In this document: positions 1 through 64,000 of the stretch, in pieces
Layout of the letters: the number at the start of each line of letters is the position of its first letter
How positions within the stretch are numbered: position 1 is the stretch's first letter
Position numbers and translations under genes: made by a program
Assembly (NCBI GenBank): GCA_902785365.1
Contig: CACZYC010000007.1
Span: 1 to 64,000, forward strand
Length of the DNA stretch: 64,000 bases
Direction: 5' to 3'
Origin: an uncultured Ruminococcus sp.
GTDB lineage: Bacteria; Bacillota; Clostridia; Oscillospirales; Acutalibacteraceae
The notes under the pieces: generated by a model
What the model was told of the DNA's origin: nothing
The model's database searches: none
What the model saw: only the letters and a program-made list of their open reading frames with translations

Positions 1-25
1 TGTTCTTTACGTTCTTTTCCAACAT
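1..25 (-). CDS. possible 5' end of a leftward gene (partial)
   Basis: An open frame reads leftward off the window edge from an ATG at 25 (another in-frame ATG lies at 31). A GGTGAT Shine-Dalgarno-like match lies 4 nt upstream of the ATG at 25. A TATAAT preceded by TGG, on the minus strand at 42-47, could be an extended -10, but it would leave a leader of only about 10 nt. Eight codons are too few to assign a function; this may be chance. Confidence 0.22.
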
Positions 26-61
26 TTTCATCACCGTATCTATTATACCATAGATATAAGA

Positions 62-120
62 AAAAGCCCAGTCTATACTGGACTTTTTCGACAAGCTGAG
101 CGGACGTTGAGAAACGTCCG
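62..120 (-). terminator. intrinsic terminator of the Fn3 protein gene
   Basis: A stem of about 12 pairs with one mismatch (AGCCCAGT against ACTGGACT, loop CTAT) is flanked by A5 and T5 tracts at 62-90, so it can work in both directions. A second small hairpin (CGGACG/CGTCCG, 101-120) lies between it and the gene end. It would stop the leftward transcript from the gene at 142-1353. Confidence 0.7.
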
Positions 121-141
121 CAAATTCTGTTGTTAGTTAAA

Positions 142-1353
142 TTATAATACTGATATCTCCAAAACAACCTTGCGGCTTGTGAGGAGAGCTACCAAATCAT
201 CTCCGAAAACTTCTTCGTCTAAAATGATGTTTCTTACAGTCTCAGGTACAGTGAGTTCAACCTTTGCTGTGCCTGCTTTCTTAGCTGTGATTACATTATT
301 TTCTACGGAAACAACATCGTTGCCTTCTGTGATATTAACATCGAAGAAGCCGTTGTAGCTGAAGTAATCCGCAAGATACTTGCCTTCCTCGTATACGTCG
401 CCAACCTGGAAGAAGAGAGGAACGTGATAGTTACGTACGCCTTCGTTGGGAACGTCGAAGAAAGCGGGCTCATAGCTGTATGTCTGAACAAATCTCTCAG
501 GGCTGCTTACGGACTCGTTGTCTTCCGCGACAGCTGTTACATAGTAGCGATAAGCGGAGGGGTTCTTGATGATATCTGTATCAATAAACTGTGTAGCTGT
601 AACATTAGCGATTCTTACGAAATCTTCGTCTGTAATCTTCTGGCGATAAACATTGTAGGAGGACGCGCCTGTGGAGCCTGTCCACTTTAATGAAACCTGT
701 CTTGTCTTGCGGTCAAAAGCGGCGTTAGCAGTGAAACCTGTTATAGGAAGAACACGTGTAGCGTCAACGCCTACGGATGTAACCGAATAGGATTTTGTGG
801 AGGAGTTGTAGCCTGTTACACGATATGTGTAAGTTGTACCGGGAACAGCTGCTGTATCAATAATGGATAATTTTGTCGCGTCGCCTACTTTAACGTAATT
901 ACCCTGGCCTTTGACTGTTCTTTCAACAAGGTAGCTTGTTACGCTGGTTCTTGCAACCCATTTAACCTCGATACCCTTCTTCACGTTCTCAATTGATGTG
1001 ATAACTGTGAAGTTAATACGAGTAATTTTTACTGTTGAGGAGAAAGAGCTCTTCTTGGAACCGTTGACAGCTCTTACTTTATAGGTATAAGTCTGACCGC
1101 CGGTTAAGCTGTAGTCGTTATAGGAAGGATGGTCAATTGTCTTGAAAGACTTGCCGTTCTTGTAAATCTCATACTTCTTAGCGCCTGATACTTTATTCCA
1201 CTTAAGATAGATGGAATGAGTAGTGTTGCTGGCTGTTAAACCTGTGGGCTTCTTTAAAGAAGCGGCAGAAGCGGATAAACCGCCGATTGCCATAGCGGAA
1301 ACAACTATTACAACCGCCAGAAAAGAGCTGATAATCTTCTTTGATGTTTTCAT
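142..1353 (-). CDS. secreted protein with fibronectin type III repeats and an Ig-like tail
   Basis: The protein has 403 residues. Residues 1-31 are a Sec signal peptide (basic start, hydrophobic core, ASA-A cleavage site). Three consecutive Fn3-like modules follow at about 35-113, 114-205 and 206-293, each with a Trp or Tyr in strand B and the repeated TYTYRV-type strand. The last 100 residues end in a stretch with the VITAKKAGTAKV pattern typical of group 2 bacterial Ig-like (BIG2) domains. No LPxTG, LysM or other wall anchor is visible, so it is probably released or loosely attached. The start is supported by AAGGAGG 10 nt upstream. A catalytic domain is absent, so a binding or structural role on the surface is inferred. 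Confidence 0.75.
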   Translation of the reverse strand: MKTSKKIISSFLAVVIVVSAMAIGGLSASAASLKKPTGLTASNTTHSIYLKWNKVSGAKKYEIYKNGKSFKTIDHPSYNDYSLTGGQTYTYKVRAVNGSKKSSFSSTVKITRINFTVITSIENVKKGIEVKWVARTSVTSYLVERTVKGQGNYVKVGDATKLSIIDTAAVPGTTYTYRVTGYNSSTKSYSVTSVGVDATRVLPITGFTANAAFDRKTRQVSLKWTGSTGASSYNVYRQKITDEDFVRIANVTATQFIDTDIIKNPSAYRYYVTAVAEDNESVSSPERFVQTYSYEPAFFDVPNEGVRNYHVPLFFQVGDVYEEGKYLADYFSYNGFFDVNITEGNDVVSVENNVITAKKAGTAKVELTVPETVRNIILDEEVFGDDLVALLTSRKVVLEISVL

Positions 1354-1392
1354 TTGTGTATCCTCCTTGGATTTGATATCAATACATTATAA

Positions 1393-1421
1393 ATTATATC
1401 ATTTTATTGATTGAAAAGCCA
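1393..1421 (-). promoter_or_regulatory. promoter of the Fn3 protein gene
   Basis: On the minus strand there is an extended -10 (TGATATAAT, hexamer 1393-1398) with a weak -35 (TGGCTT, 1416-1421) at 17 bp spacing, 40 bp upstream of the start codon. Confidence 0.5.
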
Positions 1422-1477
1422 TTGACATTTTGCACAATTCTAAAAACAAATAATTGGTTAAAATGTTGTTGTAAAGC

Positions 1478-2320
1478 CTAGACCGCGGATTTTTTGCGTA
1501 CTCTGATGTGAATTACCCAAATAGCTACGGCGACTACAATCAGCACAATGGAAATTACAATCATATCGGATAGAACTGTGGATAGAATTGACGTGTACAT
1601 ATCGCTCAGCGAACGTGACAAAATTGCGATATGTTCTATTACACCCGACGCAAAAATACAGATGGGCAAAATCAGCAGAAACAGCCCCGCCGAGCTTATT
1701 GCCGTGTAGATATAGCGCAGAGCCTTGTGTTTCCACTCGTTTGTAGCAATGAGTATAACGCAAATAGCCGCGCTGATCAAAGCCAGAATAACTATCAGCA
1801 CCGTCAGTAATCCCGCGTTATTGATGATAAGGTCTTGAATGGCGGAGAAGTATTTGATTTTGATACTGTTGGAGTAAATCTTGCTGGCTTTAGCGGAAAA
1901 GTATTCGAGATTTTCCTCGTTTACGTTTTTGATATGATGTGTTTTTATATATTTCGTGAGAGCGTTCTGAAGGCTTTCGTCGAACTTTGAGGTGTTAATC
2001 TTCAAGGGCTTTCCTTCGTAAAAGTTTGTGATGTAGGTTTGAACATCCTCGCGAACGAGAACCTCGCTGACAAACCCCTCAAAGAAACTCTTATCGAGAC
2101 CAGAGGCGTCGCCCAAATCAGTCAGATTATCGGTTATTTCCACGCACAGATCTTTGTAATACTGTGAGGAGTTGAGTGTGTCCGAAAGAAAGTTAGCGTT
2201 AAAAAATGTTATACGAAGTACGGTTATAAGAGAACCGAAAACAAGGCAAAGCGCCAGAATGAATGTAAGTATGGCATATAAAACTTTTTTTATGGAAAGT
2301 TTTTTAAATATTTTTTTCAT
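1478..2320 (-). CDS. membrane protein of unknown function
   Basis: The protein has 280 residues. One N-terminal membrane helix (about 14-36) is followed by a roughly 130-residue, mostly polar extracytoplasmic segment, then three helices at about 167-192, 203-228 and 245-270, and a basic tail (RVRKKSAV). I do not recognise the family. It starts 11 bp after the sortase stop codon with AAGGAGG 5 nt upstream of ATG, so it is the third gene of the sortase operon. That placement suggests a role in envelope or surface-protein assembly (inference only). No clear terminator follows it. Confidence 0.6.
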   Translation of the reverse strand: MKKIFKKLSIKKVLYAILTFILALCLVFGSLITVLRITFFNANFLSDTLNSSQYYKDLCVEITDNLTDLGDASGLDKSFFEGFVSEVLVREDVQTYITNFYEGKPLKINTSKFDESLQNALTKYIKTHHIKNVNEENLEYFSAKASKIYSNSIKIKYFSAIQDLIINNAGLLTVLIVILALISAAICVILIATNEWKHKALRYIYTAISSAGLFLLILPICIFASGVIEHIAILSRSLSDMYTSILSTVLSDMIVISIVLIVVAVAIWVIHIRVRKKSAV

Positions 2321-2331
2321 ACCGCGCCTCC

Positions 2332-3030
2332 TTATTCATAAATGCCTACGATTTCAGGCCCGGAAATCTTATCGGCGTAAACAAAGAAACGCTGCTCGGT
2401 AAGTCCCAGCTCGTCGAACGGATAACAGGTGTACATTACGAGGTTTTCCTCGTTGGCGCCCAGGTCGTAGGTGGACTTGTCATTGGCGTCGGCAATCCGA
2501 GTTTTGTTTATCTGATATTCATAATTGCCGTAGCTTGTCCTGATTTTGACTATATCGCCTGTCTTTACATTTTTAAGACCGTTGAAATAGGTGTTATTAT
2601 GACCTGAGACAAGGATAGTTTTACCGTAGCCCGGGATAAAGCTTCCCGCGTAAACGCCTACGCCGTTGCGCAGAGGAACATAGCCGTCGCCGAAGAACAG
2701 CTTTGCGTCCACGCCGCGGTTTTTGATTTCAAGAGTTCCGAACTGCTTGTCAATTGACGGATAATCCACGTCCTCGGCGTCTACGGTATCGCCAGAATTA
2801 TCACTGGGTGAAAAAATATTTTCGTATGTACGTGAGTATGAGGACTCATTATCCTGCAGGAACATACTTCCGATTGAGAAGAAATCCGACAAAAACGGCG
2901 TCGTTATTCCGAAAACAACTACAAAGAGAAGCAAGCAGGTCAAAACAGGCATGAGCAGAAAGCGTCTGAGCCCTTTAAGGAATTTCTTTCTTCGTTTTTG
3001 AGCCCGTGTGTTTGGTTTAGATTTCTTCAT
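2332..3030 (-). CDS. srtD: class D sortase
   Basis: This is a membrane-anchored cysteine transpeptidase that would cleave sorting signals of secreted proteins and attach them to the cell wall. Counting from ATG 3030 it has 232 residues: basic N-terminus, one membrane helix at about 24-45, a linker, and the sortase barrel from about 95. His144 (in SGHNN), Cys202 (in YTCYPF) and Arg214 (in EQRFF) form the expected triad. The TCYPF pattern is typical of class D. A TTG two codons upstream would also be in frame; ATG 3030 fits the AAAGAG sequence better. It overlaps the end of the upstream partner gene by 14 bp, indicating co-translation. I found no canonical LPxTG substrate in the window. Confidence 0.85.
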   Translation of the reverse strand: MKKSKPNTRAQKRRKKFLKGLRRFLLMPVLTCLLLFVVVFGITTPFLSDFFSIGSMFLQDNESSYSRTYENIFSPSDNSGDTVDAEDVDYPSIDKQFGTLEIKNRGVDAKLFFGDGYVPLRNGVGVYAGSFIPGYGKTILVSGHNNTYFNGLKNVKTGDIVKIRTSYGNYEYQINKTRIADANDKSTYDLGANEENLVMYTCYPFDELGLTEQRFFVYADKISGPEIVGIYE

Positions 3031-3586
3031 TTTCAAGTTCTCTTTTCTTTAGAGATATTAAACCTGCCGCCGCAAGAATAAGAACGACAAAAATAAAGGA
3101 GGCTGCGGCAATAGGAACAGCCAGAGAGGAAAAGCCGGTGGTTTTGATGATGTTGTTGCTTTCGTCGACAATAATCGTGCCATCTTTTGTTGTGATTTTT
3201 ATTCTTGTTTCATCCGAACCCGCCACAGCCGTAAGTTTGAGAACAGCTGCCGCCTGGCTGGCGTAAGACAGCAGAGTTCTCCTCTCGGAGGGAGACAACT
3301 CTTTTATGTTGCTTTTGCCTGTGCCCTCAAGGAACGAACGTCCTGCGTTAATCAAAGCGTTTATTTTGTCAGCCTGCTGCTGAGTCATATCAATAGTATT
3401 AAAATGAGCTTCCGCCTGGTTGATATATGCAGTCGGAACAAAAATTTTGTGACCGTTCATATTAGCGGGGCTGCGCATATTGCTGAGTACGCTCTGCTCA
3501 GCCGCGTTAATTCCCGCGGCAAAAGCCGAACAACAGGAAATTAAAAATATAAAAACTGCAAGTAATACAGCACAAAGTTTTTTCAA
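3017..3586 (-). CDS. sortase-operon partner, secreted and C-terminally membrane-anchored
   Basis: The chosen start is TTG 3586, because AAAGGAG lies 8 nt upstream of it. The longer frame from ATG 3619 would place the ribosome site inside the gene and would bury the signal peptide. This gives 189 residues: signal peptide about 1-23 (AFA-A), a helical, Gln/Ala-rich middle, a strand-rich part (about 115-145), then a hydrophobic helix (about 155-175) and the tail KKRELENEEI. The C-terminus has the layout of a wall-sorting signal, with KTTG just before the hydrophobic helix instead of LPxTG. It overlaps the sortase gene, so it is either a dedicated substrate or an accessory subunit. I do not recognise the family. 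Confidence 0.65.
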   Translation of the reverse strand: MKKLCAVLLAVFIFLISCCSAFAAGINAAEQSVLSNMRSPANMNGHKIFVPTAYINQAEAHFNTIDMTQQQADKINALINAGRSFLEGTGKSNIKELSPSERRTLLSYASQAAAVLKLTAVAGSDETRIKITTKDGTIIVDESNNIIKTTGFSSLAVPIAAASFIFVVLILAAAGLISLKKRELENEEI

Positions 3587-3623
3587 AATCCAAAACTCCT
3601 TTTTACTTAAATAAAACATTATA

Positions 3624-3652
3624 ATTATATCATAGTAAAAAATAAAAGTAAA
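3624..3652 (-). promoter_or_regulatory. promoter of the sortase operon
   Basis: Minus strand: -35 TTTACT (3647-3652), 17 bp spacer, extended -10 TGATATAAT (hexamer 3624-3629). Confidence 0.7.
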
Positions 3653-3720
3653 GAAAAAGCCACTATAAAATGTATATGCGGGGGATGTAACATTTTCCTT
3701 GTATAAAATGATAAAAAATG

Positions 3721-3749
3721 TTGCAATAAATCCTATTTTGTAGTAGAAT
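3721..3749 (+). promoter_or_regulatory. promoter of the exopolysaccharide operon
   Basis: -35 TTGCAA (3721-3726), 17 bp spacer, -10 TAGAAT (3744-3749), 47 bp before the first gene. It is the only convincing promoter upstream of the 14 kb run of co-directional genes that follows. Confidence 0.7.
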
Positions 3750-3795
3750 TAATCTGTATATGTATGGAATTTTATAAAGAGAGGTGTATACTTTT

Positions 3796-4560
3796 ATGGA
3801 CAATGTTGATAAAAGAGAAGGTTACGAAATATCGCTGAAAGACCTTTTCGAGATATTTAAACAGGGTCTGTGGATTATGATTATTACCGCGGTTGTTTTT
3901 GGTGTGGCGGCGTTCGGCTATTCAAAGCTGTTTGTACCCAAGACATACACAGCGTCCGTAAAGCTCTATGTTGAAACTTCGGTAAAGGGAGATAACTCGT
4001 ACAGTGATCTGAGCGCTCATAATCTTGCGACATCGCTTGTAGGAACATATATTGCTATGCTGGAGACCAACAATTTTGCTGATAAGCTTTCCGAAAATCT
4101 CGACGGAAAGTATACGGCGAGCCAGCTGGCGACAATGGTTGAGTTTATAAGTGATGAAGACAAAGAAATTGAAGTTTTTATGGCGAGAGTATCGGCAAAA
4201 TCGCCGACAGAAGCCAAACTTGTAGCTGACAGCGTGGCGGACGTTGCTCCCGGAATAATCTCCTCGCTTAAGGATAACACGGAGCTGCGTATAGTTGATA
4301 ACGCGGTTATCCCGACATACCCGTCCTCGCCTAACGTTACAAGGAACACCCTTATCTTTGCCGCGATCGGTTTTGTTCTGGCGCTTATTTATGTGTTCGC
4401 GAGAGAAGCAATTGACAACAAGATTAAATACAACCCCGATATTACGGAGATAAATTCGATTCCTATCTTATCGGCTATTCCTAATTTCTCGGGACAGAAA
4501 ATAATTCTCGACATCAACAGCGATAGCGATAAGGAAGAAAGCGAGGAAGAAAATGGCTAA
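3796..4560 (+). CDS. capsule chain-length regulator / tyrosine kinase adaptor (Wzz-like)
   Basis: This is a polysaccharide co-polymerase of the CpsC/YveK type, which controls chain length and activates the cognate BY-kinase at the membrane. ATG 3796 is preferred over the in-frame GTG at 3784, since GAGAGGTG (3779-3786) is its ribosome site. The 254-residue protein has the Wzz layout: N-terminal membrane helix (about 23-42), an extracytoplasmic alpha/beta domain, the pre-helix stretch with IPTYPSSPN, a second helix (about 186-206) and a short cytoplasmic acidic tail. The stop overlaps the kinase gene by 8 bp, as is usual where adaptor and kinase are separate proteins in Firmicutes. Confidence 0.85.
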   Translation: MDNVDKREGYEISLKDLFEIFKQGLWIMIITAVVFGVAAFGYSKLFVPKTYTASVKLYVETSVKGDNSYSDLSAHNLATSLVGTYIAMLETNNFADKLSENLDGKYTASQLATMVEFISDEDKEIEVFMARVSAKSPTEAKLVADSVADVAPGIISSLKDNTELRIVDNAVIPTYPSSPNVTRNTLIFAAIGFVLALIYVFAREAIDNKIKYNPDITEINSIPILSAIPNFSGQKIILDINSDSDKEESEEENG

Positions 4561-5263
4561 GAAAACCAACGATAAGCGCAGTCGTGCCTTGAAATTCCAG
4601 GTTACTGAAGCGTACAAAAAAGCAAGAACCAACCTTGTGTATTCAATTATCAAAAAAGGCTGCAGAAAAATAATTATCACAAGTCCGTATAAAAGCGAAG
4701 GAAAAACAACCACGGCGGTTAATGTAGCTATCGCTCTTTCTCAGCAGGTTGACGCGAAGGTTTTGATTATTGACTGCGATCTTCGCCGTCCGACTATCCA
4801 CACATTTTTTGATATTAAAAACGAACATGGTCTGGCGAATTTCCTCAGCGATGAATGCTCTCTTGAGGAAGCCGTAACACATACCGCTAATCCCAACCTT
4901 GACATTGTAAGCTACGGCGCTATTCCGCCCAACCCCTCGGAGCTCCTCTCAAGCGAAAATATGAAGCAGATGGTTGAGTTGTTTGAGGAAAAGTATGACT
5001 ATATCCTGTTCGATACACCTCCCGTAAATATGGTTATAGACGTTATTCCGTTAATCAGCCTCAGCGACGGTATTGTGATTGTTACAAAGCATAAGGATAC
5101 AACCTATCCTGAGCTGAACAAAGCGGTTGATACCTTAAAGAGAAATAACGCTAAGATTCTCGGCATCATCATCAATCAGATTCCCACACTTGAAACCTCT
5201 AAGGGCGGCTACTACCTGTACAGAGCGAGACGCTCGAGTTATTACAGGTCAAATTACTATTAA
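4553..5263 (+). CDS. capsular tyrosine-protein kinase (BY-kinase, CpsD/YwqD type)
   Basis: This cytoplasmic P-loop tyrosine autokinase works with the preceding adaptor to control polysaccharide assembly. In 236 residues it shows Walker A (SPYKSEGKT, Lys51), Walker A' (LIIDCDLRRP, about 71-80) and Walker B (ILFDTPP, about 151-157). The C-terminal cluster has seven tyrosines within the last 17 residues and is the expected autophosphorylation site. Length and layout are normal for a Firmicutes BY-kinase. No PHP-type phosphatase gene is found next to it, so the cognate phosphatase must lie elsewhere. Confidence 0.9.
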   Translation: MAKKTNDKRSRALKFQVTEAYKKARTNLVYSIIKKGCRKIIITSPYKSEGKTTTAVNVAIALSQQVDAKVLIIDCDLRRPTIHTFFDIKNEHGLANFLSDECSLEEAVTHTANPNLDIVSYGAIPPNPSELLSSENMKQMVELFEEKYDYILFDTPPVNMVIDVIPLISLSDGIVIVTKHKDTTYPELNKAVDTLKRNNAKILGIIINQIPTLETSKGGYYLYRARRSSYYRSNYY

Positions 5264-5269
5264 TTTATC

Positions 5270-5282
5270 GGGGCTTTGCCCC
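5270..5282 (+). other. short GC hairpin between kinase and sugar transferase genes
   Basis: GGGGC-TTT-GCCCC lies in the 37 bp gap, 18 nt before the next start codon and with no T-tract. It may affect mRNA stability or the expression ratio of the flanking genes; no function is shown. Confidence 0.35.
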
Positions 5283-5300
5283 AACTAAGGCGGAACTTTT

Positions 5301-6758
5301 ATGTATCAAAGAGGGACAAGAGGTTTATTACAGCACCTGTATTTCATAGTCCTCGACTTACTGTGTATTAACATATCTTTTGTACTGACATATCTTGTCG
5401 CGACAACTTTTCTCTCCTATAATATGCCCGACAAGGACTACTACAAGTTAATAGTTATCCTCAATGTGACTGTTTTGCTGGTGTCTGTTTTTTCAAAGGC
5501 ATATAAAAACATCCTTGAACGCGGATATTGGCGGGAACTTGTCAGCGTCTTTACGTCCTCTGTGCTGTCTTTTCTGGTAGCGCTGTTTTTCTACTATGTT
5601 CTGGGCGAGCCTTTTATAGAAGGTATCAGAAACCGTTCTGTAATCGCACTGTTGATATTTATGTTTATCAGCTATTTTGCGCGTATAATTTCAAAACGTG
5701 TTATAAAATCCAGAATAAAGAGTAGAAAAACCCGATCTCTGCTTGTTGTCACTACAAAGAAAAACGCCGAAATCACTCTGCAAAAGCTCGTCAAAGCTGA
5801 TACCGAAGGCATAAATATTGCGGGACTGATTATAACCGACGAGGATATGACAGGTCAGGTAATCGACGGAATCGAAGTGGTTGCCGACGAAAAGACCGCG
5901 GCTGACTACGTATGCAGAAGATGGGTTGACGAGGTATTTATAGATTTCCGCGGCGATGAATATTATCCCAGGAAGCTTATCAAAGAATTTGAAACGATGG
6001 GACTTGCTATCCATACGCGTATTTTCGATGCTGATGAAATCAGCGAAAAAAGCCGTATGGTTGAAACAATCGGCGGATATACCGTGTTGACCTCAAGTCT
6101 CAACTACGCTTCCGCGTGGCAGCTGGTTGTCAAACGAGCAGCGGACATTGTCGGTGGAATTTTCGGGTGCCTGTTTACGGCAATTATCTTTGTTTTTGTC
6201 GCTCCGATGATTTACATAAAATCCCCCGGACCTGTTTTGTTTAAGCAAATCAGAGTCGGAAGAAACGGCAAACAGTTCAAGCTATATAAATTCAGAACAA
6301 TGTATATAGATGCCGAGGAGCGCAAAAAAGAGCTTATGAAGAAGAACCGTGTGAAAGACGGTATGATGTTTAAGGTTGAGCATGATGAGCGCGTAATCGG
6401 CTGTAAAGTTCTGCCCAACGGAAAAATAAAGAAAGGTCTCGGCGGTTGGCTTCGAGCGTTGTCGATTGACGAGTTCCCTCAGTTTTTCAATGTGCTTAAA
6501 GGCGATATGAGTTTGGTCGGAACACGTCCTCCCACACTTGACGAATGGGAAAAATATGAGCTTCATCACCGCGCGCGTCTGGCATTTAAGCCGGGAATTA
6601 CCGGGCTATGGCAAGTCAGCGGACGCAGTGAAATAACCGATTTTGAAGAAGTGGTCAAGCTGGACACTCAGTATATTCGTGAGTGGAGAATTGTTCTGGA
6701 CATAAAAATACTATGCAAAACGGTTGTATCTGTTTTTAAACGTGAAGGTTCAATGTAA
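5301..6758 (+). CDS. undecaprenyl-phosphate sugar phosphotransferase (initiating transferase)
   Basis: The enzyme would transfer a sugar-1-phosphate from a nucleotide sugar to undecaprenyl phosphate, the first step of repeat-unit assembly. The 485-residue protein has the WbaP/WcaJ layout: about four N-terminal membrane helices (11-125), a nucleotide-binding-like soluble domain (about 140-265), a fifth membrane helix (about 277-300) and the catalytic domain with VGRNGKQFKLYKFRTM, DEFPQFFNVLKGDMSLVG and TRPPT. The sequence alone does not tell which sugar is used. AAGGCGG precedes the ATG. It is followed directly by the first glycosyltransferase. Confidence 0.88.
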   Translation: MYQRGTRGLLQHLYFIVLDLLCINISFVLTYLVATTFLSYNMPDKDYYKLIVILNVTVLLVSVFSKAYKNILERGYWRELVSVFTSSVLSFLVALFFYYVLGEPFIEGIRNRSVIALLIFMFISYFARIISKRVIKSRIKSRKTRSLLVVTTKKNAEITLQKLVKADTEGINIAGLIITDEDMTGQVIDGIEVVADEKTAADYVCRRWVDEVFIDFRGDEYYPRKLIKEFETMGLAIHTRIFDADEISEKSRMVETIGGYTVLTSSLNYASAWQLVVKRAADIVGGIFGCLFTAIIFVFVAPMIYIKSPGPVLFKQIRVGRNGKQFKLYKFRTMYIDAEERKKELMKKNRVKDGMMFKVEHDERVIGCKVLPNGKIKKGLGGWLRALSIDEFPQFFNVLKGDMSLVGTRPPTLDEWEKYELHHRARLAFKPGITGLWQVSGRSEITDFEEVVKLDTQYIREWRIVLDIKILCKTVVSVFKREGSM

Positions 6759-7916
6759 ATGGAAATTCGCAATATTTTTATTATCGGAAGCAAAGGTATC
6801 CCCGGGAAATACGGCGGATACGAAACCTTTGCGGACAAACTGACGGAATACCACAGTCAAAAAGAACAGCTTAAATATCACGTAGCGTGCAAGTCTGATA
6901 AAAACGGCGAGTTTATATATAACAACGCCAGGTGCTTTGAAATCAAAGTCCCAGCTATCGGTCCGGCTCAGGCAATATATTATGATGTAAAAGCGCTGAA
7001 AGAACTGTGTCGTTATATAAAAGAGAAGGATATAAAAAATCCCGTCGTGTATATTCTCGCGTGCAGGATAGGTCCGTTTGCGCGCCGATATTATAAAAAA
7101 ATCCAAAAGCTGGGCGGAGTACTGTATGTTAATCCCGACGGTCACGAATGGATGAGGGCAAAATGGCCCAAACCTGTTCGTATGTACTGGAAATTCTCGG
7201 AAAAGCTCATGACCAAAAGCTGTGATATGCTGATTTGCGACAGCAAGAATATAGAGAAGTATATTAAAGAAACTTACAGCAAATATTCGCCGAAAACTTG
7301 TTATATATCCTACGGCGCGGAGGTTTCTGACAACAGTATCCAAGATAGCTCAAAGCTCGCTGATTGGTATAATGAAAAGGAAATCAAACAAAAGAATTAT
7401 TACCTGGTAGTTGGTCGTTTTGTTCCTGAGAACAATTATGAAACCATGCTCAGGGAATTTATGAAAAGTAAAACAAATAAAGATTTTGTTCTTATCACAA
7501 ATGTTGAAAAATCTTTCCTGGATAAGCTCAAAGATAGAACAGGATTTGACAGAGATAAAAGGATAAAATTTGTAGGAACCGTGTATGACAAGCAGTTGCT
7601 CGCGCAAATCCGCGAAAACGCGTTCGGTTATTTTCACGGCCATGAGGTCGGAGGAACAAATCCCTCACTGCTTGAAGCACTGGGTTCAACGGATTTAAAC
7701 TTGCTTCTGGATGTCGGGTTCAACCGAGAGGTAGCAGAGGATAGCGCCTTGTACTGGACAAAGGAAGAGGGAAGTCTGGCTTCTCTGATTGACAAAGCCG
7801 ATACTCTCGGTGAGGACGAGATAAAAGCATTGTCCGAAAAGGCGAAGAACAGAATCAGAACAGCATACAGTTGGCAGTATATCGCCGACCAATACGAAAA
7901 AATATTTAGGGAATAA
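6759..7916 (+). CDS. glycosyltransferase, DUF1972/Cps2T (rhamnosyltransferase) type
   Basis: 385 residues. The N-terminus (IIGSKGIPGKYGGYETFADKL) is the signature of the DUF1972 region seen in Cps2T-like GT4 rhamnosyltransferases. The C-terminal Rossmann half contains VVGRFVPENN and the G-H-EVGGTNPSLLEAL donor-binding segment typical of GT4. It would add the second sugar to the lipid-linked repeat unit at the cytoplasmic face. The start codon follows the previous stop directly; the GAAGG inside the upstream gene is the likely ribosome site. Rhamnose as donor is inferred from the family; no rml genes are in this window. Confidence 0.75.
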   Translation: MEIRNIFIIGSKGIPGKYGGYETFADKLTEYHSQKEQLKYHVACKSDKNGEFIYNNARCFEIKVPAIGPAQAIYYDVKALKELCRYIKEKDIKNPVVYILACRIGPFARRYYKKIQKLGGVLYVNPDGHEWMRAKWPKPVRMYWKFSEKLMTKSCDMLICDSKNIEKYIKETYSKYSPKTCYISYGAEVSDNSIQDSSKLADWYNEKEIKQKNYYLVVGRFVPENNYETMLREFMKSKTNKDFVLITNVEKSFLDKLKDRTGFDRDKRIKFVGTVYDKQLLAQIRENAFGYFHGHEVGGTNPSLLEALGSTDLNLLLDVGFNREVAEDSALYWTKEEGSLASLIDKADTLGEDEIKALSEKAKNRIRTAYSWQYIADQYEKIFRE

Positions 7917-7954
7917 CGCATCAGCGTCAGCCCTTGAGAAACAGCGGTGACGGA

Positions 7955-9178
7955 ATGAAAATTCTAATGGTAAACAAGTTCTACTATATCCACGGTGGGA
8001 GTGAAACACATTACTTCACTCTAAAAAAGCTGTTGGAAAGAAAAGGTCATACCGTAATAGATTTTTCTATGCAGGACGAGAGGAATTTTGAGTCCGAATA
8101 CAGCGGTTATTTTGTAAAGAATGTCGATTATAACGGAGGCGGTTCAGTCTTTGAAAAAATCAGAATCGCGAAAAATGTTATATATTCAAGCGAAGCAAAG
8201 AAGAAGTTTGAACAACTGGTAAAGGACACAAAACCCGACATTGTTCACCTGCATATTTTTCAGCATCAGATTTCACCGTCAATTCTTTATGTAATAAAGA
8301 AGTATAACCTTCCGACAGTCTATACTGCTCACGACCTTAAGCTGGTTTGCCTTAATTATCAGATGCTTAATCACGGTAAAATATGTGAGGATTGCAAGGA
8401 CGGAAAACTGAGACATTGTTTAAAAAATAAATGTGTAAAGGGATCCGCCGCAAAGAGCTTAATCAATGTCGCTGAAGGAGTTGTGCATCGTAAAAGGAAA
8501 AGCTACGACGCAATCGATGAGATTATCACTCCCAGCGATTTTCACAGGAAAAAGTTCATTGAGTTCGGAGAGTCTTCCGACAGACTCACACACATTGCGA
8601 ATTTTGTTGAGGACGTTCCAAGCGACGTTGATGACAGAGAGGATAAAGAACAGTACTATCTGTATTACGGTAGACTGTCTCACGAAAAAGGCGTGCCTGA
8701 CCTGGTAAAAGCTGTCGGGAAAGACATTCCGCTATACATAGCAGGAACAGGTCCGAAAGAAGAAGAAATAAAGGAATATATTACCGAAAACAAGCTCGAC
8801 AATGTAAAAATGTTGGGCTTTAAAAGCGGTTGGGAGCTTTATGAGCTGGTCGGCAACGCCAAGGCGGTTGTAATACCCTCGGTTGTCTATGAAAACAGTC
8901 CGTATTCGGGTATAGAATCACTATGTCTGAGACGTCCGATTATCGGCGCGGATATAGGCGGAATCCCGGAGCTGATTGACGGCAACGGATATCTTTTTGA
9001 GAGCGGAAATCCCGACGACCTGAGAGCAAAACTCAAAGCGCTCGACAGCCTTGACGAAGCTGAATATAACGCTATGAAAAAAGCGTCTTTTGATATATAC
9101 CGCAGGGAGCATACTCCCGAGGTTTATTATAAAAAACTGACGGAAGTGTATGATAAAGCGCTAAAACACAGCGTATAA
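7955..9178 (+). CDS. GT4 family glycosyltransferase
   Basis: ATG 7955 (MKILMVNKFYY) is the family-like start; the longer frame from TTG 7934 adds seven residues that do not fit. The 407-residue protein has the GT-B fold: N-terminal half with the HGGSETH glycine-rich loop, C-terminal half with YYGRLSHEKGVPDLV and a YENSPYSGIESL donor-binding motif. Between the halves lies a Cys-rich insert (CEDC, HC and KC, about residues 140-162) with four cysteines, seen in a subset of polysaccharide GT4 enzymes and possibly metal-binding. It belongs to the repeat-unit assembly line. Confidence 0.82.
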   Translation: MKILMVNKFYYIHGGSETHYFTLKKLLERKGHTVIDFSMQDERNFESEYSGYFVKNVDYNGGGSVFEKIRIAKNVIYSSEAKKKFEQLVKDTKPDIVHLHIFQHQISPSILYVIKKYNLPTVYTAHDLKLVCLNYQMLNHGKICEDCKDGKLRHCLKNKCVKGSAAKSLINVAEGVVHRKRKSYDAIDEIITPSDFHRKKFIEFGESSDRLTHIANFVEDVPSDVDDREDKEQYYLYYGRLSHEKGVPDLVKAVGKDIPLYIAGTGPKEEEIKEYITENKLDNVKMLGFKSGWELYELVGNAKAVVIPSVVYENSPYSGIESLCLRRPIIGADIGGIPELIDGNGYLFESGNPDDLRAKLKALDSLDEAEYNAMKKASFDIYRREHTPEVYYKKLTEVYDKALKHSV

Positions 9179-9213
9179 CACACCGCAAATAAACAGCAAA
9201 GGAGGAAAAGATA

Positions 9214-10470
9214 ATGCAGAACAAAACTATCAAAGTATCGCTTCTCGATATTTTGATTTATTTATCTTTGACCTTCCTTTGTATGCAGTTTTTTGTATCT
9301 AATTCCGTAAAAATCGGATTTTGCGTGTTTTTTGACTCGCTGGGAATAAAGCACATACTTATGATAACCACCGTAATAGTGGGCTTGTTCTCCGACTTGA
9401 AACACGGAAAGCTTAAAATCGTCAAATTTTCCTACGAGATAAAGATGGCATTATTTGCCGTTATTTCGATATTGGTTATTTCGTTCGGATATATGGCGTT
9501 CAACGGATTCGCGGATTACTGGATTTCACAGGTGTATTTTCTTATATTACCGCTGTTGTTTGCCTACACGATATTCAAAAACGATTATTCGGTCAAACGG
9601 TTTAAAAGCATTGTCAGATATCTGCTGATTGTCACAAGTATTCTGTACTCTGTTTTTATTTTCGATACCATATTTTTCAAGGACATGGAGCTCACGTTTT
9701 CATTTATGAAATCTACGTCTCCGTTTGAGTCGGAAACAGCACATTTTTATTTGTTGATTTATATATTCTACACATTTATTGAGGATAAAAGGGGCAGGCT
9801 TGTTTCAGCTTTCTTCTGTATTATGGCGTGGAAGAGAATCAGCCTTATCTGTCTTATATTGATTACGATAGCAGGCTTTATGAAACTGAGAAACAAGCGC
9901 GTAAAAATCGGTTATATTATTGCGATAGCCGTTATTTTCTCAATCTATCCGCTCATAAACGAATATATGATGTCGGCAGAATTCGGGCGTTGGTTCAGCA
10001 ACGTTACGGGTATGACATTTGTCGATTTCTCAAACTTCCGCTATTACGCGTTAAAAGCCACTATTGACGGTGGAATGAAGAGCCATGGACTTGGAACATT
10101 CTTCTCCGTCAGGGTACCCTGGTACGGGAGTTACGTTAATGTAAGTCTGCACAACGATATTATGAGACTTTATCTTGAGGTTTCAATTGTCGGATTGTTC
10201 TTGTTTTTGCTGTTTACGGGCGCGATTGCCAGAAGAAGATTTTCGATGTTTGTCATTCTGTATTTGTTCCTTGAAATGACAGGAAACCACCTTATCGGCA
10301 ACGGCGGTATTCCTTACTGGCTTCTCGGATATTCGCTGATATTCTTCTTTAATATGTACGACCGTGACGGACTGGGGAATGTTTATCGCGTTGAAGAGTA
10401 TTCAGGCGGTAATAAACGACTCAAAAGACATATCAGCATCAAAAATGGAAAAATATCCTTCCGTAAATAG
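9214..10470 (+). CDS. Wzy-like polysaccharide polymerase (O-antigen ligase/polymerase family)
   Basis: 418 residues with about ten to eleven hydrophobic helices and a larger extracytoplasmic loop at about 255-310, followed by a short basic cytoplasmic tail. Its place between glycosyltransferases and the flippase, and the low sequence conservation, are typical of Wzy, which joins repeat units at the outer face of the membrane. AAAGGAGG precedes the ATG. The assignment rests on topology and context more than on a catalytic motif. Confidence 0.68.
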   Translation: MQNKTIKVSLLDILIYLSLTFLCMQFFVSNSVKIGFCVFFDSLGIKHILMITTVIVGLFSDLKHGKLKIVKFSYEIKMALFAVISILVISFGYMAFNGFADYWISQVYFLILPLLFAYTIFKNDYSVKRFKSIVRYLLIVTSILYSVFIFDTIFFKDMELTFSFMKSTSPFESETAHFYLLIYIFYTFIEDKRGRLVSAFFCIMAWKRISLICLILITIAGFMKLRNKRVKIGYIIAIAVIFSIYPLINEYMMSAEFGRWFSNVTGMTFVDFSNFRYYALKATIDGGMKSHGLGTFFSVRVPWYGSYVNVSLHNDIMRLYLEVSIVGLFLFLLFTGAIARRRFSMFVILYLFLEMTGNHLIGNGGIPYWLLGYSLIFFFNMYDRDGLGNVYRVEEYSGGNKRLKRHISIKNGKISFRK

Positions 10471-10490
10471 TTTTGAAAAGGGGAGTATCA

Positions 10491-11459
10491 TTGAACGATA
10501 TCAAGATTTCGGTAGTGTGTCTTACATACAATCATAAAAATTTCATAAGACGCGCTCTCGAAGGATTTGTTAATCAGGAAACGGATTTCCCCTTTGAGGT
10601 TATTGTCCACGACGACGCGTCAACTGACGGTACGGCTGATATTGTCCGCGAGTACGCGGAGAAATATCCCGATATCATCAAACCGATTTATCAGCCCGAA
10701 AATATTTATTCAAAAGGGATAAACGCAAGGACCGATGTTATTGCGCCGATAATTAAAGGCGAATATGTCGCGCTCTGTGAGGGCGACGACTACTGGACAG
10801 ACAACAACAAGCTTCAGATTCAGTACGATTATGTGAAAGCTCACCCCGAATGCGCTATGTGTGTTCATCAGGCGACTTTTCACGACTGTATAACAAACAA
10901 GGACAGTTTATTACCTGAATTAACCGAAAGCAGAATTTTTACCATAGACGAGCTGATAGCTACAGGCGGAGGCTCTTTCGCGAACAATACGGTTTTTACA
11001 AAAAAGAATGTTTATACCGATATTCCCGAATGCCTCGCTGTTAAAAGCTTCGGCGATTATCAGAGGATTATAAACGGAGCGCTCAACGGAACGGTCTATT
11101 ATATAGCGCGCAATATGTCGACATACAACTTCGGCGCGGCGGGTTCCTGGACGCAGACGACAATGTTCAAGAACACCAAAGCTGTCGAACATTGTGACGA
11201 AGTTATACGAATGCTTAACACCTTTAACGAGGCGTATGATTATAAATACGATTCCGCGGTGAAGAAGGCTGTCGCAAAATACGAATACGACAAGCTTAAA
11301 TATCAAGGCAGGTTTTTCGCCTCAAAGAAAGAGCCGTACAGAGAATACTATCTGGCGGACAAAGAGGAAAACGGACTGTTGAAGTGTTTTGTCAGAAGTC
11401 TGTTTTTCAGATATGATTTTCTGAACGCGGTATACGGAAAAATTAAAGGAAGAAATTAA
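10491..11459 (+). CDS. GT2 family glycosyltransferase
   Basis: TTG 10491 is taken as the start because AAAAGGGGAG ends 6 nt upstream; the longer frame from TTG 10473 would run through that site. The 322-residue protein is a GT-A enzyme: SVVCLTYNHKNFIRRALEG at the N-terminus, HDDASTDGT (nucleotide-binding Asp pair) and CEGDDYW (metal-binding DxD-like motif). The C-terminal 100 residues are specific to this branch. It would add a sugar to the lipid-linked repeat unit. Its stop overlaps the flippase ATG by one base. Confidence 0.85.
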   Translation: MNDIKISVVCLTYNHKNFIRRALEGFVNQETDFPFEVIVHDDASTDGTADIVREYAEKYPDIIKPIYQPENIYSKGINARTDVIAPIIKGEYVALCEGDDYWTDNNKLQIQYDYVKAHPECAMCVHQATFHDCITNKDSLLPELTESRIFTIDELIATGGGSFANNTVFTKKNVYTDIPECLAVKSFGDYQRIINGALNGTVYYIARNMSTYNFGAAGSWTQTTMFKNTKAVEHCDEVIRMLNTFNEAYDYKYDSAVKKAVAKYEYDKLKYQGRFFASKKEPYREYYLADKEENGLLKCFVRSLFFRYDFLNAVYGKIKGRN

Positions 11460-12907
11460 TGAGTAAAAAGGTACTGTCCAATTTTATATGGCGGTTTTTA
11501 GAGCGCAGCGGAGCCCAGCTTGTACAGTTTCTGGTCTCAATTGTTTTGGCGCGTATTCTTATGCCGAAGCAGTACGGTATCGTTGCGCTGTTGACCGCGT
11601 TTATAACGATACTCAGTATTTTCATAGACAGTGGTCTGAGCAGTGCGCTTATCCAGAAGAAAGACGCCGATGAAAAGGATTTTTCAACGGTTTTTTTCGT
11701 TAATCTGATTCTTTGTGTGACACTGTATATTGTACTGTTTTTTGCCGCTCCGCTTATTGCAGGGATTTACCATAACCCCGATATGACATTGTACCTGCGG
11801 GTTATCGGCATAACGCTGATAATCGCGGGAGTAAAAAATGTTCAGACGGCGTATGTTTCCCGACACCTTATCTTCAAGAGGTTTTTCTTTGCCACACTGG
11901 GCGGAACCGTAGGCGCAGGAATACTGGGCATTATTATGGCGTATACGGGTTTCGGAGTATGGGCGCTTATTGCTCAGTTTTTGTTCAACAACGCCGTTGA
12001 TACGCTTATCCTGTGGCTGACCGTTAAATGGAGACCGAAAAAGATGTTTTCATTTAAACGGTTAAAAGGACTTTTTTCCTACGGATGGAAGCTCCTTGTT
12101 TCGTCGCTTATTGACACCATGTACAACAATATCCGAACTCTGTTAATCGGCGGAAAATACAGCAGCAAGGATTTGGCGTTTTATGACAGGGGAAACCAAT
12201 TCCCGAATGTTATTGTAAATAATATCAACATCTCTATCGACAGCGTTTTGCTTCCCACTATGTCCAATGTTCAGGACGATAAAGCAAAAGTAAAAACAAT
12301 GACAAGACGCTCGATAAAAACATCCACCTATCTTATCGCGCCGCTGCTTATGGGACTCGCGTTTACGGCGGTGCCTGTGGTGCGGCTGATTCTCACCGAT
12401 AAATGGCTTCCCGCTGTTTTGTTTTTGAGAATCTTTTGTGTTACATATATGTTTTACCCGATTCATACCGCCAACCTCAACGCCATTAAGGCTGTTGGAC
12501 GAAGCGATATGTTTTTGAAACTGGAGATTATAAAGAAAGCTATCGGCATTACGGCGCTGTTCGCAACCCTTTGGATTAGCGTAGAGGCGATGGCGTACAG
12601 CCTGCTGTTTACCACGGTTACATCAATTATCATCAACGTGTGGCCGAACCGAAAGCTGCTCGGGTATACTTACATTGAGCTTATAAAGGACATACTCCCC
12701 GGAGTTTTGATGGCGGTCGCTATGGGACTCATAATTTTCCCGATTCAGTTTTTAGGACTGCCCGATATTATCACGATTTGCATACAGATTCCTTTGGGTG
12801 CGGCTTTATATATCCTAGGTTCAAAGCTGTTTAAGTTTGAGTCGTTTAGTTACCTTTTGGGAGTTATCAAATCTTTCTTTAAAAAGGAAGAGAGTAAGGA
12901 GAAATAA
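11459..12907 (+). CDS. Wzx-type lipid-linked oligosaccharide flippase (MOP superfamily)
   Basis: 482 residues with about 12-14 membrane helices. The N-terminus (NFIWRFLERSGAQLVQFLVSIVLARIL-P--YG) is the pattern of the WzxC/lipopolysaccharide-biosynthesis branch of MOP exporters. It would move completed undecaprenyl-linked repeat units to the outer face for the Wzy polymerase. It is joined to the upstream GT2 gene through a TAATG overlap and touches the opine-dehydrogenase-like gene downstream, so the unusual cassette that follows belongs to the same transcript. Confidence 0.85.
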   Translation: MSKKVLSNFIWRFLERSGAQLVQFLVSIVLARILMPKQYGIVALLTAFITILSIFIDSGLSSALIQKKDADEKDFSTVFFVNLILCVTLYIVLFFAAPLIAGIYHNPDMTLYLRVIGITLIIAGVKNVQTAYVSRHLIFKRFFFATLGGTVGAGILGIIMAYTGFGVWALIAQFLFNNAVDTLILWLTVKWRPKKMFSFKRLKGLFSYGWKLLVSSLIDTMYNNIRTLLIGGKYSSKDLAFYDRGNQFPNVIVNNINISIDSVLLPTMSNVQDDKAKVKTMTRRSIKTSTYLIAPLLMGLAFTAVPVVRLILTDKWLPAVLFLRIFCVTYMFYPIHTANLNAIKAVGRSDMFLKLEIIKKAIGITALFATLWISVEAMAYSLLFTTVTSIIINVWPNRKLLGYTYIELIKDILPGVLMAVAMGLIIFPIQFLGLPDIITICIQIPLGAALYILGSKLFKFESFSYLLGVIKSFFKKEESKEK

Positions 12908-13948
12908 ATGAATGTTTTAGTCTGCGGCGCGGGACACCAGGGCATTACAATGGCGGGACATCTCGCATTTTGCGGTCATCAGATTAACCTGTGGAACAGA
13001 AGCAAAGACCACATAAAAACCCTGATGGAAAATAAAACAATTTCATTAAACGGAATCGTATCGGGCACATCGAAACCCGAAAAGATTTCAGCGGATATGA
13101 AGGACGTTATCACCGATTTTGTGATGGTGACGACGCCCAGCAGCGCGCACCGCGATATAGCTGAAACAATCGCTCCGTATGTTCATAAGGATATGGTTAT
13201 AGTTCTGAATCCCGGGCGAACTTTCGGCGCGATAGAATTTGCACAGACCTTAACGGAATGCGGAGTAAAAGAGCTGCCGCATATTGCCGAGACACAGACA
13301 ATTATATATACCTGCAGGCGTATGGACGAAACCTCGGTCAAGATTTACGCTATAAAAAACGACGTTAAAATTGCGTCCGTTCGCGGCGACGATATGGACT
13401 ATATCATTTCAAAAATACCTGAGTGTATACGCGGCAATTTCACGCCCGTCAAGTCAGTCGCACTGACATCATTTTCAAACGTCGGGATGATACTTCACTG
13501 CGCTCCCGTATTGATGAACATAGGCTGGATTGAAACCGAAAAAGCGGATTTCAAGTATTATTATGACGGTATTTCGCAAAGTGTGGCGGGTATACTGGAA
13601 AAAATGGACGCGGAGCGTATAGCTGTCGCTAAAAAATTCGGCTGTAAAATTGAATCTGTAAAAGATTGGCTGAACAGGACATACAGTGCAGGCGGCGAAA
13701 GCATTTATGAATGTATAAGAAATAACAACACATACAGCGAGATTGACGCGCCCCGGAGCATTGAGTGCAGATATATCTATGAGGATGTTCCAAACGGACT
13801 TGTTCCGATTGAGTATCTGGGGAGAGAGTTGGGAGTTGCCACACCCACTATTACTATGATTATTGACTTGGCTTGCGCTGTGACTGATTATGATTTCAGA
13901 GAAAACGGCCGCCGTTTTGACGAGGAAACTTTAAAGAGATATTTTTGA
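12908..13948 (+). CDS. opine-dehydrogenase-like NAD(P)-dependent oxidoreductase
   Basis: 346 residues. An N-terminal Rossmann fold with GAGHQG (residues 7-12) is followed by VMVTTPSSAHRDIA and LNPGRTFGAIEF, the pattern of the NAD/NADP octopine/nopaline dehydrogenase family. The C-terminal helical domain carries the conserved ALTSFSNVGMILHCAP stretch with its His. Family members reduce the imine of an amino acid and a 2-oxo acid to an N-(carboxyalkyl) amino acid (opine). The gene begins directly after the flippase stop and is 12 bp before the mutase-like gene. Inside a polysaccharide operon the likely product is an unusual amino acid used to decorate a sugar; substrates cannot be read from sequence. 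Confidence 0.75.
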   Translation: MNVLVCGAGHQGITMAGHLAFCGHQINLWNRSKDHIKTLMENKTISLNGIVSGTSKPEKISADMKDVITDFVMVTTPSSAHRDIAETIAPYVHKDMVIVLNPGRTFGAIEFAQTLTECGVKELPHIAETQTIIYTCRRMDETSVKIYAIKNDVKIASVRGDDMDYIISKIPECIRGNFTPVKSVALTSFSNVGMILHCAPVLMNIGWIETEKADFKYYYDGISQSVAGILEKMDAERIAVAKKFGCKIESVKDWLNRTYSAGGESIYECIRNNNTYSEIDAPRSIECRYIYEDVPNGLVPIEYLGRELGVATPTITMIIDLACAVTDYDFRENGRRFDEETLKRYF

Positions 13949-13960
13949 AGGAGATAGGTT

Positions 13961-15862
13961 ATGTCTGTTCAAAAATCAGAAATTTTCGGTTTGGTAAAAA
14001 CCCGGATTGACGCGCATACTATGGGGCTGCACGCCGCTGCCGCCCTTTTGAAAGATTGCGGATACAACGTCATTATTGCGCCCTTGGAGATTGAGGACGC
14101 TCTGGGCAGACTGACCGACAGCAGCAGTCAGAAAAAGTTTCTCAAATGGATAAAGAAGAACCAAATCAGCAGACTGAGTTTTTCGTACCGCCTTGATCCG
14201 AACGACGCGCTGAGCGTTCTCGGCGGTATGGTATACCTGTTAAAAAAGAACGGCTTGTACGAGAGCGCGGACGCGCAAATCAAGTCGATTTCCTTTGCGG
14301 GATTAAAACCCGCCTGCGATAAAATAGACAACGAGTATAAACAGAGAATACAGACATTCCGCGGCGGCGAGTCCGCCGAGGAAACGCTTTTGATTATGGG
14401 AATACCGCCCGAGGAAATCCCCTCAACCATTACCGAGGGTTGCAAGTATGACAAACAGCTTTTGAAATTCGGCGAGGATATAATCAAAAAAGAAGAATAT
14501 AAAAAAGTTAAACCGCTGAAAAGAGTCAGCTATCCCGAGTTCGGCACGGCGAAAGACACGCTGGAGAAAAGGCTCGACCATAATTTTGAGGGCGGATTTC
14601 AGCCCTTGATACGAGCTCATTCGGGCCCTTACTCACCTGATTTGACACGATTGCAATGTATTGAGCAGTACAAAAGCTGGTGCAAAGAGCTCGCCGCGGC
14701 GGGGTATCTTGACATTCTGTCAATCGGTTCTTCCCAGCTTTCGCAATCAGAGTTCGGAAGCAACTGGGAAGGAAAAATAAACGGCGGCGGCGTACCCGTA
14801 AACTCGGAACAGGAGTATTCGGACATTTGGTACGCGGCGCGTCCTATGCTTGTCAGGACATATTCAGCAACAAAAAATCTGCTTCCTATGGCGGCGATGT
14901 ACGAGAGAACTATCAACATCTCGTGGCACGCTCTGTCACTGTGGTGGTTCAATGTTCTGGACGGACGCGGTCCTAATTCACTGTACGATAATCTTAAAGA
15001 ACATATCGAGTGTATGCGTTTTGTCGCAAAAACAGGCAAGCCCGTTGAGACCAATGTTCCTCATCATTTCGCGTTCAGAGGATGTGACGACGTCACATAT
15101 ATTGTTTCGGCTTATCTTGCCGCTAAGATGGCGAAAAAATGCGGGGTAAAATGCTTTGTTCTGCAGAATATGCTGAACACGCCCAGAAGCACCTGGGGAA
15201 TACAGGACCTGGCAAAGTCAAGGGCGCTTATCAGTCTTATTGACGGATTAAAGGACAGCTCTTTCAGAGTGATCCTGCAAACCAGGGCGGGGCTTGATTA
15301 CTTTAAGCCGAATATAGATGAGGCCAAGATTCAGCTGGCGGCGGTTACGGCGATGATGGACGACATCGACCCGAACAACACGCACAGCCCCGATATTATC
15401 CACGTGGTAAGCTACAGCGAGGCGGTACATCTCGCTACTCCCGATATAATCAATGAAAGCATAAAGATTACCAGAGCTTCTTTGGACAAATACAGAGAGT
15501 TAAAGAAAAAGGGCGAAACACCCGACGCAATGACCGGCGAAATCAGGCAGAGGACATTTGCGCTGGAGAGCTCGGCCCGCAAGGTGATTGAGGCTATGGA
15601 AAAGAACATTCCGAACCTGTATTCTCCCGAGGGATTGTATCTTGCTTTTGTCGGCGGATGGCTGCCTGTTCCCGAGTTGTGGTCGGAGTCCGACGAGTTT
15701 GTATATGCCAAATCGTGGGGAACAAAGCTGAGCAAGGGCGGAATAGTACTGACCGACCGTGATATTATGATAACAACCGACGAGAGAATTAAACGTTGTT
15801 TGAGCAATCTTCAAAACGCAGAATACATTTTGAAGAACACATATTTTAAAGGACCTAAATAA
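13961..15862 (+). CDS. B12-binding protein fused to a glutamate-mutase-like barrel
   Basis: 633 residues. Residues 1 to about 135 look like a cobalamin-binding domain: D17-A-H19-T-M-G22 matches the DxHxxG motif, whose His is the lower axial cobalt ligand, and SFSYRL (73-78) matches the SxL step. Residues about 180-630 resemble the catalytic barrel of methylaspartate (glutamate) mutase E chain, with RAHSGPYSPDL, SIGSSQLSQSEFG, ETNVPHHFAFRG and the VSAYLAAKMAKKCGVK helix. Known glutamate mutase uses separate small B12 and large barrel subunits; here both are on one chain. The expected chemistry is a radical carbon-skeleton rearrangement of an amino acid such as glutamate, but this is inference. 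GAAGGAG precedes the ATG. It sits between opine-dehydrogenase-like and ATP-grasp genes. Confidence 0.65.
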   Translation: MSVQKSEIFGLVKTRIDAHTMGLHAAAALLKDCGYNVIIAPLEIEDALGRLTDSSSQKKFLKWIKKNQISRLSFSYRLDPNDALSVLGGMVYLLKKNGLYESADAQIKSISFAGLKPACDKIDNEYKQRIQTFRGGESAEETLLIMGIPPEEIPSTITEGCKYDKQLLKFGEDIIKKEEYKKVKPLKRVSYPEFGTAKDTLEKRLDHNFEGGFQPLIRAHSGPYSPDLTRLQCIEQYKSWCKELAAAGYLDILSIGSSQLSQSEFGSNWEGKINGGGVPVNSEQEYSDIWYAARPMLVRTYSATKNLLPMAAMYERTINISWHALSLWWFNVLDGRGPNSLYDNLKEHIECMRFVAKTGKPVETNVPHHFAFRGCDDVTYIVSAYLAAKMAKKCGVKCFVLQNMLNTPRSTWGIQDLAKSRALISLIDGLKDSSFRVILQTRAGLDYFKPNIDEAKIQLAAVTAMMDDIDPNNTHSPDIIHVVSYSEAVHLATPDIINESIKITRASLDKYRELKKKGETPDAMTGEIRQRTFALESSARKVIEAMEKNIPNLYSPEGLYLAFVGGWLPVPELWSESDEFVYAKSWGTKLSKGGIVLTDRDIMITTDERIKRCLSNLQNAEYILKNTYFKGPK

Positions 15863-15873
15863 ATGGTGATTCA

Positions 15874-17109
15874 ATGAAAGCGCTTGTGTTAGCAGGAGGT
15901 TTTCCTCAGATAGCATTGACAAAAGAATTACAGCGCCGCGGATACTATGTTTTGATGGCGGACTATAACGAAAACCCTGTGGCAAAAGCGTATGCCGACA
16001 AATATTACAGGGTTTCCACTCTGGATATAGACGCGGTTCGTAATGTCGTAAAAACTGAAAAAGCCGATTTGATAATCACCGTATGTACTGACCAGGCGTT
16101 GCTGACTTCTGCTCAGATTTCGGAGGAATTCGGGCTTCCGAGTTACATTGATAACAAAACTGCTTTGAATGTTACGAACAAACTGCATATGAAAAAAGTG
16201 TTTGTCGACAACGGTATACCTACGGCAAAGCACCTGGTTATGGAGGAGTTTGATTCTTCAAAAATAAAGGATTTGAAGTTTCCCTTGATTATCAAACCTG
16301 TGGACTGCAACAGCTCCAAGGGAGTAATCAAGGCTTATGACACAAACACAGCAAAACAGGCGTTTGAAAACGCGGCAAAGCTCAGCAGAACTAACAGCGC
16401 CGTTATCGAGGAATATAAAGAAGGCCTTGAGTTAAGCATAGATGTTTATGTGGAAAACGGCAACGCAAAAGTCCTTTGCGTATCGTGCAGTGAGAAAATA
16501 AAAAGCGACGAACAGTTTATCATATTCCGAGAAAAATACCCGTCGGAAATATCTCAATCCGCCCATAAGCAAATACAGGATACAGCGCAAAAAATCGCGG
16601 ATGCTTTCGGCTTGGTTGATTCGCCGATGTTAATTCAGGCAATCTGGGACGGCGAGGAAATCAGCGTGATTGAGTTTTCCGCCCGAACAGGCGGCGGAGT
16701 AAAATATCTGCTGATAAAACAGGTGTGCGGTGTGGATATAATCAAGGAAACCGTGGATTTAACGCTTGGAGAAAAACCTCATATCGAGCTAAAGGAACCT
16801 GTCAACAAATATATTCTGAATGAATACATCTATTGTCATAAGGGCAGGTTTGACCGTTTGGAAAACTTCGATAAATTGAAGGACGAAAAGGTCATTTCCG
16901 ATTATTATACTTTCACCTGGCAGGGCGCTGAGTTCGATTCGATAAACAGCAGTGGCGACAGAGTCGCGGGTTTTACCGTACAGGATGATGATATTGAACA
17001 ATTGCAGCGCAAGCATAACGCAGCCGTCAGGGAATTGAAAGTCCTTGACGAAAACGGCAGGGATATTATGCGTCACGATTTGCTGCCGAACGCTAATTTC
17101 CGCGCATAA
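15874..17109 (+). CDS. ATP-grasp ligase
   Basis: 411 residues with the three-part ATP-grasp layout: N-terminal Rossmann-like domain (LVLAGGFPQIALTKEL), a lysine-bearing ATP-binding part (FPLIIKPVDCNSSKGV, about 141-156), and the metal-binding end (IEFSARTGGGVKY, about 268-280, Glu and Arg conserved). It belongs to the amino-acid ligase/carbamoyl-phosphate-synthase-like group that activates a carboxylate as acyl phosphate and joins it to an amine. In this operon a good candidate reaction is amide coupling of the unusual amino acid to an amino sugar or a second amino acid (inference). The start lies 11 bp after the mutase-like gene. Confidence 0.75.
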   Translation: MKALVLAGGFPQIALTKELQRRGYYVLMADYNENPVAKAYADKYYRVSTLDIDAVRNVVKTEKADLIITVCTDQALLTSAQISEEFGLPSYIDNKTALNVTNKLHMKKVFVDNGIPTAKHLVMEEFDSSKIKDLKFPLIIKPVDCNSSKGVIKAYDTNTAKQAFENAAKLSRTNSAVIEEYKEGLELSIDVYVENGNAKVLCVSCSEKIKSDEQFIIFREKYPSEISQSAHKQIQDTAQKIADAFGLVDSPMLIQAIWDGEEISVIEFSARTGGGVKYLLIKQVCGVDIIKETVDLTLGEKPHIELKEPVNKYILNEYIYCHKGRFDRLENFDKLKDEKVISDYYTFTWQGAEFDSINSSGDRVAGFTVQDDDIEQLQRKHNAAVRELKVLDENGRDIMRHDLLPNANFRA

Positions 17110-17138
17110 TTTTGATTAGAAAACGACGGAGGATATAA

Positions 17139-18233
17139 ATGTCGATTTTTGTTACACGCTCCTTAATGCCTCCATTTGAGGAGTACAGCGAAGAAATAAA
17201 AGAGCTGTGGGACAGCCACTGGCTCACAAATATGGGAAAGAAACACAAGGAATTCCAAGAGGCTCTTTGCGCTTATCTCGGCGTGCAGAATCTTGAACTT
17301 GTGGTCAACGGACATATGGCGCTCGAAATGACCTTGCAGGCTATGGAGCTTTCGGGTGAGGTTATCACAACGCCATATACTTTCGCGTCCACCACTCACG
17401 CCATTGTCCGCAATAAATTAACGCCTGTTTTTTGCGACATAAATCCCGACGATTTTACAATCGACACGGACAAAATTGAGGAATTGATTACCGAAAAAAC
17501 CTCTGCAATTCTTCCCGTCCACGTTTACGGCAAAATCTGTAATATAGAGAAGATTGAGGAGATTGCTCGCAAACACAACCTCAAGGTTATTTACGACGCG
17601 GCTCATACCTTTGGCGAAACGTATAAGGGAGAGGGAGTCGGCAACTTCGGCGACGCTTCGGTTTTCAGCTTCCACGCCACCAAGGTTTTCAATACTATTG
17701 AGGGCGGCGCGGTTTGCTACAAGGACAAAACAATAGGCGACAAGATTTATGATTTGAAGAATTTCGGAATTCACGGTCCCGAGGTTGTCAGCGGTATCGG
17801 CGCTAACGCGAAGATGAACGAGTTCTGCGCGGCAATGGGGTTGTGCAACCTGCGACATATCGATGGGGAAATTTCAGCCCGAAAAGCCGTTTTTGAAAAA
17901 TACACGGATATCCTCGGAGATGTGAAGGGAGTACAAATTACGTCCGTTCAGAAGGATGTGGTTTCCAATTACGCCTATTATCCTGTTGTTTTTGACGGGA
18001 AAGAGTTCGGGAAAAACCGTGACGAGGTTTATGACGAGCTTTATAAAGATGGAATTGTCGCGAGGAAGTACTTTTATCCGATAACGAGTGATTTTGACTG
18101 TTACAAGGGGAGATTCAATCCTCTTGACACTCCTGTGGCTTATGATATCAGCAAGCGAGTTTTGGCGCTTCCGATATACGGAGGACTGGATGAGAAGATT
18201 GTCGAGAAAATATGTAAAATTATATTGAAATAA
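17139..18233 (+). CDS. DegT/DnrJ/EryC1/StrS family sugar aminotransferase
   Basis: 364 residues, PLP-dependent. Signatures: WLTNMGKK-KEFQ at the N-terminus, NGHMALEMTLQA, the YDAAHTFG cofactor aspartate (Asp153) and SFHATKVFNTIEGGA with the Schiff-base lysine at 182. The N-terminus (SLMPPFEEYSEEIKELWDSHWLTN) is like enzymes that make dTDP-4-amino-4,6-dideoxyhexoses (VioA/DesI type). The product would supply a 4-amino sugar whose amine could accept an acyl group made by the three upstream genes. GGAGG lies 7 nt before the ATG. It is the last large gene of the polysaccharide operon. Confidence 0.85.
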   Translation: MSIFVTRSLMPPFEEYSEEIKELWDSHWLTNMGKKHKEFQEALCAYLGVQNLELVVNGHMALEMTLQAMELSGEVITTPYTFASTTHAIVRNKLTPVFCDINPDDFTIDTDKIEELITEKTSAILPVHVYGKICNIEKIEEIARKHNLKVIYDAAHTFGETYKGEGVGNFGDASVFSFHATKVFNTIEGGAVCYKDKTIGDKIYDLKNFGIHGPEVVSGIGANAKMNEFCAAMGLCNLRHIDGEISARKAVFEKYTDILGDVKGVQITSVQKDVVSNYAYYPVVFDGKEFGKNRDEVYDELYKDGIVARKYFYPITSDFDCYKGRFNPLDTPVAYDISKRVLALPIYGGLDEKIVEKICKIILK

Positions 18234-18248
18234 AACAGTATAATTCTT

Positions 18249-18392
18249 ATGTACCGCGCATATCATAATAATATGGTATGGATAATAATATCAGCGGTTT
18301 TCGCGGTGATTTTTATAACGCTGTATTCCTGTCTTGTCGCAGCCAAGCGGGCGGACAGGGCAATGAAAAGAGTAATTAGCACAAAAAAGTAA
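18249..18392 (+). CDS. small single-helix membrane protein
   Basis: 47 codons: a short polar start, one strong hydrophobic helix (about residues 9-31) and a basic tail (AAKRADRAMKRV...). It lies 15 bp after the aminotransferase and ends exactly at the operon terminator. No good ribosome binding site is visible (a TATAAT lies just upstream instead), so translation is uncertain. The topology and basic tail favour a real small membrane protein. Function unknown. Confidence 0.4.
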   Translation: MYRAYHNNMVWIIISAVFAVIFITLYSCLVAAKRADRAMKRVISTKK

Positions 18393-18429
18393 GGAGCTGT
18401 TCACATCGAACGGTTCCTTGTTGTTTTTC
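18391..18429 (+). terminator. terminator of the exopolysaccharide operon
   Basis: A 12 bp stem with two G-U pairs (AAGGAGCTGTTC with GAACGGTTCCTT, loop ACATC) is followed by GTTGTTTTT. Confidence 0.8.
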
Positions 18430-18463
18430 GCGGTAAAAAAGGATTTAATTATTGTATTTTTTC

Positions 18464-18491
18464 TTGAAACCTCTTTAAAATGTGCTATAAT
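18464..18491 (+). promoter_or_regulatory. promoter of ddh
   Basis: -35 TTGAAA (18464-18469), 16 bp spacer, extended -10 TGCTATAAT (hexamer 18486-18491). Confidence 0.75.
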
Positions 18492-18521
18492 AAAAATGTA
18501 TTATGAATTGGAGGTAAAGCT

Positions 18522-19502
18522 ATGAGTATTAAAATAGGAATTTTAGGTTACGGAAATCTCGGCAGAGGTGTTGAAGCAGCTATAAAACAAAGCGACGATA
18601 TGGTTCTCACGGGCGTTTATACCCGCAGAAATCCCGATTCACTGAAAATCAACACAGAGGGTGTGGCGGTTCGTTCGGTATCCGAGCTTGAACCTAAGCG
18701 CGATGACATTGACGTGCTTGTTATTTGCGGCGGTTCTGCTACTGATTTGCCCGAGATGACTCCCAAATACGCCGAGCTTTATAACGTAATCGACAGCTTT
18801 GATACACACGCGAATATTCCGACACATTTCGCAAACGTCGACAACGCGTCGAAAAAAGGAAACACAGTCGGCATTATCTCCTGCGGTTGGGATCCCGGCA
18901 TGTTCTCGCTCAACCGTCTTTACTCTCTTTCCATTCTTCCTGTGGGCAACGCGTACACATTCTGGGGCAAGGGCGTAAGCCAGGGCCATTCCGACGCTAT
19001 CCGCAGAATTAAGGGAGTTGTTGACGCGCGTCAGTATACAATCCCCGTTGAAAAAGCGCTCAACTCCGTAAGAGCGGGTGAGAATCCGACGCTTACAACA
19101 CGAGAAAAGCATACACGCGAGTGCTTTGTAGTTGCGGAAGACGGCGCCGATAAAGCAAAGATAGAGAACGAAATCAAGACAATGCCCAACTATTTCGCGG
19201 ATTATGACACTACCGTTCACTTCATTTCCGCTGAGGAGATGAAGCGCGACCACAGCGGAATCCCGCATGGAGGTTCGGTTATATATTCGGGACAGACAGG
19301 CGACGGAAACAACCACGTTATCGAGTACAGCCTTAATCTTTCTTCAAATCCCGAGTTCACGGGAGCGGTTCTTATCGCGTACGCCAGAGCGGCGTATAAG
19401 CTGAACAGCGAGGGCGTTTGCGGAGCAAAGACAGTATTCGACATTGCTCCCGCTTATCTCTGTGCTGAGAGCGGTGAGGAAATAAGAGCTCATTATCTGT
19501 AA
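18522..19502 (+). CDS. ddh: meso-diaminopimelate D-dehydrogenase
   Basis: 326 residues, the family's usual length. The enzyme makes meso-2,6-diaminopimelate directly from tetrahydrodipicolinate, NADPH and ammonia, feeding lysine and peptidoglycan synthesis. The N-terminal Rossmann loop GYGNLGRG, the segments SFDTHANIPTHF, GWDPGMFSLNR, WGKGVSQGHSDAIRRI and GIPHGG, and the closing EYSLNLSSNPEFTG are characteristic of Ddh. It stands alone between its own promoter and the promoter of the next gene, with GGAGG before the start. Confidence 0.93.
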   Translation: MSIKIGILGYGNLGRGVEAAIKQSDDMVLTGVYTRRNPDSLKINTEGVAVRSVSELEPKRDDIDVLVICGGSATDLPEMTPKYAELYNVIDSFDTHANIPTHFANVDNASKKGNTVGIISCGWDPGMFSLNRLYSLSILPVGNAYTFWGKGVSQGHSDAIRRIKGVVDARQYTIPVEKALNSVRAGENPTLTTREKHTRECFVVAEDGADKAKIENEIKTMPNYFADYDTTVHFISAEEMKRDHSGIPHGGSVIYSGQTGDGNNHVIEYSLNLSSNPEFTGAVLIAYARAAYKLNSEGVCGAKTVFDIAPAYLCAESGEEIRAHYL

Positions 19503-19506
19503 TCGC

Positions 19507-19535
19507 TTGACTTTTAAACTATAATTTGCTAAAGT
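19507..19535 (+). promoter_or_regulatory. promoter of the membrane protein gene
   Basis: -35 TTGACT (19507-19512), 17 bp spacer, extended -10 TGCTAAAGT (hexamer 19530-19535), immediately after the ddh stop. Confidence 0.6.
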
Positions 19536-19566
19536 GAATTTGTAATTTTTTAATGAGGTGACTTTA

Positions 19567-20178
19567 ATGCCCGACACAAAACACAGAAATGCTCACGTAG
19601 ATGAAGCAAGTGAAATCCAGGAAACCAGACGAGCTCACAAGCATAAATTTAAAGACAGGCGCGATAAAATCGCGTGGTATCTTGACGAGATTGACTGCTA
19701 TAAAGAGGATATGGGAAAATGGTATACGATTTTTATCCGCCGTATTCTGCCTGTGCTGGTATTTTTCTTCCCGATTAATAACCTGTCATTCGGATTGTGC
19801 GAGTATGCCGTAAAACATATTCTCGGCGGAGTAATTACTTTTGACAATACTACATTCCCGTTGGTTGTCTTCTTTGTTTCTTTGTTGATATTTATACTTA
19901 TTTTGATATTCCTTCCAAGGTTCGCGACATTCTGTGAATTCGCGATGGGAATTGCATTTTATGCTTTGGTTGTTTTCAGACTTAATCAGTTTAACAACGG
20001 CGTCATTGATAAACCGCTTATTACAAACGGACTGGGATATTTTGTAGCGATAGCTCTCGGAATATTCCTGTTTATGAAGTTGGTATTCCTTGTAATCGAA
20101 ATTATCTATATGATTACTTTCAGAGGCGAGCACGAACCCAAAGCATATCACGCCGAAGATGATGACGTAGTTTTCTAA
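19567..20178 (+). CDS. four-helix membrane protein of unknown function
   Basis: ATG 19567 is chosen because GAGGTG (19555-19560) is its ribosome site; the longer frame from GTG 19558 uses part of that site as a codon. The 203-residue protein has a charged, His/Arg-rich cytoplasmic N-terminus (about 1-50), four membrane helices (about 57-75, 92-115, 120-140, 158-182) and an acidic tail. I do not recognise the family. It is a single-gene unit between ddh and the rimP operon. Confidence 0.6.
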   Translation: MPDTKHRNAHVDEASEIQETRRAHKHKFKDRRDKIAWYLDEIDCYKEDMGKWYTIFIRRILPVLVFFFPINNLSFGLCEYAVKHILGGVITFDNTTFPLVVFFVSLLIFILILIFLPRFATFCEFAMGIAFYALVVFRLNQFNNGVIDKPLITNGLGYFVAIALGIFLFMKLVFLVIEIIYMITFRGEHEPKAYHAEDDDVVF

Positions 20179-20185
20179 AAAACAC

Positions 20186-20214
20186 TTGCATTTTTGAAAA
20201 AAGCGTGTTATAAT
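20186..20214 (+). promoter_or_regulatory. promoter of the rimP-nusA-infB operon
   Basis: -35 TTGCAT (20186-20191), 17 bp spacer, -10 TATAAT (20209-20214). Confidence 0.8.
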
Positions 20215-20240
20215 TCAAATGTTGAATAGTTAAAAGTATG

Positions 20241-20265
20241 AGGAGCGAGCGAACGGCTTGCTCCT
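20241..20265 (+). promoter_or_regulatory. leader hairpin ahead of rimP
   Basis: A 10 bp stem with one G-U pair (AGGAGCGAGC with GCTTGCTCCT, loop GAACG) lies in the untranslated leader, 36 nt before the rimP start. No T-tract follows, so it is more likely a processing or regulatory structure than a terminator. nusA operons are often regulated in their leader; the role here is inferred. Confidence 0.5.
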
Positions 20266-20301
20266 TAGCTTTATGTTTAGGGTAATAAAAGGAGGTATTC
20301 T

Positions 20302-20778
20302 ATGCCGAAAAAGGGAGGTAATACCGTACAGAAGGTATGGGAAATTGCCGAACCCGTCGTAACCGGGATGGGGTTAAAGCTCTGGGATGTTCGGTATGTC
20401 AAGGAAGGCGCAGACTGGTACTTGCGCGTGTTTATCGACAAGGACAGCGGAGTAGACATTAACGACTGTGAGAAGGTTTCCCGAGCGCTTGACGAGCCGC
20501 TCGATGAAAACGACCCGATCCCTCAGGCTTATACGCTGGAGGTAAGTTCTCCCGGGCTTGAAAGACCTTTAACGCGTGACGAGCATTTTGAGCAGTTTAT
20601 CGGCGCGGACATTATGGTAAAGATGATACGCCCCGTTGAGGGATTGCCAAAGGAATTCAAGGGAGTTCTCACGGCATACAAAAACGGCGAAGTAACAGTA
20701 AATGACCACAGCGGTGAAAATCAGGTAATAATAAACACAAAAGACGCCGCGTGGATTAAATTAGATGATTTTGATTAG
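20302..20778 (+). CDS. rimP: ribosome maturation factor RimP
   Basis: 158 residues. Needed for maturation of the 30S subunit. The segments LWDVRYVKEGADWYLRVFID, DINDCEKVSRALDEPLDE and LEVSSPGLERPL are the RimP signature, followed by the C-terminal SH3-like domain (KEFKGVLTAYKNGEVTV). AAAGGAGG precedes the ATG. First gene of the operon, followed 40 bp later by nusA in the order conserved across bacteria. Confidence 0.93.
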   Translation: MPKKGGNTVQKVWEIAEPVVTGMGLKLWDVRYVKEGADWYLRVFIDKDSGVDINDCEKVSRALDEPLDENDPIPQAYTLEVSSPGLERPLTRDEHFEQFIGADIMVKMIRPVEGLPKEFKGVLTAYKNGEVTVNDHSGENQVIINTKDAAWIKLDDFD

Positions 20779-20818
20779 GGCAGCTTTTGCTTCCTAAAGA
20801 AAGGATTGGTTTTGGAAA

Positions 20819-21922
20819 ATGAATAACAAGGAATTATTTACGGCATTAACCCTTCTTGAAAAAGAAAAGGGTATCCCTATGGACTATATGATAGAGCAGA
20901 TTGAGCGCGCTATCCGTGTAGCCTGTAAGAATTACTACGGCGGCAACGAGAACGTAGTGTTTAAGATTGTCCCCGAGAAAAACACATTTGACGTAAAACT
21001 GATTAAGACAGTTGTTGAGGAAGTAGAGGACCCGAACTTTGAGGTAAGCCTTGAAGAAGTTTCCAAAAAGCGTAAGAAATACGCGGTAGGCGACGAGTTC
21101 CAGGCGGCGCTCGATCCCAAACAGCTCGGCAGAATCGCTGTACAGACAGCCCGTAACGTTATCCGTCAGGGTATTCGCGACGGCGAGAAAGACCAGATGC
21201 TTCAGGAATTCAAGAGCAGACTCGGCGAGCTTGCTACCGCTACTGTTGAGAGAGTTGACCCGCAGAGCGGCGTCGCTATCATCAAAATCGGCAAGGCTGT
21301 CGCTACTCTGCCCAAGTCCGAGCAGGTAGGCGACAGAGTGCTCAGAGAAGGCGACAAGGTTAAGGTTCTCGTCGCGGGTATCCGTGATATGGATAACCCC
21401 GAGAACGAACAGCGTAAGGGCGGACCCAAGGCTATGATAAGCCGCACAAGCCCCGAGCTTGTAAAGAGGCTCTTTGAGCAGGAAGTTCCCGAAATTTATG
21501 AAGGAACAGTCGAAATCAAGTCAATCGCCCGTGAAGCGGGCAACCGTACAAAGATGGCTGTTTTCTCAAATGACGAAAACATCGACGCAATAGGTTCCTG
21601 TATCGGAACACGCGGCGACCGTGTCAATGAGATTGTCGACGAGCTCGGCAACGAGAAGATTGATATAATCGAGTACAGTGATGACCCCGTAGAGTATGTT
21701 GCCGCGGCTCTTTCACCCGCTAAGGTAGTCAAGGTTGATATCCTTGATGAAAGCGCCAAGAAGTGCAAGGTTACAGTTCCCGACGGTCAGCTCTCACTGG
21801 CTATCGGTAACGGCGGACAGAATGTTCGTCTCGCGGCGCACCTCACAGGATGGAAGATTGATATCCGTCCCGAGTCAGGATTCTACGGCGAGGACGAAGA
21901 AGAGGAAGATCCCGAAGAATAA
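20819..21922 (+). CDS. nusA: transcription termination/antitermination factor NusA
   Basis: 367 residues, the short Gram-positive form without the C-terminal acidic repeats of E. coli. It has the RNA-polymerase-binding N-terminal domain (1 to about 125), an S1 domain (about 130-200) and two KH domains (GTVEIKSIAREAGNRTKMAV and later KCKVTVPDGQLSLAIGNGGQ), then a short Glu/Asp tail. It binds nascent RNA and polymerase to modulate pausing, termination and antitermination. Confidence 0.95.
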   Translation: MNNKELFTALTLLEKEKGIPMDYMIEQIERAIRVACKNYYGGNENVVFKIVPEKNTFDVKLIKTVVEEVEDPNFEVSLEEVSKKRKKYAVGDEFQAALDPKQLGRIAVQTARNVIRQGIRDGEKDQMLQEFKSRLGELATATVERVDPQSGVAIIKIGKAVATLPKSEQVGDRVLREGDKVKVLVAGIRDMDNPENEQRKGGPKAMISRTSPELVKRLFEQEVPEIYEGTVEIKSIAREAGNRTKMAVFSNDENIDAIGSCIGTRGDRVNEIVDELGNEKIDIIEYSDDPVEYVAAALSPAKVVKVDILDESAKKCKVTVPDGQLSLAIGNGGQNVRLAAHLTGWKIDIRPESGFYGEDEEEEDPEE

Positions 21923-21943
21923 GACCTTTTTGGAGGAATTGTT

Positions 21944-22246
21944 TTGAAACAGAAAAAAATCCCTATGCGCAAATGTACGGGTTGCGGTGAGATGAAGCCC
22001 AAGCGTGAGCTTGTGCGCGTTGTAAAAGCTCCCGATGTCAAGAATGAGAACGGAGAAGTAACCGCTAAAGGTGAAATCAGTCTTGACTTGACAGGCAAGA
22101 AACCCGGCAGAGGCGCTTATATATGTAATAATCCCGACTGCTTTAAAAAAGCCGTCAAGGCTAAAAGGCTTGAGAGAGCGTTTCAGACAGCAATTCCCGA
22201 CGAAGTGTTTGAACAGATAAACGAGGAGATGTCAAAGGATGGATAA
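21944..22246 (+). CDS. rnpM: YlxR family RNA-binding protein (RNase P modulator RnpM)
   Basis: 100 residues. RKCTGCGEMKPKRELVRVV and the later PGRGAYIC-NPDC-KKAVK with paired cysteines are the YlxR family pattern. In Bacillus this protein binds RNase P RNA and lowers its activity. TTG 21944 is taken as the start (TGGAGG 7 nt upstream); ATG 21965 is an alternative. It overlaps the following L7Ae-like gene by 8 bp, the conserved nusA-ylxR-ylxQ-infB order. Confidence 0.85.
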   Translation: MKQKKIPMRKCTGCGEMKPKRELVRVVKAPDVKNENGEVTAKGEISLDLTGKKPGRGAYICNNPDCFKKAVKAKRLERAFQTAIPDEVFEQINEEMSKDG

Positions 22247-22559
22247 GCTTTTGAATTTCCTGGGTCTCTGCAGAAGGGCGGGAAAGCTAATAACTGGTTT
22301 TGACGCGGTTGAGGAAACCGTGCTCAAGGGGGAATCACAGTTGGTTGTTATTGCTGACGACACCTCCCCTAATACCGAAAAGAAGCTTTCAAGAACCTGC
22401 GAAGCAAATAACGTTAAGCTGATTAAGCTGGATCGTTCCAAGGACGAAATCAGTGTGGCGGTCGGCAGATTTGCCGCGACAGCGTCCATTACGGACAAAG
22501 GGTTTGCCCAAAACATTGAGAGGCTCACACAAAATGAAACAGGAGGTAACATTTTATGA
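22239..22559 (+). CDS. ylxQ: L7Ae-family ribosomal-type RNA-binding protein (YlxQ)
   Basis: 106 residues. [21 protein letters not shown] and the [15 protein letters not shown] stretch mark the L7Ae/L30e/S12e fold, which binds kink-turn RNAs. Its exact RNA partner is not established. It overlaps rnpM by 8 bp and infB by 4 bp (ATGA), so translation of all three is coupled. Confidence 0.85.
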
Positions 22560-24931
22560 TAAAATATAAGGTTAAAGAAGTAGCTGATGATTTTAGCGTA
22601 AAAAGCAAACAGATAACCGATATCCTTTCGGATAAACTCGGCGTCAATAAAAAGGCAATGACTTCGCTCGAACCCGAGGAGCTCAACGTTATTTTTGATG
22701 TGATGACACAGAGTAACGAGCTTAAGGATTTCTCGGAGTATTTCGCTGTACGTGATAAGGCGGTAGAGGAATACGAAAAGCAGGTCGCCGAGCAGGAGAA
22801 GCAGGAAAAAGAGGAGAAGAGCAGACGCAAGACTATTCCTGTTGATGAGACAGAGAAAAAACCCTCGAAACCAGCTAAATCCACAAGCAAAAAGCCTGCC
22901 AAGAATACTCAGCAGGTAAAGGTAGAAAATACTATAGAGGAAGAGCGTTCCGACCACCGCTCCAACCGCCGTGTAATCGACACACGCCAGAGTGTTGTGG
23001 ACGTTGAGCGTTACAACCAGAAATATGATGATATGGCGAACGACAAGCTCCGCCGTAATCAGGATACAAGTAAAAAGCAAAAGTTCACCAACCGCGCGCA
23101 GAGACAGCGCGCCCGCCGCGGCGGAAAGCGCGAGACAGAGGCTCAGCGTCTGGCTCGTATCGAGAAGCAGCGCAAGGAGCGTTCAATCACAATTACCGTT
23201 CCCGACGAAATTGTTGTTTCAGAGCTTGCTTTACGCTTGAAGGCGACAGTAGCCGAGGTTGTAAAAAAAGCGTTTATGATGGGCTCTATGATTACAGCCA
23301 ATGATACTATTGACTATGATACAGCCGAACTCATCGCTATGGAGTTCAACGCAAAGGTTGAAAAAGAGGTAGTTGTAACTATCGAGGAACAGATTATCGA
23401 CGACAGCGAAGACGACGACGCAAACCTCGTTGGCAGAGCTCCTGTTGTAGTTGTTATGGGCCACGTTGACCACGGTAAAACATCCATCCTCGACGCTATC
23501 CGTCACGCCAATGTTACCGAAGGCGAAGCGGGCGGTATTACCCAGCACATAGGCGCTTACAGAACTATGGTAAACAATCAGCCCATTACATTCCTTGATA
23601 CTCCCGGACATGAGGCGTTTACCACAATGAGAGCCAGAGGCGCTCAGGCTACCGATATTGCTATTCTTGTTGTAGCGGCGGACGATGGCATTATGCCTCA
23701 GACTATTGAGGCTATCAACCACGCCAAAGCAGCGGGCGTTACAATTATCGTAGCAATTAACAAAATGGATAAAGAAGGCGCCAACCCCGACCAGGTTAAG
23801 CAGCAGCTCACAGAGTATGAGCTTATCCCCGAGGAATGGGGCGGCGATGTAATATGTGTACCTGTTTCCGCAAAGACTAAAATGGGACTTGACGACCTGC
23901 TCGAGAGCGTGCTTCTCGTAGCGGAGATGAAAGAGCTCAAGGCCAACCCCGACAGAGCGGCAAAGGGTATCGTAATAGAGGCTCGTCTTGATAAGGGCAG
24001 AGGTCCTATCGCGACTGTTCTGGTTCAGAACGGTACGCTCAACGCGGGCGATATTGTTGTAGCAGGCACCTGCCTGGGCAGAGTAAGAGCTATGACAAAC
24101 GATAAGGGCGAAAAGGTCCAGACGGCAGGCCCGTCCGTTCCTGTTGAAATAACAGGTCTTGACGAGGTTCCGGTTGGCGGAGATATATTCAACTCTGTTA
24201 CCAACGAGCACCTTGCGCGTCAGCTTGTTAACCAGCGTAAGACAGAACGCAAGGAGGAAATCTTCAACGCTCAGACCAAGGTTACTCTCGACAACCTGTT
24301 TGACCAGATGAAGCAGGGCGATATGAAGGAGCTCAAGATTATCGTCAAAGCCGATGTTCAGGGTTCGGTTGAAGCTGTTCGCCAGAGTCTTGAAAAGCTT
24401 ACAAATGACGAAGTGCGTGTTAATGTCATCCACGGCGGTGTAGGCGCCGTAAACGAGAGTGACGTTATGCTCGCCAGCGCTTCCAACGCGATTATAGTAG
24501 GATTTAATGTTCGTCCCGACGCCAGCGCCCAGGCTAACGCTGAACGCGACGGTGTAGATATGCGTCTGTACAGAGTAATTTACGACTGTATTGAGGAAAT
24601 CGAAAGCGCGATGAAGGGTATGCTCGCTCCCAAAACCCGTGAGGTTGAGCTGGGTACTGCCGAGGTTCGCAATATCATCAAGATTAAGAGCGTCGGTACG
24701 GTAGCAGGCTCCTATGTTACAAAGGGCAAAATCGCGCGTGACGGTAAAGTCCGCGTCGTTCGTGACGGTATTATTATCGCCGACGATGAAATCGCTTCAC
24801 TCCAGCGCTTTAAGGACAGCGTGAAGGAAGTTTCCGAGGGTTACGAGTGCGGTATCTGTCTCGCGAAATTCAGTGACCTCAAGGAAGGCGATATCTTCGA
24901 AATTTACGAGATTGAGGAATATAGGGATTAA
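22556..24931 (+). CDS. infB: translation initiation factor IF-2
   Basis: 791 residues. The GTPase that brings initiator fMet-tRNA to the 30S subunit. An IF2N-like N-terminal domain and a highly charged linker with a [15 protein letters not shown] run and an Arg-rich run ([13 protein letters not shown]) precede the G domain: G1 GHVDHGKTS (about 303), GGITQHIG, G3 DTPGHEAF, G4 NKMD, G5 SAKT. Beta-barrel and C-terminal fMet-tRNA-binding domains follow to the end. Full length and intact. Confidence 0.96.
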
Positions 24932-24934
24932 ATT

Positions 24935-24965
24935 AGTGGTCAGTGATCAGTGGTCAGTGGTCAGT
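24935..24965. repeat. heptanucleotide tandem repeat (AGTGGTC)
   Basis: Four 7 bp units (AGTGGTC, AGTGATC, AGTGGTC, AGTGGTC) plus AGT begin 4 bp after the infB stop. The rest of the 132 bp gap to rbfA shows no gene or clear terminator, so the operon probably continues through it. Confidence 0.85.
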
Positions 24966-25063
24966 AAAAGTATTAGAGTATACCAAAGTATATTAGGAGA
25001 GAAAACGTCAGTGGGATATGCTTTTCAGTGAGGAGCAGTTGCGATTGACGTGGAAAACTAAAA

Positions 25064-25426
25064 ATGGGACATAAGATAGAGAGGACAACCGAGGATATCA
25101 AGCGTGAGCTGACGGCTATTTTCCGTGAGCTTAAAGACCCGCGCGTCAAGGACGCTTTTATATCAATAATCAGAGTTGACCTGACAAACGATTTGTCATA
25201 CTGTACAATCTATGTCAGCGCTATGGAAGGTCTTGAGCGGTGCAAGCTGGCATGCAAAGGTCTTGACAGCGCGTCGGGATTTATACGTCGTGAGCTTGGT
25301 ATGAGACTCAAGCTCAGACATGTACCGACCTTGATTTTTACGGCAAGCGACAGCATAGAGTACAGCGCGAATATATCGCGTATTCTCAACGATTTGCATA
25401 TTAGTGAGGATGAAAATGACGATTAA
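25064..25426 (+). CDS. rbfA: ribosome-binding factor A
   Basis: 120 residues. A KH-like RNA-binding protein needed for late 30S maturation. The segments KRELTAIFRELKDPRVKDAF, LSYCTIYVS and GFIRRELGMRLKLRHVPTL are diagnostic. The ATG lacks a strong ribosome site (preceding sequence GGAAAACTAAAA). Its end overlaps nrnA by 11 bp. Confidence 0.93.
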   Translation: MGHKIERTTEDIKRELTAIFRELKDPRVKDAFISIIRVDLTNDLSYCTIYVSAMEGLERCKLACKGLDSASGFIRRELGMRLKLRHVPTLIFTASDSIEYSANISRILNDLHISEDENDD

Positions 25427-26345
25427 GGATATAGCTGAGATTTTAAAACAGAATAATAATTTTGAAATCCTGACTCACAACTATCCCGACGGTGACTGTC
25501 TCGGTTCGGGTTTCGGGCTTTGCCTGGCGCTCAGACAAATCGGCAAAAACGCCAACGTCATCACAACCGATTTGCCCAAAAGCTTTGATTATATTACCGA
25601 AAAGGTTGCAAATCAGAGCTTTGAGCCTGCATACATTGTTTCCGTAGATGTTGCGGACGAAAAACTGCTCGGTAAAAACGAGGAGAAATACAAGGGCAGA
25701 ATTGACCTTTGTATCGACCATCACGCCTCAAATACCATTGAGGCGAAGTATCGTTATGTGGATCCCGAGTCGGCAGCGGCAGGCGAGATAATCTATGAAG
25801 TTATCAAGGAGCTCGGCGCGGAGATAACCGTCGATATAGCCAACTGCCTTTACACCGCGGTTTCAACTGATACAGGTTGTTTTCGTTATGCAAACACAAC
25901 TTCACGAACACTCCGAATTGCGTCGGATTTGCTCGACCTGGGGTGTGACAGCGCGTATATAAACAAGGTTATGTTTGAAACAAAGTCAAAGCGCAGAATA
26001 GAGCTCGAAAGAGATATCCTCGACAAAATGATTTTCTGCGCTGACGATAAATGCGCTATAATTTATACAACCTGCGAGATGGTTGAGGGAATGGGCGATG
26101 ACGAAACCGAAGGTATCGCCTCTATTCCGCGCCAGATTGAGGGCGTTAAGCTCGGTATTACAATCAGAGAAAAGCAGGGCGGAGAGTATAAGGTGTCAGC
26201 GCGTACAACCGAAGATGTTGACGCTTGCGCGTTTTGCGCTCAGTTCGGCGGCGGCGGGCATGTTGCCGCGGCGGGATGTACGATAAAAGGCACGCTTGAA
26301 GGCACCATTGCAAAGCTTAAAGAAGCGGCGGAAAAAACGTTATGA
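25416..26345 (+). CDS. nrnA: DHH-family phosphoesterase, NrnA-like (nanoRNase/pAp phosphatase)
   Basis: 309 residues from ATG 25416, chosen because GTGAGG ends 6 nt upstream; GTG 25404 and ATG 25410 are in frame but too close to or within that site. DHH motifs: HNYPDGDCLGSG, VDVAD and the CIDHHASN metal-binding core; DHHA1 domain ends in FGGGGHVAAAGC. Members degrade 2-5-nt RNA and dephosphorylate 3'-phosphoadenosine 5'-phosphate. Located between rbfA and truB, as in many Firmicutes. Confidence 0.88.
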   Translation: MTIKDIAEILKQNNNFEILTHNYPDGDCLGSGFGLCLALRQIGKNANVITTDLPKSFDYITEKVANQSFEPAYIVSVDVADEKLLGKNEEKYKGRIDLCIDHHASNTIEAKYRYVDPESAAAGEIIYEVIKELGAEITVDIANCLYTAVSTDTGCFRYANTTSRTLRIASDLLDLGCDSAYINKVMFETKSKRRIELERDILDKMIFCADDKCAIIYTTCEMVEGMGDDETEGIASIPRQIEGVKLGITIREKQGGEYKVSARTTEDVDACAFCAQFGGGGHVAAAGCTIKGTLEGTIAKLKEAAEKTL

Positions 26346-27229
26346 ACGGCGTTTTGGTTGTAGATAAGCCGCAGGAGTTCACCTCGTTTGACATAGTCGC
26401 TGTAGTTAGAAAATTCAGCGGTCAGAAAAAAATCGGACATACGGGCACACTTGACCCCAACGCAACCGGTGTGCTGCCGTTGCTTTTGGGTAACGCTACA
26501 AAGGCGCAGGACATTGTGCCTAACCACGACAAGGAATATCTCGCGGAGTTCAAGCTCGGTGTTACTACCGACACTCTGGATATTTGGGGACAGGTTAAGA
26601 GTGAGACCGAAAGCGCCGTAAAGCAAAGCGAAATCGAGGAAATAATAGGTAAATTCATAGGCGAGATTACACAAATCCCGCCTATGTTTTCGGCTGTTTC
26701 CGTTAACGGTCAGAGGCTCTACGATTTAGCCCGCCAAGGAATAGAGGTTGAGCGCAAGCCGCGGAATGTTACAGTGTATGAGCTGGAGCTTTTGAGCTTT
26801 GACGAGCAGAGCCAAAGCGGAACTCTGAGGGTAAAGTGCTCCAAGGGTACATATATCCGAACGCTGATTGACGATATCGGCGCCGAGCTTAAAGTCGGAG
26901 CGGTTATGACCGCGCTCAGACGCACTATGGCGTGCGGCTTTGAGATTGAAAAGGCGCTTAAGCTGGACGAAATAAAAGAGCTCCCGAAAGAGGAGCTGGA
27001 AAATAAACTTATGAGTACAGAGAGCCTGTTTTATACTTACCCCGAGCTCTATGTGACCGACGCTCAGGCAACAAGATTTCATAACGGCGGAGCGCTGGAT
27101 ATTCAGCGCACCATGCTCGCCGGTAAAGACCTGCCCGACGGTTCAGTTTTCAGAGTAAAGGGACTAAAAAAGTTTTTGGGGCTTGGTATCATTAAAGACA
27201 ATTCAATAAAGGTGTATAAACACTTTTAA
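26342..27229 (+). CDS. truB: tRNA pseudouridine-55 synthase
   Basis: 295 residues. Makes pseudouridine 55 in the T loop of tRNAs. The catalytic Asp38 lies in GHTGTLDPNATGVLP; further motifs are KEYLAEFKLGVTTDTLD, PPMFSAVSVNGQRLYDLAR and CSKGTYIRTLIDDIG. ATGA overlap with nrnA. It is the last gene of the operon; the usual neighbour ribF is not present here. Confidence 0.94.
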   Translation: MNGVLVVDKPQEFTSFDIVAVVRKFSGQKKIGHTGTLDPNATGVLPLLLGNATKAQDIVPNHDKEYLAEFKLGVTTDTLDIWGQVKSETESAVKQSEIEEIIGKFIGEITQIPPMFSAVSVNGQRLYDLARQGIEVERKPRNVTVYELELLSFDEQSQSGTLRVKCSKGTYIRTLIDDIGAELKVGAVMTALRRTMACGFEIEKALKLDEIKELPKEELENKLMSTESLFYTYPELYVTDAQATRFHNGGALDIQRTMLAGKDLPDGSVFRVKGLKKFLGLGIIKDNSIKVYKHF

Positions 27230-27233
27230 AACA

Positions 27234-27262
27234 AAACGGCTGTCAATCGACAGCCGTTTATT
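27234..27262. terminator. bidirectional terminator between truB and the YfhO gene
   Basis: An 11 bp perfect stem (AAACGGCTGTC with GACAGCCGTTT, loop AATC) serves the rightward rimP-truB operon and the leftward YfhO gene that ends at 27271. Confidence 0.85.
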
Positions 27263-27270
27263 TTATACAC

Positions 27271-30246
27271 TTATAGTATTGTATACGCTTTTTCTGTTCG
27301 CTCTGGGAGCTTGTCTTGAAGCTTTTTGGGTAGTTTCTTTTTACGCCACAAGAACAGGAATAAGGTATAAAGCACGAACAGCAACAGAGCGAATCCGCTG
27401 ATGATAGCGCCTTTGATGAAGCCCTTGGGAATGTACTTGAGCTCAATCTTGTGCTCGCCTTTGGTCAGCTTGAACGCTAACATAGCGTTCGCGACAGGAG
27501 TGACTTCAACTTTCTGTCCATCCACATACGCCTGCCAGCCCTCGTTGTCGCTCGCGAACACTTTGCCGACAAGTTTTTCGTCTTTTGTCTTGCCCGCTTC
27601 GTAGGGGATGGAAGTGTAAAACAAGCCGTCCTTTTTGACGTTAATTGTACCCTCCATAGATGAGCCCGTAAGCTTTGTGGTGCTCATATTGGTTCCTTTA
27701 AGACGGTCATATCCTTCGTTGAACACTTCGTCGTTAAAGTAATTTACATAAATATTGGCGTTACCGTTGGCGTTCTGCTTGAGTTCGCAGTGAAGTGATA
27801 TCGTATCGCCTTTTTTATAATATCCGATTGACATTATATAGGGGCGCTTGATATAGAAGCTGCTTGTGCCGTCACGGAGCTGACCGTTCTTGTAAACTGA
27901 CAGGTTCTCGCCGTCGGTGATACGCGTGTACGCGTAATAATAACCGGATTTAGGCGCTTTATAGTTCCAGTGCAGGTGAGGTGTAACCGTGCCGTCAACT
28001 GTTGAGAAGTTATAGTTGCCGTACGCCCCCTCATATGGGAGAGTAACCTGGAATTTTGAGAACTCAGTGTGCGACTGTGTCGGATTTACGACGCGTTCAT
28101 ATACATTTTTGTCAATGCCTGTGGCGAGTTTGAAGAACGTGTTCTGGTTATCAAACGGGTTGTATGAATCCTCGGCTTCCTGACCGTAATACGCGAGTAA
28201 GCTGGAATCAGTCATAAAGCCCATGGGAATATAAGCTTTGTTTTTCAGAAGTCTAACATTGCCCGAAGTTGTCACTGTGGAAAGATACGGAGCGTTGTTT
28301 ATGTTACCGTCACGAGCGATGATATACTTCAGATTCATAAACAGGTTGGTGACGGGAGAGCTTTCGGCGTAAGTGTATCTGTTGCCTGAGAGCCAGCCCA
28401 TAAGACCGAAGTTTTCAGCGAACTTTGTGATGCTCTCATTTGTCATAGAGTTAAACATTGATACGCCGTTAAACTTGTTCAGAGCTGTGTCACAAAGAGT
28501 TTGTGTGCTTGTAAACTCCGCACGCCACATTTCAGGGGTGTCCTTTTCCTGCTCTTTCATATATTCGACAACTTCAGCGGTGTTCTGTCCGGCGCGAGGA
28601 TAGTCAAAAGTGCTTGTAGTCTTTGTGGTACTAACTCCGATATACGCCGTAACACTGCCCTGGAGAACTATTAGCACAGCGAATATTGCTGTCATAACAG
28701 CTTTGTTTATTATATACGTGGAGTAGAGCAGCAGCAGGGTTATGATGATACCCGCGAGAATGGCCGAGTACAGAACAATTCTTATTTTGATTGTGTTCGG
28801 GGCTGTGCCCATATCGTAGTCAGGGTTAAGATCATACGAAAGCAGGAACAGTCCAACTGTCAGCAAGGCTGCCAGAATGATATCCAGTACACCTGTTTTG
28901 TGGATGATATGGAATGTTCTGAACGCCATTACCACAATAACAAAACTAATCAGATAGCTGAATCTGAATGGAATCATATTTGTAAAGTGGAATCCGTGCC
29001 ACATATAGTCAAGCTGACGGATAACACAACTCAGCCCGAGGAAAATAAGGAGACCGCCGCAGAATAACTTTTCACGAAGCTTGACTTTGCGGTTGACAAA
29101 GAACAGCAGAGCCATAACGAGAGCGAGCATACCGCAGGCGATATTCGGAGCTCCCGTGGATTCCACGGTGTTAGGCTGAATAAACGAAAGAGAATTTGCG
29201 TAAACGTGTCGCAAGCCGTCCAGCGTTTTAAACAGAGCGTCCCAGAAGGAAGTAAACGTGGTTGTCAGTTCGGGGAAGTTCAGCCCGTAGTTGGCGGGGA
29301 AGGTACTTCCCGCGGCGTGGGTGTTCTGAAGACCGAAGAAAGCGGGAAGCATGAGGAAGGTTGTCAGCATTAATGAAACACCCGAGCAAATTATTACTCT
29401 CAATAAATTCCTGAATAAGACCTTGAAGCCTTTAAACTCTATAATGCTGTATCCGATGAAGCACAATACCATAAACACGCAGGTAAACAGTCCGATGTAG
29501 TAATTGGAAAGTATAGAAACCGCGAGAGCGATGATATATGTGCGATACTTTCTTTCGCGCATCAAGGCAACAAGCCCCATTGTAACGAGAGGCGTCAGCG
29601 CCGCTGTATCGAGCCAGATATAACACCAGTAATATCCCATAAAGAACGCGCTGAGCGCGAAGCATGTGCCGAAAATAACCAGAGAAATATCATTGCGCTT
29701 GAATACGTAACGTGAAAAAATAGCAAAAAATCCGCCCGCGCAGCCGATTCGTACTGCTACTGTGAACGTAAGGTACATGTTGAGTACCGCGACATCATTG
29801 TAGTTGAAAAGCTTGGACGGGAGCAGAACAGTCAGGAAGTTGAGAGGACTCGCGAGGTAATATGACATAAGTGATAAGTAATTTGTACCTCCGCCCTGTG
29901 TCCATGACCAGAACAGGGACTCGCCGTGTTTGAGCTTGTCCTGGTAGTCAACTAAAAACGGGAAGTATTGATGCCACAAATCTGTGACAAGAATCTGCTG
30001 GTCGCCGAAAGGCTGACATTTATGGAAGGCATACGCCAGATACATCAGCAGGAACGGAATGATAAAAGCGAGAACGATATAAAGGTTGTTGTTTAAAAAG
30101 CCTTTTTTCTTTATCATTACGGGTTCGTTCTCGACAGACAGAAACTCAAATCTGCTGGTGTCGCGTTTTGCTTTTCGCACATCCATCGACGTCATATTTT
30201 TTCGGGATTGAGTCGAGGGATTTTTTTTAGTCTTGTTTTTTGCCAT
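27271..30246 (-). CDS. YfhO-family integral membrane protein (GT-C-like)
   Basis: 991 residues. A cytoplasmic basic N-terminus is followed by about 12-13 membrane helices (from about 55 to 560), a large extracytoplasmic domain (about 570-945) and a final helix (about 950-970) with a basic tail. Segments such as QQILVTDLWHQYFPFLVDY, GESLFWSWTQGGGTNYLSLMSYYLASPLN and DNEGWQAYVDGQKV are typical of YfhO, a family proposed to transfer lipid-linked sugars onto wall polymers. AAGGAG lies 9 nt before the ATG. It is divergent from a GtrA-like gene, which fits a shared role in undecaprenyl-linked sugar use (inference). Confidence 0.82.
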   Translation of the reverse strand: MAKNKTKKNPSTQSRKNMTSMDVRKAKRDTSRFEFLSVENEPVMIKKKGFLNNNLYIVLAFIIPFLLMYLAYAFHKCQPFGDQQILVTDLWHQYFPFLVDYQDKLKHGESLFWSWTQGGGTNYLSLMSYYLASPLNFLTVLLPSKLFNYNDVAVLNMYLTFTVAVRIGCAGGFFAIFSRYVFKRNDISLVIFGTCFALSAFFMGYYWCYIWLDTAALTPLVTMGLVALMRERKYRTYIIALAVSILSNYYIGLFTCVFMVLCFIGYSIIEFKGFKVLFRNLLRVIICSGVSLMLTTFLMLPAFFGLQNTHAAGSTFPANYGLNFPELTTTFTSFWDALFKTLDGLRHVYANSLSFIQPNTVESTGAPNIACGMLALVMALLFFVNRKVKLREKLFCGGLLIFLGLSCVIRQLDYMWHGFHFTNMIPFRFSYLISFVIVVMAFRTFHIIHKTGVLDIILAALLTVGLFLLSYDLNPDYDMGTAPNTIKIRIVLYSAILAGIIITLLLLYSTYIINKAVMTAIFAVLIVLQGSVTAYIGVSTTKTTSTFDYPRAGQNTAEVVEYMKEQEKDTPEMWRAEFTSTQTLCDTALNKFNGVSMFNSMTNESITKFAENFGLMGWLSGNRYTYAESSPVTNLFMNLKYIIARDGNINNAPYLSTVTTSGNVRLLKNKAYIPMGFMTDSSLLAYYGQEAEDSYNPFDNQNTFFKLATGIDKNVYERVVNPTQSHTEFSKFQVTLPYEGAYGNYNFSTVDGTVTPHLHWNYKAPKSGYYYAYTRITDGENLSVYKNGQLRDGTSSFYIKRPYIMSIGYYKKGDTISLHCELKQNANGNANIYVNYFNDEVFNEGYDRLKGTNMSTTKLTGSSMEGTINVKKDGLFYTSIPYEAGKTKDEKLVGKVFASDNEGWQAYVDGQKVEVTPVANAMLAFKLTKGEHKIELKYIPKGFIKGAIISGFALLLFVLYTLFLFLWRKKKLPKKLQDKLPERTEKAYTIL

Positions 30247-30275
30247 TTGATAAAACTCCTTGCAAAAAATTCCAC

Positions 30276-30303
30276 ATTATATAATAACATATATTTTTGT
30301 AAA
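30276..30303 (-). promoter_or_regulatory. promoter of the YfhO gene
   Basis: Minus strand: -35 TTTACA (30298-30303), 16 bp spacer, -10 TATAAT (30276-30281). Confidence 0.65.
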
Positions 30304-30329
30304 GGTCTAGTTTTATTTACATTTTTATA

Positions 30330-30358
30330 TGGACTTTTTCGTGTATAATTGGTATAAT
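30330..30358 (+). promoter_or_regulatory. promoter of the GtrA-like gene
   Basis: -35 TGGACT (30330-30335), 17 bp spacer, extended -10 TGGTATAAT (hexamer 30353-30358), 20 bp before the start codon. Confidence 0.65.
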
Positions 30359-30378
30359 CATCTTTGGAAGTGATAAAA

Positions 30379-30846
30379 ATGAAAGAATCCATAAAAAAGT
30401 TTTTTGATATTAAATTCTGGAAATTCCTTTTGGTCGGCGTAATAAACACCGCTGTCGGCGAAGGAGTGGTGTTGCTGTGCCTGCATCTGATAGGTTGGAA
30501 GAACTTCGTGTGGGGCGCGGGAGCCGCCGCGGTCGCGGGTACTGTTATCGGAAGTATTGTCAGTTACTTTTTAAACAAATACTTTACTTTCCAGAACAAA
30601 GAAAAAGGCTTCAAGCCAATGCTGCGCTTTACGCTGAATATTGTGGTTTGTTTGCTCATAAGAGTTATCGCCGCAACTGCGGTCAGCGAGCTATGCAAAG
30701 CGTTGTCGCTTTCAATGTTCGGAATGGACGTCAATTCCTTCGCGGGAAATATGGGCTGGGCAGTCGGCGCGTGCGTATTTGTAGCGTGCAACTACATCGG
30801 TCAGCGTTTCTTCGCCTTTAAGGAAAAGGAAGAGCCCGAACAATAA
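30379..30846 (+). CDS. GtrA-family membrane protein
   Basis: 155 residues from ATG 30379 (GGAAGTGAT upstream; the longer TTG frame is not needed). Four membrane helices and the family pattern FWKFLLVGVINTAVG near the start, SYFLNKYFTF between helices 2 and 3, and NYIGQRFFAFK at the end. GtrA-like proteins are thought to flip undecaprenyl-phosphate-linked sugars across the membrane. The divergent YfhO protein is a plausible user of such a lipid-linked sugar. Confidence 0.83.
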   Translation: MKESIKKFFDIKFWKFLLVGVINTAVGEGVVLLCLHLIGWKNFVWGAGAAAVAGTVIGSIVSYFLNKYFTFQNKEKGFKPMLRFTLNIVVCLLIRVIAATAVSELCKALSLSMFGMDVNSFAGNMGWAVGACVFVACNYIGQRFFAFKEKEEPEQ

Positions 30847-30878
30847 ACCATTAACAAATGAATTCTGTGACAAAATTA

Positions 30879-30908
30879 TCCCACGCGAAATTATCGCGTG
30901 GGATTTTT
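30879..30908 (+). terminator. terminator of the GtrA-like gene
   Basis: A 10 bp stem (TCCCACGCGA with TCGCGTGGGA, loop AATTA) followed by TTTTT. Confidence 0.85.
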
Positions 30909-30923
30909 AATAGAAAGAAGCTA

Positions 30924-30952
30924 TTGAAATAAACGAACATTTGTGTTATCAT
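30924..30952 (+). promoter_or_regulatory. promoter of the small hydrophobic peptide gene
   Basis: -35 TTGAAA (30924-30929), 17 bp spacer, extended -10 TGTTATCAT (hexamer 30947-30952). The predicted transcript has an untranslated leader of about 105 nt. Confidence 0.7.
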
Positions 30953-31065
30953 ATAATACAAGGAGTTGTCCGAACACATAACGGAAGCGGTTAGCCCTCC
31001 GCCAAGGTACTGATAACCTTGTTTACATAGAACCCAATAGGGAATATGTATTAGGAGGGATTGTT

Positions 31066-31131
31066 ATGTATGAAATTATTCTATACTTAACAATTATTCT
31101 CTTAATTGTTTTGACTAACAAAGAGAAATAA
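31066..31131 (+). CDS. 21-residue hydrophobic peptide (type I toxin-like)
   Basis: The frame encodes MYEIILYLTIILLIVLTNKEK: an acidic residue near the start, one hydrophobic helix of about 14 residues, then a charged tail. AGGAGGG lies 6 nt upstream of the ATG, an excellent ribosome site. The long leader contains a CAAGGT/ACCTTG hairpin (31003-31021). The stop codon is inside the stem of a bidirectional terminator, and a promoter on the opposite strand points at the gene. Small size, single helix, long structured leader and convergent antisense promoter are hallmarks of type I toxins such as Fst and TxpA. I do not recognise the exact family. Confidence 0.65.
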   Translation: MYEIILYLTIILLIVLTNKEK

Positions 31132-31159
31132 CCGCCCTGGACCATAGGACGGTTATTTT
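31127..31159. terminator. bidirectional terminator shared by peptide mRNA and antisense RNA
   Basis: A 12-position stem with one mismatch (AATAACCG-C-CCT with AGG-A-CGGTTATT, loop GGACCAT), then TTTT on the plus strand and TTCTCTTT on the minus strand. Confidence 0.8.
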
Positions 31160-31212
31160 GTAAATAACTCATAATATGGGCTAACCGTTTCGCTCGGTCA
31201 ACTCCGTTTTCT
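31127..31212 (-). ncRNA. candidate antisense antitoxin RNA
   Basis: From the strong minus-strand promoter at 31219-31246 an RNA would start near 31212 and end at the shared terminator, about 85 nt. No gene on that strand could use it. It overlaps the 3' end of the peptide mRNA, including the terminator stem. Extent and function are inferred from promoter and terminator positions. Confidence 0.5.
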
Positions 31213-31218
31213 ATAATT

Positions 31219-31246
31219 ATTATAGCATAAAGAGAAGAAAAGTCAA
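31219..31246 (-). promoter_or_regulatory. antisense promoter facing the peptide gene
   Basis: Minus strand: -35 TTGACT (31241-31246), 16 bp spacer, extended -10 TGCTATAAT (hexamer 31219-31224). It is closer to consensus than the peptide promoter, as expected for an antitoxin RNA. Confidence 0.72.
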
Positions 31247-31291
31247 TATACAAGAGGCAGCGTTTCTGATTATTAATACTGACAACTGTTT

Positions 31292-32962
31292 TTATTTCGG
31301 CATTTCGGTGATGATTTCGTTTACTGTCTTTCCGGGCGGAATCATTGGCAGAACGTTAGCGTCGGGGCTGATGATACAGTCGATTACAACGGGGCCGCCT
31401 AGACCGATAGCTTTTTCGAATACATCGTCAATGTCCTCGGTCTTGTCGAGTCTGAACGCGGGGATACCAAATCCCTGAGCAACCTTTACAAAGTCGGTTT
31501 TGCGCTTGGGGTCGGTCTGGGAGAAACGATTTCCGTAGAAGAGCTTCTGCCACTGTCTTACCATGCCGAGAACTCCGTTGTTAAATATTACGACTACAAC
31601 AGGCAAATTGTAAGACTTGAGCGTTACCAGCTCGTTTAAGTTCATATGGAAGCTGCCGTCGCCCGTTACAAGGAAAACTCTTTTGCCGGGGCAGCCGCAC
31701 TGGGCGCCGATAGCCGCGCCGAGTCCGAAGCCCATTGTACCCATACCGCCCGAGGTGAGCAGTGTTCGGGGACGTTCAATCTCGGAGAACTGAGCAACCC
31801 ACATCTGATGCTGTCCGACATCTGTGGAAATGATGTCCTCGGGACGTTTAACCTCGTTGATTTTCAGGAGAACATCAAGCGCTGACATATAGTCAAGCTT
31901 TTCTCTCGGAGCCTGATGCTCGCCTTTCCAGATTTCAAGCTGAACAAGCCATTGGGTGTGGCTCTGCTTTTCTACATAATTGTTTAAAATACTGAGAACC
32001 GATTTTATATCGCCGACGATGTGGTTGTCGGTTTTAACATTCTTGTCGATTTCATTTTCGTCAATGTCGATGTGAATGATGTTAGCCTGATTACCGAACT
32101 TATTGGGGTTACCCGCTACACGGTCGGAGAATCTCGCTCCGCAGGCTATGATCAGGTCGCACTTTTCGGTAGCCATACCCGTAGCGTAGGTTCCGTGCAT
32201 ACCGAGGTTGCCCATATTGAGTCTGTGGGTTGCGGGAATACAGCCCAAGCCCATAAGTGAGCAGCACACGGGAGAGTCAATCTTTTCGGCAAACTCAAGA
32301 AGCTCCTGTGAGGCGTCCGCGCTTATTACGCCGCCGCCCGCGTAAATGATAGGATGTTTTGCCTGGTTGATGAGCTCAACCGCTTTGGTAATATCCTCCG
32401 CGCTGGTTACCTCGGCGGGGACTCTCGTCGGCGGAGTGACATACTTATAATCCGTTATCTGAGCGGTAATATCCTTGGGAACATCTATGAGAACAGGGCC
32501 TTTCCTGCCGTCCTGAGCCAGCGCGAATGCTGTACGGATAGCGGGAGCCAGGTCCTCTATACGTTTAACAAGATAACAGCCCTTTGTGATAGGCTTAACA
32601 ATATCTACAATGTTGACCTCCTGGAAGCTGTCGCGACCAAGGAGATTTACGTTTACATTACCCGTGATGATAACCATGGGAATACTGTCGATGTTGGCTG
32701 TGGCGATACCTGTTACGGTATTTGTCGCGCCGGGACCCGAGGTTGTCATACAAACGCCAACCTTGCCCGTAGCTCTGGCGTAACCGTCCGCCGCGTGAGC
32801 CGCTCCCTGTTCGTGGGCGGTGAGAATATGATTAATCTTATCGCTGTATTTGTAGAGAGCGTCATAAGTGTTCAGCGCCGCGCCGCCGGGATAACCGAAA
32901 ACGGTGTCGACATTCTGTTCAATTAAGCACTCGCAAATAATCTCAGCGCCTGTAAGCTGCAT
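31292..32962 (-). CDS. ilvB: acetolactate synthase, large (catalytic) subunit
   Basis: 556 residues. Thiamine-diphosphate enzyme at the first common step of valine/leucine/isoleucine synthesis. N-terminal PYR domain with GYPGGAALNTYDAL and EQGAAHAADGYARATGKVGVC (cofactor Glu), central FAD-type domain, C-terminal PP domain with GDGSFHMNLNELVTLKSYNLPV and the metal-binding FNNGVLGMVRQWQ. Motifs favour the biosynthetic AHAS over catabolic AlsS. AAGGAAG lies 12 nt before the ATG. No small regulatory subunit (ilvN) is adjacent. leuCD lies 7 kb away on the other strand. Confidence 0.92.
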   Translation of the reverse strand: MQLTGAEIICECLIEQNVDTVFGYPGGAALNTYDALYKYSDKINHILTAHEQGAAHAADGYARATGKVGVCMTTSGPGATNTVTGIATANIDSIPMVIITGNVNVNLLGRDSFQEVNIVDIVKPITKGCYLVKRIEDLAPAIRTAFALAQDGRKGPVLIDVPKDITAQITDYKYVTPPTRVPAEVTSAEDITKAVELINQAKHPIIYAGGGVISADASQELLEFAEKIDSPVCCSLMGLGCIPATHRLNMGNLGMHGTYATGMATEKCDLIIACGARFSDRVAGNPNKFGNQANIIHIDIDENEIDKNVKTDNHIVGDIKSVLSILNNYVEKQSHTQWLVQLEIWKGEHQAPREKLDYMSALDVLLKINEVKRPEDIISTDVGQHQMWVAQFSEIERPRTLLTSGGMGTMGFGLGAAIGAQCGCPGKRVFLVTGDGSFHMNLNELVTLKSYNLPVVVVIFNNGVLGMVRQWQKLFYGNRFSQTDPKRKTDFVKVAQGFGIPAFRLDKTEDIDDVFEKAIGLGGPVVIDCIISPDANVLPMIPPGKTVNEIITEMPK

Positions 32963-33004
32963 TGTTTACTACACTTCCTTAAAGAAAATTTACATAACTA
33001 AACT

Positions 33005-33033
33005 ATTTTACTGGATTTTTCATATAATGTCAA
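33005..33033 (-). promoter_or_regulatory. promoter of ilvB
   Basis: Minus strand: -35 TTGACA (33028-33033, overlapping the mtnN stop codon), 17 bp spacer, -10 TAAAAT (33005-33010). The leader is only about 40 nt, too short for a T-box or peptide attenuator. Confidence 0.8.
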
Positions 33034-33731
33034 TATTGCAGTGTCGACAAATACTCTCTGATTACTTTTATGGAACGTTCGGCGGCTATGCGGCTGAACG
33101 CCATGAAATCCATACCCTGGTTTTTGGTGAAGTCGTCCGAGATAACTCTGAAAACACAGAAGGGAACTTTGTTTCTGTAACATACGTGTCCGACAGCTCC
33201 GCCTTCCATCTCGCAGGCGATAGCATCAAAGCGGATGTTGAGCAGGCGGCGCTTGCTTCTGCGTGAAACAAAAAGGTCGCCGGAGGCAATTCTGCCCTTG
33301 AAAGTTTTCGCTCCCTCAACATCCTTGCATATCTGGTAAAGATTGTTGACTATATCGCCGTCACAGGCAAAGAAGGTGCGGTTGCCCTCGGGCAGACTGA
33401 TCAGACCAATAGGGTCGCCGATAGCCGAAGTGTTCATATCGTGCTCGAGAACTTCGGTGGCTATAACCATATCGCAGATATTAACTTCCTCATGGGTAGC
33501 GCCTGCGACACCGCTGTTTATGATAATATCGGGGCTGAAGCGGTCAATCATTATCTGAGCGCACATAGCGGCGTTTACCTTGCCTATACCGCATTCTACG
33601 GCGACAACCTCGCAGTTGTCCAGATAACCCTTGGTAAATACCATATTGGCGTATTTGAATTCTTCAGTATCACGCATAAGCTTCTTTAATCCGTCAACCT
33701 CAATTGACATAGCGCAAATAATTCCTACCAT
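33030..33731 (-). CDS. mtnN: 5'-methylthioadenosine/S-adenosylhomocysteine nucleosidase
   Basis: 233 residues, normal length. Cleaves the glycosidic bond of methylthioadenosine and S-adenosylhomocysteine, recycling by-products of SAM use. Motifs: GIICAMSIEVDGLKK, VAVECGIGKVNAA, NSGVAGA, the substrate-binding CEMEGGAVGHVCYRN and FRVISD with the catalytic Asp. It follows rsmE after 18 bp in one operon; the SAM-dependent neighbour fits. Confidence 0.92.
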   Translation of the reverse strand: MVGIICAMSIEVDGLKKLMRDTEEFKYANMVFTKGYLDNCEVVAVECGIGKVNAAMCAQIMIDRFSPDIIINSGVAGATHEEVNICDMVIATEVLEHDMNTSAIGDPIGLISLPEGNRTFFACDGDIVNNLYQICKDVEGAKTFKGRIASGDLFVSRRSKRRLLNIRFDAIACEMEGGAVGHVCYRNKVPFCVFRVISDDFTKNQGMDFMAFSRIAAERSIKVIREYLSTLQY

Positions 33732-33749
33732 AACTTCCTCCTTGTAGCA

Positions 33750-34478
33750 TTATTCAAAGTTGCCCGTTTCGTACATTATTACCGAAAGAGCCGCGAGAGG
33801 GGCTGTTTCTGCCCTTAATATTCTTTTTCCGAGTGTAGCGGTTTTCGCGCCGCGTTGTGTTGCAAGATCTACCTCAGCCTGTTCAAACCCGCCTTCGCTG
33901 CCTATGAAAATGCCGATGGATTCGGGTTTGTTTCCGATGAGCCTTTTGACGCTCTCACCGCCGAGTTCATAGAATACGATGTTCTGTTCGTTTTGAGCGC
34001 AGAGTTCAACCGCTTCCTTAAAGCTCACAGCAGCGTCAACTTTCGGGATAATTCCGCGTCGTGACTGCTGGGCGGCTTCTTTTGCGATTTTTTGCCAGCG
34101 AATTTGCTTTTTCGCCAGAGATTTTTTATCGGGGCGGGATATACACCTCGCCGAGATGACGGGAACTATTCTCGATATTCCAAGCTCCACGCATTTCTGA
34201 ACGATGTATTCCATCTTATCGCCCTTTGGGAGAGCCTGGTACAGAGTGATTTCCACATCGGGCTCATTTTCGCAGGGCTTGCGGGAGGTGATTTCAACCT
34301 CAACGCTTTCGGAATTGACAGTCGTGATGACACAATCGAGCTGTTCCTTTTCGGGAGTTACAAGAGTGAGAGCCTCACTGGGTTTCATCCGCAGGCTTTT
34401 TGAGATATGTTTCGCGTTTTCGCCGGTAATTATGAAGTTTTCGGAGTCGATTTCACTATCGGTAAAAAACCAAGCCAT
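33750..34478 (-). CDS. rsmE: 16S rRNA m3U1498 methyltransferase
   Basis: 242 residues. SAM-dependent SPOUT-fold enzyme that methylates N3 of U1498 in 16S rRNA. N-terminal PUA-like part, then the SPOUT domain with QALPKGDKMEYIVQKCVELGISRIVP, ARCISRPDKK, RWQKIAKEAAQQSRR, IFIGSEGGFE and LGKRILRAETAPLAAL. First gene of a two-gene operon with mtnN; AGGAGG before the ATG. Confidence 0.92.
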   Translation of the reverse strand: MAWFFTDSEIDSENFIITGENAKHISKSLRMKPSEALTLVTPEKEQLDCVITTVNSESVEVEITSRKPCENEPDVEITLYQALPKGDKMEYIVQKCVELGISRIVPVISARCISRPDKKSLAKKQIRWQKIAKEAAQQSRRGIIPKVDAAVSFKEAVELCAQNEQNIVFYELGGESVKRLIGNKPESIGIFIGSEGGFEQAEVDLATQRGAKTATLGKRILRAETAPLAALSVIMYETGNFE

Positions 34479-34499
34479 AATTGTTCCTCCTATACAGCT

Positions 34500-34552
34500 A
34501 TTCTATCAAAAAACAACACGGATTGCAATAATAAAGTTGTTTGTGTTAAAAT
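34500..34552. promoter_or_regulatory. divergent promoters sharing one palindromic -35 box
   Basis: The palindrome TTGCAA (34523-34528) reads as -35 on both strands. Leftward: 17 bp spacer and extended -10 TGATAGAAT (hexamer 34500-34505) for rsmE-mtnN. Rightward: 18 bp spacer and TGTTAAAAT (hexamer 34547-34552) for the pncC-like gene. The two promoters probably exclude each other. Confidence 0.65.
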
Positions 34553-34570
34553 AATTCTCGGGTGATCATT

Positions 34571-35110
34571 ATGAAAGAATTAACAGCTAAACAATTTGAA
34601 GCAATACTGGAAAAAGAGGGAATAAAAAGCGGCGACCTGCAGAACCTCGCCGTAAACGCTCTTATTGAAAAAAAGAAGAAGGTCGCCACAGCCGAAAGCT
34701 GTACGGGCGGACTTGTAAGTAAAAGGATAACCGAGGTCAGCGGAGCGAGCTCGGTGTTCGAGTGCGGAGTGTGCTCCTATGCAAACAGAATAAAGAATAA
34801 ACTGCTCGGAGTTAACCGCCACACGCTGGATACCGTGGGCGCTGTATCAAAAGAAACAGCCGAACAGATGGCGGTGGGAGTTATGAAGCTTGCGGACTCC
34901 GATTTCGGAGTTGCCACAACAGGCATAGCGGGTCCGTCGGGAGGGACTGAAGAAAAGCCTGTCGGGTTGGTATATATATCTGTGTGTGACAAAAAGAGCA
35001 CAGAAGTCGTAAAAGCAAAGCTTTGGGACGCGGAGAGCCTCGAAAGAGAGGAAATTCGGAAAATTTCCAGCGACATCGCATTGTACCTTTTGCTGCGAAA
35101 AATAGTTTAA
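34571..35110 (+). CDS. pncC: CinA C-terminal domain protein (NMN deamidase, PncC type)
   Basis: 179 residues from ATG 34571, with GGGTGATC 4 nt upstream; GTG 34562 lies inside that site. Signature AESCTGGLVSKRITEVSGAS, then GVCSYANRIKN, GAVSKETAEQMA and TGIAGPSGGTEEKPVG. The domain deamidates nicotinamide mononucleotide in NAD recycling. It is the stand-alone form, without the N-terminal MoCF/COG1058 half of full CinA. About 30 extra residues at the N-terminus precede the usual domain start. Confidence 0.85.
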   Translation: MKELTAKQFEAILEKEGIKSGDLQNLAVNALIEKKKKVATAESCTGGLVSKRITEVSGASSVFECGVCSYANRIKNKLLGVNRHTLDTVGAVSKETAEQMAVGVMKLADSDFGVATTGIAGPSGGTEEKPVGLVYISVCDKKSTEVVKAKLWDAESLEREEIRKISSDIALYLLLRKIV

Positions 35111-35137
35111 AAACCGTCAAATATCACAAATTAGGTA

Positions 35138-35166
35138 TTGCAAAACTCGAATTAATATGTTAAAAT
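35138..35166 (+). promoter_or_regulatory. promoter of malQ-glgP
   Basis: -35 TTGCAA (35138-35143), 17 bp spacer, extended -10 TGTTAAAAT (hexamer 35161-35166). Confidence 0.7.
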
Positions 35167-35240
35167 TGGACTACTAATGTGGAGAAGAAGGTTTTTTCAC
35201 AAAAATTTAATAAAACTATCATCTGAAGGGAGATGAACAT

Positions 35241-36734
35241 ATGGCAAGAGTGGCAGGAATTTTAATGCCGATTACCTCTCTACCGTCGCCTTACGGCATC
35301 GGAACCATAGGTAAAGAGGCTCGGGAATTTGCGGATTTCTTGTCCGAGGCCGGACAGAAGATTTGGCAAATCCTTCCGGCGGGGCCCACCAGTTACGGCG
35401 ATTCACCTTATCAGTCGTTTTCAACCTATGCGGGCAATCCTTATATGATTGACCTTGATACCCTTGTTGAGGAAGAGCTTATTTCTCAGGAGCAGCTTGA
35501 TGTTATTGACTGGGGAGATAATCCAAACGAGGTTGATTACGAAAAGATTTATAATAATCGTTTTGTAGTTTTGAAAAAAGCCTACGATACATATATCGAG
35601 GATTATGAGCTCGATGTGTTCGAGGAGTTTAAGGAAGATAACGCTCACTGGATTGATGACTACGCTCTCTATATGGCAGTAAAAAAATACTTTGATATGG
35701 TGGCGTGGACAGAGTGGCCCGACGAAAGTATTAAAATGCGCAAGCCTGCGGCTATCAGAAAGTATAAAAAGAAACTTGCTGATGATATTGATTTCTGGAA
35801 GTGGATTCAGTTCAAGTTCTATGAGCAGTGGTATGACTTCAGAGAATATGTAAATGACCTCGGCATCGAGATTCTGGGCGATATGCCCATCTATGTCGCT
35901 ATGGACAGCGCCGACACATGGGCAAATCCCGAGGTGTTCTGGCTTGATGAGGAAAATCTCCCCGTGTGTGTTGCGGGATGTCCTCCCGACTATTTCTCCG
36001 AGACAGGTCAGCTTTGGGGCAATCCGCTCTATGATTGGGATTATCTCAAGGAAACCGACTACGCGTGGTGGTTCAACCGTATCGCGGCGGCGGCAAACCT
36101 TTATGATATTACACGCATCGACCATTTCCGCGCGTTCAACGATTATTACGCTATTCCATATGGTTCCGAGAACGCGATCAACGGCGAGTGGATGGACGGT
36201 CCCGGTATGGATTTCTTCAACAAAATGAAAGAAGCCATCGGCGATATTCCTATTGTTGCCGAGGATTTGGGCGATTTGTCTCCCGGAGTTGAAAAACTCC
36301 TTAAGGATAGCGGATATCCCGGAATGAAGGTTCTGGAATTCGCGTTCGACGGTGACGAAGAAAATGACTTCCTTCCTCACAATTTTGAGAACAGCAATTG
36401 TGTTGTTTACACAGGTACTCACGACAACGATACCATTATGGGTTGGTATGAAGAGGCTGACGCCGATGAAATCAACCAGGCAATTGATTATTGCCAAATC
36501 AGTGAGGACGAGGAATTTAACTGGGGATTAATCCGTACGGCTTACGCAAGTAAGGCTGATTATGCGGTTATTCAAATGCAGGATATTCTGGGGCTTGGTA
36601 CAGAGGCGAGGATGAATATACCCTCAACCCTTGGCGGTAACTGGGTATGGCGTATAGACGCCGACGCGCTGACTGACGAGCTCGCTGAAAGACTATCATG
36701 GATGTCTGATACATACGGACGATTGGAGGATTAA
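35241..36734 (+). CDS. malQ: 4-alpha-glucanotransferase (amylomaltase)
   Basis: 497 residues, GH77. Disproportionates malto-oligosaccharides. Motifs: SLPSPYGIGTIGKEA, QILPAGPTSYGDSPYQS, the DMPIYVAMDSADTWA donor site, TRIDHFRAF with the catalytic nucleophile Asp, VAEDLGDLSPGV with the acid/base Glu, and TGTHDNDT. GAAGGGAG before the ATG. Placed 5 bp upstream of glgP: together they turn glycogen- or starch-derived glucans into glucose-1-phosphate. Confidence 0.94.
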   Translation: MARVAGILMPITSLPSPYGIGTIGKEAREFADFLSEAGQKIWQILPAGPTSYGDSPYQSFSTYAGNPYMIDLDTLVEEELISQEQLDVIDWGDNPNEVDYEKIYNNRFVVLKKAYDTYIEDYELDVFEEFKEDNAHWIDDYALYMAVKKYFDMVAWTEWPDESIKMRKPAAIRKYKKKLADDIDFWKWIQFKFYEQWYDFREYVNDLGIEILGDMPIYVAMDSADTWANPEVFWLDEENLPVCVAGCPPDYFSETGQLWGNPLYDWDYLKETDYAWWFNRIAAAANLYDITRIDHFRAFNDYYAIPYGSENAINGEWMDGPGMDFFNKMKEAIGDIPIVAEDLGDLSPGVEKLLKDSGYPGMKVLEFAFDGDEENDFLPHNFENSNCVVYTGTHDNDTIMGWYEEADADEINQAIDYCQISEDEEFNWGLIRTAYASKADYAVIQMQDILGLGTEARMNIPSTLGGNWVWRIDADALTDELAERLSWMSDTYGRLED

Positions 36735-36739
36735 AATCT

Positions 36740-39112
36740 ATGGGTAAACTTATTATGGACGAGCTAAAAAAGAGCTCAAAAGCGCTTTATTGTAAAAAGC
36801 CCGAGGAGCTTTCTCCCGCTCAGTTGCATTATCTTTTCGGCAGATACGTTCAGTCTGAGATTGCCGACAACTGGGTAAGAAGTAAGAAAAAGCACGCTCA
36901 GGGCAGAAGAGCGTTCTACTTCTCGGCAGAGTTCCTTATGGGACGTATGATGTACAATAATCTTTACTGCCTCGGCATGCTTGATGAAGCTAAGGCATTC
37001 CTCAAGAAAAAGAATATTGACATCAACGTATTTGAGGAAATTGACGACGCGGCTCTCGGTAACGGTGGCTTGGGCAGACTTGCGGCATGCTATCTCGATT
37101 CAGCAGCTACTCAGGAAGTTCCGCTCGACGGTTACGGAATCCGCTACAAGTACGGTCTCTTTAAACAGCTTATCGAGAACGGCTATCAGGTAGAGGTTGC
37201 CGACGATTGGCAGAAATACGGCGATCCGTGGTGCGTACGCCGCGAGGACCTCATCGTTTATGTAGACTTCAAGGGTCAGACTGTAAAGGCTGTTCCTTAT
37301 GATATGGCTATTATCGGCTATGATACAAGCAACATCAACACACTCCGTTTGTGGCAGGCTGAGGCTGTGGATGATTTTGATTTCCAGGAGTTCAACAACA
37401 GTCATTATGACAGCTCCGTAAAGGCTAAGAATGACGCCGAGAATATCTCCCGTGTTCTTTATCCTAACGATAATACCTATGAGGGCAAAGTTTTAAGACT
37501 TAAGCAGCAGTATTTCTTTTGCTCCGCTTCCCTCCAGGATATTATGAATCACTACAAGAGAAAGTACGGCAACGACTACAGCCACTTTGCTGAGGATTAT
37601 GTATTCCAGCTCAACGATACTCATCCCGTATCGGCTATTCCCGAGCTCGTACGTCTCCTTATGAAAGACGGTCTTAGCTTTGACGATGCGTTCGAAATCG
37701 CTCGCAAGACCTGCTCTTACACCAACCATACAGTACTCGGCGAGGCTCTTGAGAAATGGCACGCTGACCTTATGATGGATGTAATCCCTGAGATTTATCA
37801 CATCATTTGCTTAATTGCCAACAAGCTCCAGGAAGAGCTTGCCGAAAAGGGTGTTGACGAAGAGCAGAGGGGCAGAATGAGAATTGTTGATAACAATACA
37901 GTTCATATGGCGCGTCTTGCTACTTATGTTTCCACATACGTAAACGGCGTTGCTCAGATTCATACCGAAATCCTGAAGAACGACGTTCTCAAGGATTGGT
38001 ACAACGTTTATCCCGAGCGTTTCCAGAACAAGACAAACGGTATTACACAGCGCCGTTGGCTCGGTCTGTGCAACCCCGAGCTCGCTGAATTCATCACAGA
38101 GCGTGTAGGCAAAGGCTGGCTCAAGGATTTGAGCAAGCTCTCAAAGCTCAACAAGATGATGGATGACGATACAGTTAAGGAATTCAACAAGATTAAGTTC
38201 AAGAAGAAAAAGCAGCTCGCGGATTACATCAAGAAGATGGACGGCGTAGAGGTTGACCCGAAGATGATTTTTGACGTTCAGGTTAAACGTCTGCACGAGT
38301 ATAAGAGACAGCTCCTCAACGCGTTCTCAATTATGGCTATCTATTTCAAGCTCAAGAACGGTGAGCTCAAGAACTGGAATCCCACCTGCTTTATCTTCGG
38401 CGCTAAGGCTGCTCCCGGCTATGCCAGAGCCAAGGCTATCATCAAATATATCAATGAGATTGCCAACCTTGTTAACAACGATCCCGAAACTAAGGATAAG
38501 CTCAAAGTAGTTTACTGTTCCAACTACAACGTAAGCTACGCCGAGAAGATAGTTACCGCAGCGGACATCTCCGAGCAGACATCTCTCGCGGGTACAGAGG
38601 CTTCAGGTACAGGTAACATGAAGTTTATGGTTAACGGCGCGGTAACACTCGGTACTTGGGACGGCGCTAACATTGAAATCGCCGAGCAGGCAGGAGTTGA
38701 AAACGAGTACATCTTCGGCGCAAGAGTAGAGGAAATCGAGAATATTAAGGATACTTATTCCTCACGCGCTATCTATAACGATAACTTTGAAATTAAGAAA
38801 GTTATTGATACTCTCGTTGACGGTACTGTTTCCGACGGCGGAGCACAGGGCGAAGGCAGCTTCGAGGAGCTTTACAGAGCTCTGCTCAACGGCGCTTCAT
38901 GGCATGCTGCTGACCATTACTTTGTACTTTATGATTTACAGAGTTATATTGACGCCAAGATTCAGGCTAATATTGATTATTCAAAGCGTGTAGATTTCGG
39001 CAGAAAGTGCTTAATGAATGTTGCCAACGCAGGTAAGTTCAGCTCAGACCGTGCTATCATCGAATACGCTAAAGACCTTTGGCATGTAAATTACAGAGGC
39101 AAAAAAGATTAA
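36740..39112 (+). CDS. glgP: glycogen/starch/maltodextrin phosphorylase
   Basis: 790 residues, GT35. Releases glucose-1-phosphate from alpha-1,4-glucans. N-terminal YFSAEFLMGRMMYNNL, GLGRLAACYLDSAATQEVPLDGYGIRY; the PLP-binding lysine lies in EASGTGNMKF, followed by VNGAVTLGTWDGANIEI. The short N-terminus and length are typical of bacterial enzymes without the allosteric extension. It shares one promoter with malQ and ends at a strong terminator. Confidence 0.95.
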   Translation: MGKLIMDELKKSSKALYCKKPEELSPAQLHYLFGRYVQSEIADNWVRSKKKHAQGRRAFYFSAEFLMGRMMYNNLYCLGMLDEAKAFLKKKNIDINVFEEIDDAALGNGGLGRLAACYLDSAATQEVPLDGYGIRYKYGLFKQLIENGYQVEVADDWQKYGDPWCVRREDLIVYVDFKGQTVKAVPYDMAIIGYDTSNINTLRLWQAEAVDDFDFQEFNNSHYDSSVKAKNDAENISRVLYPNDNTYEGKVLRLKQQYFFCSASLQDIMNHYKRKYGNDYSHFAEDYVFQLNDTHPVSAIPELVRLLMKDGLSFDDAFEIARKTCSYTNHTVLGEALEKWHADLMMDVIPEIYHIICLIANKLQEELAEKGVDEEQRGRMRIVDNNTVHMARLATYVSTYVNGVAQIHTEILKNDVLKDWYNVYPERFQNKTNGITQRRWLGLCNPELAEFITERVGKGWLKDLSKLSKLNKMMDDDTVKEFNKIKFKKKKQLADYIKKMDGVEVDPKMIFDVQVKRLHEYKRQLLNAFSIMAIYFKLKNGELKNWNPTCFIFGAKAAPGYARAKAIIKYINEIANLVNNDPETKDKLKVVYCSNYNVSYAEKIVTAADISEQTSLAGTEASGTGNMKFMVNGAVTLGTWDGANIEIAEQAGVENEYIFGARVEEIENIKDTYSSRAIYNDNFEIKKVIDTLVDGTVSDGGAQGEGSFEELYRALLNGASWHAADHYFVLYDLQSYIDAKIQANIDYSKRVDFGRKCLMNVANAGKFSSDRAIIEYAKDLWHVNYRGKKD

Positions 39113-39127
39113 GAATTTTTTAATACA

Positions 39128-39158
39128 AAAAGGAGTTACCGAAGCGGTAACTCCTTTT
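39128..39158. terminator. bidirectional terminator between glgP and the Crp/Fnr regulator
   Basis: A 14 bp perfect stem (AAAAGGAGTTACCG with CGGTAACTCCTTTT, loop AAG), A-rich on one side and T-rich on the other, ending next to the regulator's stop codon. Confidence 0.88.
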
Positions 39159-39159
39159 C

Positions 39160-39777
39160 TTATTCACCTGCAATGTCTTTTATTTTATCAATATCCCTGA
39201 CAACAATCCGCCTGTACTCGGTTTTTACCAAGCCTTTGTCCTTAAAATCACGGAGAATCTTGCTGACGGTAACGCGCGTTACCCCTGTTGCTCCCGCTAT
39301 TTCCTCGTGGGTGAGATTCACTTCGCTTTTGCTGTTTGTATTTTGCAGAATAACTTTCGCTATACGTTCGTCGGCTTTCAGAAAAGTCATGGCGTCAAGT
39401 TGAGAAGACAGCTGACGGATTCTGGTCGCCTGAAGGTTTAGCAGCTCCAGCGCAAGCTTCGGATACTTTCGGGTGAGATCAAGCATTGTTCCTTCGTTTA
39501 TGACGGCTACCTCAATGTTTGACAGGGCGTTTGCGGAGCTTATTCGAGGCATTTTATCAAAAAATGCCGCCTCGCCGAGGATTTCACCGCCTGACGCTGT
39601 CGAGAGAGTGTGTTCCACGCCGTCGGGAGAGGTCATATATACTCTTACCTTACCTTTTTTCAGGTAATAAAAACTTGAAGCCAAGTCCCCTTGATGGTAG
39701 ATTATAGAGCCCTTTGAGAATTTGCGGGTGTAGCTTACACTGTCAAAAATTTCCTTGATATACGCGCGGTTCTTCAT
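39160..39777 (-). CDS. Crp/Fnr-family transcription regulator
   Basis: 205 residues. Cyclic-nucleotide-binding-like beta roll at about 20-110 (KGSIIYHQGDLASSFYYLKKGKVRVY, GGEILGEAAFFDKMPRISSANAL), dimer helix at about 110-135, and a winged helix-turn-helix at about 140-195 with NLTHEEIAGATGVTRVTVSKIL. There is no N-terminal cysteine cluster, so an oxygen-sensing Fnr with an iron-sulfur cluster is unlikely; the RxS cAMP contact of true Crp is also not evident. Ligand and targets are unknown. It is transcribed alone. Confidence 0.82.
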   Translation of the reverse strand: MKNRAYIKEIFDSVSYTRKFSKGSIIYHQGDLASSFYYLKKGKVRVYMTSPDGVEHTLSTASGGEILGEAAFFDKMPRISSANALSNIEVAVINEGTMLDLTRKYPKLALELLNLQATRIRQLSSQLDAMTFLKADERIAKVILQNTNSKSEVNLTHEEIAGATGVTRVTVSKILRDFKDKGLVKTEYRRIVVRDIDKIKDIAGE

Positions 39778-39808
39778 TTTACCTCACATCCAAATCTTTT
39801 GTATGCTA

Positions 39809-39838
39809 ATTGTATCATACTTTACAATCTTTTGGCAA
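39809..39838 (-). promoter_or_regulatory. promoter of the Crp/Fnr regulator
   Basis: Minus strand: -35 TTGCCA (39833-39838), 18 bp spacer, extended -10 TGATACAAT (hexamer 39809-39814). Confidence 0.62.
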
Positions 39839-39906
39839 GTAAATATGAGATAATTACGTTAAATAAGCACCCCGTTTAAAAAGGGGCGCAAAAAGGAGTA
39901 GTTTAT

Positions 39907-41172
39907 ATGGGAATGACAATGTCTCAAAAAATCCTCGCCGCCCACGCGGGACTCGACGAGGTCAAGGCGGGACAGCTTATCGAGGCTAAGCTCGACTTGG
40001 TTCTCGGCAACGACGTTACCACGCCTGTAGCAATAAATGTGTTTGAACAAAACGGCGCGACATCCGTTTTTGACAACACAAAAATTGCTCTGATTATGGA
40101 CCATTTCACACCGAATAAGGATATTAAAGCTGCAACTCAGGTTAAGCAGAGCCGTGAGTTTGCCGACAAATATAACATCAAGAATTACCGCGATGTAGGC
40201 GGTATGGGAATTGAGCACGCGCTTCTGCCTGAAATGGGATTGGTAGGCCCTGGCTGTCTGTGCATAGGAGCTGACTCGCACACCTGTACATACGGCGCTC
40301 TCGGAGCTTTTTCCACGGGCGTCGGCTCAACCGATATGTGCGCGGGTATGATGAGCGGCAAGGCATGGTTCAAGGTTCCTGCCGCAATCAAGTTCAATCT
40401 TGTAGGAAAACCCCGGGGTTTTGTCGCGGGCAAGGATATTATCCTGCACATAATCGGCAAAATCGGTGTTGACGGCGCGCTGTACAAGTCTATGGAATTT
40501 GCAGGAGAGGGTGTAAAATACCTCAACATTGACGATAGACTTTGTATCGCAAATATGGCGATTGAAGCCGGAGCAAAAAACGGAATCTTCCCTGTTGACG
40601 ATATCACGCGCGAATATTGCGACGGAAGATATCAGGGCACACCTGTTGAATACGCGGCGGATGATGACGCGGTTTATGATGAGGAATATACAATTGACCT
40701 TTCTGAAATCCGCCCGACAGTGGCGTTCCCGCATCTTCCCGAGAACACACGCACAGTTGACGAAATCGGCGACACCGAAGTCAAAATAGATCAAGTTGTA
40801 ATCGGTTCGTGTACAAACGGACGAATCTCCGACCTGCGCGCGGCGGCCGAGATATTAAAGGGAAAAACAATAGCCCGCGGTGTACGCTGTATAGTTATCC
40901 CCGGTACTCAGAAAATCTGGCAGCAGGCTATGCACGAAGGACTTTTTGATATCTTTGTAGACGCCGGAGCGGTTGTTTCTACACCTACCTGCGGTCCCTG
41001 TCTCGGCGGACATATGGGTATCCTCGCGGCGGGCGAGAGAGCAGTCTCAACAACAAACCGCAACTTTGTAGGACGTATGGGCCACGTTGACAGCGAGGTT
41101 TACCTCGCCAGCCCCGCGGTTGCCGCGGCGAGCGCTGTCACAGGTTATATCACTAATCCCGAGAAGGTTTAA
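39907..41172 (+). CDS. leuC: 3-isopropylmalate dehydratase, large subunit
   Basis: 421 residues, the shorter archaeal/clostridial-type LeuC. With LeuD it interconverts 2- and 3-isopropylmalate in leucine synthesis. Iron-sulfur ligands: Cys in IGSCTNGR and the pair in [10 protein letters not shown]; other motifs are [21 protein letters not shown] and the [20 protein letters not shown] end. AAAAAGGAG precedes the ATG, with a small CCCC/GGGG hairpin (39870-39886) just upstream of it. leuA and leuB are not in the window. Confidence 0.94.
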
Positions 41173-41183
41173 GGAGGTACACA

Positions 41184-41663
41184 ATGAACGCAAAAGGTAA
41201 AGTACATAAATTCGGCGATAACGTAGATACCGACGTAATCATCCCCGCGCGTTATCTAAACACTGCCTCCCACAAAGAGCTCGCCGCTCATTGTATGGAG
41301 GATATTGACAAGGAATTTGTAAACAACGTAAAAGACGGTGACATTATGGTCGCCACAAAGAACTTCGGCTGCGGGTCATCCCGCGAGCACGCTCCGATAG
41401 CCATTAAGGCAAGCGGAATAAGCTGTGTAATCGCTTCGAGCTTCGCGAGAATTTTTTACCGCAACGCTATCAATATCGGACTTCCGATTATTGAGTGCCC
41501 CGAGGCGGCTGAAGCTATAAACGACGGCGATACCGTGAGCATTGACTTCAACACGGGCGTAATCACCGACGAAACCACAGGCGAGAGCTTCAAGGGCGAG
41601 CCCTTCCCCGAGTTTATTCAGAACATAATTCAAAAGGGCGGACTTATCAATTCGATAAAATAA
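41184..41663 (+). CDS. leuD: 3-isopropylmalate dehydratase, small subunit
   Basis: 159 residues. Swivel-domain partner of LeuC, 11 bp downstream with AAGGAGG. Motifs: [55 protein letters not shown] (substrate-recognition loop), and [11 protein letters not shown]. Length fits the archaeal-type small subunit. Confidence 0.95.
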
Positions 41664-41669
41664 TGAAGT

Positions 41670-41699
41670 TCGGCGGATTATTTCCGCCGATTTTCTTTT
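41670..41699 (+). terminator. terminator of leuCD
   Basis: An 8 bp stem (TCGGCGGA with TCCGCCGA, loop TTATT) followed by TTTTCTTTTT. Confidence 0.85.
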
Positions 41700-41705
41700 T
41701 ATAGG

Positions 41706-41734
41706 TTGAAAAACATTCAATAAAGTAATATAAT
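41706..41734 (+). promoter_or_regulatory. promoter of the MIF-yjbQ-ddl-murF operon
   Basis: -35 TTGAAA (41706-41711), 17 bp spacer, -10 TATAAT (41729-41734). Confidence 0.78.
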
Positions 41735-41766
41735 TATATAGTTAATAAGTTTTTTGGAGGGATACT

Positions 41767-42108
41767 ATGCCTTTTGTAAATGTTAAAACATCTGTCAAAG
41801 CCGACGAGGCTAAAAAGACAGTTATCGAGGAGAAAATCACAAAGTCAATTACACTCCTGCCCGGTAAGTCCGAGAGCCACCTTATGTGTGCTGTTGAGGA
41901 CGGCGTGAGTATGATGTTCCACGGTGACAAAGAAAACACCGCTTTTGTTGAGGTTAAGATTCTCGGAAAATCTACACGCGACGCTTACGAAAAACTCACC
42001 GAACGCATTTGTGAGATTATGAAAGAAGAGCTCGGTGTGGACCCGACATATTGCTACGTAAAATTTGAGGAGATTGAGAACTGGGGATTCAACGGATTCC
42101 TGTTCTAA
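41767..42108 (+). CDS. MIF/tautomerase superfamily protein
   Basis: 113 residues. After removal of Met the chain starts with Pro, the catalytic base of the tautomerase superfamily (PFVNVKTS). The C-terminal WGFNGFLF closely follows the end of macrophage migration inhibitory factor, and the length matches the MIF branch rather than the 60-residue 4-oxalocrotonate tautomerases. The bacterial role is not established; phenylpyruvate tautomerase activity is possible. TGGAGGG precedes the ATG. Confidence 0.8.
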   Translation: MPFVNVKTSVKADEAKKTVIEEKITKSITLLPGKSESHLMCAVEDGVSMMFHGDKENTAFVEVKILGKSTRDAYEKLTERICEIMKEELGVDPTYCYVKFEEIENWGFNGFLF

Positions 42109-42123
42109 AAGGTGTGATTATTT

Positions 42124-42540
42124 ATGAAAAGCTACCGAAAAGAGCTATGGTTCAACGTGCCCAGACGCAGACAGATTGTCCGCATAACCGAAGAGGTTCA
42201 GCAGGCGATTGACGAAAGCGGTATCAAAGAGGGTTTAGTCCTCGTAAATGCTATGAATATCACCGCTTCCGTGTTTATAAACGACGACGAGAGCGGTCTG
42301 CACTCGGACTACGAAAAGTGGCTCGAAAAACTTGCTCCCGAAAAGCCTTACAGCCAGTACGCTCACAACGGCTTTGAGGACAATGCTGACGCGCACCTCA
42401 AACGAACAATTATGGGGCGCGAGGTTGTGTGCGCGATTACAAACGGCAGACTGGACTTCGGAACGTGGGAGCAGATTTTCTACTATGAACTCGACGGAAA
42501 GCGTGACAAACACGCGCTGATTAAGATAATTGGAGAGTAA
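42124..42540 (+). CDS. YjbQ family protein (UPF0047)
   Basis: 138 residues. Pattern [34 protein letters not shown], then [22 protein letters not shown] and [13 protein letters not shown] are typical of YjbQ; the conserved His and Asp suggest a metal site. Some members have low thiamine-phosphate synthase activity, but the true function is unknown. It lies in the same transcript as ddl and murF. Confidence 0.85.
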
Positions 42541-42545
42541 CAGTT

Positions 42546-43583
42546 ATGAATATTGTTGTACTTACAGGCGGTCTGAGCATGGAGCGCGATGTCGCGATAA
42601 GCTCGGGCGGCAAGATTGCTAAAGCTCTGAGGTCAAAGGGACACAATGTCGTTTTTATGGACGTTTACCTGGGCTATGAGGGAGACAAAACTCCCGCTGA
42701 GCTTTTCTCGGAAAACAGCGACCTTATCAAGAGCAAGAGCGTTGCCGAGGATATCCCCGATATCGAGGCGGTCAAGGCTATGCGCTCAGACAGAGGCGAT
42801 TGTTTTCTGGGTAAAAGCGTTATGGCAATCTGCCGTTATGCCGATATAACTTTCTTTGCGCTTCACGGCGGCGAGGGAGAGAACGGTCAGCTTCAGGCGG
42901 CGTTTGACATTCTGGGAATAAAATATACGGGCACCGATTATCTGTCGGCGGCGCTCGCTATGGATAAAGGAATAAGCAGAGCGCTGTTCGAACAGCGCGG
43001 GGTCAGAATTGCCAAAGGAAAGAAATATTTTAACAGCGACAGTACAGGCAGCTGGGATATATTCCCCTGTATTATCAAACCCTGCGCGGGCGGCAGCAGC
43101 GTCGGGCTCACCAAGGTTGACACCCGCGAGCAGTTTGACGCGGCTGTAAAGGAAGCTTTTTTGTACGATGATGAAATTGTAGTTGAACAGTTTATTGACG
43201 GACGCGAGTTTGCTGTCGGAGTACTCGGCAACGAGGTTCTTCCTCCGATTGAGATTATTCCGACAACAGGTTTTTATGATTACAAATCCAAGTATCAGGC
43301 AGGTCTGACAATTGAGGAATGTCCCGCCAGAATTACCGAAGCCGAGGACAAAGCTCTCAGAGACAGCGCTTATGCCGCCTACCAAACTCTCGGGCTCAAA
43401 TCCTACGCCCGAATGGATTTCATATTAGACAAAGACGGAAAAACTTATTGCCTTGAGGCTAACGCTCTTCCGGGTATGACCCCGACCAGCCTGCTTCCGC
43501 AGGAAGCAGAAGCGGCGGGAATAGATTTTGCGGCTTTGTGTGATAGAATTGTAGAGATATCACTGAAAAAATATAAGGAATAA
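42546..43583 (+). CDS. ddl: D-alanine--D-alanine ligase
   Basis: 345 residues, ATP-grasp. Makes the D-Ala-D-Ala dipeptide for peptidoglycan. GGLSMERDVAISSG (substrate serine/glutamate loop), FFALHGGEGENGQLQ, CIIKPCAGGSSVGLTKV, FYDYKSKY (Tyr typical of D-Ala rather than D-lactate specificity), and MDFILDKDG...EANALPGMTPTSLLPQEA with the metal ligands. It is 3 bp upstream of murF, which uses its product. Confidence 0.93.
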   Translation: MNIVVLTGGLSMERDVAISSGGKIAKALRSKGHNVVFMDVYLGYEGDKTPAELFSENSDLIKSKSVAEDIPDIEAVKAMRSDRGDCFLGKSVMAICRYADITFFALHGGEGENGQLQAAFDILGIKYTGTDYLSAALAMDKGISRALFEQRGVRIAKGKKYFNSDSTGSWDIFPCIIKPCAGGSSVGLTKVDTREQFDAAVKEAFLYDDEIVVEQFIDGREFAVGVLGNEVLPPIEIIPTTGFYDYKSKYQAGLTIEECPARITEAEDKALRDSAYAAYQTLGLKSYARMDFILDKDGKTYCLEANALPGMTPTSLLPQEAEAAGIDFAALCDRIVEISLKKYKE

Positions 43584-43586
43584 TCT

Positions 43587-44936
43587 ATGAAACATTTTAC
43601 GTTGGAACAAATAGCCCTCGCTTGTGACGGGCAGTACGTCGGCAGCGAGGCGCTCAAAGATACCGCTGTCAGCTCAATTGAGCGTGACAGCCGTAATATA
43701 AAAGAAAACTCGCTCTTCCTGGCAATAAAGGGCGAGCGGGTTGACGGTCATGATTTTATAGAAAAGTGCTTTGACAGCGGAGCAATCTGCGCTTTGTGTG
43801 AGAAGGCTCCCGAAAACGCCTCAAAACCGTACATACTGGTTGAAAGCACTCTGGACGCGGTGAAGAAAATCGCCAAAGCATACCGAGAGCTGTTTGATAT
43901 TCCGATTGTCGGAATAAGCGGAAGCGTCGGCAAGACCTCCACAAAAGAGATGATCGCGTCGGTGCTTTCGGCAAAATACAAGGTTCACAAGACCGCGGGC
44001 AACCTCAACAATGAGTTGGGTGTTCCGCTGACGCTTTTCGGTATAGACGACACAACAGAGGTCGCTGTCATCGAAATGGGAATTTCGGACTTCGGCGAAA
44101 TGAACCGTATTTCCGAAATGGTTCAGCCTACCATTGAAGTAATTACAATAATAGGCGAGTGCCATCTTGAGAACCTCGGTGACCGTGACGGTGTTTTCCG
44201 CGCCAAAACAGAGATGTTCAAGAATCTGCGTGACGGCGGTTCGGTTGTTCTCAACTGCGACGATGACAAGCTCAACCAGGTTATTGAGGTCAAAGGAAAA
44301 GCTCCCGTGTTCTACGGAGAGGAAAGCAACTCATACAGAGCTGAAAACATTGAGAACAACGGTGTTCTCGGAGTAAAAGCCGACCTTATTTTGGGCGAAA
44401 ATCGCCTCAGTGTTACTATACCCGCAATCGGTACATATATGGTGAGCAACGCGCTCGCGGGCGCCGCGGTGGGCGAGCTGCTCGGGCTTAACCTTGATGA
44501 GATTAAGAGGGGTATTGAAAGCTACAAGACGGTAGGAAGCCGCGCAAATCTTATTGATACGGAATATATCAGAATTATTGACGACTGCTACAACGCGAAT
44601 CCCACTTCCGTCAAAGCGTCAATCGACACGCTTATGAACTTTGAGGGAAGAAAAGTCGCGGTTCTGGGCGATATGAAGGAGCTCGGCGAGAACGAGAAAC
44701 AGCTTCATTTTGAGGTGGGCGAATACGCCAAAAAGTGCGACGTTGTTGTCGCAATCGGACCGCTTGCCGAGGAACTCGCCAAGGGTGCTGACGGCATTTA
44801 CCTTGAAAACAGGGACGCCGCTATTACAGCGCTCCAAACAATTATAAAGCGCGGCGATGTTGTGCTAGTAAAGGCGAGCCACAGCATGCAGTTTGAAAAA
44901 ATAGTAGACTTTTTGAAAGAGTTAAAATGCATATAA
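43587..44936 (+). CDS. murF: UDP-MurNAc-tripeptide--D-Ala-D-Ala ligase
   Basis: 449 residues. Adds D-Ala-D-Ala to UDP-MurNAc-tripeptide, the last cytoplasmic step of precursor synthesis. Three Mur ligase domains: SSIERDSRNIKENSLFLAIKGERVDGH; ATP site GISGSVGKTSTKEMI, TAGNLNNELGVPLTLF, EMGISDFGEM; C-terminal DDCYNANPTSVKASIDTL, GDMKELGE. It overlaps the next gene by 10 bp. Confidence 0.95.
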   Translation: MKHFTLEQIALACDGQYVGSEALKDTAVSSIERDSRNIKENSLFLAIKGERVDGHDFIEKCFDSGAICALCEKAPENASKPYILVESTLDAVKKIAKAYRELFDIPIVGISGSVGKTSTKEMIASVLSAKYKVHKTAGNLNNELGVPLTLFGIDDTTEVAVIEMGISDFGEMNRISEMVQPTIEVITIIGECHLENLGDRDGVFRAKTEMFKNLRDGGSVVLNCDDDKLNQVIEVKGKAPVFYGEESNSYRAENIENNGVLGVKADLILGENRLSVTIPAIGTYMVSNALAGAAVGELLGLNLDEIKRGIESYKTVGSRANLIDTEYIRIIDDCYNANPTSVKASIDTLMNFEGRKVAVLGDMKELGENEKQLHFEVGEYAKKCDVVVAIGPLAEELAKGADGIYLENRDAAITALQTIIKRGDVVLVKASHSMQFEKIVDFLKELKCI

Positions 44937-45571
44937 AAGGCGTAGTTTTTGATATGGACGGGTTGATGTTCGACACGGAAACCCTCACATATGAATTGCA
45001 AAAACCGATACTAAAAGAATGGGGCGTTGACTATACGCTCGACTGGTACAAACAGACCATAGGCAAGCGGAGCGAGGACATTGTGCAGATGTTCAAGGAG
45101 CTTTGCGGAGACGAGTTTGATTTCGAGGCTTTTCGTGTACAGTGCCGCAAGGCGTATCAGAAATATACCGACGAATTCGGTGTGCCGATAAAGGACGGGC
45201 TGTTTGAACTGCTCGACTTTCTGAAAAGCAAAGGTATTAAGACCGCCCTGTGCACCTCGACAACTGAATCCAGCGCGACAAGAACGCTCAGAATTTCGGG
45301 AACGCTCCCGTATTTTGACGAACTCGTATGCGCCGAGGATGTAGAGCGCGGAAAGCCGTACCCCGACCCGTTCCTCAAAGCGGCTGAGAAGCTGGGACTG
45401 AACCCCGGGGAATGTATGGCTTTAGAGGACAGCATAAACGGCATAAAGTCCGCATACACGGCGGGAATGATAACCGTTATGATTCCCGACCTCATAGAGC
45501 CGACGGAGGAAATCAAACCGATGTGCTATCGGATTGTTCCGTCGCTTAATGAAGTAATACAGTTGATTTAA
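44927..45571 (+). CDS. HAD-superfamily phosphatase (beta-phosphoglucomutase-like)
   Basis: 214 residues. Motif I FDMDGLMFDTE (nucleophile Asp and acid/base Asp), four-helix cap, motif II CTSTTES, motif III KPYPDPFLKA, motif IV ALEDSINGIKSAYTAGM. The cap and sequence resemble subfamily IA enzymes such as beta-phosphoglucomutase, 2-deoxyglucose-6-phosphatase and pseudouridine-5'-phosphatase. The substrate cannot be told. Overlap with murF indicates co-translation. Confidence 0.85.
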   Translation: MHIKGVVFDMDGLMFDTETLTYELQKPILKEWGVDYTLDWYKQTIGKRSEDIVQMFKELCGDEFDFEAFRVQCRKAYQKYTDEFGVPIKDGLFELLDFLKSKGIKTALCTSTTESSATRTLRISGTLPYFDELVCAEDVERGKPYPDPFLKAAEKLGLNPGECMALEDSINGIKSAYTAGMITVMIPDLIEPTEEIKPMCYRIVPSLNEVIQLI

Positions 45572-45600
45572 AATCCGTTTGAAATTTCAAGCGGATTTTA
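45570..45600 (+). terminator. terminator of the ddl-murF operon
   Basis: A near-perfect long stem (AAAATCCG-T-TTGAAA with TTTCAA-G-CGGATTTT) starts at the HAD gene's stop codon and ends in TTTTAT. Confidence 0.75.
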
Positions 45601-45623
45601 TGTATAACAAGGAAGTGTGAACA

Positions 45624-46622
45624 TTGAAAAAAGCAATAATAATTTTTGTTTCAATTGCGCTCGTTATTGCAATAATCGTCACGGCTGTAACTGTATTTAG
45701 CAGACTCGGTTATTTTCAGGGCGGAGGAGACCTGAGAATTACGGGGACTGCCGTTGACGGAGTTTTTTATTACGAAGTGCCGCATAAGGGTATATATAAA
45801 TATACGCCCGATAAGGGTTCCGAGCAGATACTGTGGAAATATTGGTATGATGAATATACAGTTAACGATTATGCCGTCTACTACACAAGCGGCGATACTA
45901 TCTATTGTATTCCTCACGGTACGAACGAAAGCAAGAAGCTGTATAAGCAGGCGGGAGAAAAGAATATTGGGATAAGCCCGTGCGGCGATAACATAATAGC
46001 ATATTTTGAGAACGAATTCGCGTATGTAATGCTCGACGGAAGGACAGGCAAAAGGCTTTACACCGTTCTTGATTACGACAAGGACGAAGTAAATGTTAAT
46101 TATTCTCTCGGCGACAGAACGCTTTCCGTCACAAAAGAGAACAAGAAATACATCATCAGAGAAAACGGCAAATCTATTCTGAGGGAAAACGAAACTCTGT
46201 CTTTACCGATTCCCGCAGATTATGTATATTTAGAGGGTTGTCTTGTTTTTGAAATGTCTGATGAGAGCCTCAGTGATGATAGCAATAGAGAATACCTGAT
46301 ACTGCGCCCCGACGGCAGGGATTCAAGGATTACCGTTAATCCCGAGGAGGGAGAGGGTATCTCGGGCGGAGATAAAAACTATCTGTTTGACCAAAGATTT
46401 GACAACAACATAGTTTGTATTGACGCTTACACGGGAAAAACGTGGGATATAGCTAAGGATAAGGTTTTTATGTACAAGTCTGTTGTTGCAGCGGATACAG
46501 ATTATTTGTATATAACCGAATACAGCGATTATGATGAGCCGTTAAGCTGCTACAAAATCATTTACGATTCCGACAAGAATCCCGAGAGCTTGAAGCTCGT
46601 AAACGATAATATACTTCAATAA
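45624..46622 (+). CDS. membrane-anchored extracytoplasmic protein of unknown function
   Basis: 332 residues starting at TTG 45624 with AAGGAAGTG 7 nt upstream. An N-terminal membrane helix (about 4-25) is followed by repeated short strands with the pattern V-Y-Y (GVFYYEVPHKGIYKY, YAVYYTSGDTIYCIP, YAYVMLDGRTGKRLY), suggesting a beta-propeller-like fold outside the cell. No lipobox cysteine and no catalytic motif. I do not recognise the family. Followed by a C9 tract (46628-46636) and a terminator. Confidence 0.6.
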   Translation: MKKAIIIFVSIALVIAIIVTAVTVFSRLGYFQGGGDLRITGTAVDGVFYYEVPHKGIYKYTPDKGSEQILWKYWYDEYTVNDYAVYYTSGDTIYCIPHGTNESKKLYKQAGEKNIGISPCGDNIIAYFENEFAYVMLDGRTGKRLYTVLDYDKDEVNVNYSLGDRTLSVTKENKKYIIRENGKSILRENETLSLPIPADYVYLEGCLVFEMSDESLSDDSNREYLILRPDGRDSRITVNPEEGEGISGGDKNYLFDQRFDNNIVCIDAYTGKTWDIAKDKVFMYKSVVAADTDYLYITEYSDYDEPLSCYKIIYDSDKNPESLKLVNDNILQ

Positions 46623-46667
46623 GGCTTCCCCCCCCCAAGGGAAGGCTCAATAATATTTCGACAAACA

Positions 46668-46695
46668 AAAAGGAGTCCGTTTTCGGACTCCTTTT
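46668..46695. terminator. bidirectional terminator between the anchored protein and the histidine kinase
   Basis: A 12 bp perfect stem (AAAAGGAGTCCG with CGGACTCCTTTT, loop TTTT). Confidence 0.88.
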
Positions 46696-46730
46696 AATTA
46701 CGCATTGCGCATTGTGAATTACGAATTGAG
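46695..46730. repeat. degenerate heptanucleotide tandem repeat
   Basis: Five 7 bp units of the form GNATTRN (TAATTAC, GCATTGC, GCATTGT, GAATTAC, GAATTGA) run from the terminator into the last codons of the histidine kinase gene. Confidence 0.6.
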
Positions 46731-48257
46731 CTTCTCTGTTCTTGTGACGTCGAGCTCAAACCAGAATGTTGAGCCTGAACCGACCTTGCTCTTGACGCCG
46801 TAACGCGCGCCGTGAAGGTCAAGAATATTCTTAACGATTGAAAGTCCCAAGCCCGTGCCGATTACGCCGCGTTTGTGGGTTTTATCCACCTTATAATATC
46901 TGTCCCAGATATTCTGCAGCTTTTCGTCGCTGATGCCTTCACCATGGTCGGTAACTTCAACGCGTACGCGTTTCTCGCTGGTCTTTTGAGTGACGATAAT
47001 AGCTTTATCCTCGCCGCAGTGGTTGACCGCGTTGTTGATGAAGTTGTAGATTACCTGTCCGATCTTGATTTGGTCGGCGTAAACATAAGCGTTTCTGTCG
47101 GTGATGAACTTGATGTCATAACCATCCTGTTCAATAAGTTTTGTATAACGTGTGAAAATCTCGTTGATTGAATTTGTAAGGCTGAATTCCTCACGTTCAA
47201 TTTCGATTGCGCCCGCCTGGAGCTTGGAGAGGTCGAGCATATCGTTTACAAGGTTCGTCAGACGGTTGGACTCGTCAATAATAACCTGAACATTCTCGGG
47301 AGTGTTTTCGCCGGGCAGGTCACGCATAACCTCGGCATATCCCGTTATCATTGTCAGCGGGGTGCGCAGGTCGTGCGAGATGTTGGCGATAAGCTCCTGC
47401 CTGAGGTTTTCAACGTTCTGGAGCTCCATTCTTGTTACATTGAGCGTATCGCTGAGTTCCTTGACTTCGAGATATCCGCTGCTGTTGAACTCAAGGTTAT
47501 AGTTCTGCTTTGCGAGTTCCTTTACACCCGTGTTGATTTCGCCCAGAGGTTTTGAAATCCTGCGAGCGACAATTACGGACAGTACAATTGAAAAGATAAG
47601 GAATACAATACTTACTATGGCAAGCTGCATATGAAGCGTGCTGATAACCGAGCTAACGGGGGATACAAGAGCGCTTATCAGAACAAAGCATTCGGTGTCA
47701 TCGCTGAGATTGATTATCTCCGCAAATATCAAGTTCTCGGCTTTTTTCGGATGATGATTGTTAATTCCTCCGCCCATCGGCGGCGCTTCGTCGTTTGTAG
47801 AGCCGAGTAAACTGTCAAAATCAATTTCGGCGTTATCTTCGCTTTTGAAATAATTTGTTGTGTAGTGTCCTCCCGACCTTTTTGCCAAGCGATAGTATTC
47901 ATATACACTTTGAGTATCAAACTCAAACATACCTGCCGGATTATTGAACTCGCTGGAGTATTTTTGCATCATTATCTCATCGGTTGAGTCGTATACATAA
48001 ACGCTCATTTCGTTCTCACGGGAGAGGTTATTGATTGTATCGGTGGTGTTTTTGCCGCTTTCGATGCTTTCAATAATTTGTGATGCATACGTTCTTACCT
48101 GATGCTGCTTGATAAAAGTGTAGCAGGTTTCAAGGAAAACTGTCTGGAAAACCCACAGAAATATGAGCATTATAGCTGAGAAAGCTATAAAATATATTCC
48201 AAGCTTATACCTCAGCGGAAGCAAACGCCAGCGGTTGAGTTTCTTAGTTTGTTTCAA
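46719..48257 (-). CDS. sensor histidine kinase
   Basis: 512 residues. Membrane helix at about 18-40, an extracytoplasmic sensor region (about 41-205), second helix about 210-232, HAMP linker (ARRISKPLGEINTG...), phosphoacceptor His295 in ISHDLRTPLTMITGYAEVM, then the ATPase domain with the N box (NFINNAVNHC), DHGEGI and GTGLGLSIVK. It phosphorylates the response regulator encoded just upstream; the genes overlap by 14 bp. The signal is unknown. The general layout resembles the PhoR/ResE/VanS-like group. Confidence 0.92.
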   Translation of the reverse strand: MKQTKKLNRWRLLPLRYKLGIYFIAFSAIMLIFLWVFQTVFLETCYTFIKQHQVRTYASQIIESIESGKNTTDTINNLSRENEMSVYVYDSTDEIMMQKYSSEFNNPAGMFEFDTQSVYEYYRLAKRSGGHYTTNYFKSEDNAEIDFDSLLGSTNDEAPPMGGGINNHHPKKAENLIFAEIINLSDDTECFVLISALVSPVSSVISTLHMQLAIVSIVFLIFSIVLSVIVARRISKPLGEINTGVKELAKQNYNLEFNSSGYLEVKELSDTLNVTRMELQNVENLRQELIANISHDLRTPLTMITGYAEVMRDLPGENTPENVQVIIDESNRLTNLVNDMLDLSKLQAGAIEIEREEFSLTNSINEIFTRYTKLIEQDGYDIKFITDRNAYVYADQIKIGQVIYNFINNAVNHCGEDKAIIVTQKTSEKRVRVEVTDHGEGISDEKLQNIWDRYYKVDKTHKRGVIGTGLGLSIVKNILDLHGARYGVKSKVGSGSTFWFELDVTRTEKLNS

Positions 48258-48921
48258 AGCGGTACCCTACCCCTCGAAGTGTAACTATACATTTGCTATA
48301 TTCACCGAGCGACTTTCTGAGCAGTTTGATGTGAGTGTCAAGAGTTCTTTCGTCGCCGAAGAAGTCGTAACCCCAGACCTCGGAAATAAGCTTCTCTCGT
48401 GTAAGCGCGATGCCCTTGTTCTTAACCATATAGAAGAACAGCTCGTACTCCTTGGGAGTCATCTCAACACGCTTGCCGTTTATTGTAACGATTCTCGCAG
48501 AGAAATCAACAGTCAGATTCTCATAGGTGAAAACGTCGTTTTGTTCTTCGTCAGTGTTTCCGCTTGAGCGTTTAATAACTGCGTTAACACGCATCATAAG
48601 CTCTTTTGGAGAGAAAGGCTTTACGACATAATCGTCCGAGCCGAGCTCAAATCCGTGAATCTTGTCGTACTCCTCGCCTCTGGCTGAGAGCATAATAACA
48701 GGAGTGTTTGAAAATTTGCGGATTTCTCTGCATGCTGAGAAGCCGTCGAGTTCGGGCATCATAACATCCATGATTATAAGGTCATAATTATTTTTGCGGC
48801 AAATTTCAATAGCCTGCATTCCGTCCACCGCTTCTTCAACGGTGTGTCCCTCAAACTCAGCGTATTTGCGTATAAGCTGGCGAATGCGAGCCTCGTCGTC
48901 TACTACCAGAATTTTGCTCAT
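48244..48921 (-). CDS. OmpR/PhoB-family response regulator
   Basis: 225 residues. Receiver domain with VVDDE (8-10), phosphoacceptor Asp52 (MDVMMPELDG), Thr/Ser-Ala MLSA and the KPFSPKELMMRV lysine; C-terminal winged-helix DNA-binding domain with MTPKEYELFFYMVKNKGIALTREKLISEVWGYDF, RTLDTHIKLLRKSLG and TLRGVGYRFE. Forms a two-component pair with the overlapping kinase gene. GGAGGG lies before the ATG. Confidence 0.94.
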   Translation of the reverse strand: MSKILVVDDEARIRQLIRKYAEFEGHTVEEAVDGMQAIEICRKNNYDLIIMDVMMPELDGFSACREIRKFSNTPVIMLSARGEEYDKIHGFELGSDDYVVKPFSPKELMMRVNAVIKRSSGNTDEEQNDVFTYENLTVDFSARIVTINGKRVEMTPKEYELFFYMVKNKGIALTREKLISEVWGYDFFGDERTLDTHIKLLRKSLGEYSKCIVTLRGVGYRFETN

Positions 48922-49045
48922 AGCAATCCCTCCTTAGTGTATAGGATTATTTTAAATGTTCTTTGTGACAGTTGTATGTTGTTATTTAAAAAGTCTTATG
49001 ACATATCTAATATATCACAAGACCGAGAAAAATAAAAGAGAAATG

Positions 49046-49074
49046 TTGATTTAGTTGGGAATTATATGTATAAT
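49046..49074 (+). promoter_or_regulatory. promoter of the fumarase genes
   Basis: -35 TTGATT (49046-49051), 17 bp spacer, -10 TATAAT (49069-49074). Confidence 0.72.
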
Positions 49075-49116
49075 AATTGTACCCCGTAAAAGGGAGTAAA
49101 CACGGAAAGTGATACT

Positions 49117-49965
49117 ATGGATTACAGAATCATTAAAGCAGAAACAATTACAGAAACAGTCAAGCAGCTGTTCACAGACTGCAACTATTATATCGGTGAC
49201 GATATTTTATGCGCTCTCAAAAATGCCCGGGAGAACGAACAGAGCGAAGTTGGTAAAAATGTGCTGTCCCAGATTATCGAGAATGATGAGATAGCCGCCG
49301 ATGAGCAAATCCCGCTTTGCCAGGACACAGGTATGGCTGTGCTGTTTGTGGAATACGGCGACAAAGTGAGCGTCGACGGCAGTTTTGACGAGGCTGTTCA
49401 GGAGGGTGTGCGCCGCGCGTACATTGACGCTTATCTCAGAAAGAGTGTTGTGGATGACCCCGTATTTGACAGGCTCAACACCAAGGACAACACCCCCGCG
49501 ATTATCCACACCAAGATTGTTTCAGGTGACAAAATAAAGATTACCGCGGGCGGAAAAGGCTTCGGCAGCGAAAATATGTCCGCGATTAAAATGATTACAC
49601 CGTCCTACGGTGTAGAGGGAGTCAAGGATTTTGTGCTCGATACAGTGAGAAAAGCGGGCCCCAATCCCTGTCCCCCGATTGTTGTGGGAGTAGGTATAGG
49701 CGGTACGTTTGAGCGCTGCGCTCAACTTGCGAAAAAAGCTACTTTTAGGGAGATTAACACATCTAATCCCGACCCGCGTTACGCGGAACTTGAACAGGAA
49801 TTGCTCGAAAAAATCAACCTTATGGGCTTCGGCCCCGCGGGTCTGGGCGGCAATACAACCGCAATCGGCGTAAATATCGAAACATCCCCGACGCACATCG
49901 CGGGTATGCCCGTCGCTGTAAATATCTGCTGTCACGCGGCACGCCACAAAACCGCGGAAATATGA
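49117..49965 (+). CDS. fumA: class I fumarate hydratase, alpha subunit
   Basis: 282 residues. Iron-sulfur fumarase (or L(+)-tartrate dehydratase) alpha chain: [14 protein letters not shown] with the first cluster cysteine, [46 protein letters not shown] and [14 protein letters not shown]. Interconverts fumarate and malate in the partial TCA cycle. Its end is joined by an ATGA-type overlap region to the beta subunit gene. Tartrate dehydratase cannot be excluded from sequence, but fumarase is the common assignment for such pairs. Confidence 0.9.
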
Positions 49966-49973
49966 GGTGGAAT

Positions 49974-50522
49974 ATGAAAAAGATAAAACTTCCTTTAACA
50001 GATGAACAGATAAGCACCCTTAAAGCAGGCGACAGCGTTCTGCTTTCGGGAACAATGATAACAGGACGTGACGCCGCTCACAAAAGGTTGTTTGAGCTGA
50101 TTGAAAAGGGTGAGGCGCTGCCCGTGGATATTAAGGGCGAGACGATTTATTATGTAGGTCCCGCTCCCGCAAAGCCGGGGTACGCCGTAGGTCCGGCAGG
50201 TCCGACATCAAGTTATCGTATGGACAAGTATGCTCCCGCTCTGCTGGATTTGGGGTTAAAAGGTATGGTAGGTAAAGGTGCCAGAAGCCCCGAGGTTATC
50301 GAGGCAATTGTCCGCAACCACGCGGTATACTTCGCGGCAATCGGCGGCGCGGCGGCGCTTTTGGCGAAAAGCATAAAGAAAACCGAGCCCATATGCTACG
50401 AGGATTTGGGCACGGAGTCGGTCAGAAGATATTATGTTGAGGACTTCCCCTGCATTGTCGCTGTGGACAGCGAGGGCGGTAATGTCTATGAAACGGAACC
50501 CAAAAAGTTTAATAAAGAGTAA
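49974..50522 (+). CDS. fumB: class I fumarate hydratase, beta subunit
   Basis: 182 residues from ATG 49974, preceded by GAGGTGG; the in-frame ATG 49962 would lie ahead of that site and adds only four residues. Motifs: LKAGDSVLLSGTMITGRDAAHKRLFELI, YYVGPAPAKPGYAVGPAGPTSSYRMD, GMVGKGARSP and AIGGAAALLA. Provides the C-terminal half of the enzyme that is one chain in E. coli FumA. Confidence 0.9.
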   Translation: MKKIKLPLTDEQISTLKAGDSVLLSGTMITGRDAAHKRLFELIEKGEALPVDIKGETIYYVGPAPAKPGYAVGPAGPTSSYRMDKYAPALLDLGLKGMVGKGARSPEVIEAIVRNHAVYFAAIGGAAALLAKSIKKTEPICYEDLGTESVRRYYVEDFPCIVAVDSEGGNVYETEPKKFNKE

Positions 50523-50548
50523 AAAAAGGTCCGAGATACGGACCTTTT
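50522..50548. terminator. bidirectional terminator after fumarase and the lexA operon
   Basis: An 11 bp perfect stem (AAAAAGGTCCG with CGGACCTTTTT, loop AGATA) between converging genes. Confidence 0.88.
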
Positions 50549-50561
50549 TGTTTGTTATAAA

Positions 50562-51482
50562 TCAGAATACTACGTTCGCGTTAGCCAGTTCCTGCAAACC
50601 GCGCATAACAATAATCGGGCAGGTGACAACCAGCGCCGCCACCAATGCCGCCAGAGAAGCGCAGGTCATCATAAGGAAGAAACTCCAGAACGGTTTTTTG
50701 CCGTCAAGAACTTTTGTTAGCCCTAAATACAACAGCAATATGAAAGCTATCATTCCGAAGCTGGAAAGGGTAGTGTTCTCGCTGTTGAACCAACCGATAG
50801 TTATGATGTTGAACAAATCCATAACGGATACGGCTATGTAAGCGCTCATTGTCAGATTTGCGGCAGCCTTGAATTTGGCTTTGATTTTGAAGAACTTCAG
50901 ATATAAATCCACAGCAAGGCTGTAAACAAACTCAACCGCTACCGACATAGCGAACGAAATGAGAAAAATCTCAAGTCCGCTCAGCTTCATTCCGCTGAAC
51001 AGTCCGCCCGCGCCGATTGAAAAACCTCGGCTGCCGTCAAAACTGAGCGTCATACTGATAGCGGAAATGACAGCGCAAACAGGGAGTAGTATTACCCAAA
51101 TCGGCAACGACTCATCGTATTGTTTGATGATGGTTTCGACAGTGCGCTTTGAGAAAAAGTATCCTAAAAGTTCACCGACGCGTCTGAACGCGTAATAAAA
51201 CTTTGTCGGTTTAACTTCGGAAATTTCAGACTGCGCAGTGTCCGCAACATTCTCATTTGAGGGAGCTTCCTCTGTTTTTGTCGCTTTTTGAGCGGGTTCA
51301 ACAGGCTCCTCTTTGGTCTGTTCGGGCTTTTCCTGTGCAACGTCGGATTCTTCTTTTGTATTCTCTTTAACTTCTTCAGAAGCCGTTTCTTTTACTTCCG
51401 GCTCATCCTGCTCTTTGGAGCAATTGGGACATACCCCGTTTTCAAGGAGTTCGGCTCCGCATTTGTCACATAATTTTTCCAT
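50562..51482 (-). CDS. zinc-ribbon membrane protein (Yip1-like)
   Basis: 306 residues from ATG 51482 (AAGGA 11 nt upstream). An N-terminal zinc ribbon (CDKCG...CPNC, about residues 4-20) is followed by a long Glu/Lys-rich disordered linker (to about 92) and a membrane domain with five helices (about 128-150, 165-195, 210-230, 243-262, 270-295). The topology is like bacterial Yip1/DUF1282-type proteins; the function is unknown. It begins 2 bp after the lexA stop, so it is probably part of the SOS-regulated transcript. Confidence 0.68.
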   Translation of the reverse strand: MEKLCDKCGAELLENGVCPNCSKEQDEPEVKETASEEVKENTKEESDVAQEKPEQTKEEPVEPAQKATKTEEAPSNENVADTAQSEISEVKPTKFYYAFRRVGELLGYFFSKRTVETIIKQYDESLPIWVILLPVCAVISAISMTLSFDGSRGFSIGAGGLFSGMKLSGLEIFLISFAMSVAVEFVYSLAVDLYLKFFKIKAKFKAAANLTMSAYIAVSVMDLFNIITIGWFNSENTTLSSFGMIAFILLLYLGLTKVLDGKKPFWSFFLMMTCASLAALVAALVVTCPIIVMRGLQELANANVVF

Positions 51483-51484
51483 AA

Positions 51485-52072
51485 TCAATAGTTCCTTACA
51501 AGCGAGATAACTTTGCCAAGAAGTATTACCTCGTCAACAATAATCGGTTCATAGCTGTCGTTTTCAGGCTGCAAGCGGAAATGTCCGTCCTCTTTGTAAA
51601 AACGCTTTACAGTAGCGCTGTCGTCAACGAGGGCAACGACAATTTCGCCGTTGCGCGCTACGGGAGTGCGGTTAACTATGAGTACGTCGCCGGGCATAAT
51701 ACCCGCGTTAATCATACTTTCGCCTTTGACCTGAAGCGCGAAAAGCTCCTTGCCGCGGCTCATATTTTTGTCAACGGATACATAACCCTCCACGCTCTCT
51801 ATCGCGACAATCGGGTTACCCGCGGCGACATCGCCGAGAATCGGCACGCTTTTGGCGCTTGTCTCGCCGACAACTTTAATACAACGGTTGAGCCCCGCCT
51901 CACGTTCAATCAGACCGTGTTCCTCGAGAGCTTTAAGGTAAAGATGTGCGGTTGAAGTCGACTTGAGCCCTACATCACGGCAAATCTCACGGACTGACGG
52001 AATTTTTCCGTCGTCCGAACATTCTATTAAATAGTCGTATACGGCTTGTTGTTTCTTTGTCAAAGGTTTCAT
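51485..52072 (-). CDS. lexA: LexA repressor
   Basis: 195 residues. The start is ATG 52072 with AGGAGG 6 nt upstream; the much longer open frame upstream is not coding. N-terminal winged helix (1-65, PSVREICRDVGLKSTSTAHLYLKAL), self-cleavage site Ala84-Gly85 (DVAAGNP), catalytic Ser119 (KGESM) and Lys156 (ATVKRF). It represses SOS genes until RecA filaments trigger autocleavage. Followed by the zinc-ribbon membrane protein gene. Confidence 0.95.
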   Translation of the reverse strand: MKPLTKKQQAVYDYLIECSDDGKIPSVREICRDVGLKSTSTAHLYLKALEEHGLIEREAGLNRCIKVVGETSAKSVPILGDVAAGNPIVAIESVEGYVSVDKNMSRGKELFALQVKGESMINAGIMPGDVLIVNRTPVARNGEIVVALVDDSATVKRFYKEDGHFRLQPENDSYEPIIVDEVILLGKVISLVRNY

Positions 52073-52111
52073 AATATACCTCCTTAGGTCATATACCCTA
52101 TAGTTATAGTA

Positions 52112-52150
52112 ATGATAACATTTCGCAAAGAAAAAGTAAACAAACGTTTG
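52112..52150 (-). promoter_or_regulatory. lexA promoter with candidate LexA operator
   Basis: Minus strand: -35 TTTACT (52135-52140), 17 bp spacer, extended -10 TGTTATCAT (hexamer 52112-52117). The 10 bp palindrome CAAACGTTTG (52141-52150) touches the -35 box. Read as AAAC-N4-GTTT (52138-52149) it resembles the Gram-positive SOS box GAAC-N4-GTTC, so autoregulation is likely. Confidence 0.6.
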
Positions 52151-52279
52151 AAAAAAATAGGTGAAAAATATCGACATAGTGAACAAAATAAGGATTGTGT
52201 ACTGTTTGTTGAATTTTTTTCAAGGTAAATTCAATATAATTTCACACAGTTTTCATATTCCCGTGTTTTAATATAACCG

Positions 52280-52424
52280 TACTCAAACAGAACCGCAACT
52301 GATTGAGTATATTCTACCCTCCTCTGTAAGTCGACTCAGAGACTTACAATTTTTGTACCCCTCATTTTCTTTTAGAACTGGGAAGCGCTGAGCCAACCGC
52401 AAGGCTCAGCGCTTCTGGCTTTTA
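52280..52424 (+). ncRNA. candidate structured RNA: hairpins with identical AACCGCAA loops
   Basis: In the 473 bp between lexA and purL there is no gene, but hairpins follow in series. H1 (52280-52309): 10 of 11 pairs, loop AACCGCAA. H2 (52325-52348): 8 bp stem, 8-nt loop GACTCAGA, then ATTTTT, terminator-like. H3 (52382-52415): 13 bp perfect GC-rich stem with the same loop AACCGCAA, followed by TGGCTTTT. A further 8 bp hairpin lies at 52464-52484. No convincing promoter is seen (a weak TATAAC is at 52272-52277). The strand and transcription are unproven, and I know no RNA family that matches. Confidence 0.4.
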
Positions 52425-52507
52425 TGCAGTGGTTGGGTAGATGCTTGAATAACGCTTATTGCAGGGATACCATTTCGGTATCCCCATTGTTATGTTTTAA
52501 ACAAAAT

Positions 52508-52532
52508 AGGGGAAGGCGTTTAGCCTTCCCCT
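52508..52532 (-). terminator. terminator of purL
   Basis: A 10 bp stem (AGGGGAAGGC with GCCTTCCCCT, 5-nt loop) followed on the minus strand by ATTTTGTTT. Confidence 0.85.
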
Positions 52533-52545
52533 ATAATAATACAGT

Positions 52546-55500
52546 TTACTTAAAGTATTTGACTCCGCTCTCAAAGATTTTCTGGTCTTTTTCAAACGGC
52601 ACGTTCGCGTAAAGGTCTTTGCCCTTGCGTTCGGAGTGTCCCATCTTGCCGAGGATTCGTCCGTCGGGGCTTGTGATACCCTCAATCGCGCAGACAGAAC
52701 CGTTGAGGTTGTAGCGAATGTCGTCGCTGGGATTGCCGTTAAGGTCAACATACTGAGTGGCAATCTGACCGTTTTCGATAAGACACTTAACAGTCTCATC
52801 GTCAGCCATAAATCTTCCCTCGCCGTGCGATACGGGAATTGCGAACACATCGCCCGCGTTAACGCCCGAAAGCCACGGAGATTTGACAGAAGTAACGCGC
52901 GTGTACGCCATATGAGAGATATGTCTGCCGACGGTGTTGAATGTGAGAGTCGGGTCCGTAGGCTTAATCTCGCGGATTTCGCCGTAGGGAACCAGTCCCA
53001 GCTTTATTAACGCCTGGAATCCGTTACAAATACCGAGCATAAGACCGTCGCGGTTGTTGAGCAGATTATCAACAGCCTCTTTAACCTTGGGATTACGGAA
53101 GGTAGTGGCGATAAACTTGCCTGAGCCGTCGGGCTCGTCACCGCCCGAGAATCCACCGGGGAACATAATAATCTGGCTGTTGTTTATAATTTCAACCATC
53201 TTGTTGATTGTGTCCTCAATATCAGAGGGCTTAAGGTTCTTAACAATAAGAAGTTCGGCGTCGGCGCCTGCCTTTTCAAAAGCTCTCGCGGTGTCAACCT
53301 CGCAGTTTGTGCCCGGGAATACAGGTATAAATACCTTGGGCTTGGCAACCTTGATTACAGGCGAGAGATTATTCCCAGTTTGATAGAGTGGGACACTTTC
53401 TCCCATTTTCGGGCATTCCGCGTTTGTTGGGAATACTTTTTCAAGCGGAGCAGTCCACTCATCAAGGATTTCGCTGTTTTCAATTTTTTCGCCGTTGATT
53501 TCGATTTGTTCATTATCGGTAACCTCGCCAAGCAGATAATTGACTACATTGTCAGGAAGCTTTGCGTCGTCCTTGACTTCTATAATAAGGGAGCCCGACA
53601 GCGGAGCGAAAAGCTCCTCAAAGCTGAGTTCTTTCTCAAATCTAAAGCCAAGTTTGTTGCCGAAGCACGCCTTGCATACGGAGGCTGCCGCGCCGCCTTC
53701 CTTGACAACCGAGGCGGAGAGGACTTTGCCCTCGTCCATAAGTTTGTAGACAGCCATATACATTTCCGTGAGTTCGTCCCATTTGGGCATAAGAGTTTCC
53801 TTGTCCTCGGGAACGGGTACGTAATAAACCTTTGAACCCGCTTTTTTGAATTCGGCGGAGATTGTCTTGCTTGCCTTAGTCATAGCGACAGCAAAAGAAA
53901 CAAGCGTCGGCGGAACATCAATCTGTTCAAATGAACCGCTCATACTGTCCTTACCGCCGATGGACGGAATACCTAAGCCCAGCTGAGCCGTCATAGCTCC
54001 GAGCAGAGCCGCGGCGGGCTTGCCCCAACGCTCGGGTTTGTTCAGGAGCTTTTCGAAGTATTCCTGGAATGTCAGACGAGCTTTTAACGGATAAGCGCCT
54101 ATCGCGAGGATTTTGGAGAGGGATTCCACAACTGCGTAAGCCGAGCCGTGGAAAGGACTCCAACGCGATACCCCGGGAATAAAGCCGTAGCTCATAGCGG
54201 TGGCGTCGTCGGTCTCGCCCTCAAGCAGCGGAATTTTAGCTGCCATAGCCTCCTGAGGAGTGAGCTGGGTTTTGCCGCCAAACGGCATAATAACAGTGCC
54301 CGCTCCGATACTTGCGTCAAAGCGTTCGCTCAGACCGATTTGTGAGCAAACCTCAAGGCGAGACATATTCTTTTTAATTGCTTCCTTTATTTCAAGACCT
54401 TCCAAAATCTTGGGGCAGGATGTGCGGTAGCATTTGTTCTCGTCAGGAGCGGTGATGCGCGCCGACGAAACCTGAGTAACACCGTTTGTATTCAAAAATT
54501 CGCGGGACAGGTCTACGATAGTATCACCGCGCCATTTCATAGTAAGACGGGGAGTTTTGGTGACTGTCGCCACAGCAGTAGCCTCGAGATTTTCGGTTTC
54601 CGAAAGAGCGATGAATTTGTCGACGTCGTTCTTGTTCAGTACGACAGCCATTCTTTCCTGGCTCTCGGAGATTGCGAGCTCGGTGCCGTCCAAACCTTCG
54701 TATTTTTTGGTGACCTTATCAAGGTTGACACTGAGTCCGTCGGCAAGCTCGCCAATGGCTACACATACACCGCCCGCGCCGAAATCGTTACAGCGTTTTA
54801 TCATCTTGGCAACCTCAGGGTTGCGGAACAGTCTTTGAATCTTACGTTCTGTGGGAGGATTACCCTTTTGAACCTCGGCTCCGCAGGTTTCAATGGAGCT
54901 GAGGGTGTGGGCTTTTGACGAACCTGTAGCGCCGCCGCAGCCGTCGCGTCCCGTGCGTCCGCCGAGAAGTACAATTACATCCTCGGGAGAGGGAACCTCA
55001 CGGATGACGTTCTCCTTGGGAGAAGCGCCGATTACCGCGCCGATTTCCATTCTCTTGGCAACATAGCCTTGGTCGTAGAGCTCTACAACCTGACCTGTGG
55101 CAAGACCAATCTGGTTGCCGTATGACGAATAGCCCTGAGCGGCTCCCGTTGTGATTTTGCGGCTGGGAAGCTTGCCCTTCATAGTGTCCTTGAACGCCAC
55201 TGTCGGGTCGCCCGAGCCTGTTACACGCATAGCCTGGTAGATATAAGCTCTGCCCGAGAGCGGGTCGCGGATAGCGCCGCCCAGACAGGTAGCCGCGCCG
55301 CCGAAAGGTTCAATCTCGGTGGGGTGGTTGTGGGTTTCGTTCTTAAACTGTACAAGCCACTTTTCGGTGTTGCCGTCGATTGTAACGGGAACCTCGATAG
55401 AGCACGCGTTTATTTCCTCGCTCTCGTCAAGGTCGGGGATAAGCCCGCGCTTTTTGAGGGCTTTCATACCGATGAGAGCCATATCCATTAGGCTTACGTT

Positions 55501-56313
55501 GCGCTTGGTGTCCTCGCCGTAAACCTCGTCGCGGGTGTCATAGTACAATTTGAGAGCGTCCTCAATTGTCTTTGTGAGCGCGGATTTTTCTATATCAATC
55601 TTGTTGAGTCTTGTAAGGAATGTGGTGTGTCTGCAATGGTCTGACCAGTAGGTGTCGATAACTCTGAGCTCTGTTACGGTAGGGTCGCGGCGCTCGGTGT
55701 TGCGGAAGTAGTCGCGAGTGAATTTGAGGTCCGCGAGCGTCATAGCAAATCCCATTGAGTCGTAGAACTCCTGCATCTCGTTGTCGTTCCATTTGATAAA
55801 TCCCTGGATTACCTTGACATTTTCGGGCTGTTCCACGGGAATATCAAGAGAGTCGGGCTTCTCGAGCGAGGCGAGGCGGCTCTCAACGGGGTTGATGAGA
55901 TAATTCTGGATTTTAGTGAATTCCTCATCGGTTATATCGCCCTTTAAGGCTACAACACGTGCTGTCAGGATTTTGCATCTTTCACCCTGAGTCAAAAGCT
56001 GAACACACTGCTCCGCAGAGTCGGCGCGCTGGTCGTACTGACCCGGGAGATATTCCATAGCGAATACTCTCCAGCCGTTTTCAACAGGCAGAGTCTCCTC
56101 ATATATTATGTCCTGATTGGGTTCAGAAAGGATAGTGGTCTTGGCACGGTCAAAGTCCTCTCGGGACAAACCCTCAATATCGTAGCGGTTTACAAAGCGA
56201 AGCTCTTCAATCGCCCTGATGCCGAGGTTGTGGCGCAAATCCCACTTGGTTTCGTTAGCGACGACGTTCATTCCGTCGCGCTTTTCAACAAAAATTCGTA
56301 TAACGTCAGACAT
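52546..56313 (-). CDS. purL: phosphoribosylformylglycinamidine synthase (single-chain PurL)
   Basis: 1255 residues, the large form with synthetase and glutaminase on one chain as in Clostridia and Proteobacteria. Converts FGAR, glutamine and ATP to FGAM in purine synthesis. Motifs: DTYWSDHCRHTTF, FKNETHNHPTEIEPFGGAATCLGGAIRDPLSGRA (ATP/substrate site), GGRTGRDGCGGATGSS, ALLGAMTAQLGLGIPSIGGKDSMSGSF, and the C-terminal class I amidotransferase with PGTNCEVDTARAF, GICNGFQAL (nucleophile Cys) and the SHGEGRF histidine/glutamate. No purine riboswitch is seen in the short leader, and no other pur genes are adjacent. Confidence 0.95.
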   Translation of the reverse strand: MSDVIRIFVEKRDGMNVVANETKWDLRHNLGIRAIEELRFVNRYDIEGLSREDFDRAKTTILSEPNQDIIYEETLPVENGWRVFAMEYLPGQYDQRADSAEQCVQLLTQGERCKILTARVVALKGDITDEEFTKIQNYLINPVESRLASLEKPDSLDIPVEQPENVKVIQGFIKWNDNEMQEFYDSMGFAMTLADLKFTRDYFRNTERRDPTVTELRVIDTYWSDHCRHTTFLTRLNKIDIEKSALTKTIEDALKLYYDTRDEVYGEDTKRNVSLMDMALIGMKALKKRGLIPDLDESEEINACSIEVPVTIDGNTEKWLVQFKNETHNHPTEIEPFGGAATCLGGAIRDPLSGRAYIYQAMRVTGSGDPTVAFKDTMKGKLPSRKITTGAAQGYSSYGNQIGLATGQVVELYDQGYVAKRMEIGAVIGASPKENVIREVPSPEDVIVLLGGRTGRDGCGGATGSSKAHTLSSIETCGAEVQKGNPPTERKIQRLFRNPEVAKMIKRCNDFGAGGVCVAIGELADGLSVNLDKVTKKYEGLDGTELAISESQERMAVVLNKNDVDKFIALSETENLEATAVATVTKTPRLTMKWRGDTIVDLSREFLNTNGVTQVSSARITAPDENKCYRTSCPKILEGLEIKEAIKKNMSRLEVCSQIGLSERFDASIGAGTVIMPFGGKTQLTPQEAMAAKIPLLEGETDDATAMSYGFIPGVSRWSPFHGSAYAVVESLSKILAIGAYPLKARLTFQEYFEKLLNKPERWGKPAAALLGAMTAQLGLGIPSIGGKDSMSGSFEQIDVPPTLVSFAVAMTKASKTISAEFKKAGSKVYYVPVPEDKETLMPKWDELTEMYMAVYKLMDEGKVLSASVVKEGGAAASVCKACFGNKLGFRFEKELSFEELFAPLSGSLIIEVKDDAKLPDNVVNYLLGEVTDNEQIEINGEKIENSEILDEWTAPLEKVFPTNAECPKMGESVPLYQTGNNLSPVIKVAKPKVFIPVFPGTNCEVDTARAFEKAGADAELLIVKNLKPSDIEDTINKMVEIINNSQIIMFPGGFSGGDEPDGSGKFIATTFRNPKVKEAVDNLLNNRDGLMLGICNGFQALIKLGLVPYGEIREIKPTDPTLTFNTVGRHISHMAYTRVTSVKSPWLSGVNAGDVFAIPVSHGEGRFMADDETVKCLIENGQIATQYVDLNGNPSDDIRYNLNGSVCAIEGITSPDGRILGKMGHSERKGKDLYANVPFEKDQKIFESGVKYFK

Positions 56314-56375
56314 ACATAAGCCCCCATCATAAAATTACACCTAAGTATAACATATAACGGGGGAGTTATGGTTAT

Positions 56376-56407
56376 AATTGAGAATTAAGAATTGAGAATT
56401 GAGAATT
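56376..56407. repeat. heptanucleotide tandem repeat (AATTGAG)
   Basis: Four 7 bp units (AATTGAG, AATTAAG, AATTGAG, AATTGAG) plus AATT reach into the stop codon of the gene ending at 56406. Confidence 0.85.
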
Positions 56408-58394
56408 ATTTATACTGAACTGCGTCGATAATCGCGACAATCTCATCTATCTCATCGCCTTTATATTCGGTGGCTGTGCCGAGCATATAAATGTAGTCGC
56501 CGACATATACACAGCGTTCGAGGTCAGCGTTATCATCCCGATTGCTTTGATTAAATCTGTTTGATTTGTACTCGTCAACTATTTTGAGTTTACTGTTCTC
56601 AATCTTAAAGTTGATAACACCGTACTGTGTGTCTCTTATATCATCATCGTCATAATAATCCCAGTGGATATAAGGTATTGTGTAATCATTTCGCTCAAAA
56701 TTAACGAGTAGAGCCTTTGGATTAAACTGGACCTGCGATTCGTAGTTTTTAAAGATTTTTTCATCGAGCACCTTCGGTTCAGCCTTATTGCTTACGTCGA
56801 ACAGCGCGAGCTTGATGCCTTCCTGAACCTCCATATCGGTGTAGTCCTCGTCCTGAGTGTGATAGCCTATACCGAGTAATGTGTTGTCGTCAACGGGCAC
56901 AAGCATTGTTGAAAATCCGCTTATCTTGACCTCGCCGAGGATTTTCGGGTTCTTCACGTCCTTGGTGTCGATGACGAACAGCGGGTCTGTCTGCTCATAG
57001 GTGATTACATACGCCGTATCGCCGATATAGCGTACCGCCTTTATGCTCTCGTTTTCGGCAAACGCCTTTGTCCGTCCGACTTGCTTGAGGTTTTTGTCAA
57101 AGATATATAGTCGATTCGACTGAATACGATTGCCGCTGTCGTTTCGGTCGGCTGTAGTCGCGACGCGTAGATAGCCGTCCTTTTCGTCGAGCGCGTACTG
57201 ATTGTCGATATATCCGTCCACCTTGACTGTGGCGGTGAAATCCAGTTTATTGTTGAGGTCGACCTTTACAATCTGGGTATTCTTGACTGCCGAGCCGAAC
57301 CAATAGAAATCGCCGTATTTGCTGCCGTATTCATACTCGGCGGCGGTTACAAAGAGGTTCTCCGTGTTGCAGTAGACTGTGTCGGCAGAGCCGAGGATAG
57401 CTTTTGTTTTTGTGACCTGAGCGCCGTTTGAGGTGTCAATACTGCTGACTACAAGGAAATTAGCCTCGCTCGGATTCTCAACTGTATAGATATCACTGCA
57501 GGGAAGTTCGTCGGGCATAGCCTCGTCGTCGGTAGCGCCTCTCTTTTTGCCTGCTTTGGGCAGGTCGTTTTCGTTATTTGAATAGTGAGTCGACACAACG
57601 TACATCATCGAGCCTATCATTCTTGACGAACAGTATTTTCCGCTCTGGGAAAAGCTGTCGGCGAGCTTAATGCTGTTGATGTCAGAGATATCATAGACAT
57701 CGACCACCGTGTACATTTTGTTTGCGTACTTCTGAGTGCTGTAATCCGCGGTTACGATGAGCTTGTTGCCGCTGACATAGAAGTCCTCAAAGCATTTGTA
57801 ATTTAATTTAGGCTCTATCTCGGCGACCTTTTTTGAGTTTTTGCCCTCGGCTGAAAATACCGTTATGGTACTGTCATTCAGATAGTAAATATATCTGCCA
57901 TCGGTCTTTACGGTGTCCGCCTCGTCAACGTTGGTGTACTGTGTATAGGTTGAATTGTGACCGAGGTCTGCGGATTTTGCCGAACCCGCAGCGGCGTCGT
58001 TTTTCTGCGCGTAGTTTATGCTGCTGTCGCCCGCCGCGTTTTCCTCAACTGCGAGTTCATTGTCGTTCATATATTTTGCGCGTTCGCTGTTGATTTCGCG
58101 GATAGCCTTTTTAACGTCGTCCGAGCTCTTGAAGCTCGAAAGCTTCGCGGTACCGCTTTGCAGCACCGTTACGGGTTTGGGTATGCCGCCGATAACGCTC
58201 GTAATCACAAGCGCAGACACGGTGATTATCGCCAGAGCCGCGGCGGCTGACAAGCCCGCAATGAGCGGCTTTTTGTTGCTTTTGGGCTTTGTGTCTTTAA
58301 TCTGTTCGAGGACAAAATCCTCATTAAGACTTTCGGGAGCGTTCACTCCGCTTTGGTCAAATTTATCTTTAATGAATTCATAATCAGTCTTCAT
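56406..58394 (-). CDS. membrane-anchored beta-propeller protein, putative anti-sigma factor
   Basis: 662 residues. A 45-residue cytoplasmic N-terminus (YEFIKDKFDQSGVNAPESLNEDFVLEQI) precedes one membrane helix (about 47-68). The large extracytoplasmic part (about 150-660) has the secreted beta-propeller pattern of the PF09826 type: YTNVDEADTVKTDGRYIYYL, FSQSGKYCSSRMIGSMMYVVS, GYIDNQYALDEKDGYLRVATT, VRYIGDTAYVITYEQTDPLFVIDTKDVKNP. Its start overlaps the ECF sigma gene by 11 bp, the usual arrangement of a sigma factor with its membrane anti-sigma. Sigma binding by the N-terminus is inferred. A paralog lies just upstream at 59008-60903. Confidence 0.75.
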   Translation of the reverse strand: MKTDYEFIKDKFDQSGVNAPESLNEDFVLEQIKDTKPKSNKKPLIAGLSAAAALAIITVSALVITSVIGGIPKPVTVLQSGTAKLSSFKSSDDVKKAIREINSERAKYMNDNELAVEENAAGDSSINYAQKNDAAAGSAKSADLGHNSTYTQYTNVDEADTVKTDGRYIYYLNDSTITVFSAEGKNSKKVAEIEPKLNYKCFEDFYVSGNKLIVTADYSTQKYANKMYTVVDVYDISDINSIKLADSFSQSGKYCSSRMIGSMMYVVSTHYSNNENDLPKAGKKRGATDDEAMPDELPCSDIYTVENPSEANFLVVSSIDTSNGAQVTKTKAILGSADTVYCNTENLFVTAAEYEYGSKYGDFYWFGSAVKNTQIVKVDLNNKLDFTATVKVDGYIDNQYALDEKDGYLRVATTADRNDSGNRIQSNRLYIFDKNLKQVGRTKAFAENESIKAVRYIGDTAYVITYEQTDPLFVIDTKDVKNPKILGEVKISGFSTMLVPVDDNTLLGIGYHTQDEDYTDMEVQEGIKLALFDVSNKAEPKVLDEKIFKNYESQVQFNPKALLVNFERNDYTIPYIHWDYYDDDDIRDTQYGVINFKIENSKLKIVDEYKSNRFNQSNRDDNADLERCVYVGDYIYMLGTATEYKGDEIDEIVAIIDAVQYK

Positions 58395-58899
58395 CGGTAT
58401 CCTCCAGAAATTCTCTCAATTTTATGAGGCTTCTCGAAAGTTTTGAACGTACTGTATTGGATTTTAATCCGAGGATTTTAGCAATCTCCCTGCTGTTGTA
58501 GCCCGCGACACAAGAGAGCAAGACTATGTCCGTTTCTTCTTCGCTCAGTATCTCGAGGGCTTCACTCAGCTCGGCTTTGCTGAAATCCTCGGTATATGAC
58601 ACTGTATTTTCGTCGAGCTCCGCTTGTTCTCTGGTTTTTGCCTGTTCCTTAATCTGACGAGAACAGCTTCGGTAGAGTATGCGGAAAACCCACGCCTGAA
58701 AAGCTTCAGGTTTTTTCAGTGTTTTAATGTATTTGAATGCTTCGCAAATACAGTCGGAAACCGCGTCCATAGCGTCGGGCTTACTACCCAGTTTATAGAA
58801 CGCGTATCGGTACAATCTGTCTTTGTATAGCATATATAATTTTGCGAATGCGTCTTTGTCACCGCTTTTGGCTTTTTTCGCTAAAATTATTTCGTCCAT
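58384..58899 (-). CDS. ECF-family RNA polymerase sigma factor
   Basis: 171 residues from ATG 58899 (GGAGG 6 nt upstream); the longer frame from 58959 starts in the promoter. Sigma-2 region about 10-75 (DKDAFAKLYMLYKDRLYRYAFYKLGSKPDAMDAVSDCICEAF) and sigma-4 about 105-160 (LSEEETDIVLLSCVAGYNSREIAKILGLKSNTVRSKLSRSLIKLREFL). No sigma-3 or N-terminal extension. It probably directs transcription in response to an envelope signal sensed by the overlapping propeller protein. Confidence 0.9.
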   Translation of the reverse strand: MDEIILAKKAKSGDKDAFAKLYMLYKDRLYRYAFYKLGSKPDAMDAVSDCICEAFKYIKTLKKPEAFQAWVFRILYRSCSRQIKEQAKTREQAELDENTVSYTEDFSKAELSEALEILSEEETDIVLLSCVAGYNSREIAKILGLKSNTVRSKLSRSLIKLREFLEDTDED

Positions 58900-58930
58900 A
58901 ATGTTCCTCCACGACGTCGTCTGTATATTA

Positions 58931-58959
58931 AGTGTAACAAAACACGGAAAGTGTTGCAA
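58931..58959 (-). promoter_or_regulatory. promoter of the ECF sigma operon
   Basis: Minus strand: -35 TTGCAA (58954-58959), 17 bp spacer, extended -10 TGTTACACT (hexamer 58931-58936). This looks like a housekeeping promoter; no ECF-type CGTC -10 is seen at the right distance. Confidence 0.62.
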
Positions 58960-58978
58960 GCAATTTCAAAAAATAAAA

Positions 58979-59002
58979 ATGCTCTCCAAAAAAGGAGAGC
59001 AT
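58979..59002 (-). terminator. terminator of the second beta-propeller gene
   Basis: A 9 bp perfect stem (ATGCTCTCC with GGAGAGCAT, loop AAAAAA) followed on the minus strand by TTTTATTTTTT. Confidence 0.85.
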
Positions 59003-59007
59003 AGATT

Positions 59008-60903
59008 TTATTGATACTTAACTGCTTCAATCAGAGCGGTTGAAATGCCTTTGTAGTAGTTGTAATCCGAACCGAGCAGATAGATGTAATCGCCCGAGCT
59101 TAAACATCTGTCGAGAGTGGACAGGCTCTCATCCGAGTTCTGGAATATTTCCGATGAATAATCGTTGGTAACGACTATTTCGCCGTTTTCAAGCTTAAAG
59201 CTGAGCGCCTTGTTTTTACCTTTGGCTTGGTTTTCGGCAGTCATCGGGATTGTGTATTCGCCCTTTTCCTCATTTATCAGCAGAGCGTTTGAGTTGTGCT
59301 GAGCGGGCGATTCATAGCCTTTGTAAACTTTTTCGTCAATCTTTTTTGGATTGGTTTTATTGCTGACATCAAATGTGACAATTTTGACGCCGTCGATGTC
59401 CTCGGCGTTTTCCTTTGCGGTGTAATATCCCACGCTGAGCAAAGTGTTTTTGTCAGCCGCTATAAGAGTGGTTGAGAAGCCGCCTATCTTTGTTTCACTG
59501 AGGATTTTAGGTTCGCTGTTTTTTTTGAGGTCAATGATAAACAGCGGGTCGGCGGCTTTGTAGGAAATCACATATGCCGCGTCATCAATGTAGTGGACGG
59601 CTTTGATACTATCGTTGTGAGCAAAGTCGGTGAGTTTTCCAACGCATTTCAGGTTTTTGTCCAGCGTAAAGTAGTTCGCGGACTCTGTAAATATATCATT
59701 GTCGAGCGTTTTTGTTGTAGTAACTCTGAGGTAGTCATCTTTTGTGTCAAACGAGTATTGGCTGTCAATATATCCGCCGATTCTCGCCGATGATGACAAT
59801 TCAAGGTTGTTTTTGAGGTCAAGCTTTACCACCTGTGAGGTATTCACGGGTAGGTGAACATAGGATTCGCCCTTGGCGTTCTGTTTATCAAAAATATTTT
59901 TGTCATACTCATATGATGTGACATAGAGAGAGTTGTCGGAAAAATAAACACCGTCCGATGAGCCGAGCACAGCTTTTGAGTTTACGGTGTTCGCGGAGTT
60001 TTCGGTATCAACCGCGCTGACAATCAAAAAGTTCGGCTCGTTCGGGTTTTCTACATTATAGATATTTTCCGCGGGCACCACGTCATTTTCAGATAACGGC
60101 TTGTCGCCGTACGACGCGAGAGGCAAATCATTTTGGTCCAGTGCGTGTTGAACGGTGGCAAGATAAAGTGTGGAACCGTCCATCCTTGAAGAACAGTATT
60201 TTCCGCTCTGGGTGAATTTGTTGAGTTTTTTGTATTTTTGGACATCTGAAATATCAAATGTTTCTACTCTTGTGAAGGTCTTTGCGTTGTCCGCGGAGAT
60301 TTTTACGAGTTCCTCTTCGATTGCGATAAGCTTTTTATTGTTCAGGTAAAACTCTTTAAAACCGAAAGACTCGCTTTCGTTGTTGCTTATGCCTATTTCA
60401 CAAACAAACTTGGAGTCTTCGCCTTCGGCGGTGAACACGCTGATTTTATTGTCGCCCCTGGAATTAAGGCAGTAAATATATTTGCCGTCGAGCTTCACCG
60501 TGTCCGCTTCGCTTTCGGAGCTTGTCTGAGCGTACGCGGAGTGGTTGTTGAGCTCCTGCTCGCTTTCGAGCAAGCTGTCCGATTCCTCGTCATATGGAGC
60601 GGAGTTGTCTATAACGTCTTTGAGATAGGTTGCGTCACTTTTATACAGCCTGTTACTGTTGTTAATTACAGATTTAAGCTTTGCGACGATTTGTTTTTCG
60701 TTTTTAAACTGTGTGACTTTTGCTTCTGTCACCGTGCTGCCTGAGGTGAAAAAGGTCACAAGCACAGTGGCTATCAGCACGAGAGCCGCCAAACCTACAA
60801 GCGAGAATCCCACAATCGCGGCTGTTTTTTTCTTGCCGCTCAAGCCCTTTTTAGCGTTTTCCGATTCGGGCTGCTGCTGAATTTCCTTATTTTTCTCTTC
60901 CAT
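59008..60903 (-). CDS. membrane-anchored beta-propeller protein (paralog)
   Basis: 631 residues. A short charged cytoplasmic N-terminus and one membrane helix (about 29-53) precede the same propeller domain as the 56406-58394 protein (AYAQTSSESEADTVKLDGKYIYCLN, FTQSGKYCSSRMDGSTLYLAT, GYIDSQYSFDTKDDYLRVTTT, VHYIDDAAYVISYKAADPLFIIDLKKNSEPK). The N-terminus is unrelated to that of the paralog, so it is unlikely to bind the same sigma factor. It has its own promoter and terminator, although it lies directly upstream of the sigma operon. Probably arose by tandem duplication; the ligand is unknown. Confidence 0.75.
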   Translation of the reverse strand: MEEKNKEIQQQPESENAKKGLSGKKKTAAIVGFSLVGLAALVLIATVLVTFFTSGSTVTEAKVTQFKNEKQIVAKLKSVINNSNRLYKSDATYLKDVIDNSAPYDEESDSLLESEQELNNHSAYAQTSSESEADTVKLDGKYIYCLNSRGDNKISVFTAEGEDSKFVCEIGISNNESESFGFKEFYLNNKKLIAIEEELVKISADNAKTFTRVETFDISDVQKYKKLNKFTQSGKYCSSRMDGSTLYLATVQHALDQNDLPLASYGDKPLSENDVVPAENIYNVENPNEPNFLIVSAVDTENSANTVNSKAVLGSSDGVYFSDNSLYVTSYEYDKNIFDKQNAKGESYVHLPVNTSQVVKLDLKNNLELSSSARIGGYIDSQYSFDTKDDYLRVTTTKTLDNDIFTESANYFTLDKNLKCVGKLTDFAHNDSIKAVHYIDDAAYVISYKAADPLFIIDLKKNSEPKILSETKIGGFSTTLIAADKNTLLSVGYYTAKENAEDIDGVKIVTFDVSNKTNPKKIDEKVYKGYESPAQHNSNALLINEEKGEYTIPMTAENQAKGKNKALSFKLENGEIVVTNDYSSEIFQNSDESLSTLDRCLSSGDYIYLLGSDYNYYKGISTALIEAVKYQ

Positions 60904-60925
60904 TTCTATTCTCCTTTTTTATGAG

Positions 60926-60981
60926 TCCGCATAATAGTTTAATCCGCGTAATAGTTTAATATATTATTGCGTGACTTTCAA
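60926..60981 (-). promoter_or_regulatory. promoter with a duplicated 17 bp element
   Basis: Minus strand: -35 TTGAAA (60976-60981), 17 bp spacer, -10 TAAACT (60953-60958). The 17 bp unit TCCGCRTAATAGTTTAA occurs twice in direct tandem (60926-60942 and 60943-60959) with one difference, and each copy contains the -10-like sequence. Confidence 0.6.
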
Positions 60982-61009
60982 GCTTTTTTTAAAAATTTTT
61001 ATATATTAA

Positions 61010-61038
61010 TTGCAAGCAAGAGATAAATGTGTTATAGT
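61010..61038 (+). promoter_or_regulatory. promoter of asnB
   Basis: -35 TTGCAA (61010-61015), 17 bp spacer, extended -10 TGTTATAGT (hexamer 61033-61038). Confidence 0.72.
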
Positions 61039-61114
61039 TAATGTGTATAGTTGTTTGTAAATAATCTTCCTATACAAATAATTGACGTTTAGGAGATTGG
61101 AAGGAGTAATAGAT

Positions 61115-63526
61115 ATGTGCGGTATTTGCGGTTTTACCGGAGAAATAGTTGACCGAGATAAAGCTATAAAGAATATGACTGAGGTTATTACTCACCGCGG
61201 TCCTGATTCCGACGGCTTTTATAATGACGAACATATAAGTATGGGATTCAGAAGGCTCAGTATTATCGGTCTTGAAAACGGCAGCCAGCCCATCTATAAC
61301 GAGGATAAAACTCTTGTACTTACTTTTAACGGTGAAATCTACAACTACAAGGAGCTCAAAAAAGAGCTGATTGAAGCGGGACATACTTTCGCGACCGATG
61401 CCGACAGTGAAGTCCTTGTCCACGGTTATGAAGAGTGGCAGGAGGATATGCTTGACAAGCTGAGAGGTATGTTCGGGTTTGCTATCTATAACACCAAGGA
61501 TAAAAGCCTTTTTATCGCGAGGGATTTCTTCGGTATTAAGCCGATGCATTATGCGCTTATAGGAAAAGACCTCGTTTATGCAAGCGAGATAAAGAGTATT
61601 CTTGAATTTCCGAAATACGAAAAGAAGTTTAACACAAGAGCACTTGACTCCTATCTTTCATATCAGTACGCGGTTCCGCCCGATACTTTCTTTGAAGGTA
61701 TCTACTGCCTGTTGCCCGGTCACTATTTGACGTTTCGCAACGGACAGCTTGATATTGTCCGTTACTTTGAGGCTAAATTCCGTCCCGACAACAAGATGAG
61801 CGAGAAAGAGGCTGTCGATAAAATTGAGGCAGTTTTTGAGAACTCCGTCAACGCTCACAAAATCGCTGATGTTGAGGTTGGTTGTTTTCTCTCAAGCGGA
61901 GTGGACTCAAGCTATGTTTCGACCTATTTTGCCGACCAAAAGACCTTTACGGTAGGTTTTGATTTCGGTGAAAAGTACAACGAAATATCTTGGGCTGAGG
62001 GACTCTCAAAGCATATCGGTGTTGAACACCACACTCATCTCATTTCGAGCGAGGAGTTCTGGGACGCTGTTCCTACTGTTCAGTACCATATGGATCAGCC
62101 TCTTGCCGATCCGAGTTGTGTCGCGCTGTATTTTGTTTCCAGACTGGCGAGCGATTACGTCAAGGTTGTACTTTCGGGCGAAGGCGCCGACGAGCTTTTT
62201 GGCGGATACACTTGCTATAACGACCCCAGAGTTTTCAGGATTTATCAGAAGATAGTTCCGTATTTCCTGCGCAAAGCTCTTTGCAAAATTGCCAGAAAAC
62301 TGCCCGATATCAAAGGCAGAGATTATATAATCCGCGCTACACATCCGCTTGAAAAGCGTTACATCGGCAACGCGTTTATGTACGATTACGAGGAGAAGCG
62401 CGCTATCCTGAACAACCCCGATATAGCTACTCCGCCTCAGAAGCTTACACGCCGTTATTATTATCGTACACGCCGTCACGATGATGTTACACGTATGCAG
62501 ACTCTTGATATCAATATGTGGATGGTCGGAGATATTCTGCTTAAGGCTGACAGAATGTCTATGGCGAATTCTCTTGAGCTTAGAGTTCCTTTCCTGGATA
62601 AAGAGGTCTGGAAGGTTGCTTCAAAGCTCCCGTCTGACCTTAGAGTAAACAAGGAAAATACCAAGTACGCTATGCGTAAGGCGGCAGAGAGACACCTGCC
62701 CACCGCGACAGCGGAAAAGGAGAAGCTCGGCTTCCCTGTTCCCACACGCGTATGGCTCAGGGATGAAAAGTATTATAACATTGTCAAGGAAACGTTCCGT
62801 AACGATATTTCCCGTAAGTTCTTTAACCCCGATGTTCTCATCGGATGGCTTGACGAGCACTTTGCCGGCCGTGAAGACAACAGCCGTAAGGTATGGACGA
62901 TTTACGTATTTATTGTATGGTACGGCATCTACTTCAACGATGAAGAGCCCAAGGTTAAAAAACCCGAGAATCACCTTGTTGAGTTGAAGGCAAAAGCCGA
63001 AGCAGAACGCAAGCTCAGACAGCAGAAGGAAGCCATCGCTAAGGTTCAGGCGGAACTCGCCGCCAAGGAAGGCTTCAGTGACGATGGTTATTCTACAGGC
63101 GCTATTGAGAATGTTGAGGACGCTTTTGACGATGATGACGGTTACAAAACAAGAATTAACAGCATTTCCGAGGGTATCGTCGGAAAAATCCAGGAAGAGG
63201 ATATGACTCCGCTTCAGCAGGCTGAACAGTACGCCATGGAGATGGAGCCTGAGGAAGAAGACGACGAATCATTTGACGAGAATGATGAGCACATCATCGA
63301 GGAAGAGCAGAGCGCGCCTCCCGAGGAACCCGCCGAGGAATATATTGACATCACAAGCCAGTCGATTATTACCGATAATTCGGGAATAATCCGCGATGAT
63401 GTTATCGACAGTATTTTAAATGACGTTGAAAATTTCAGCGACAGAGCTGAAACACCCGTCGAAGAAGAGCAGGTTGATATTACACAATTTGCCCTTGATG
63501 ATTCTGATGATTTGCCTGATGAATAA
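61115..63526 (+). CDS. asnB: glutamine-hydrolysing asparagine synthetase with an acidic C-terminal extension
   Basis: ATG 61115 is the start, because the next codon gives the N-terminal nucleophile Cys2 (MCGICGF) and GGAAGGAG lies 8 nt upstream. Of 803 residues, 1 to about 200 are the class II glutaminase (THRGPDSDG, LTFNGEIYNYKELKKEL, RDFFGIKPM) and about 220-613 the synthetase (CFLSSGVDSSYVS PP-loop, LSGEGADELFGGY, LKADRMSMANSLELRVPFLD). It makes asparagine from aspartate, glutamine and ATP. The last 190 residues are an unusual extension: a charged helical part, then a Glu/Asp-rich region ending DDSDDLPDE, absent from the usual AsnB of 610-630 residues. Confidence 0.92.
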   Translation: MCGICGFTGEIVDRDKAIKNMTEVITHRGPDSDGFYNDEHISMGFRRLSIIGLENGSQPIYNEDKTLVLTFNGEIYNYKELKKELIEAGHTFATDADSEVLVHGYEEWQEDMLDKLRGMFGFAIYNTKDKSLFIARDFFGIKPMHYALIGKDLVYASEIKSILEFPKYEKKFNTRALDSYLSYQYAVPPDTFFEGIYCLLPGHYLTFRNGQLDIVRYFEAKFRPDNKMSEKEAVDKIEAVFENSVNAHKIADVEVGCFLSSGVDSSYVSTYFADQKTFTVGFDFGEKYNEISWAEGLSKHIGVEHHTHLISSEEFWDAVPTVQYHMDQPLADPSCVALYFVSRLASDYVKVVLSGEGADELFGGYTCYNDPRVFRIYQKIVPYFLRKALCKIARKLPDIKGRDYIIRATHPLEKRYIGNAFMYDYEEKRAILNNPDIATPPQKLTRRYYYRTRRHDDVTRMQTLDINMWMVGDILLKADRMSMANSLELRVPFLDKEVWKVASKLPSDLRVNKENTKYAMRKAAERHLPTATAEKEKLGFPVPTRVWLRDEKYYNIVKETFRNDISRKFFNPDVLIGWLDEHFAGREDNSRKVWTIYVFIVWYGIYFNDEEPKVKKPENHLVELKAKAEAERKLRQQKEAIAKVQAELAAKEGFSDDGYSTGAIENVEDAFDDDDGYKTRINSISEGIVGKIQEEDMTPLQQAEQYAMEMEPEEEDDESFDENDEHIIEEEQSAPPEEPAEEYIDITSQSIITDNSGIIRDDVIDSILNDVENFSDRAETPVEEEQVDITQFALDDSDDLPDE

Positions 63527-63533
63527 TTAAATT

Positions 63534-63562
63534 ACGGGCGGGTTTTTGCCCGCCCGTTTCTT
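63534..63562 (+). terminator. terminator of asnB
   Basis: A 9 bp perfect GC-rich stem (ACGGGCGGG with CCCGCCCGT, loop TTTTTG) followed by TTTCTTT; the minus gene ends nearby, so it may serve both. Confidence 0.85.
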
Positions 63563-63567
63563 TAACT

Positions 63568-64000
63568 TTATATGAATAAACAGCCGAATAACGCTCTGCG
63601 TATTCTATTGTATTCGGGTTGAAAGTCTGAAAGAGGGAGAGGGTTTTGCCCAAGTCCTGTTTCGACAGTAATCGCGGGAGTTTTCAGGTACCCGATAACC
63701 CAGTCCTTGAACCCGCCGCCCGTTGCAATTTTGTCGGGTAAAGCTACTTTATACCCTGAAAGCTTCGCGAAGGTTTCACCCAGAGTAAAGGACAGCTCAG
63801 GAGTGTTTTTGTAGGAGCAATAGACCTCCCGTCCCTGACTGTGGAAAGCCAGTACGCGGGTAAATCTGTTTTTTATGCAAAAGTTTTTCAGAGCGATTGT
63901 CTCAGGTTCGGAGAACGGCTTTATTCCGCCGTAGCGTGTGGGAGAGGGACCGTTGATACCTAAACTTATCTCCTGCTTTTTTAGCTCTTTCCAACCCGCG
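63568..64000 (-). CDS. M14-family zinc carboxypeptidase, C-terminal part (cut by window edge)
   Basis: An open frame of 143 codons enters from the right edge and stops at 63568. It shows late M14 motifs: LAFHSQGREVYC with a zinc-ligand His, ATGGGFKDWVI, and TVETGLGQNPLPLSDF with the catalytic Glu. The pattern is like bacterial gamma-D-glutamyl-diaminopimelate peptidases that trim wall peptides. The N-terminal zinc ligands (HxxE) must lie beyond the window. The frame has no start inside the window because the gene is incomplete. Confidence 0.8.
   Translation of the reverse strand, partial: AGWKELKKQEISLGINGPSPTRYGGIKPFSEPETIALKNFCIKNRFTRVLAFHSQGREVYCSYKNTPELSFTLGETFAKLSGYKVALPDKIATGGGFKDWVIGYLKTPAITVETGLGQNPLPLSDFQPEYNRIRRALFGCLFI

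What the first reader, a model, noticed from the sequence alone, without database searches (positions are those of the whole stretch)
30924..31246. Candidate type I toxin-antitoxin locus with mirrored 5' ends
Seen: a 21-residue hydrophobic peptide with a perfect ribosome site, a promoter with extended -10, an opposing stronger promoter, a shared bidirectional terminator overlapping the stop codon, and an inverted repeat placing nearly the same sequence (GGAGTTGnCCGA...CGGTTAGCCC) at the 5' end of both RNAs. Known: Fst (par) and TxpA/RatA modules have convergent toxin and antitoxin RNAs with a shared terminator. Odd: in par the repeats are direct, giving complementary RNAs; here they are inverted, so the RNAs resemble each other and the mRNA leader would instead pair with its own read-through 3' region.
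Basis: partly seen in the sequence, partly recalled or inferred. Interest (0 to 1): 0.68.

Follow-up and report, generated by a model that had tools for sequence, protein, structure and literature searches.

The report
SOS-controlled toxin–antisense RNA pair
A gut bacterium's chromosome carries a tiny membrane-peptide gene and an opposing small RNA that look like a toxin and its RNA antidote, probably switched on by DNA damage; it belongs to a large, apparently undescribed family spread through the Clostridia, in which the same RNA scaffold carries many different peptides.

Summary
Every element named is present: the 21-residue peptide with its ribosome site, convergent extended -10 promoters, a bidirectional terminator over the stop codon, and near-identical 5' ends. 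The same genome holds two more complete copies and one with only the antisense half. Homologues occur in 68 of 150 congeners and 115 of 394 genomes of the order. The peptide frame is under strong purifying selection (dN/dS 0.06), and independently found toxin leaders always sit beside the antisense RNA (28 of 28). The scaffold carries many different hydrophobic peptides. Some pass Pfam's cut-off for holin-like toxins (Hol_Tox), and the most distant relatives match Rfam BsrG below its cut-off. So this is a type I toxin–antitoxin superfamily related to bsrG/SR4, not a mobile element. That element is itself a hairpin; the predicted antitoxin contact is the 40-nt 3' overlap, and pairing of the leader with its own read-through is not supported. 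Toxicity, transcripts and LexA binding are untested.

The parts
30924..30952 (+). Toxin promoter: TTGAAA-17-TATCAT with TG extended -10
   Evidence: conserved in paralogues and homologues
30934..30946 (.). LexA/SOS-type box CGAACATTTGTGT between -35 and -10 of the toxin promoter
   Evidence: site; matrix from 27 lexA promoters of the genus: 11.9 against shuffled 1.0 +/- 4.0; antisense promoter -3.3; 16 of 19 clade loci, 0 of 19 antisense promoters
30962..30997 (+). 5' element X of the toxin mRNA (GGAGUUGUCCGAACACAUAACGGAAGCGGUUAGCCC), a hairpin-forming segment
30995..31000 (+). anti-Shine-Dalgarno CCCUCC, pairs with GGAGGG (31054-31059)
   Evidence: RNAalifold consensus of 14 class A mRNAs; MFE of the window leader up to the AUG and up to codon 10
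31053..31059 (+). Shine-Dalgarno of the toxin, predicted sequestered (mean unpaired probability 0.05)
31066..31131 (+). Toxin ORF, 21 aa hydrophobic peptide MYEIILYLTIILLIVLTNKEK
   Evidence: dN/dS 0.06 over 11 homologues
31126..31158 (.). Bidirectional intrinsic terminator overlapping the stop codon; also within the region of perfect sense/antisense overlap
   Evidence: compensatory changes in the stem
30959..31161 (+). Inferred toxin mRNA, about 203 nt
   Evidence: inferred from promoter and terminator; fold (z -4.9)
31122..31212 (-). Inferred antisense (antitoxin) RNA, about 91 nt
   Evidence: covariance model R1 hit 31122-31212 at 70 bits (the window was in the training set); fold (z -3.5)
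31178..31205 (-). 5' element X' of the antisense RNA (GGAGUUGACCGAGCGAAACGGUUAGCCC), 5' hairpin
   Evidence: hairpin pairs kept, some through compensatory changes
31219..31246 (-). Antisense promoter TTGACT-16-TATAAT with TG extended -10; no LexA box

Best explanation
A chromosomal type I toxin-antitoxin module. The toxin gene makes an mRNA of about 203 nt that is predicted to be translationally silent because its SD is buried: by the leader's CCCUCC while the RNA is nascent, by the coding region once complete. A convergent promoter without LexA box makes an RNA of about 91 nt whose last 40 nt are fully complementary to the 3' end of the mRNA (stop codon and terminator). Contact between the complementary terminator loops would grow into a duplex that is degraded and/or locks translation off, as for bsrG/SR4, txpA/RatA and Fst. 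In the window's clade LexA sits on the toxin promoter only, so DNA damage would raise toxin mRNA above antitoxin and let the membrane peptide act, as with E. coli tisB/istR. The mirrored element X gives both RNAs the same kind of 5' hairpin and, in the mRNA, abuts the anti-SD. Shown: sequence elements, conservation, selection, co-occurrence. Inferred: transcripts, toxicity, pairing, LexA binding.
For: Paralogues and homologues with the whole scaffold. Purifying selection on the peptide frame: dN/dS 0.06 (A), 0.24 (B), 0.12 (C), 0.08 (G). 28 of 28 leaders found by pattern alone have the antisense RNA alongside, while about ten antisense loci have lost the toxin ORF. Hol_Tox peptides above Pfam's cut-off on the same scaffold. 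BsrG-like distant members. Covariation in both antisense helices. Conserved anti-SD:SD pairing. LexA box in toxin promoters only, like the lexA promoters of the genus and the C. difficile operators of PMC4234289. Predicted gain on mRNA/antisense duplex formation about -43 kcal/mol.
Against: No expression or toxicity data. The window peptide itself matches no toxin family. The LexA box has GTGT instead of GTTT/GTTC in one half-site, and the box is absent from most other classes, so SOS control is a clade trait. Overlap between the RNAs is only about 40 nt. The SD is predicted buried without the antisense as well, so the step that activates the mRNA is unknown.
Confidence: 0.82

Rival explanations
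1. A small non-autonomous mobile element (MITE-like): the inverted repeats are terminal repeats and the ORF is incidental.
For: Inverted repeats, several copies per genome at unrelated sites, tandem copies.
Against: The frame is under purifying selection. Conservation extends beyond the repeats to both promoters. Repeats are kept as RNA hairpins with compensatory changes. An orthologous copy is kept at the same site in a congener at 86% identity over 3.3 kb. Peptides differ in kind while keeping position, SD and terminator.
Confidence: 0.04
2. A small regulatory or signalling membrane peptide, not a toxin, controlled by a cis-antisense RNA and, in this clade, by SOS (a damage-induced membrane modulator).
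For: Same sequence evidence; the window peptide itself has no toxin-family match.
Against: Relatives on the same scaffold carry Hol_Tox peptides; high copy number, toxin loss with antisense retention and frequent peptide exchange are typical of TA modules.
Confidence: 0.12
3. X is a DNA operator: a protein binds the same sequence just downstream of both start sites and co-regulates the two promoters (compatible with the TA reading, but another role for X).
For: X starts within a few nt of both inferred start sites and is strongly conserved in sequence.
Against: Spacing and loop length inside X vary; antisense X keeps a hairpin with G-C/G-U/A-U exchanges; mRNA and antisense X differ by an extra CGGAAG/CGGUAG segment.
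Confidence: 0.08

Closest known systems
bsrG/SR4 (Bacillus subtilis; Rfam RF01412, Hol_Tox peptides)
   Same: Small hydrophobic toxin, convergent antisense RNA pairing with the mRNA 3' end, SD sequestered within the mRNA; distant scaffold members match the BsrG model at E about 5e-8 to 7e-6 and some carry Hol_Tox peptides.
   Different: The window locus gives no BsrG match and its peptide is not Hol_Tox; overlap about 40 nt instead of the 100-140 bp given for B. subtilis systems (PMC6562991); mirrored 5' elements; LexA box.
txpA/RatA (Bacillus subtilis)
   Same: Convergent toxin and antisense RNAs overlapping at 3' ends; Hol_Tox class toxin on relatives of the scaffold.
   Different: Antisense much shorter, overlap about 40 nt against about 120 nt (PMC3531473); no Rfam match of the window at gathering score and none to RatA even at E 5.
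par/Fst (pAD1) and Fst/Ldr family
   Same: Convergent promoters, shared bidirectional terminator, 5' sequence of the mRNA sequestering the SD (PMC7472228).
   Different: No direct repeats: the 5' repeats are inverted, so the RNAs are alike there; no Fst family match; no Rfam match.
tisB/istR, symE/symR, dinQ/agrB (E. coli, SOS-controlled)
   Same: LexA box on the toxin promoter, small membrane peptide (tisB, dinQ), antisense promoter of the window without LexA box.
   Different: Unrelated sequence; overlap at the 3' end; Gram-positive-type LexA box.

Membership tests
Type I toxin-antitoxin system (general) | Small hydrophobic peptide ORF under selection with a ribosome site | tested here: met
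Type I toxin-antitoxin system (general) | Separately transcribed RNA complementary to the toxin mRNA | tested here: met
   By sequence only: conserved opposing promoter, structured RNA and 40-nt overlap; transcript not shown
Type I toxin-antitoxin system (general) | Peptide is toxic and RNA neutralises it | not testable with these tools
   Needs an expression assay
Fst/Ldr (par) | Convergent promoters with shared bidirectional terminator | tested here: met
Fst/Ldr (par) | Direct repeats DRa/DRb giving complementary RNA 5' regions | tested here: not met
   Repeats are inverted
Fst/Ldr (par) | Fst-type peptide | tested here: not met
   No Pfam or NCBIfam toxin match for the three own-genome peptides
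bsrG/SR4 (Rfam BsrG) | Match to RF01412 above its gathering score | tested here: not met
   Window: no match; own genome none, relatives below cut-off
Hol_Tox toxins (PF16935) | Peptide matches PF16935 above cut-off | tested here: not met
   Window peptide: no match; class C and several order-level or phylum-level peptides on the same scaffold do match
SOS-controlled type I TA (tisB/istR-like in operation) | LexA operator at toxin promoter, not at antitoxin promoter | tested here: met
   By motif; binding not testable here
SOS-controlled type I TA (tisB/istR-like in operation) | Induction by DNA damage | not testable with these tools
   Needs RNA measurement
MITE-like mobile element | No conserved coding capacity | tested here: not met
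   dN/dS 0.06
MITE-like mobile element | Target-site duplications and empty sites | not tested
   Not examined; copies lie at unrelated sites except one ortholog

The most novel reading that the evidence does not exclude
A Clostridia-wide family of type I TA modules in which one antisense/leader scaffold with mirrored 5' elements accepts interchangeable toxin peptides. The mirrored element X is a functional RNA part (the same 5' hairpin on toxin mRNA and antitoxin, coupling their decay or engaging each other and the anti-SD switch), and separate lineages have placed the toxin under LexA, giving SOS-induced type I toxins in Gram-positive gut bacteria.
Probability: 0.4. Interest if true: 0.75.

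Novelty: new variant of a known kind. Interest (0 to 1): 0.63.

Why it matters
Type I TA systems are hard to find because both parts are tiny. Here a single covariance model of the antisense RNA finds modules in about 29% of sampled genomes of the order, up to 11 per genome, with no Rfam family covering the window's branch. That opens the TA repertoire of major gut and rumen Clostridia and supplies dozens of new small membrane peptides. LexA control, described in the reviews I read only for E. coli type I toxins (symE, tisB, dinQ), would link DNA damage to membrane toxins in these bacteria. Matched scaffolds with different peptides are also a natural experiment on what the RNA parts need and what the toxin determines.

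Tried and rejected
Mobile element reading: rejected on frame conservation and an orthologous copy. Leader pairing with its own read-through: no evidence, and the terminator is conserved. X:X pairing between the two RNAs as the par-like substitute: the near-palindromic X can form a -20 to -28 kcal/mol duplex in classes A and B, but the mean z against shuffles is only -1.07 and cofolding of the window's two X elements gains only about 1 kcal/mol over the separate hairpins, so it is left open. Rfam at gathering scores: no RNA family on the scaffold (the one hit was a tRNA elsewhere in L226); weak window hits such as Ref1C (E 0.07) taken as chance. Phage and plasmid collections: no DNA match; the IMG/VR pattern scan gave two contigs, not pursued. 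The Duganella, Actinomadura and Planctomycetota hits fit the handful expected by chance for such a pattern. A general GAACRNNYGTNY count in the genome shows no overall enrichment, so the LexA claim rests on promoter position and clade conservation. No LexA box was found at recA. I found no earlier description in the open library searched; subscription papers are not covered.

Full report
Observation. The locus lies between gtrA (30382-30846, +) and an acetolactate-synthase-type gene (31292-32962, -). Every element in the finding is present: a toxin promoter with extended -10 at 30924-30952, SD AGGAGGG, ORF MYEIILYLTIILLIVLTNKEK at 31066-31131, a 13-bp terminator stem at 31126-31158 that contains the stop codon, a strong opposing promoter at 31246-31219, and an inverted repeat (30962-30997 / 31205-31178) at both 5' ends. 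Transcript ends are inferred: mRNA about 30959-31161, antisense about 31212-31122, overlapping by about 40 nt.

Copies in the same genome. The genome (1.96 Mb, 39 contigs) has two more complete copies, C1:171245-171560 and C15:8822-8545, whose ORFs start at GTG and read MSTLIEEIIALLFLVILLEIIKYIKK and MSKLSEYILLIIFMVVLSELIKDIKK (my reading of the sequences), and one copy with only the antisense half (C1:101505-101430). The model R1 finds the same four and nothing else at E below 0.01.

Related loci. A DNA search of 150 congeners gave homologues in 24 genomes. A pattern for the antisense 5' element found 84 stretches in the collection of one genome per species, nearly all MAGs of gut and rumen Clostridia named Ruminococcus, Eubacterium or Oscillospiraceae. 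From these I extracted 95 distinct antisense loci. The scaffold is constant but the peptide is not: class A MYEIILYLTIILLI..., B MSxLSEYILLIIFMVVLSELIKDIKK, C MQYVTYSDLFAFAMFIVGIITLVFTILMFTHKK, D MEMYFIFALILLYSIGFILSIKK, and others such as MEYATIITLVLIIALFIIIKKD or MEYLTVIVIILIAATGYILAIKKK. Class C passes Pfam's cut-off for Hol_Tox (25.3 against 23.3 bits), as do several more distant peptides on the scaffold (28.7 to 46.4 bits). A covariance model of the antisense RNA (R1, 56 sequences) has hits at E<=0.001 in 68 of 150 congeners and 115 of 394 genomes of the order, in 63 of 168 genera and with up to 11 copies, and at E<=0.0001 in 24 of 399 genomes of the phylum. E-values of R1 are rough, so I read 29 order-level and 20 phylum-level loci: most show the full scaffold with a small hydrophobic ORF; some of the phylum-level ones show only the antisense part or no clear ORF.

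Coding and co-occurrence. Nei-Gojobori dN/dS is 0.06 (A, 11 sequences), 0.24 (B, 5), 0.12 (C, 11), 0.08 (G, 7), and class D has no replacement change among 5. A leader pattern that does not use the antisense RNA found 28 sites in the 150 congeners (0 in the control); comparing coordinates, all 28 have an R1 hit on the opposite strand within about 300 nt. In contrast about ten of the 95 antisense loci have lost or truncated the toxin ORF, as expected if an antitoxin may outlive its toxin. The samples were found in different ways, so I treat this asymmetry as suggestive.

RNA structure. In the antisense RNA the 5' element is a hairpin with G-C/G-U/A-U exchanges and some two-sided changes, and the terminator stem shows many compensatory changes. 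In the class A mRNA the consensus fold pairs CCCUCC, directly after X, with the SD GGAGGG, enclosing two conserved hairpins. In the window this is the minimum-energy fold of the leader up to the AUG and up to codon 10; in the full mRNA the SD instead pairs with the coding region; its mean unpaired probability is 0.05. The full mRNA/antisense duplex is predicted to gain about 43 kcal/mol (-134.4 against -61.7 and -29.8). In the wider family the mRNA 5' element is often a CUACC...GGUAG hairpin.

What the mirror means. The two 5' ends are alike because each carries a version of the same hairpin. Within a locus the two arms are more alike than between loci (1.0 against 1.74 mismatches, none of 5000 permutations), so they evolve together; phylogeny and gene conversion are not excluded. 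Since X is nearly self-complementary, inverted repeats could in principle still allow RNA-RNA contact, but the calculation gives only weak support. I therefore assign antisense recognition to the 3' overlap and leave X as a 5' structural element that abuts the anti-SD. In class B the start-codon region repeats the TTGTCCGA of X, so there the antisense hairpin arm could pair with the initiation site.

SOS control. lexA lies in the window (51884-52072, -). The lexA promoters of most of 30 congeners share [AG]AACAAATGTTTG, which agrees with C. difficile LexA operators used in SPR assays (AGGAACAAATGTTTGC, GAGAACAAATGTTTGT; PMC4234289). A weight matrix from 27 of these scores class A and B toxin promoters 8.6 and 10.9 on average (window 11.9), their antisense promoters -0.2 and -1.1, shuffles 1.0 +/- 4.0; classes C, D and the rest are near 2. 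A strict pattern hits 16 of 19 toxin promoters of the clade (0.1 expected, although shared descent makes these dependent) and none of the antisense promoters; L016 has the box in a different position, and in another family of the class L257 and L260 have boxes next to the -10. Similar sites precede a Y-family polymerase and a yifB/comM-like gene in this genome (gene identities by my reading). The toxin boxes have GTGT in one half-site, so affinity must be measured.

Relation to known systems. Rfam has no family for the locus. Three distant members found by R1 match BsrG (RF01412) at 36.9-44.5 bits (cut-off 55), and the BsrG model in turn hits loci beside R1 hits in G001 and G162. So the window locus is best seen as a diverged relative of the bsrG/SR4 kind, with its own toxin, a short antisense RNA, mirrored 5' elements and, in its clade, LexA control. 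It fails formal membership of BsrG, Hol_Tox and Fst/par. The reviews I read name SOS-controlled type I toxins only in E. coli (PMC6562991; PMC6563280).

Limits. Most genomes are MAGs; nothing here measures RNA, toxicity or binding.

Noticed in passing
L014 1931-2051 (-) = G000:C1:101430-101550; L047: Antitoxin-only copy: the toxin half is replaced by a REP-like repeat (GCCCTCCCTTGGGGGAGGG...), with the same arrangement in congener G015.
   Followed up: partly
L086 1021 (G000:C8:9621): A yifB/comM-like gene has CGAACGTTTGTGTGATACAAT in its promoter, almost the same box/-10 arrangement as the toxin promoters; possible SOS control of this gene.
   Followed up: no
L088 (G000:C13:43201): Box GAACATTTGTTT directly upstream of a Y-family polymerase gene, an expected SOS gene.
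   Followed up: no
L089 (G000:C16:7983): GAACATTTGTTT between -35 and -10 of an intergenic promoter with further GAAC half-sites; the downstream gene was not identified.
   Followed up: no
L013 about 1890-1930 (-), class B loci: The class B start-codon region repeats TTGTCCGA of the 5' element, so the toxin initiation site is a further copy of the element's arm.
   Followed up: partly
L046 (G015:C60:32427-33077); L018 (G101:C94): Tandem pairs of modules.
   Followed up: no
window 30878-30904: Strong terminator-like stem (11 bp, both strands) between gtrA and the module.
   Followed up: no
related loci, e.g. L094, L101, L117, L131: Some mRNAs carry an additional 5' hairpin (GGACATTAAGTTGTCC, GAGCTTTTGCTCTC, GGAACAAATATGTTCC) ahead of X, variable between loci.
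   Followed up: no
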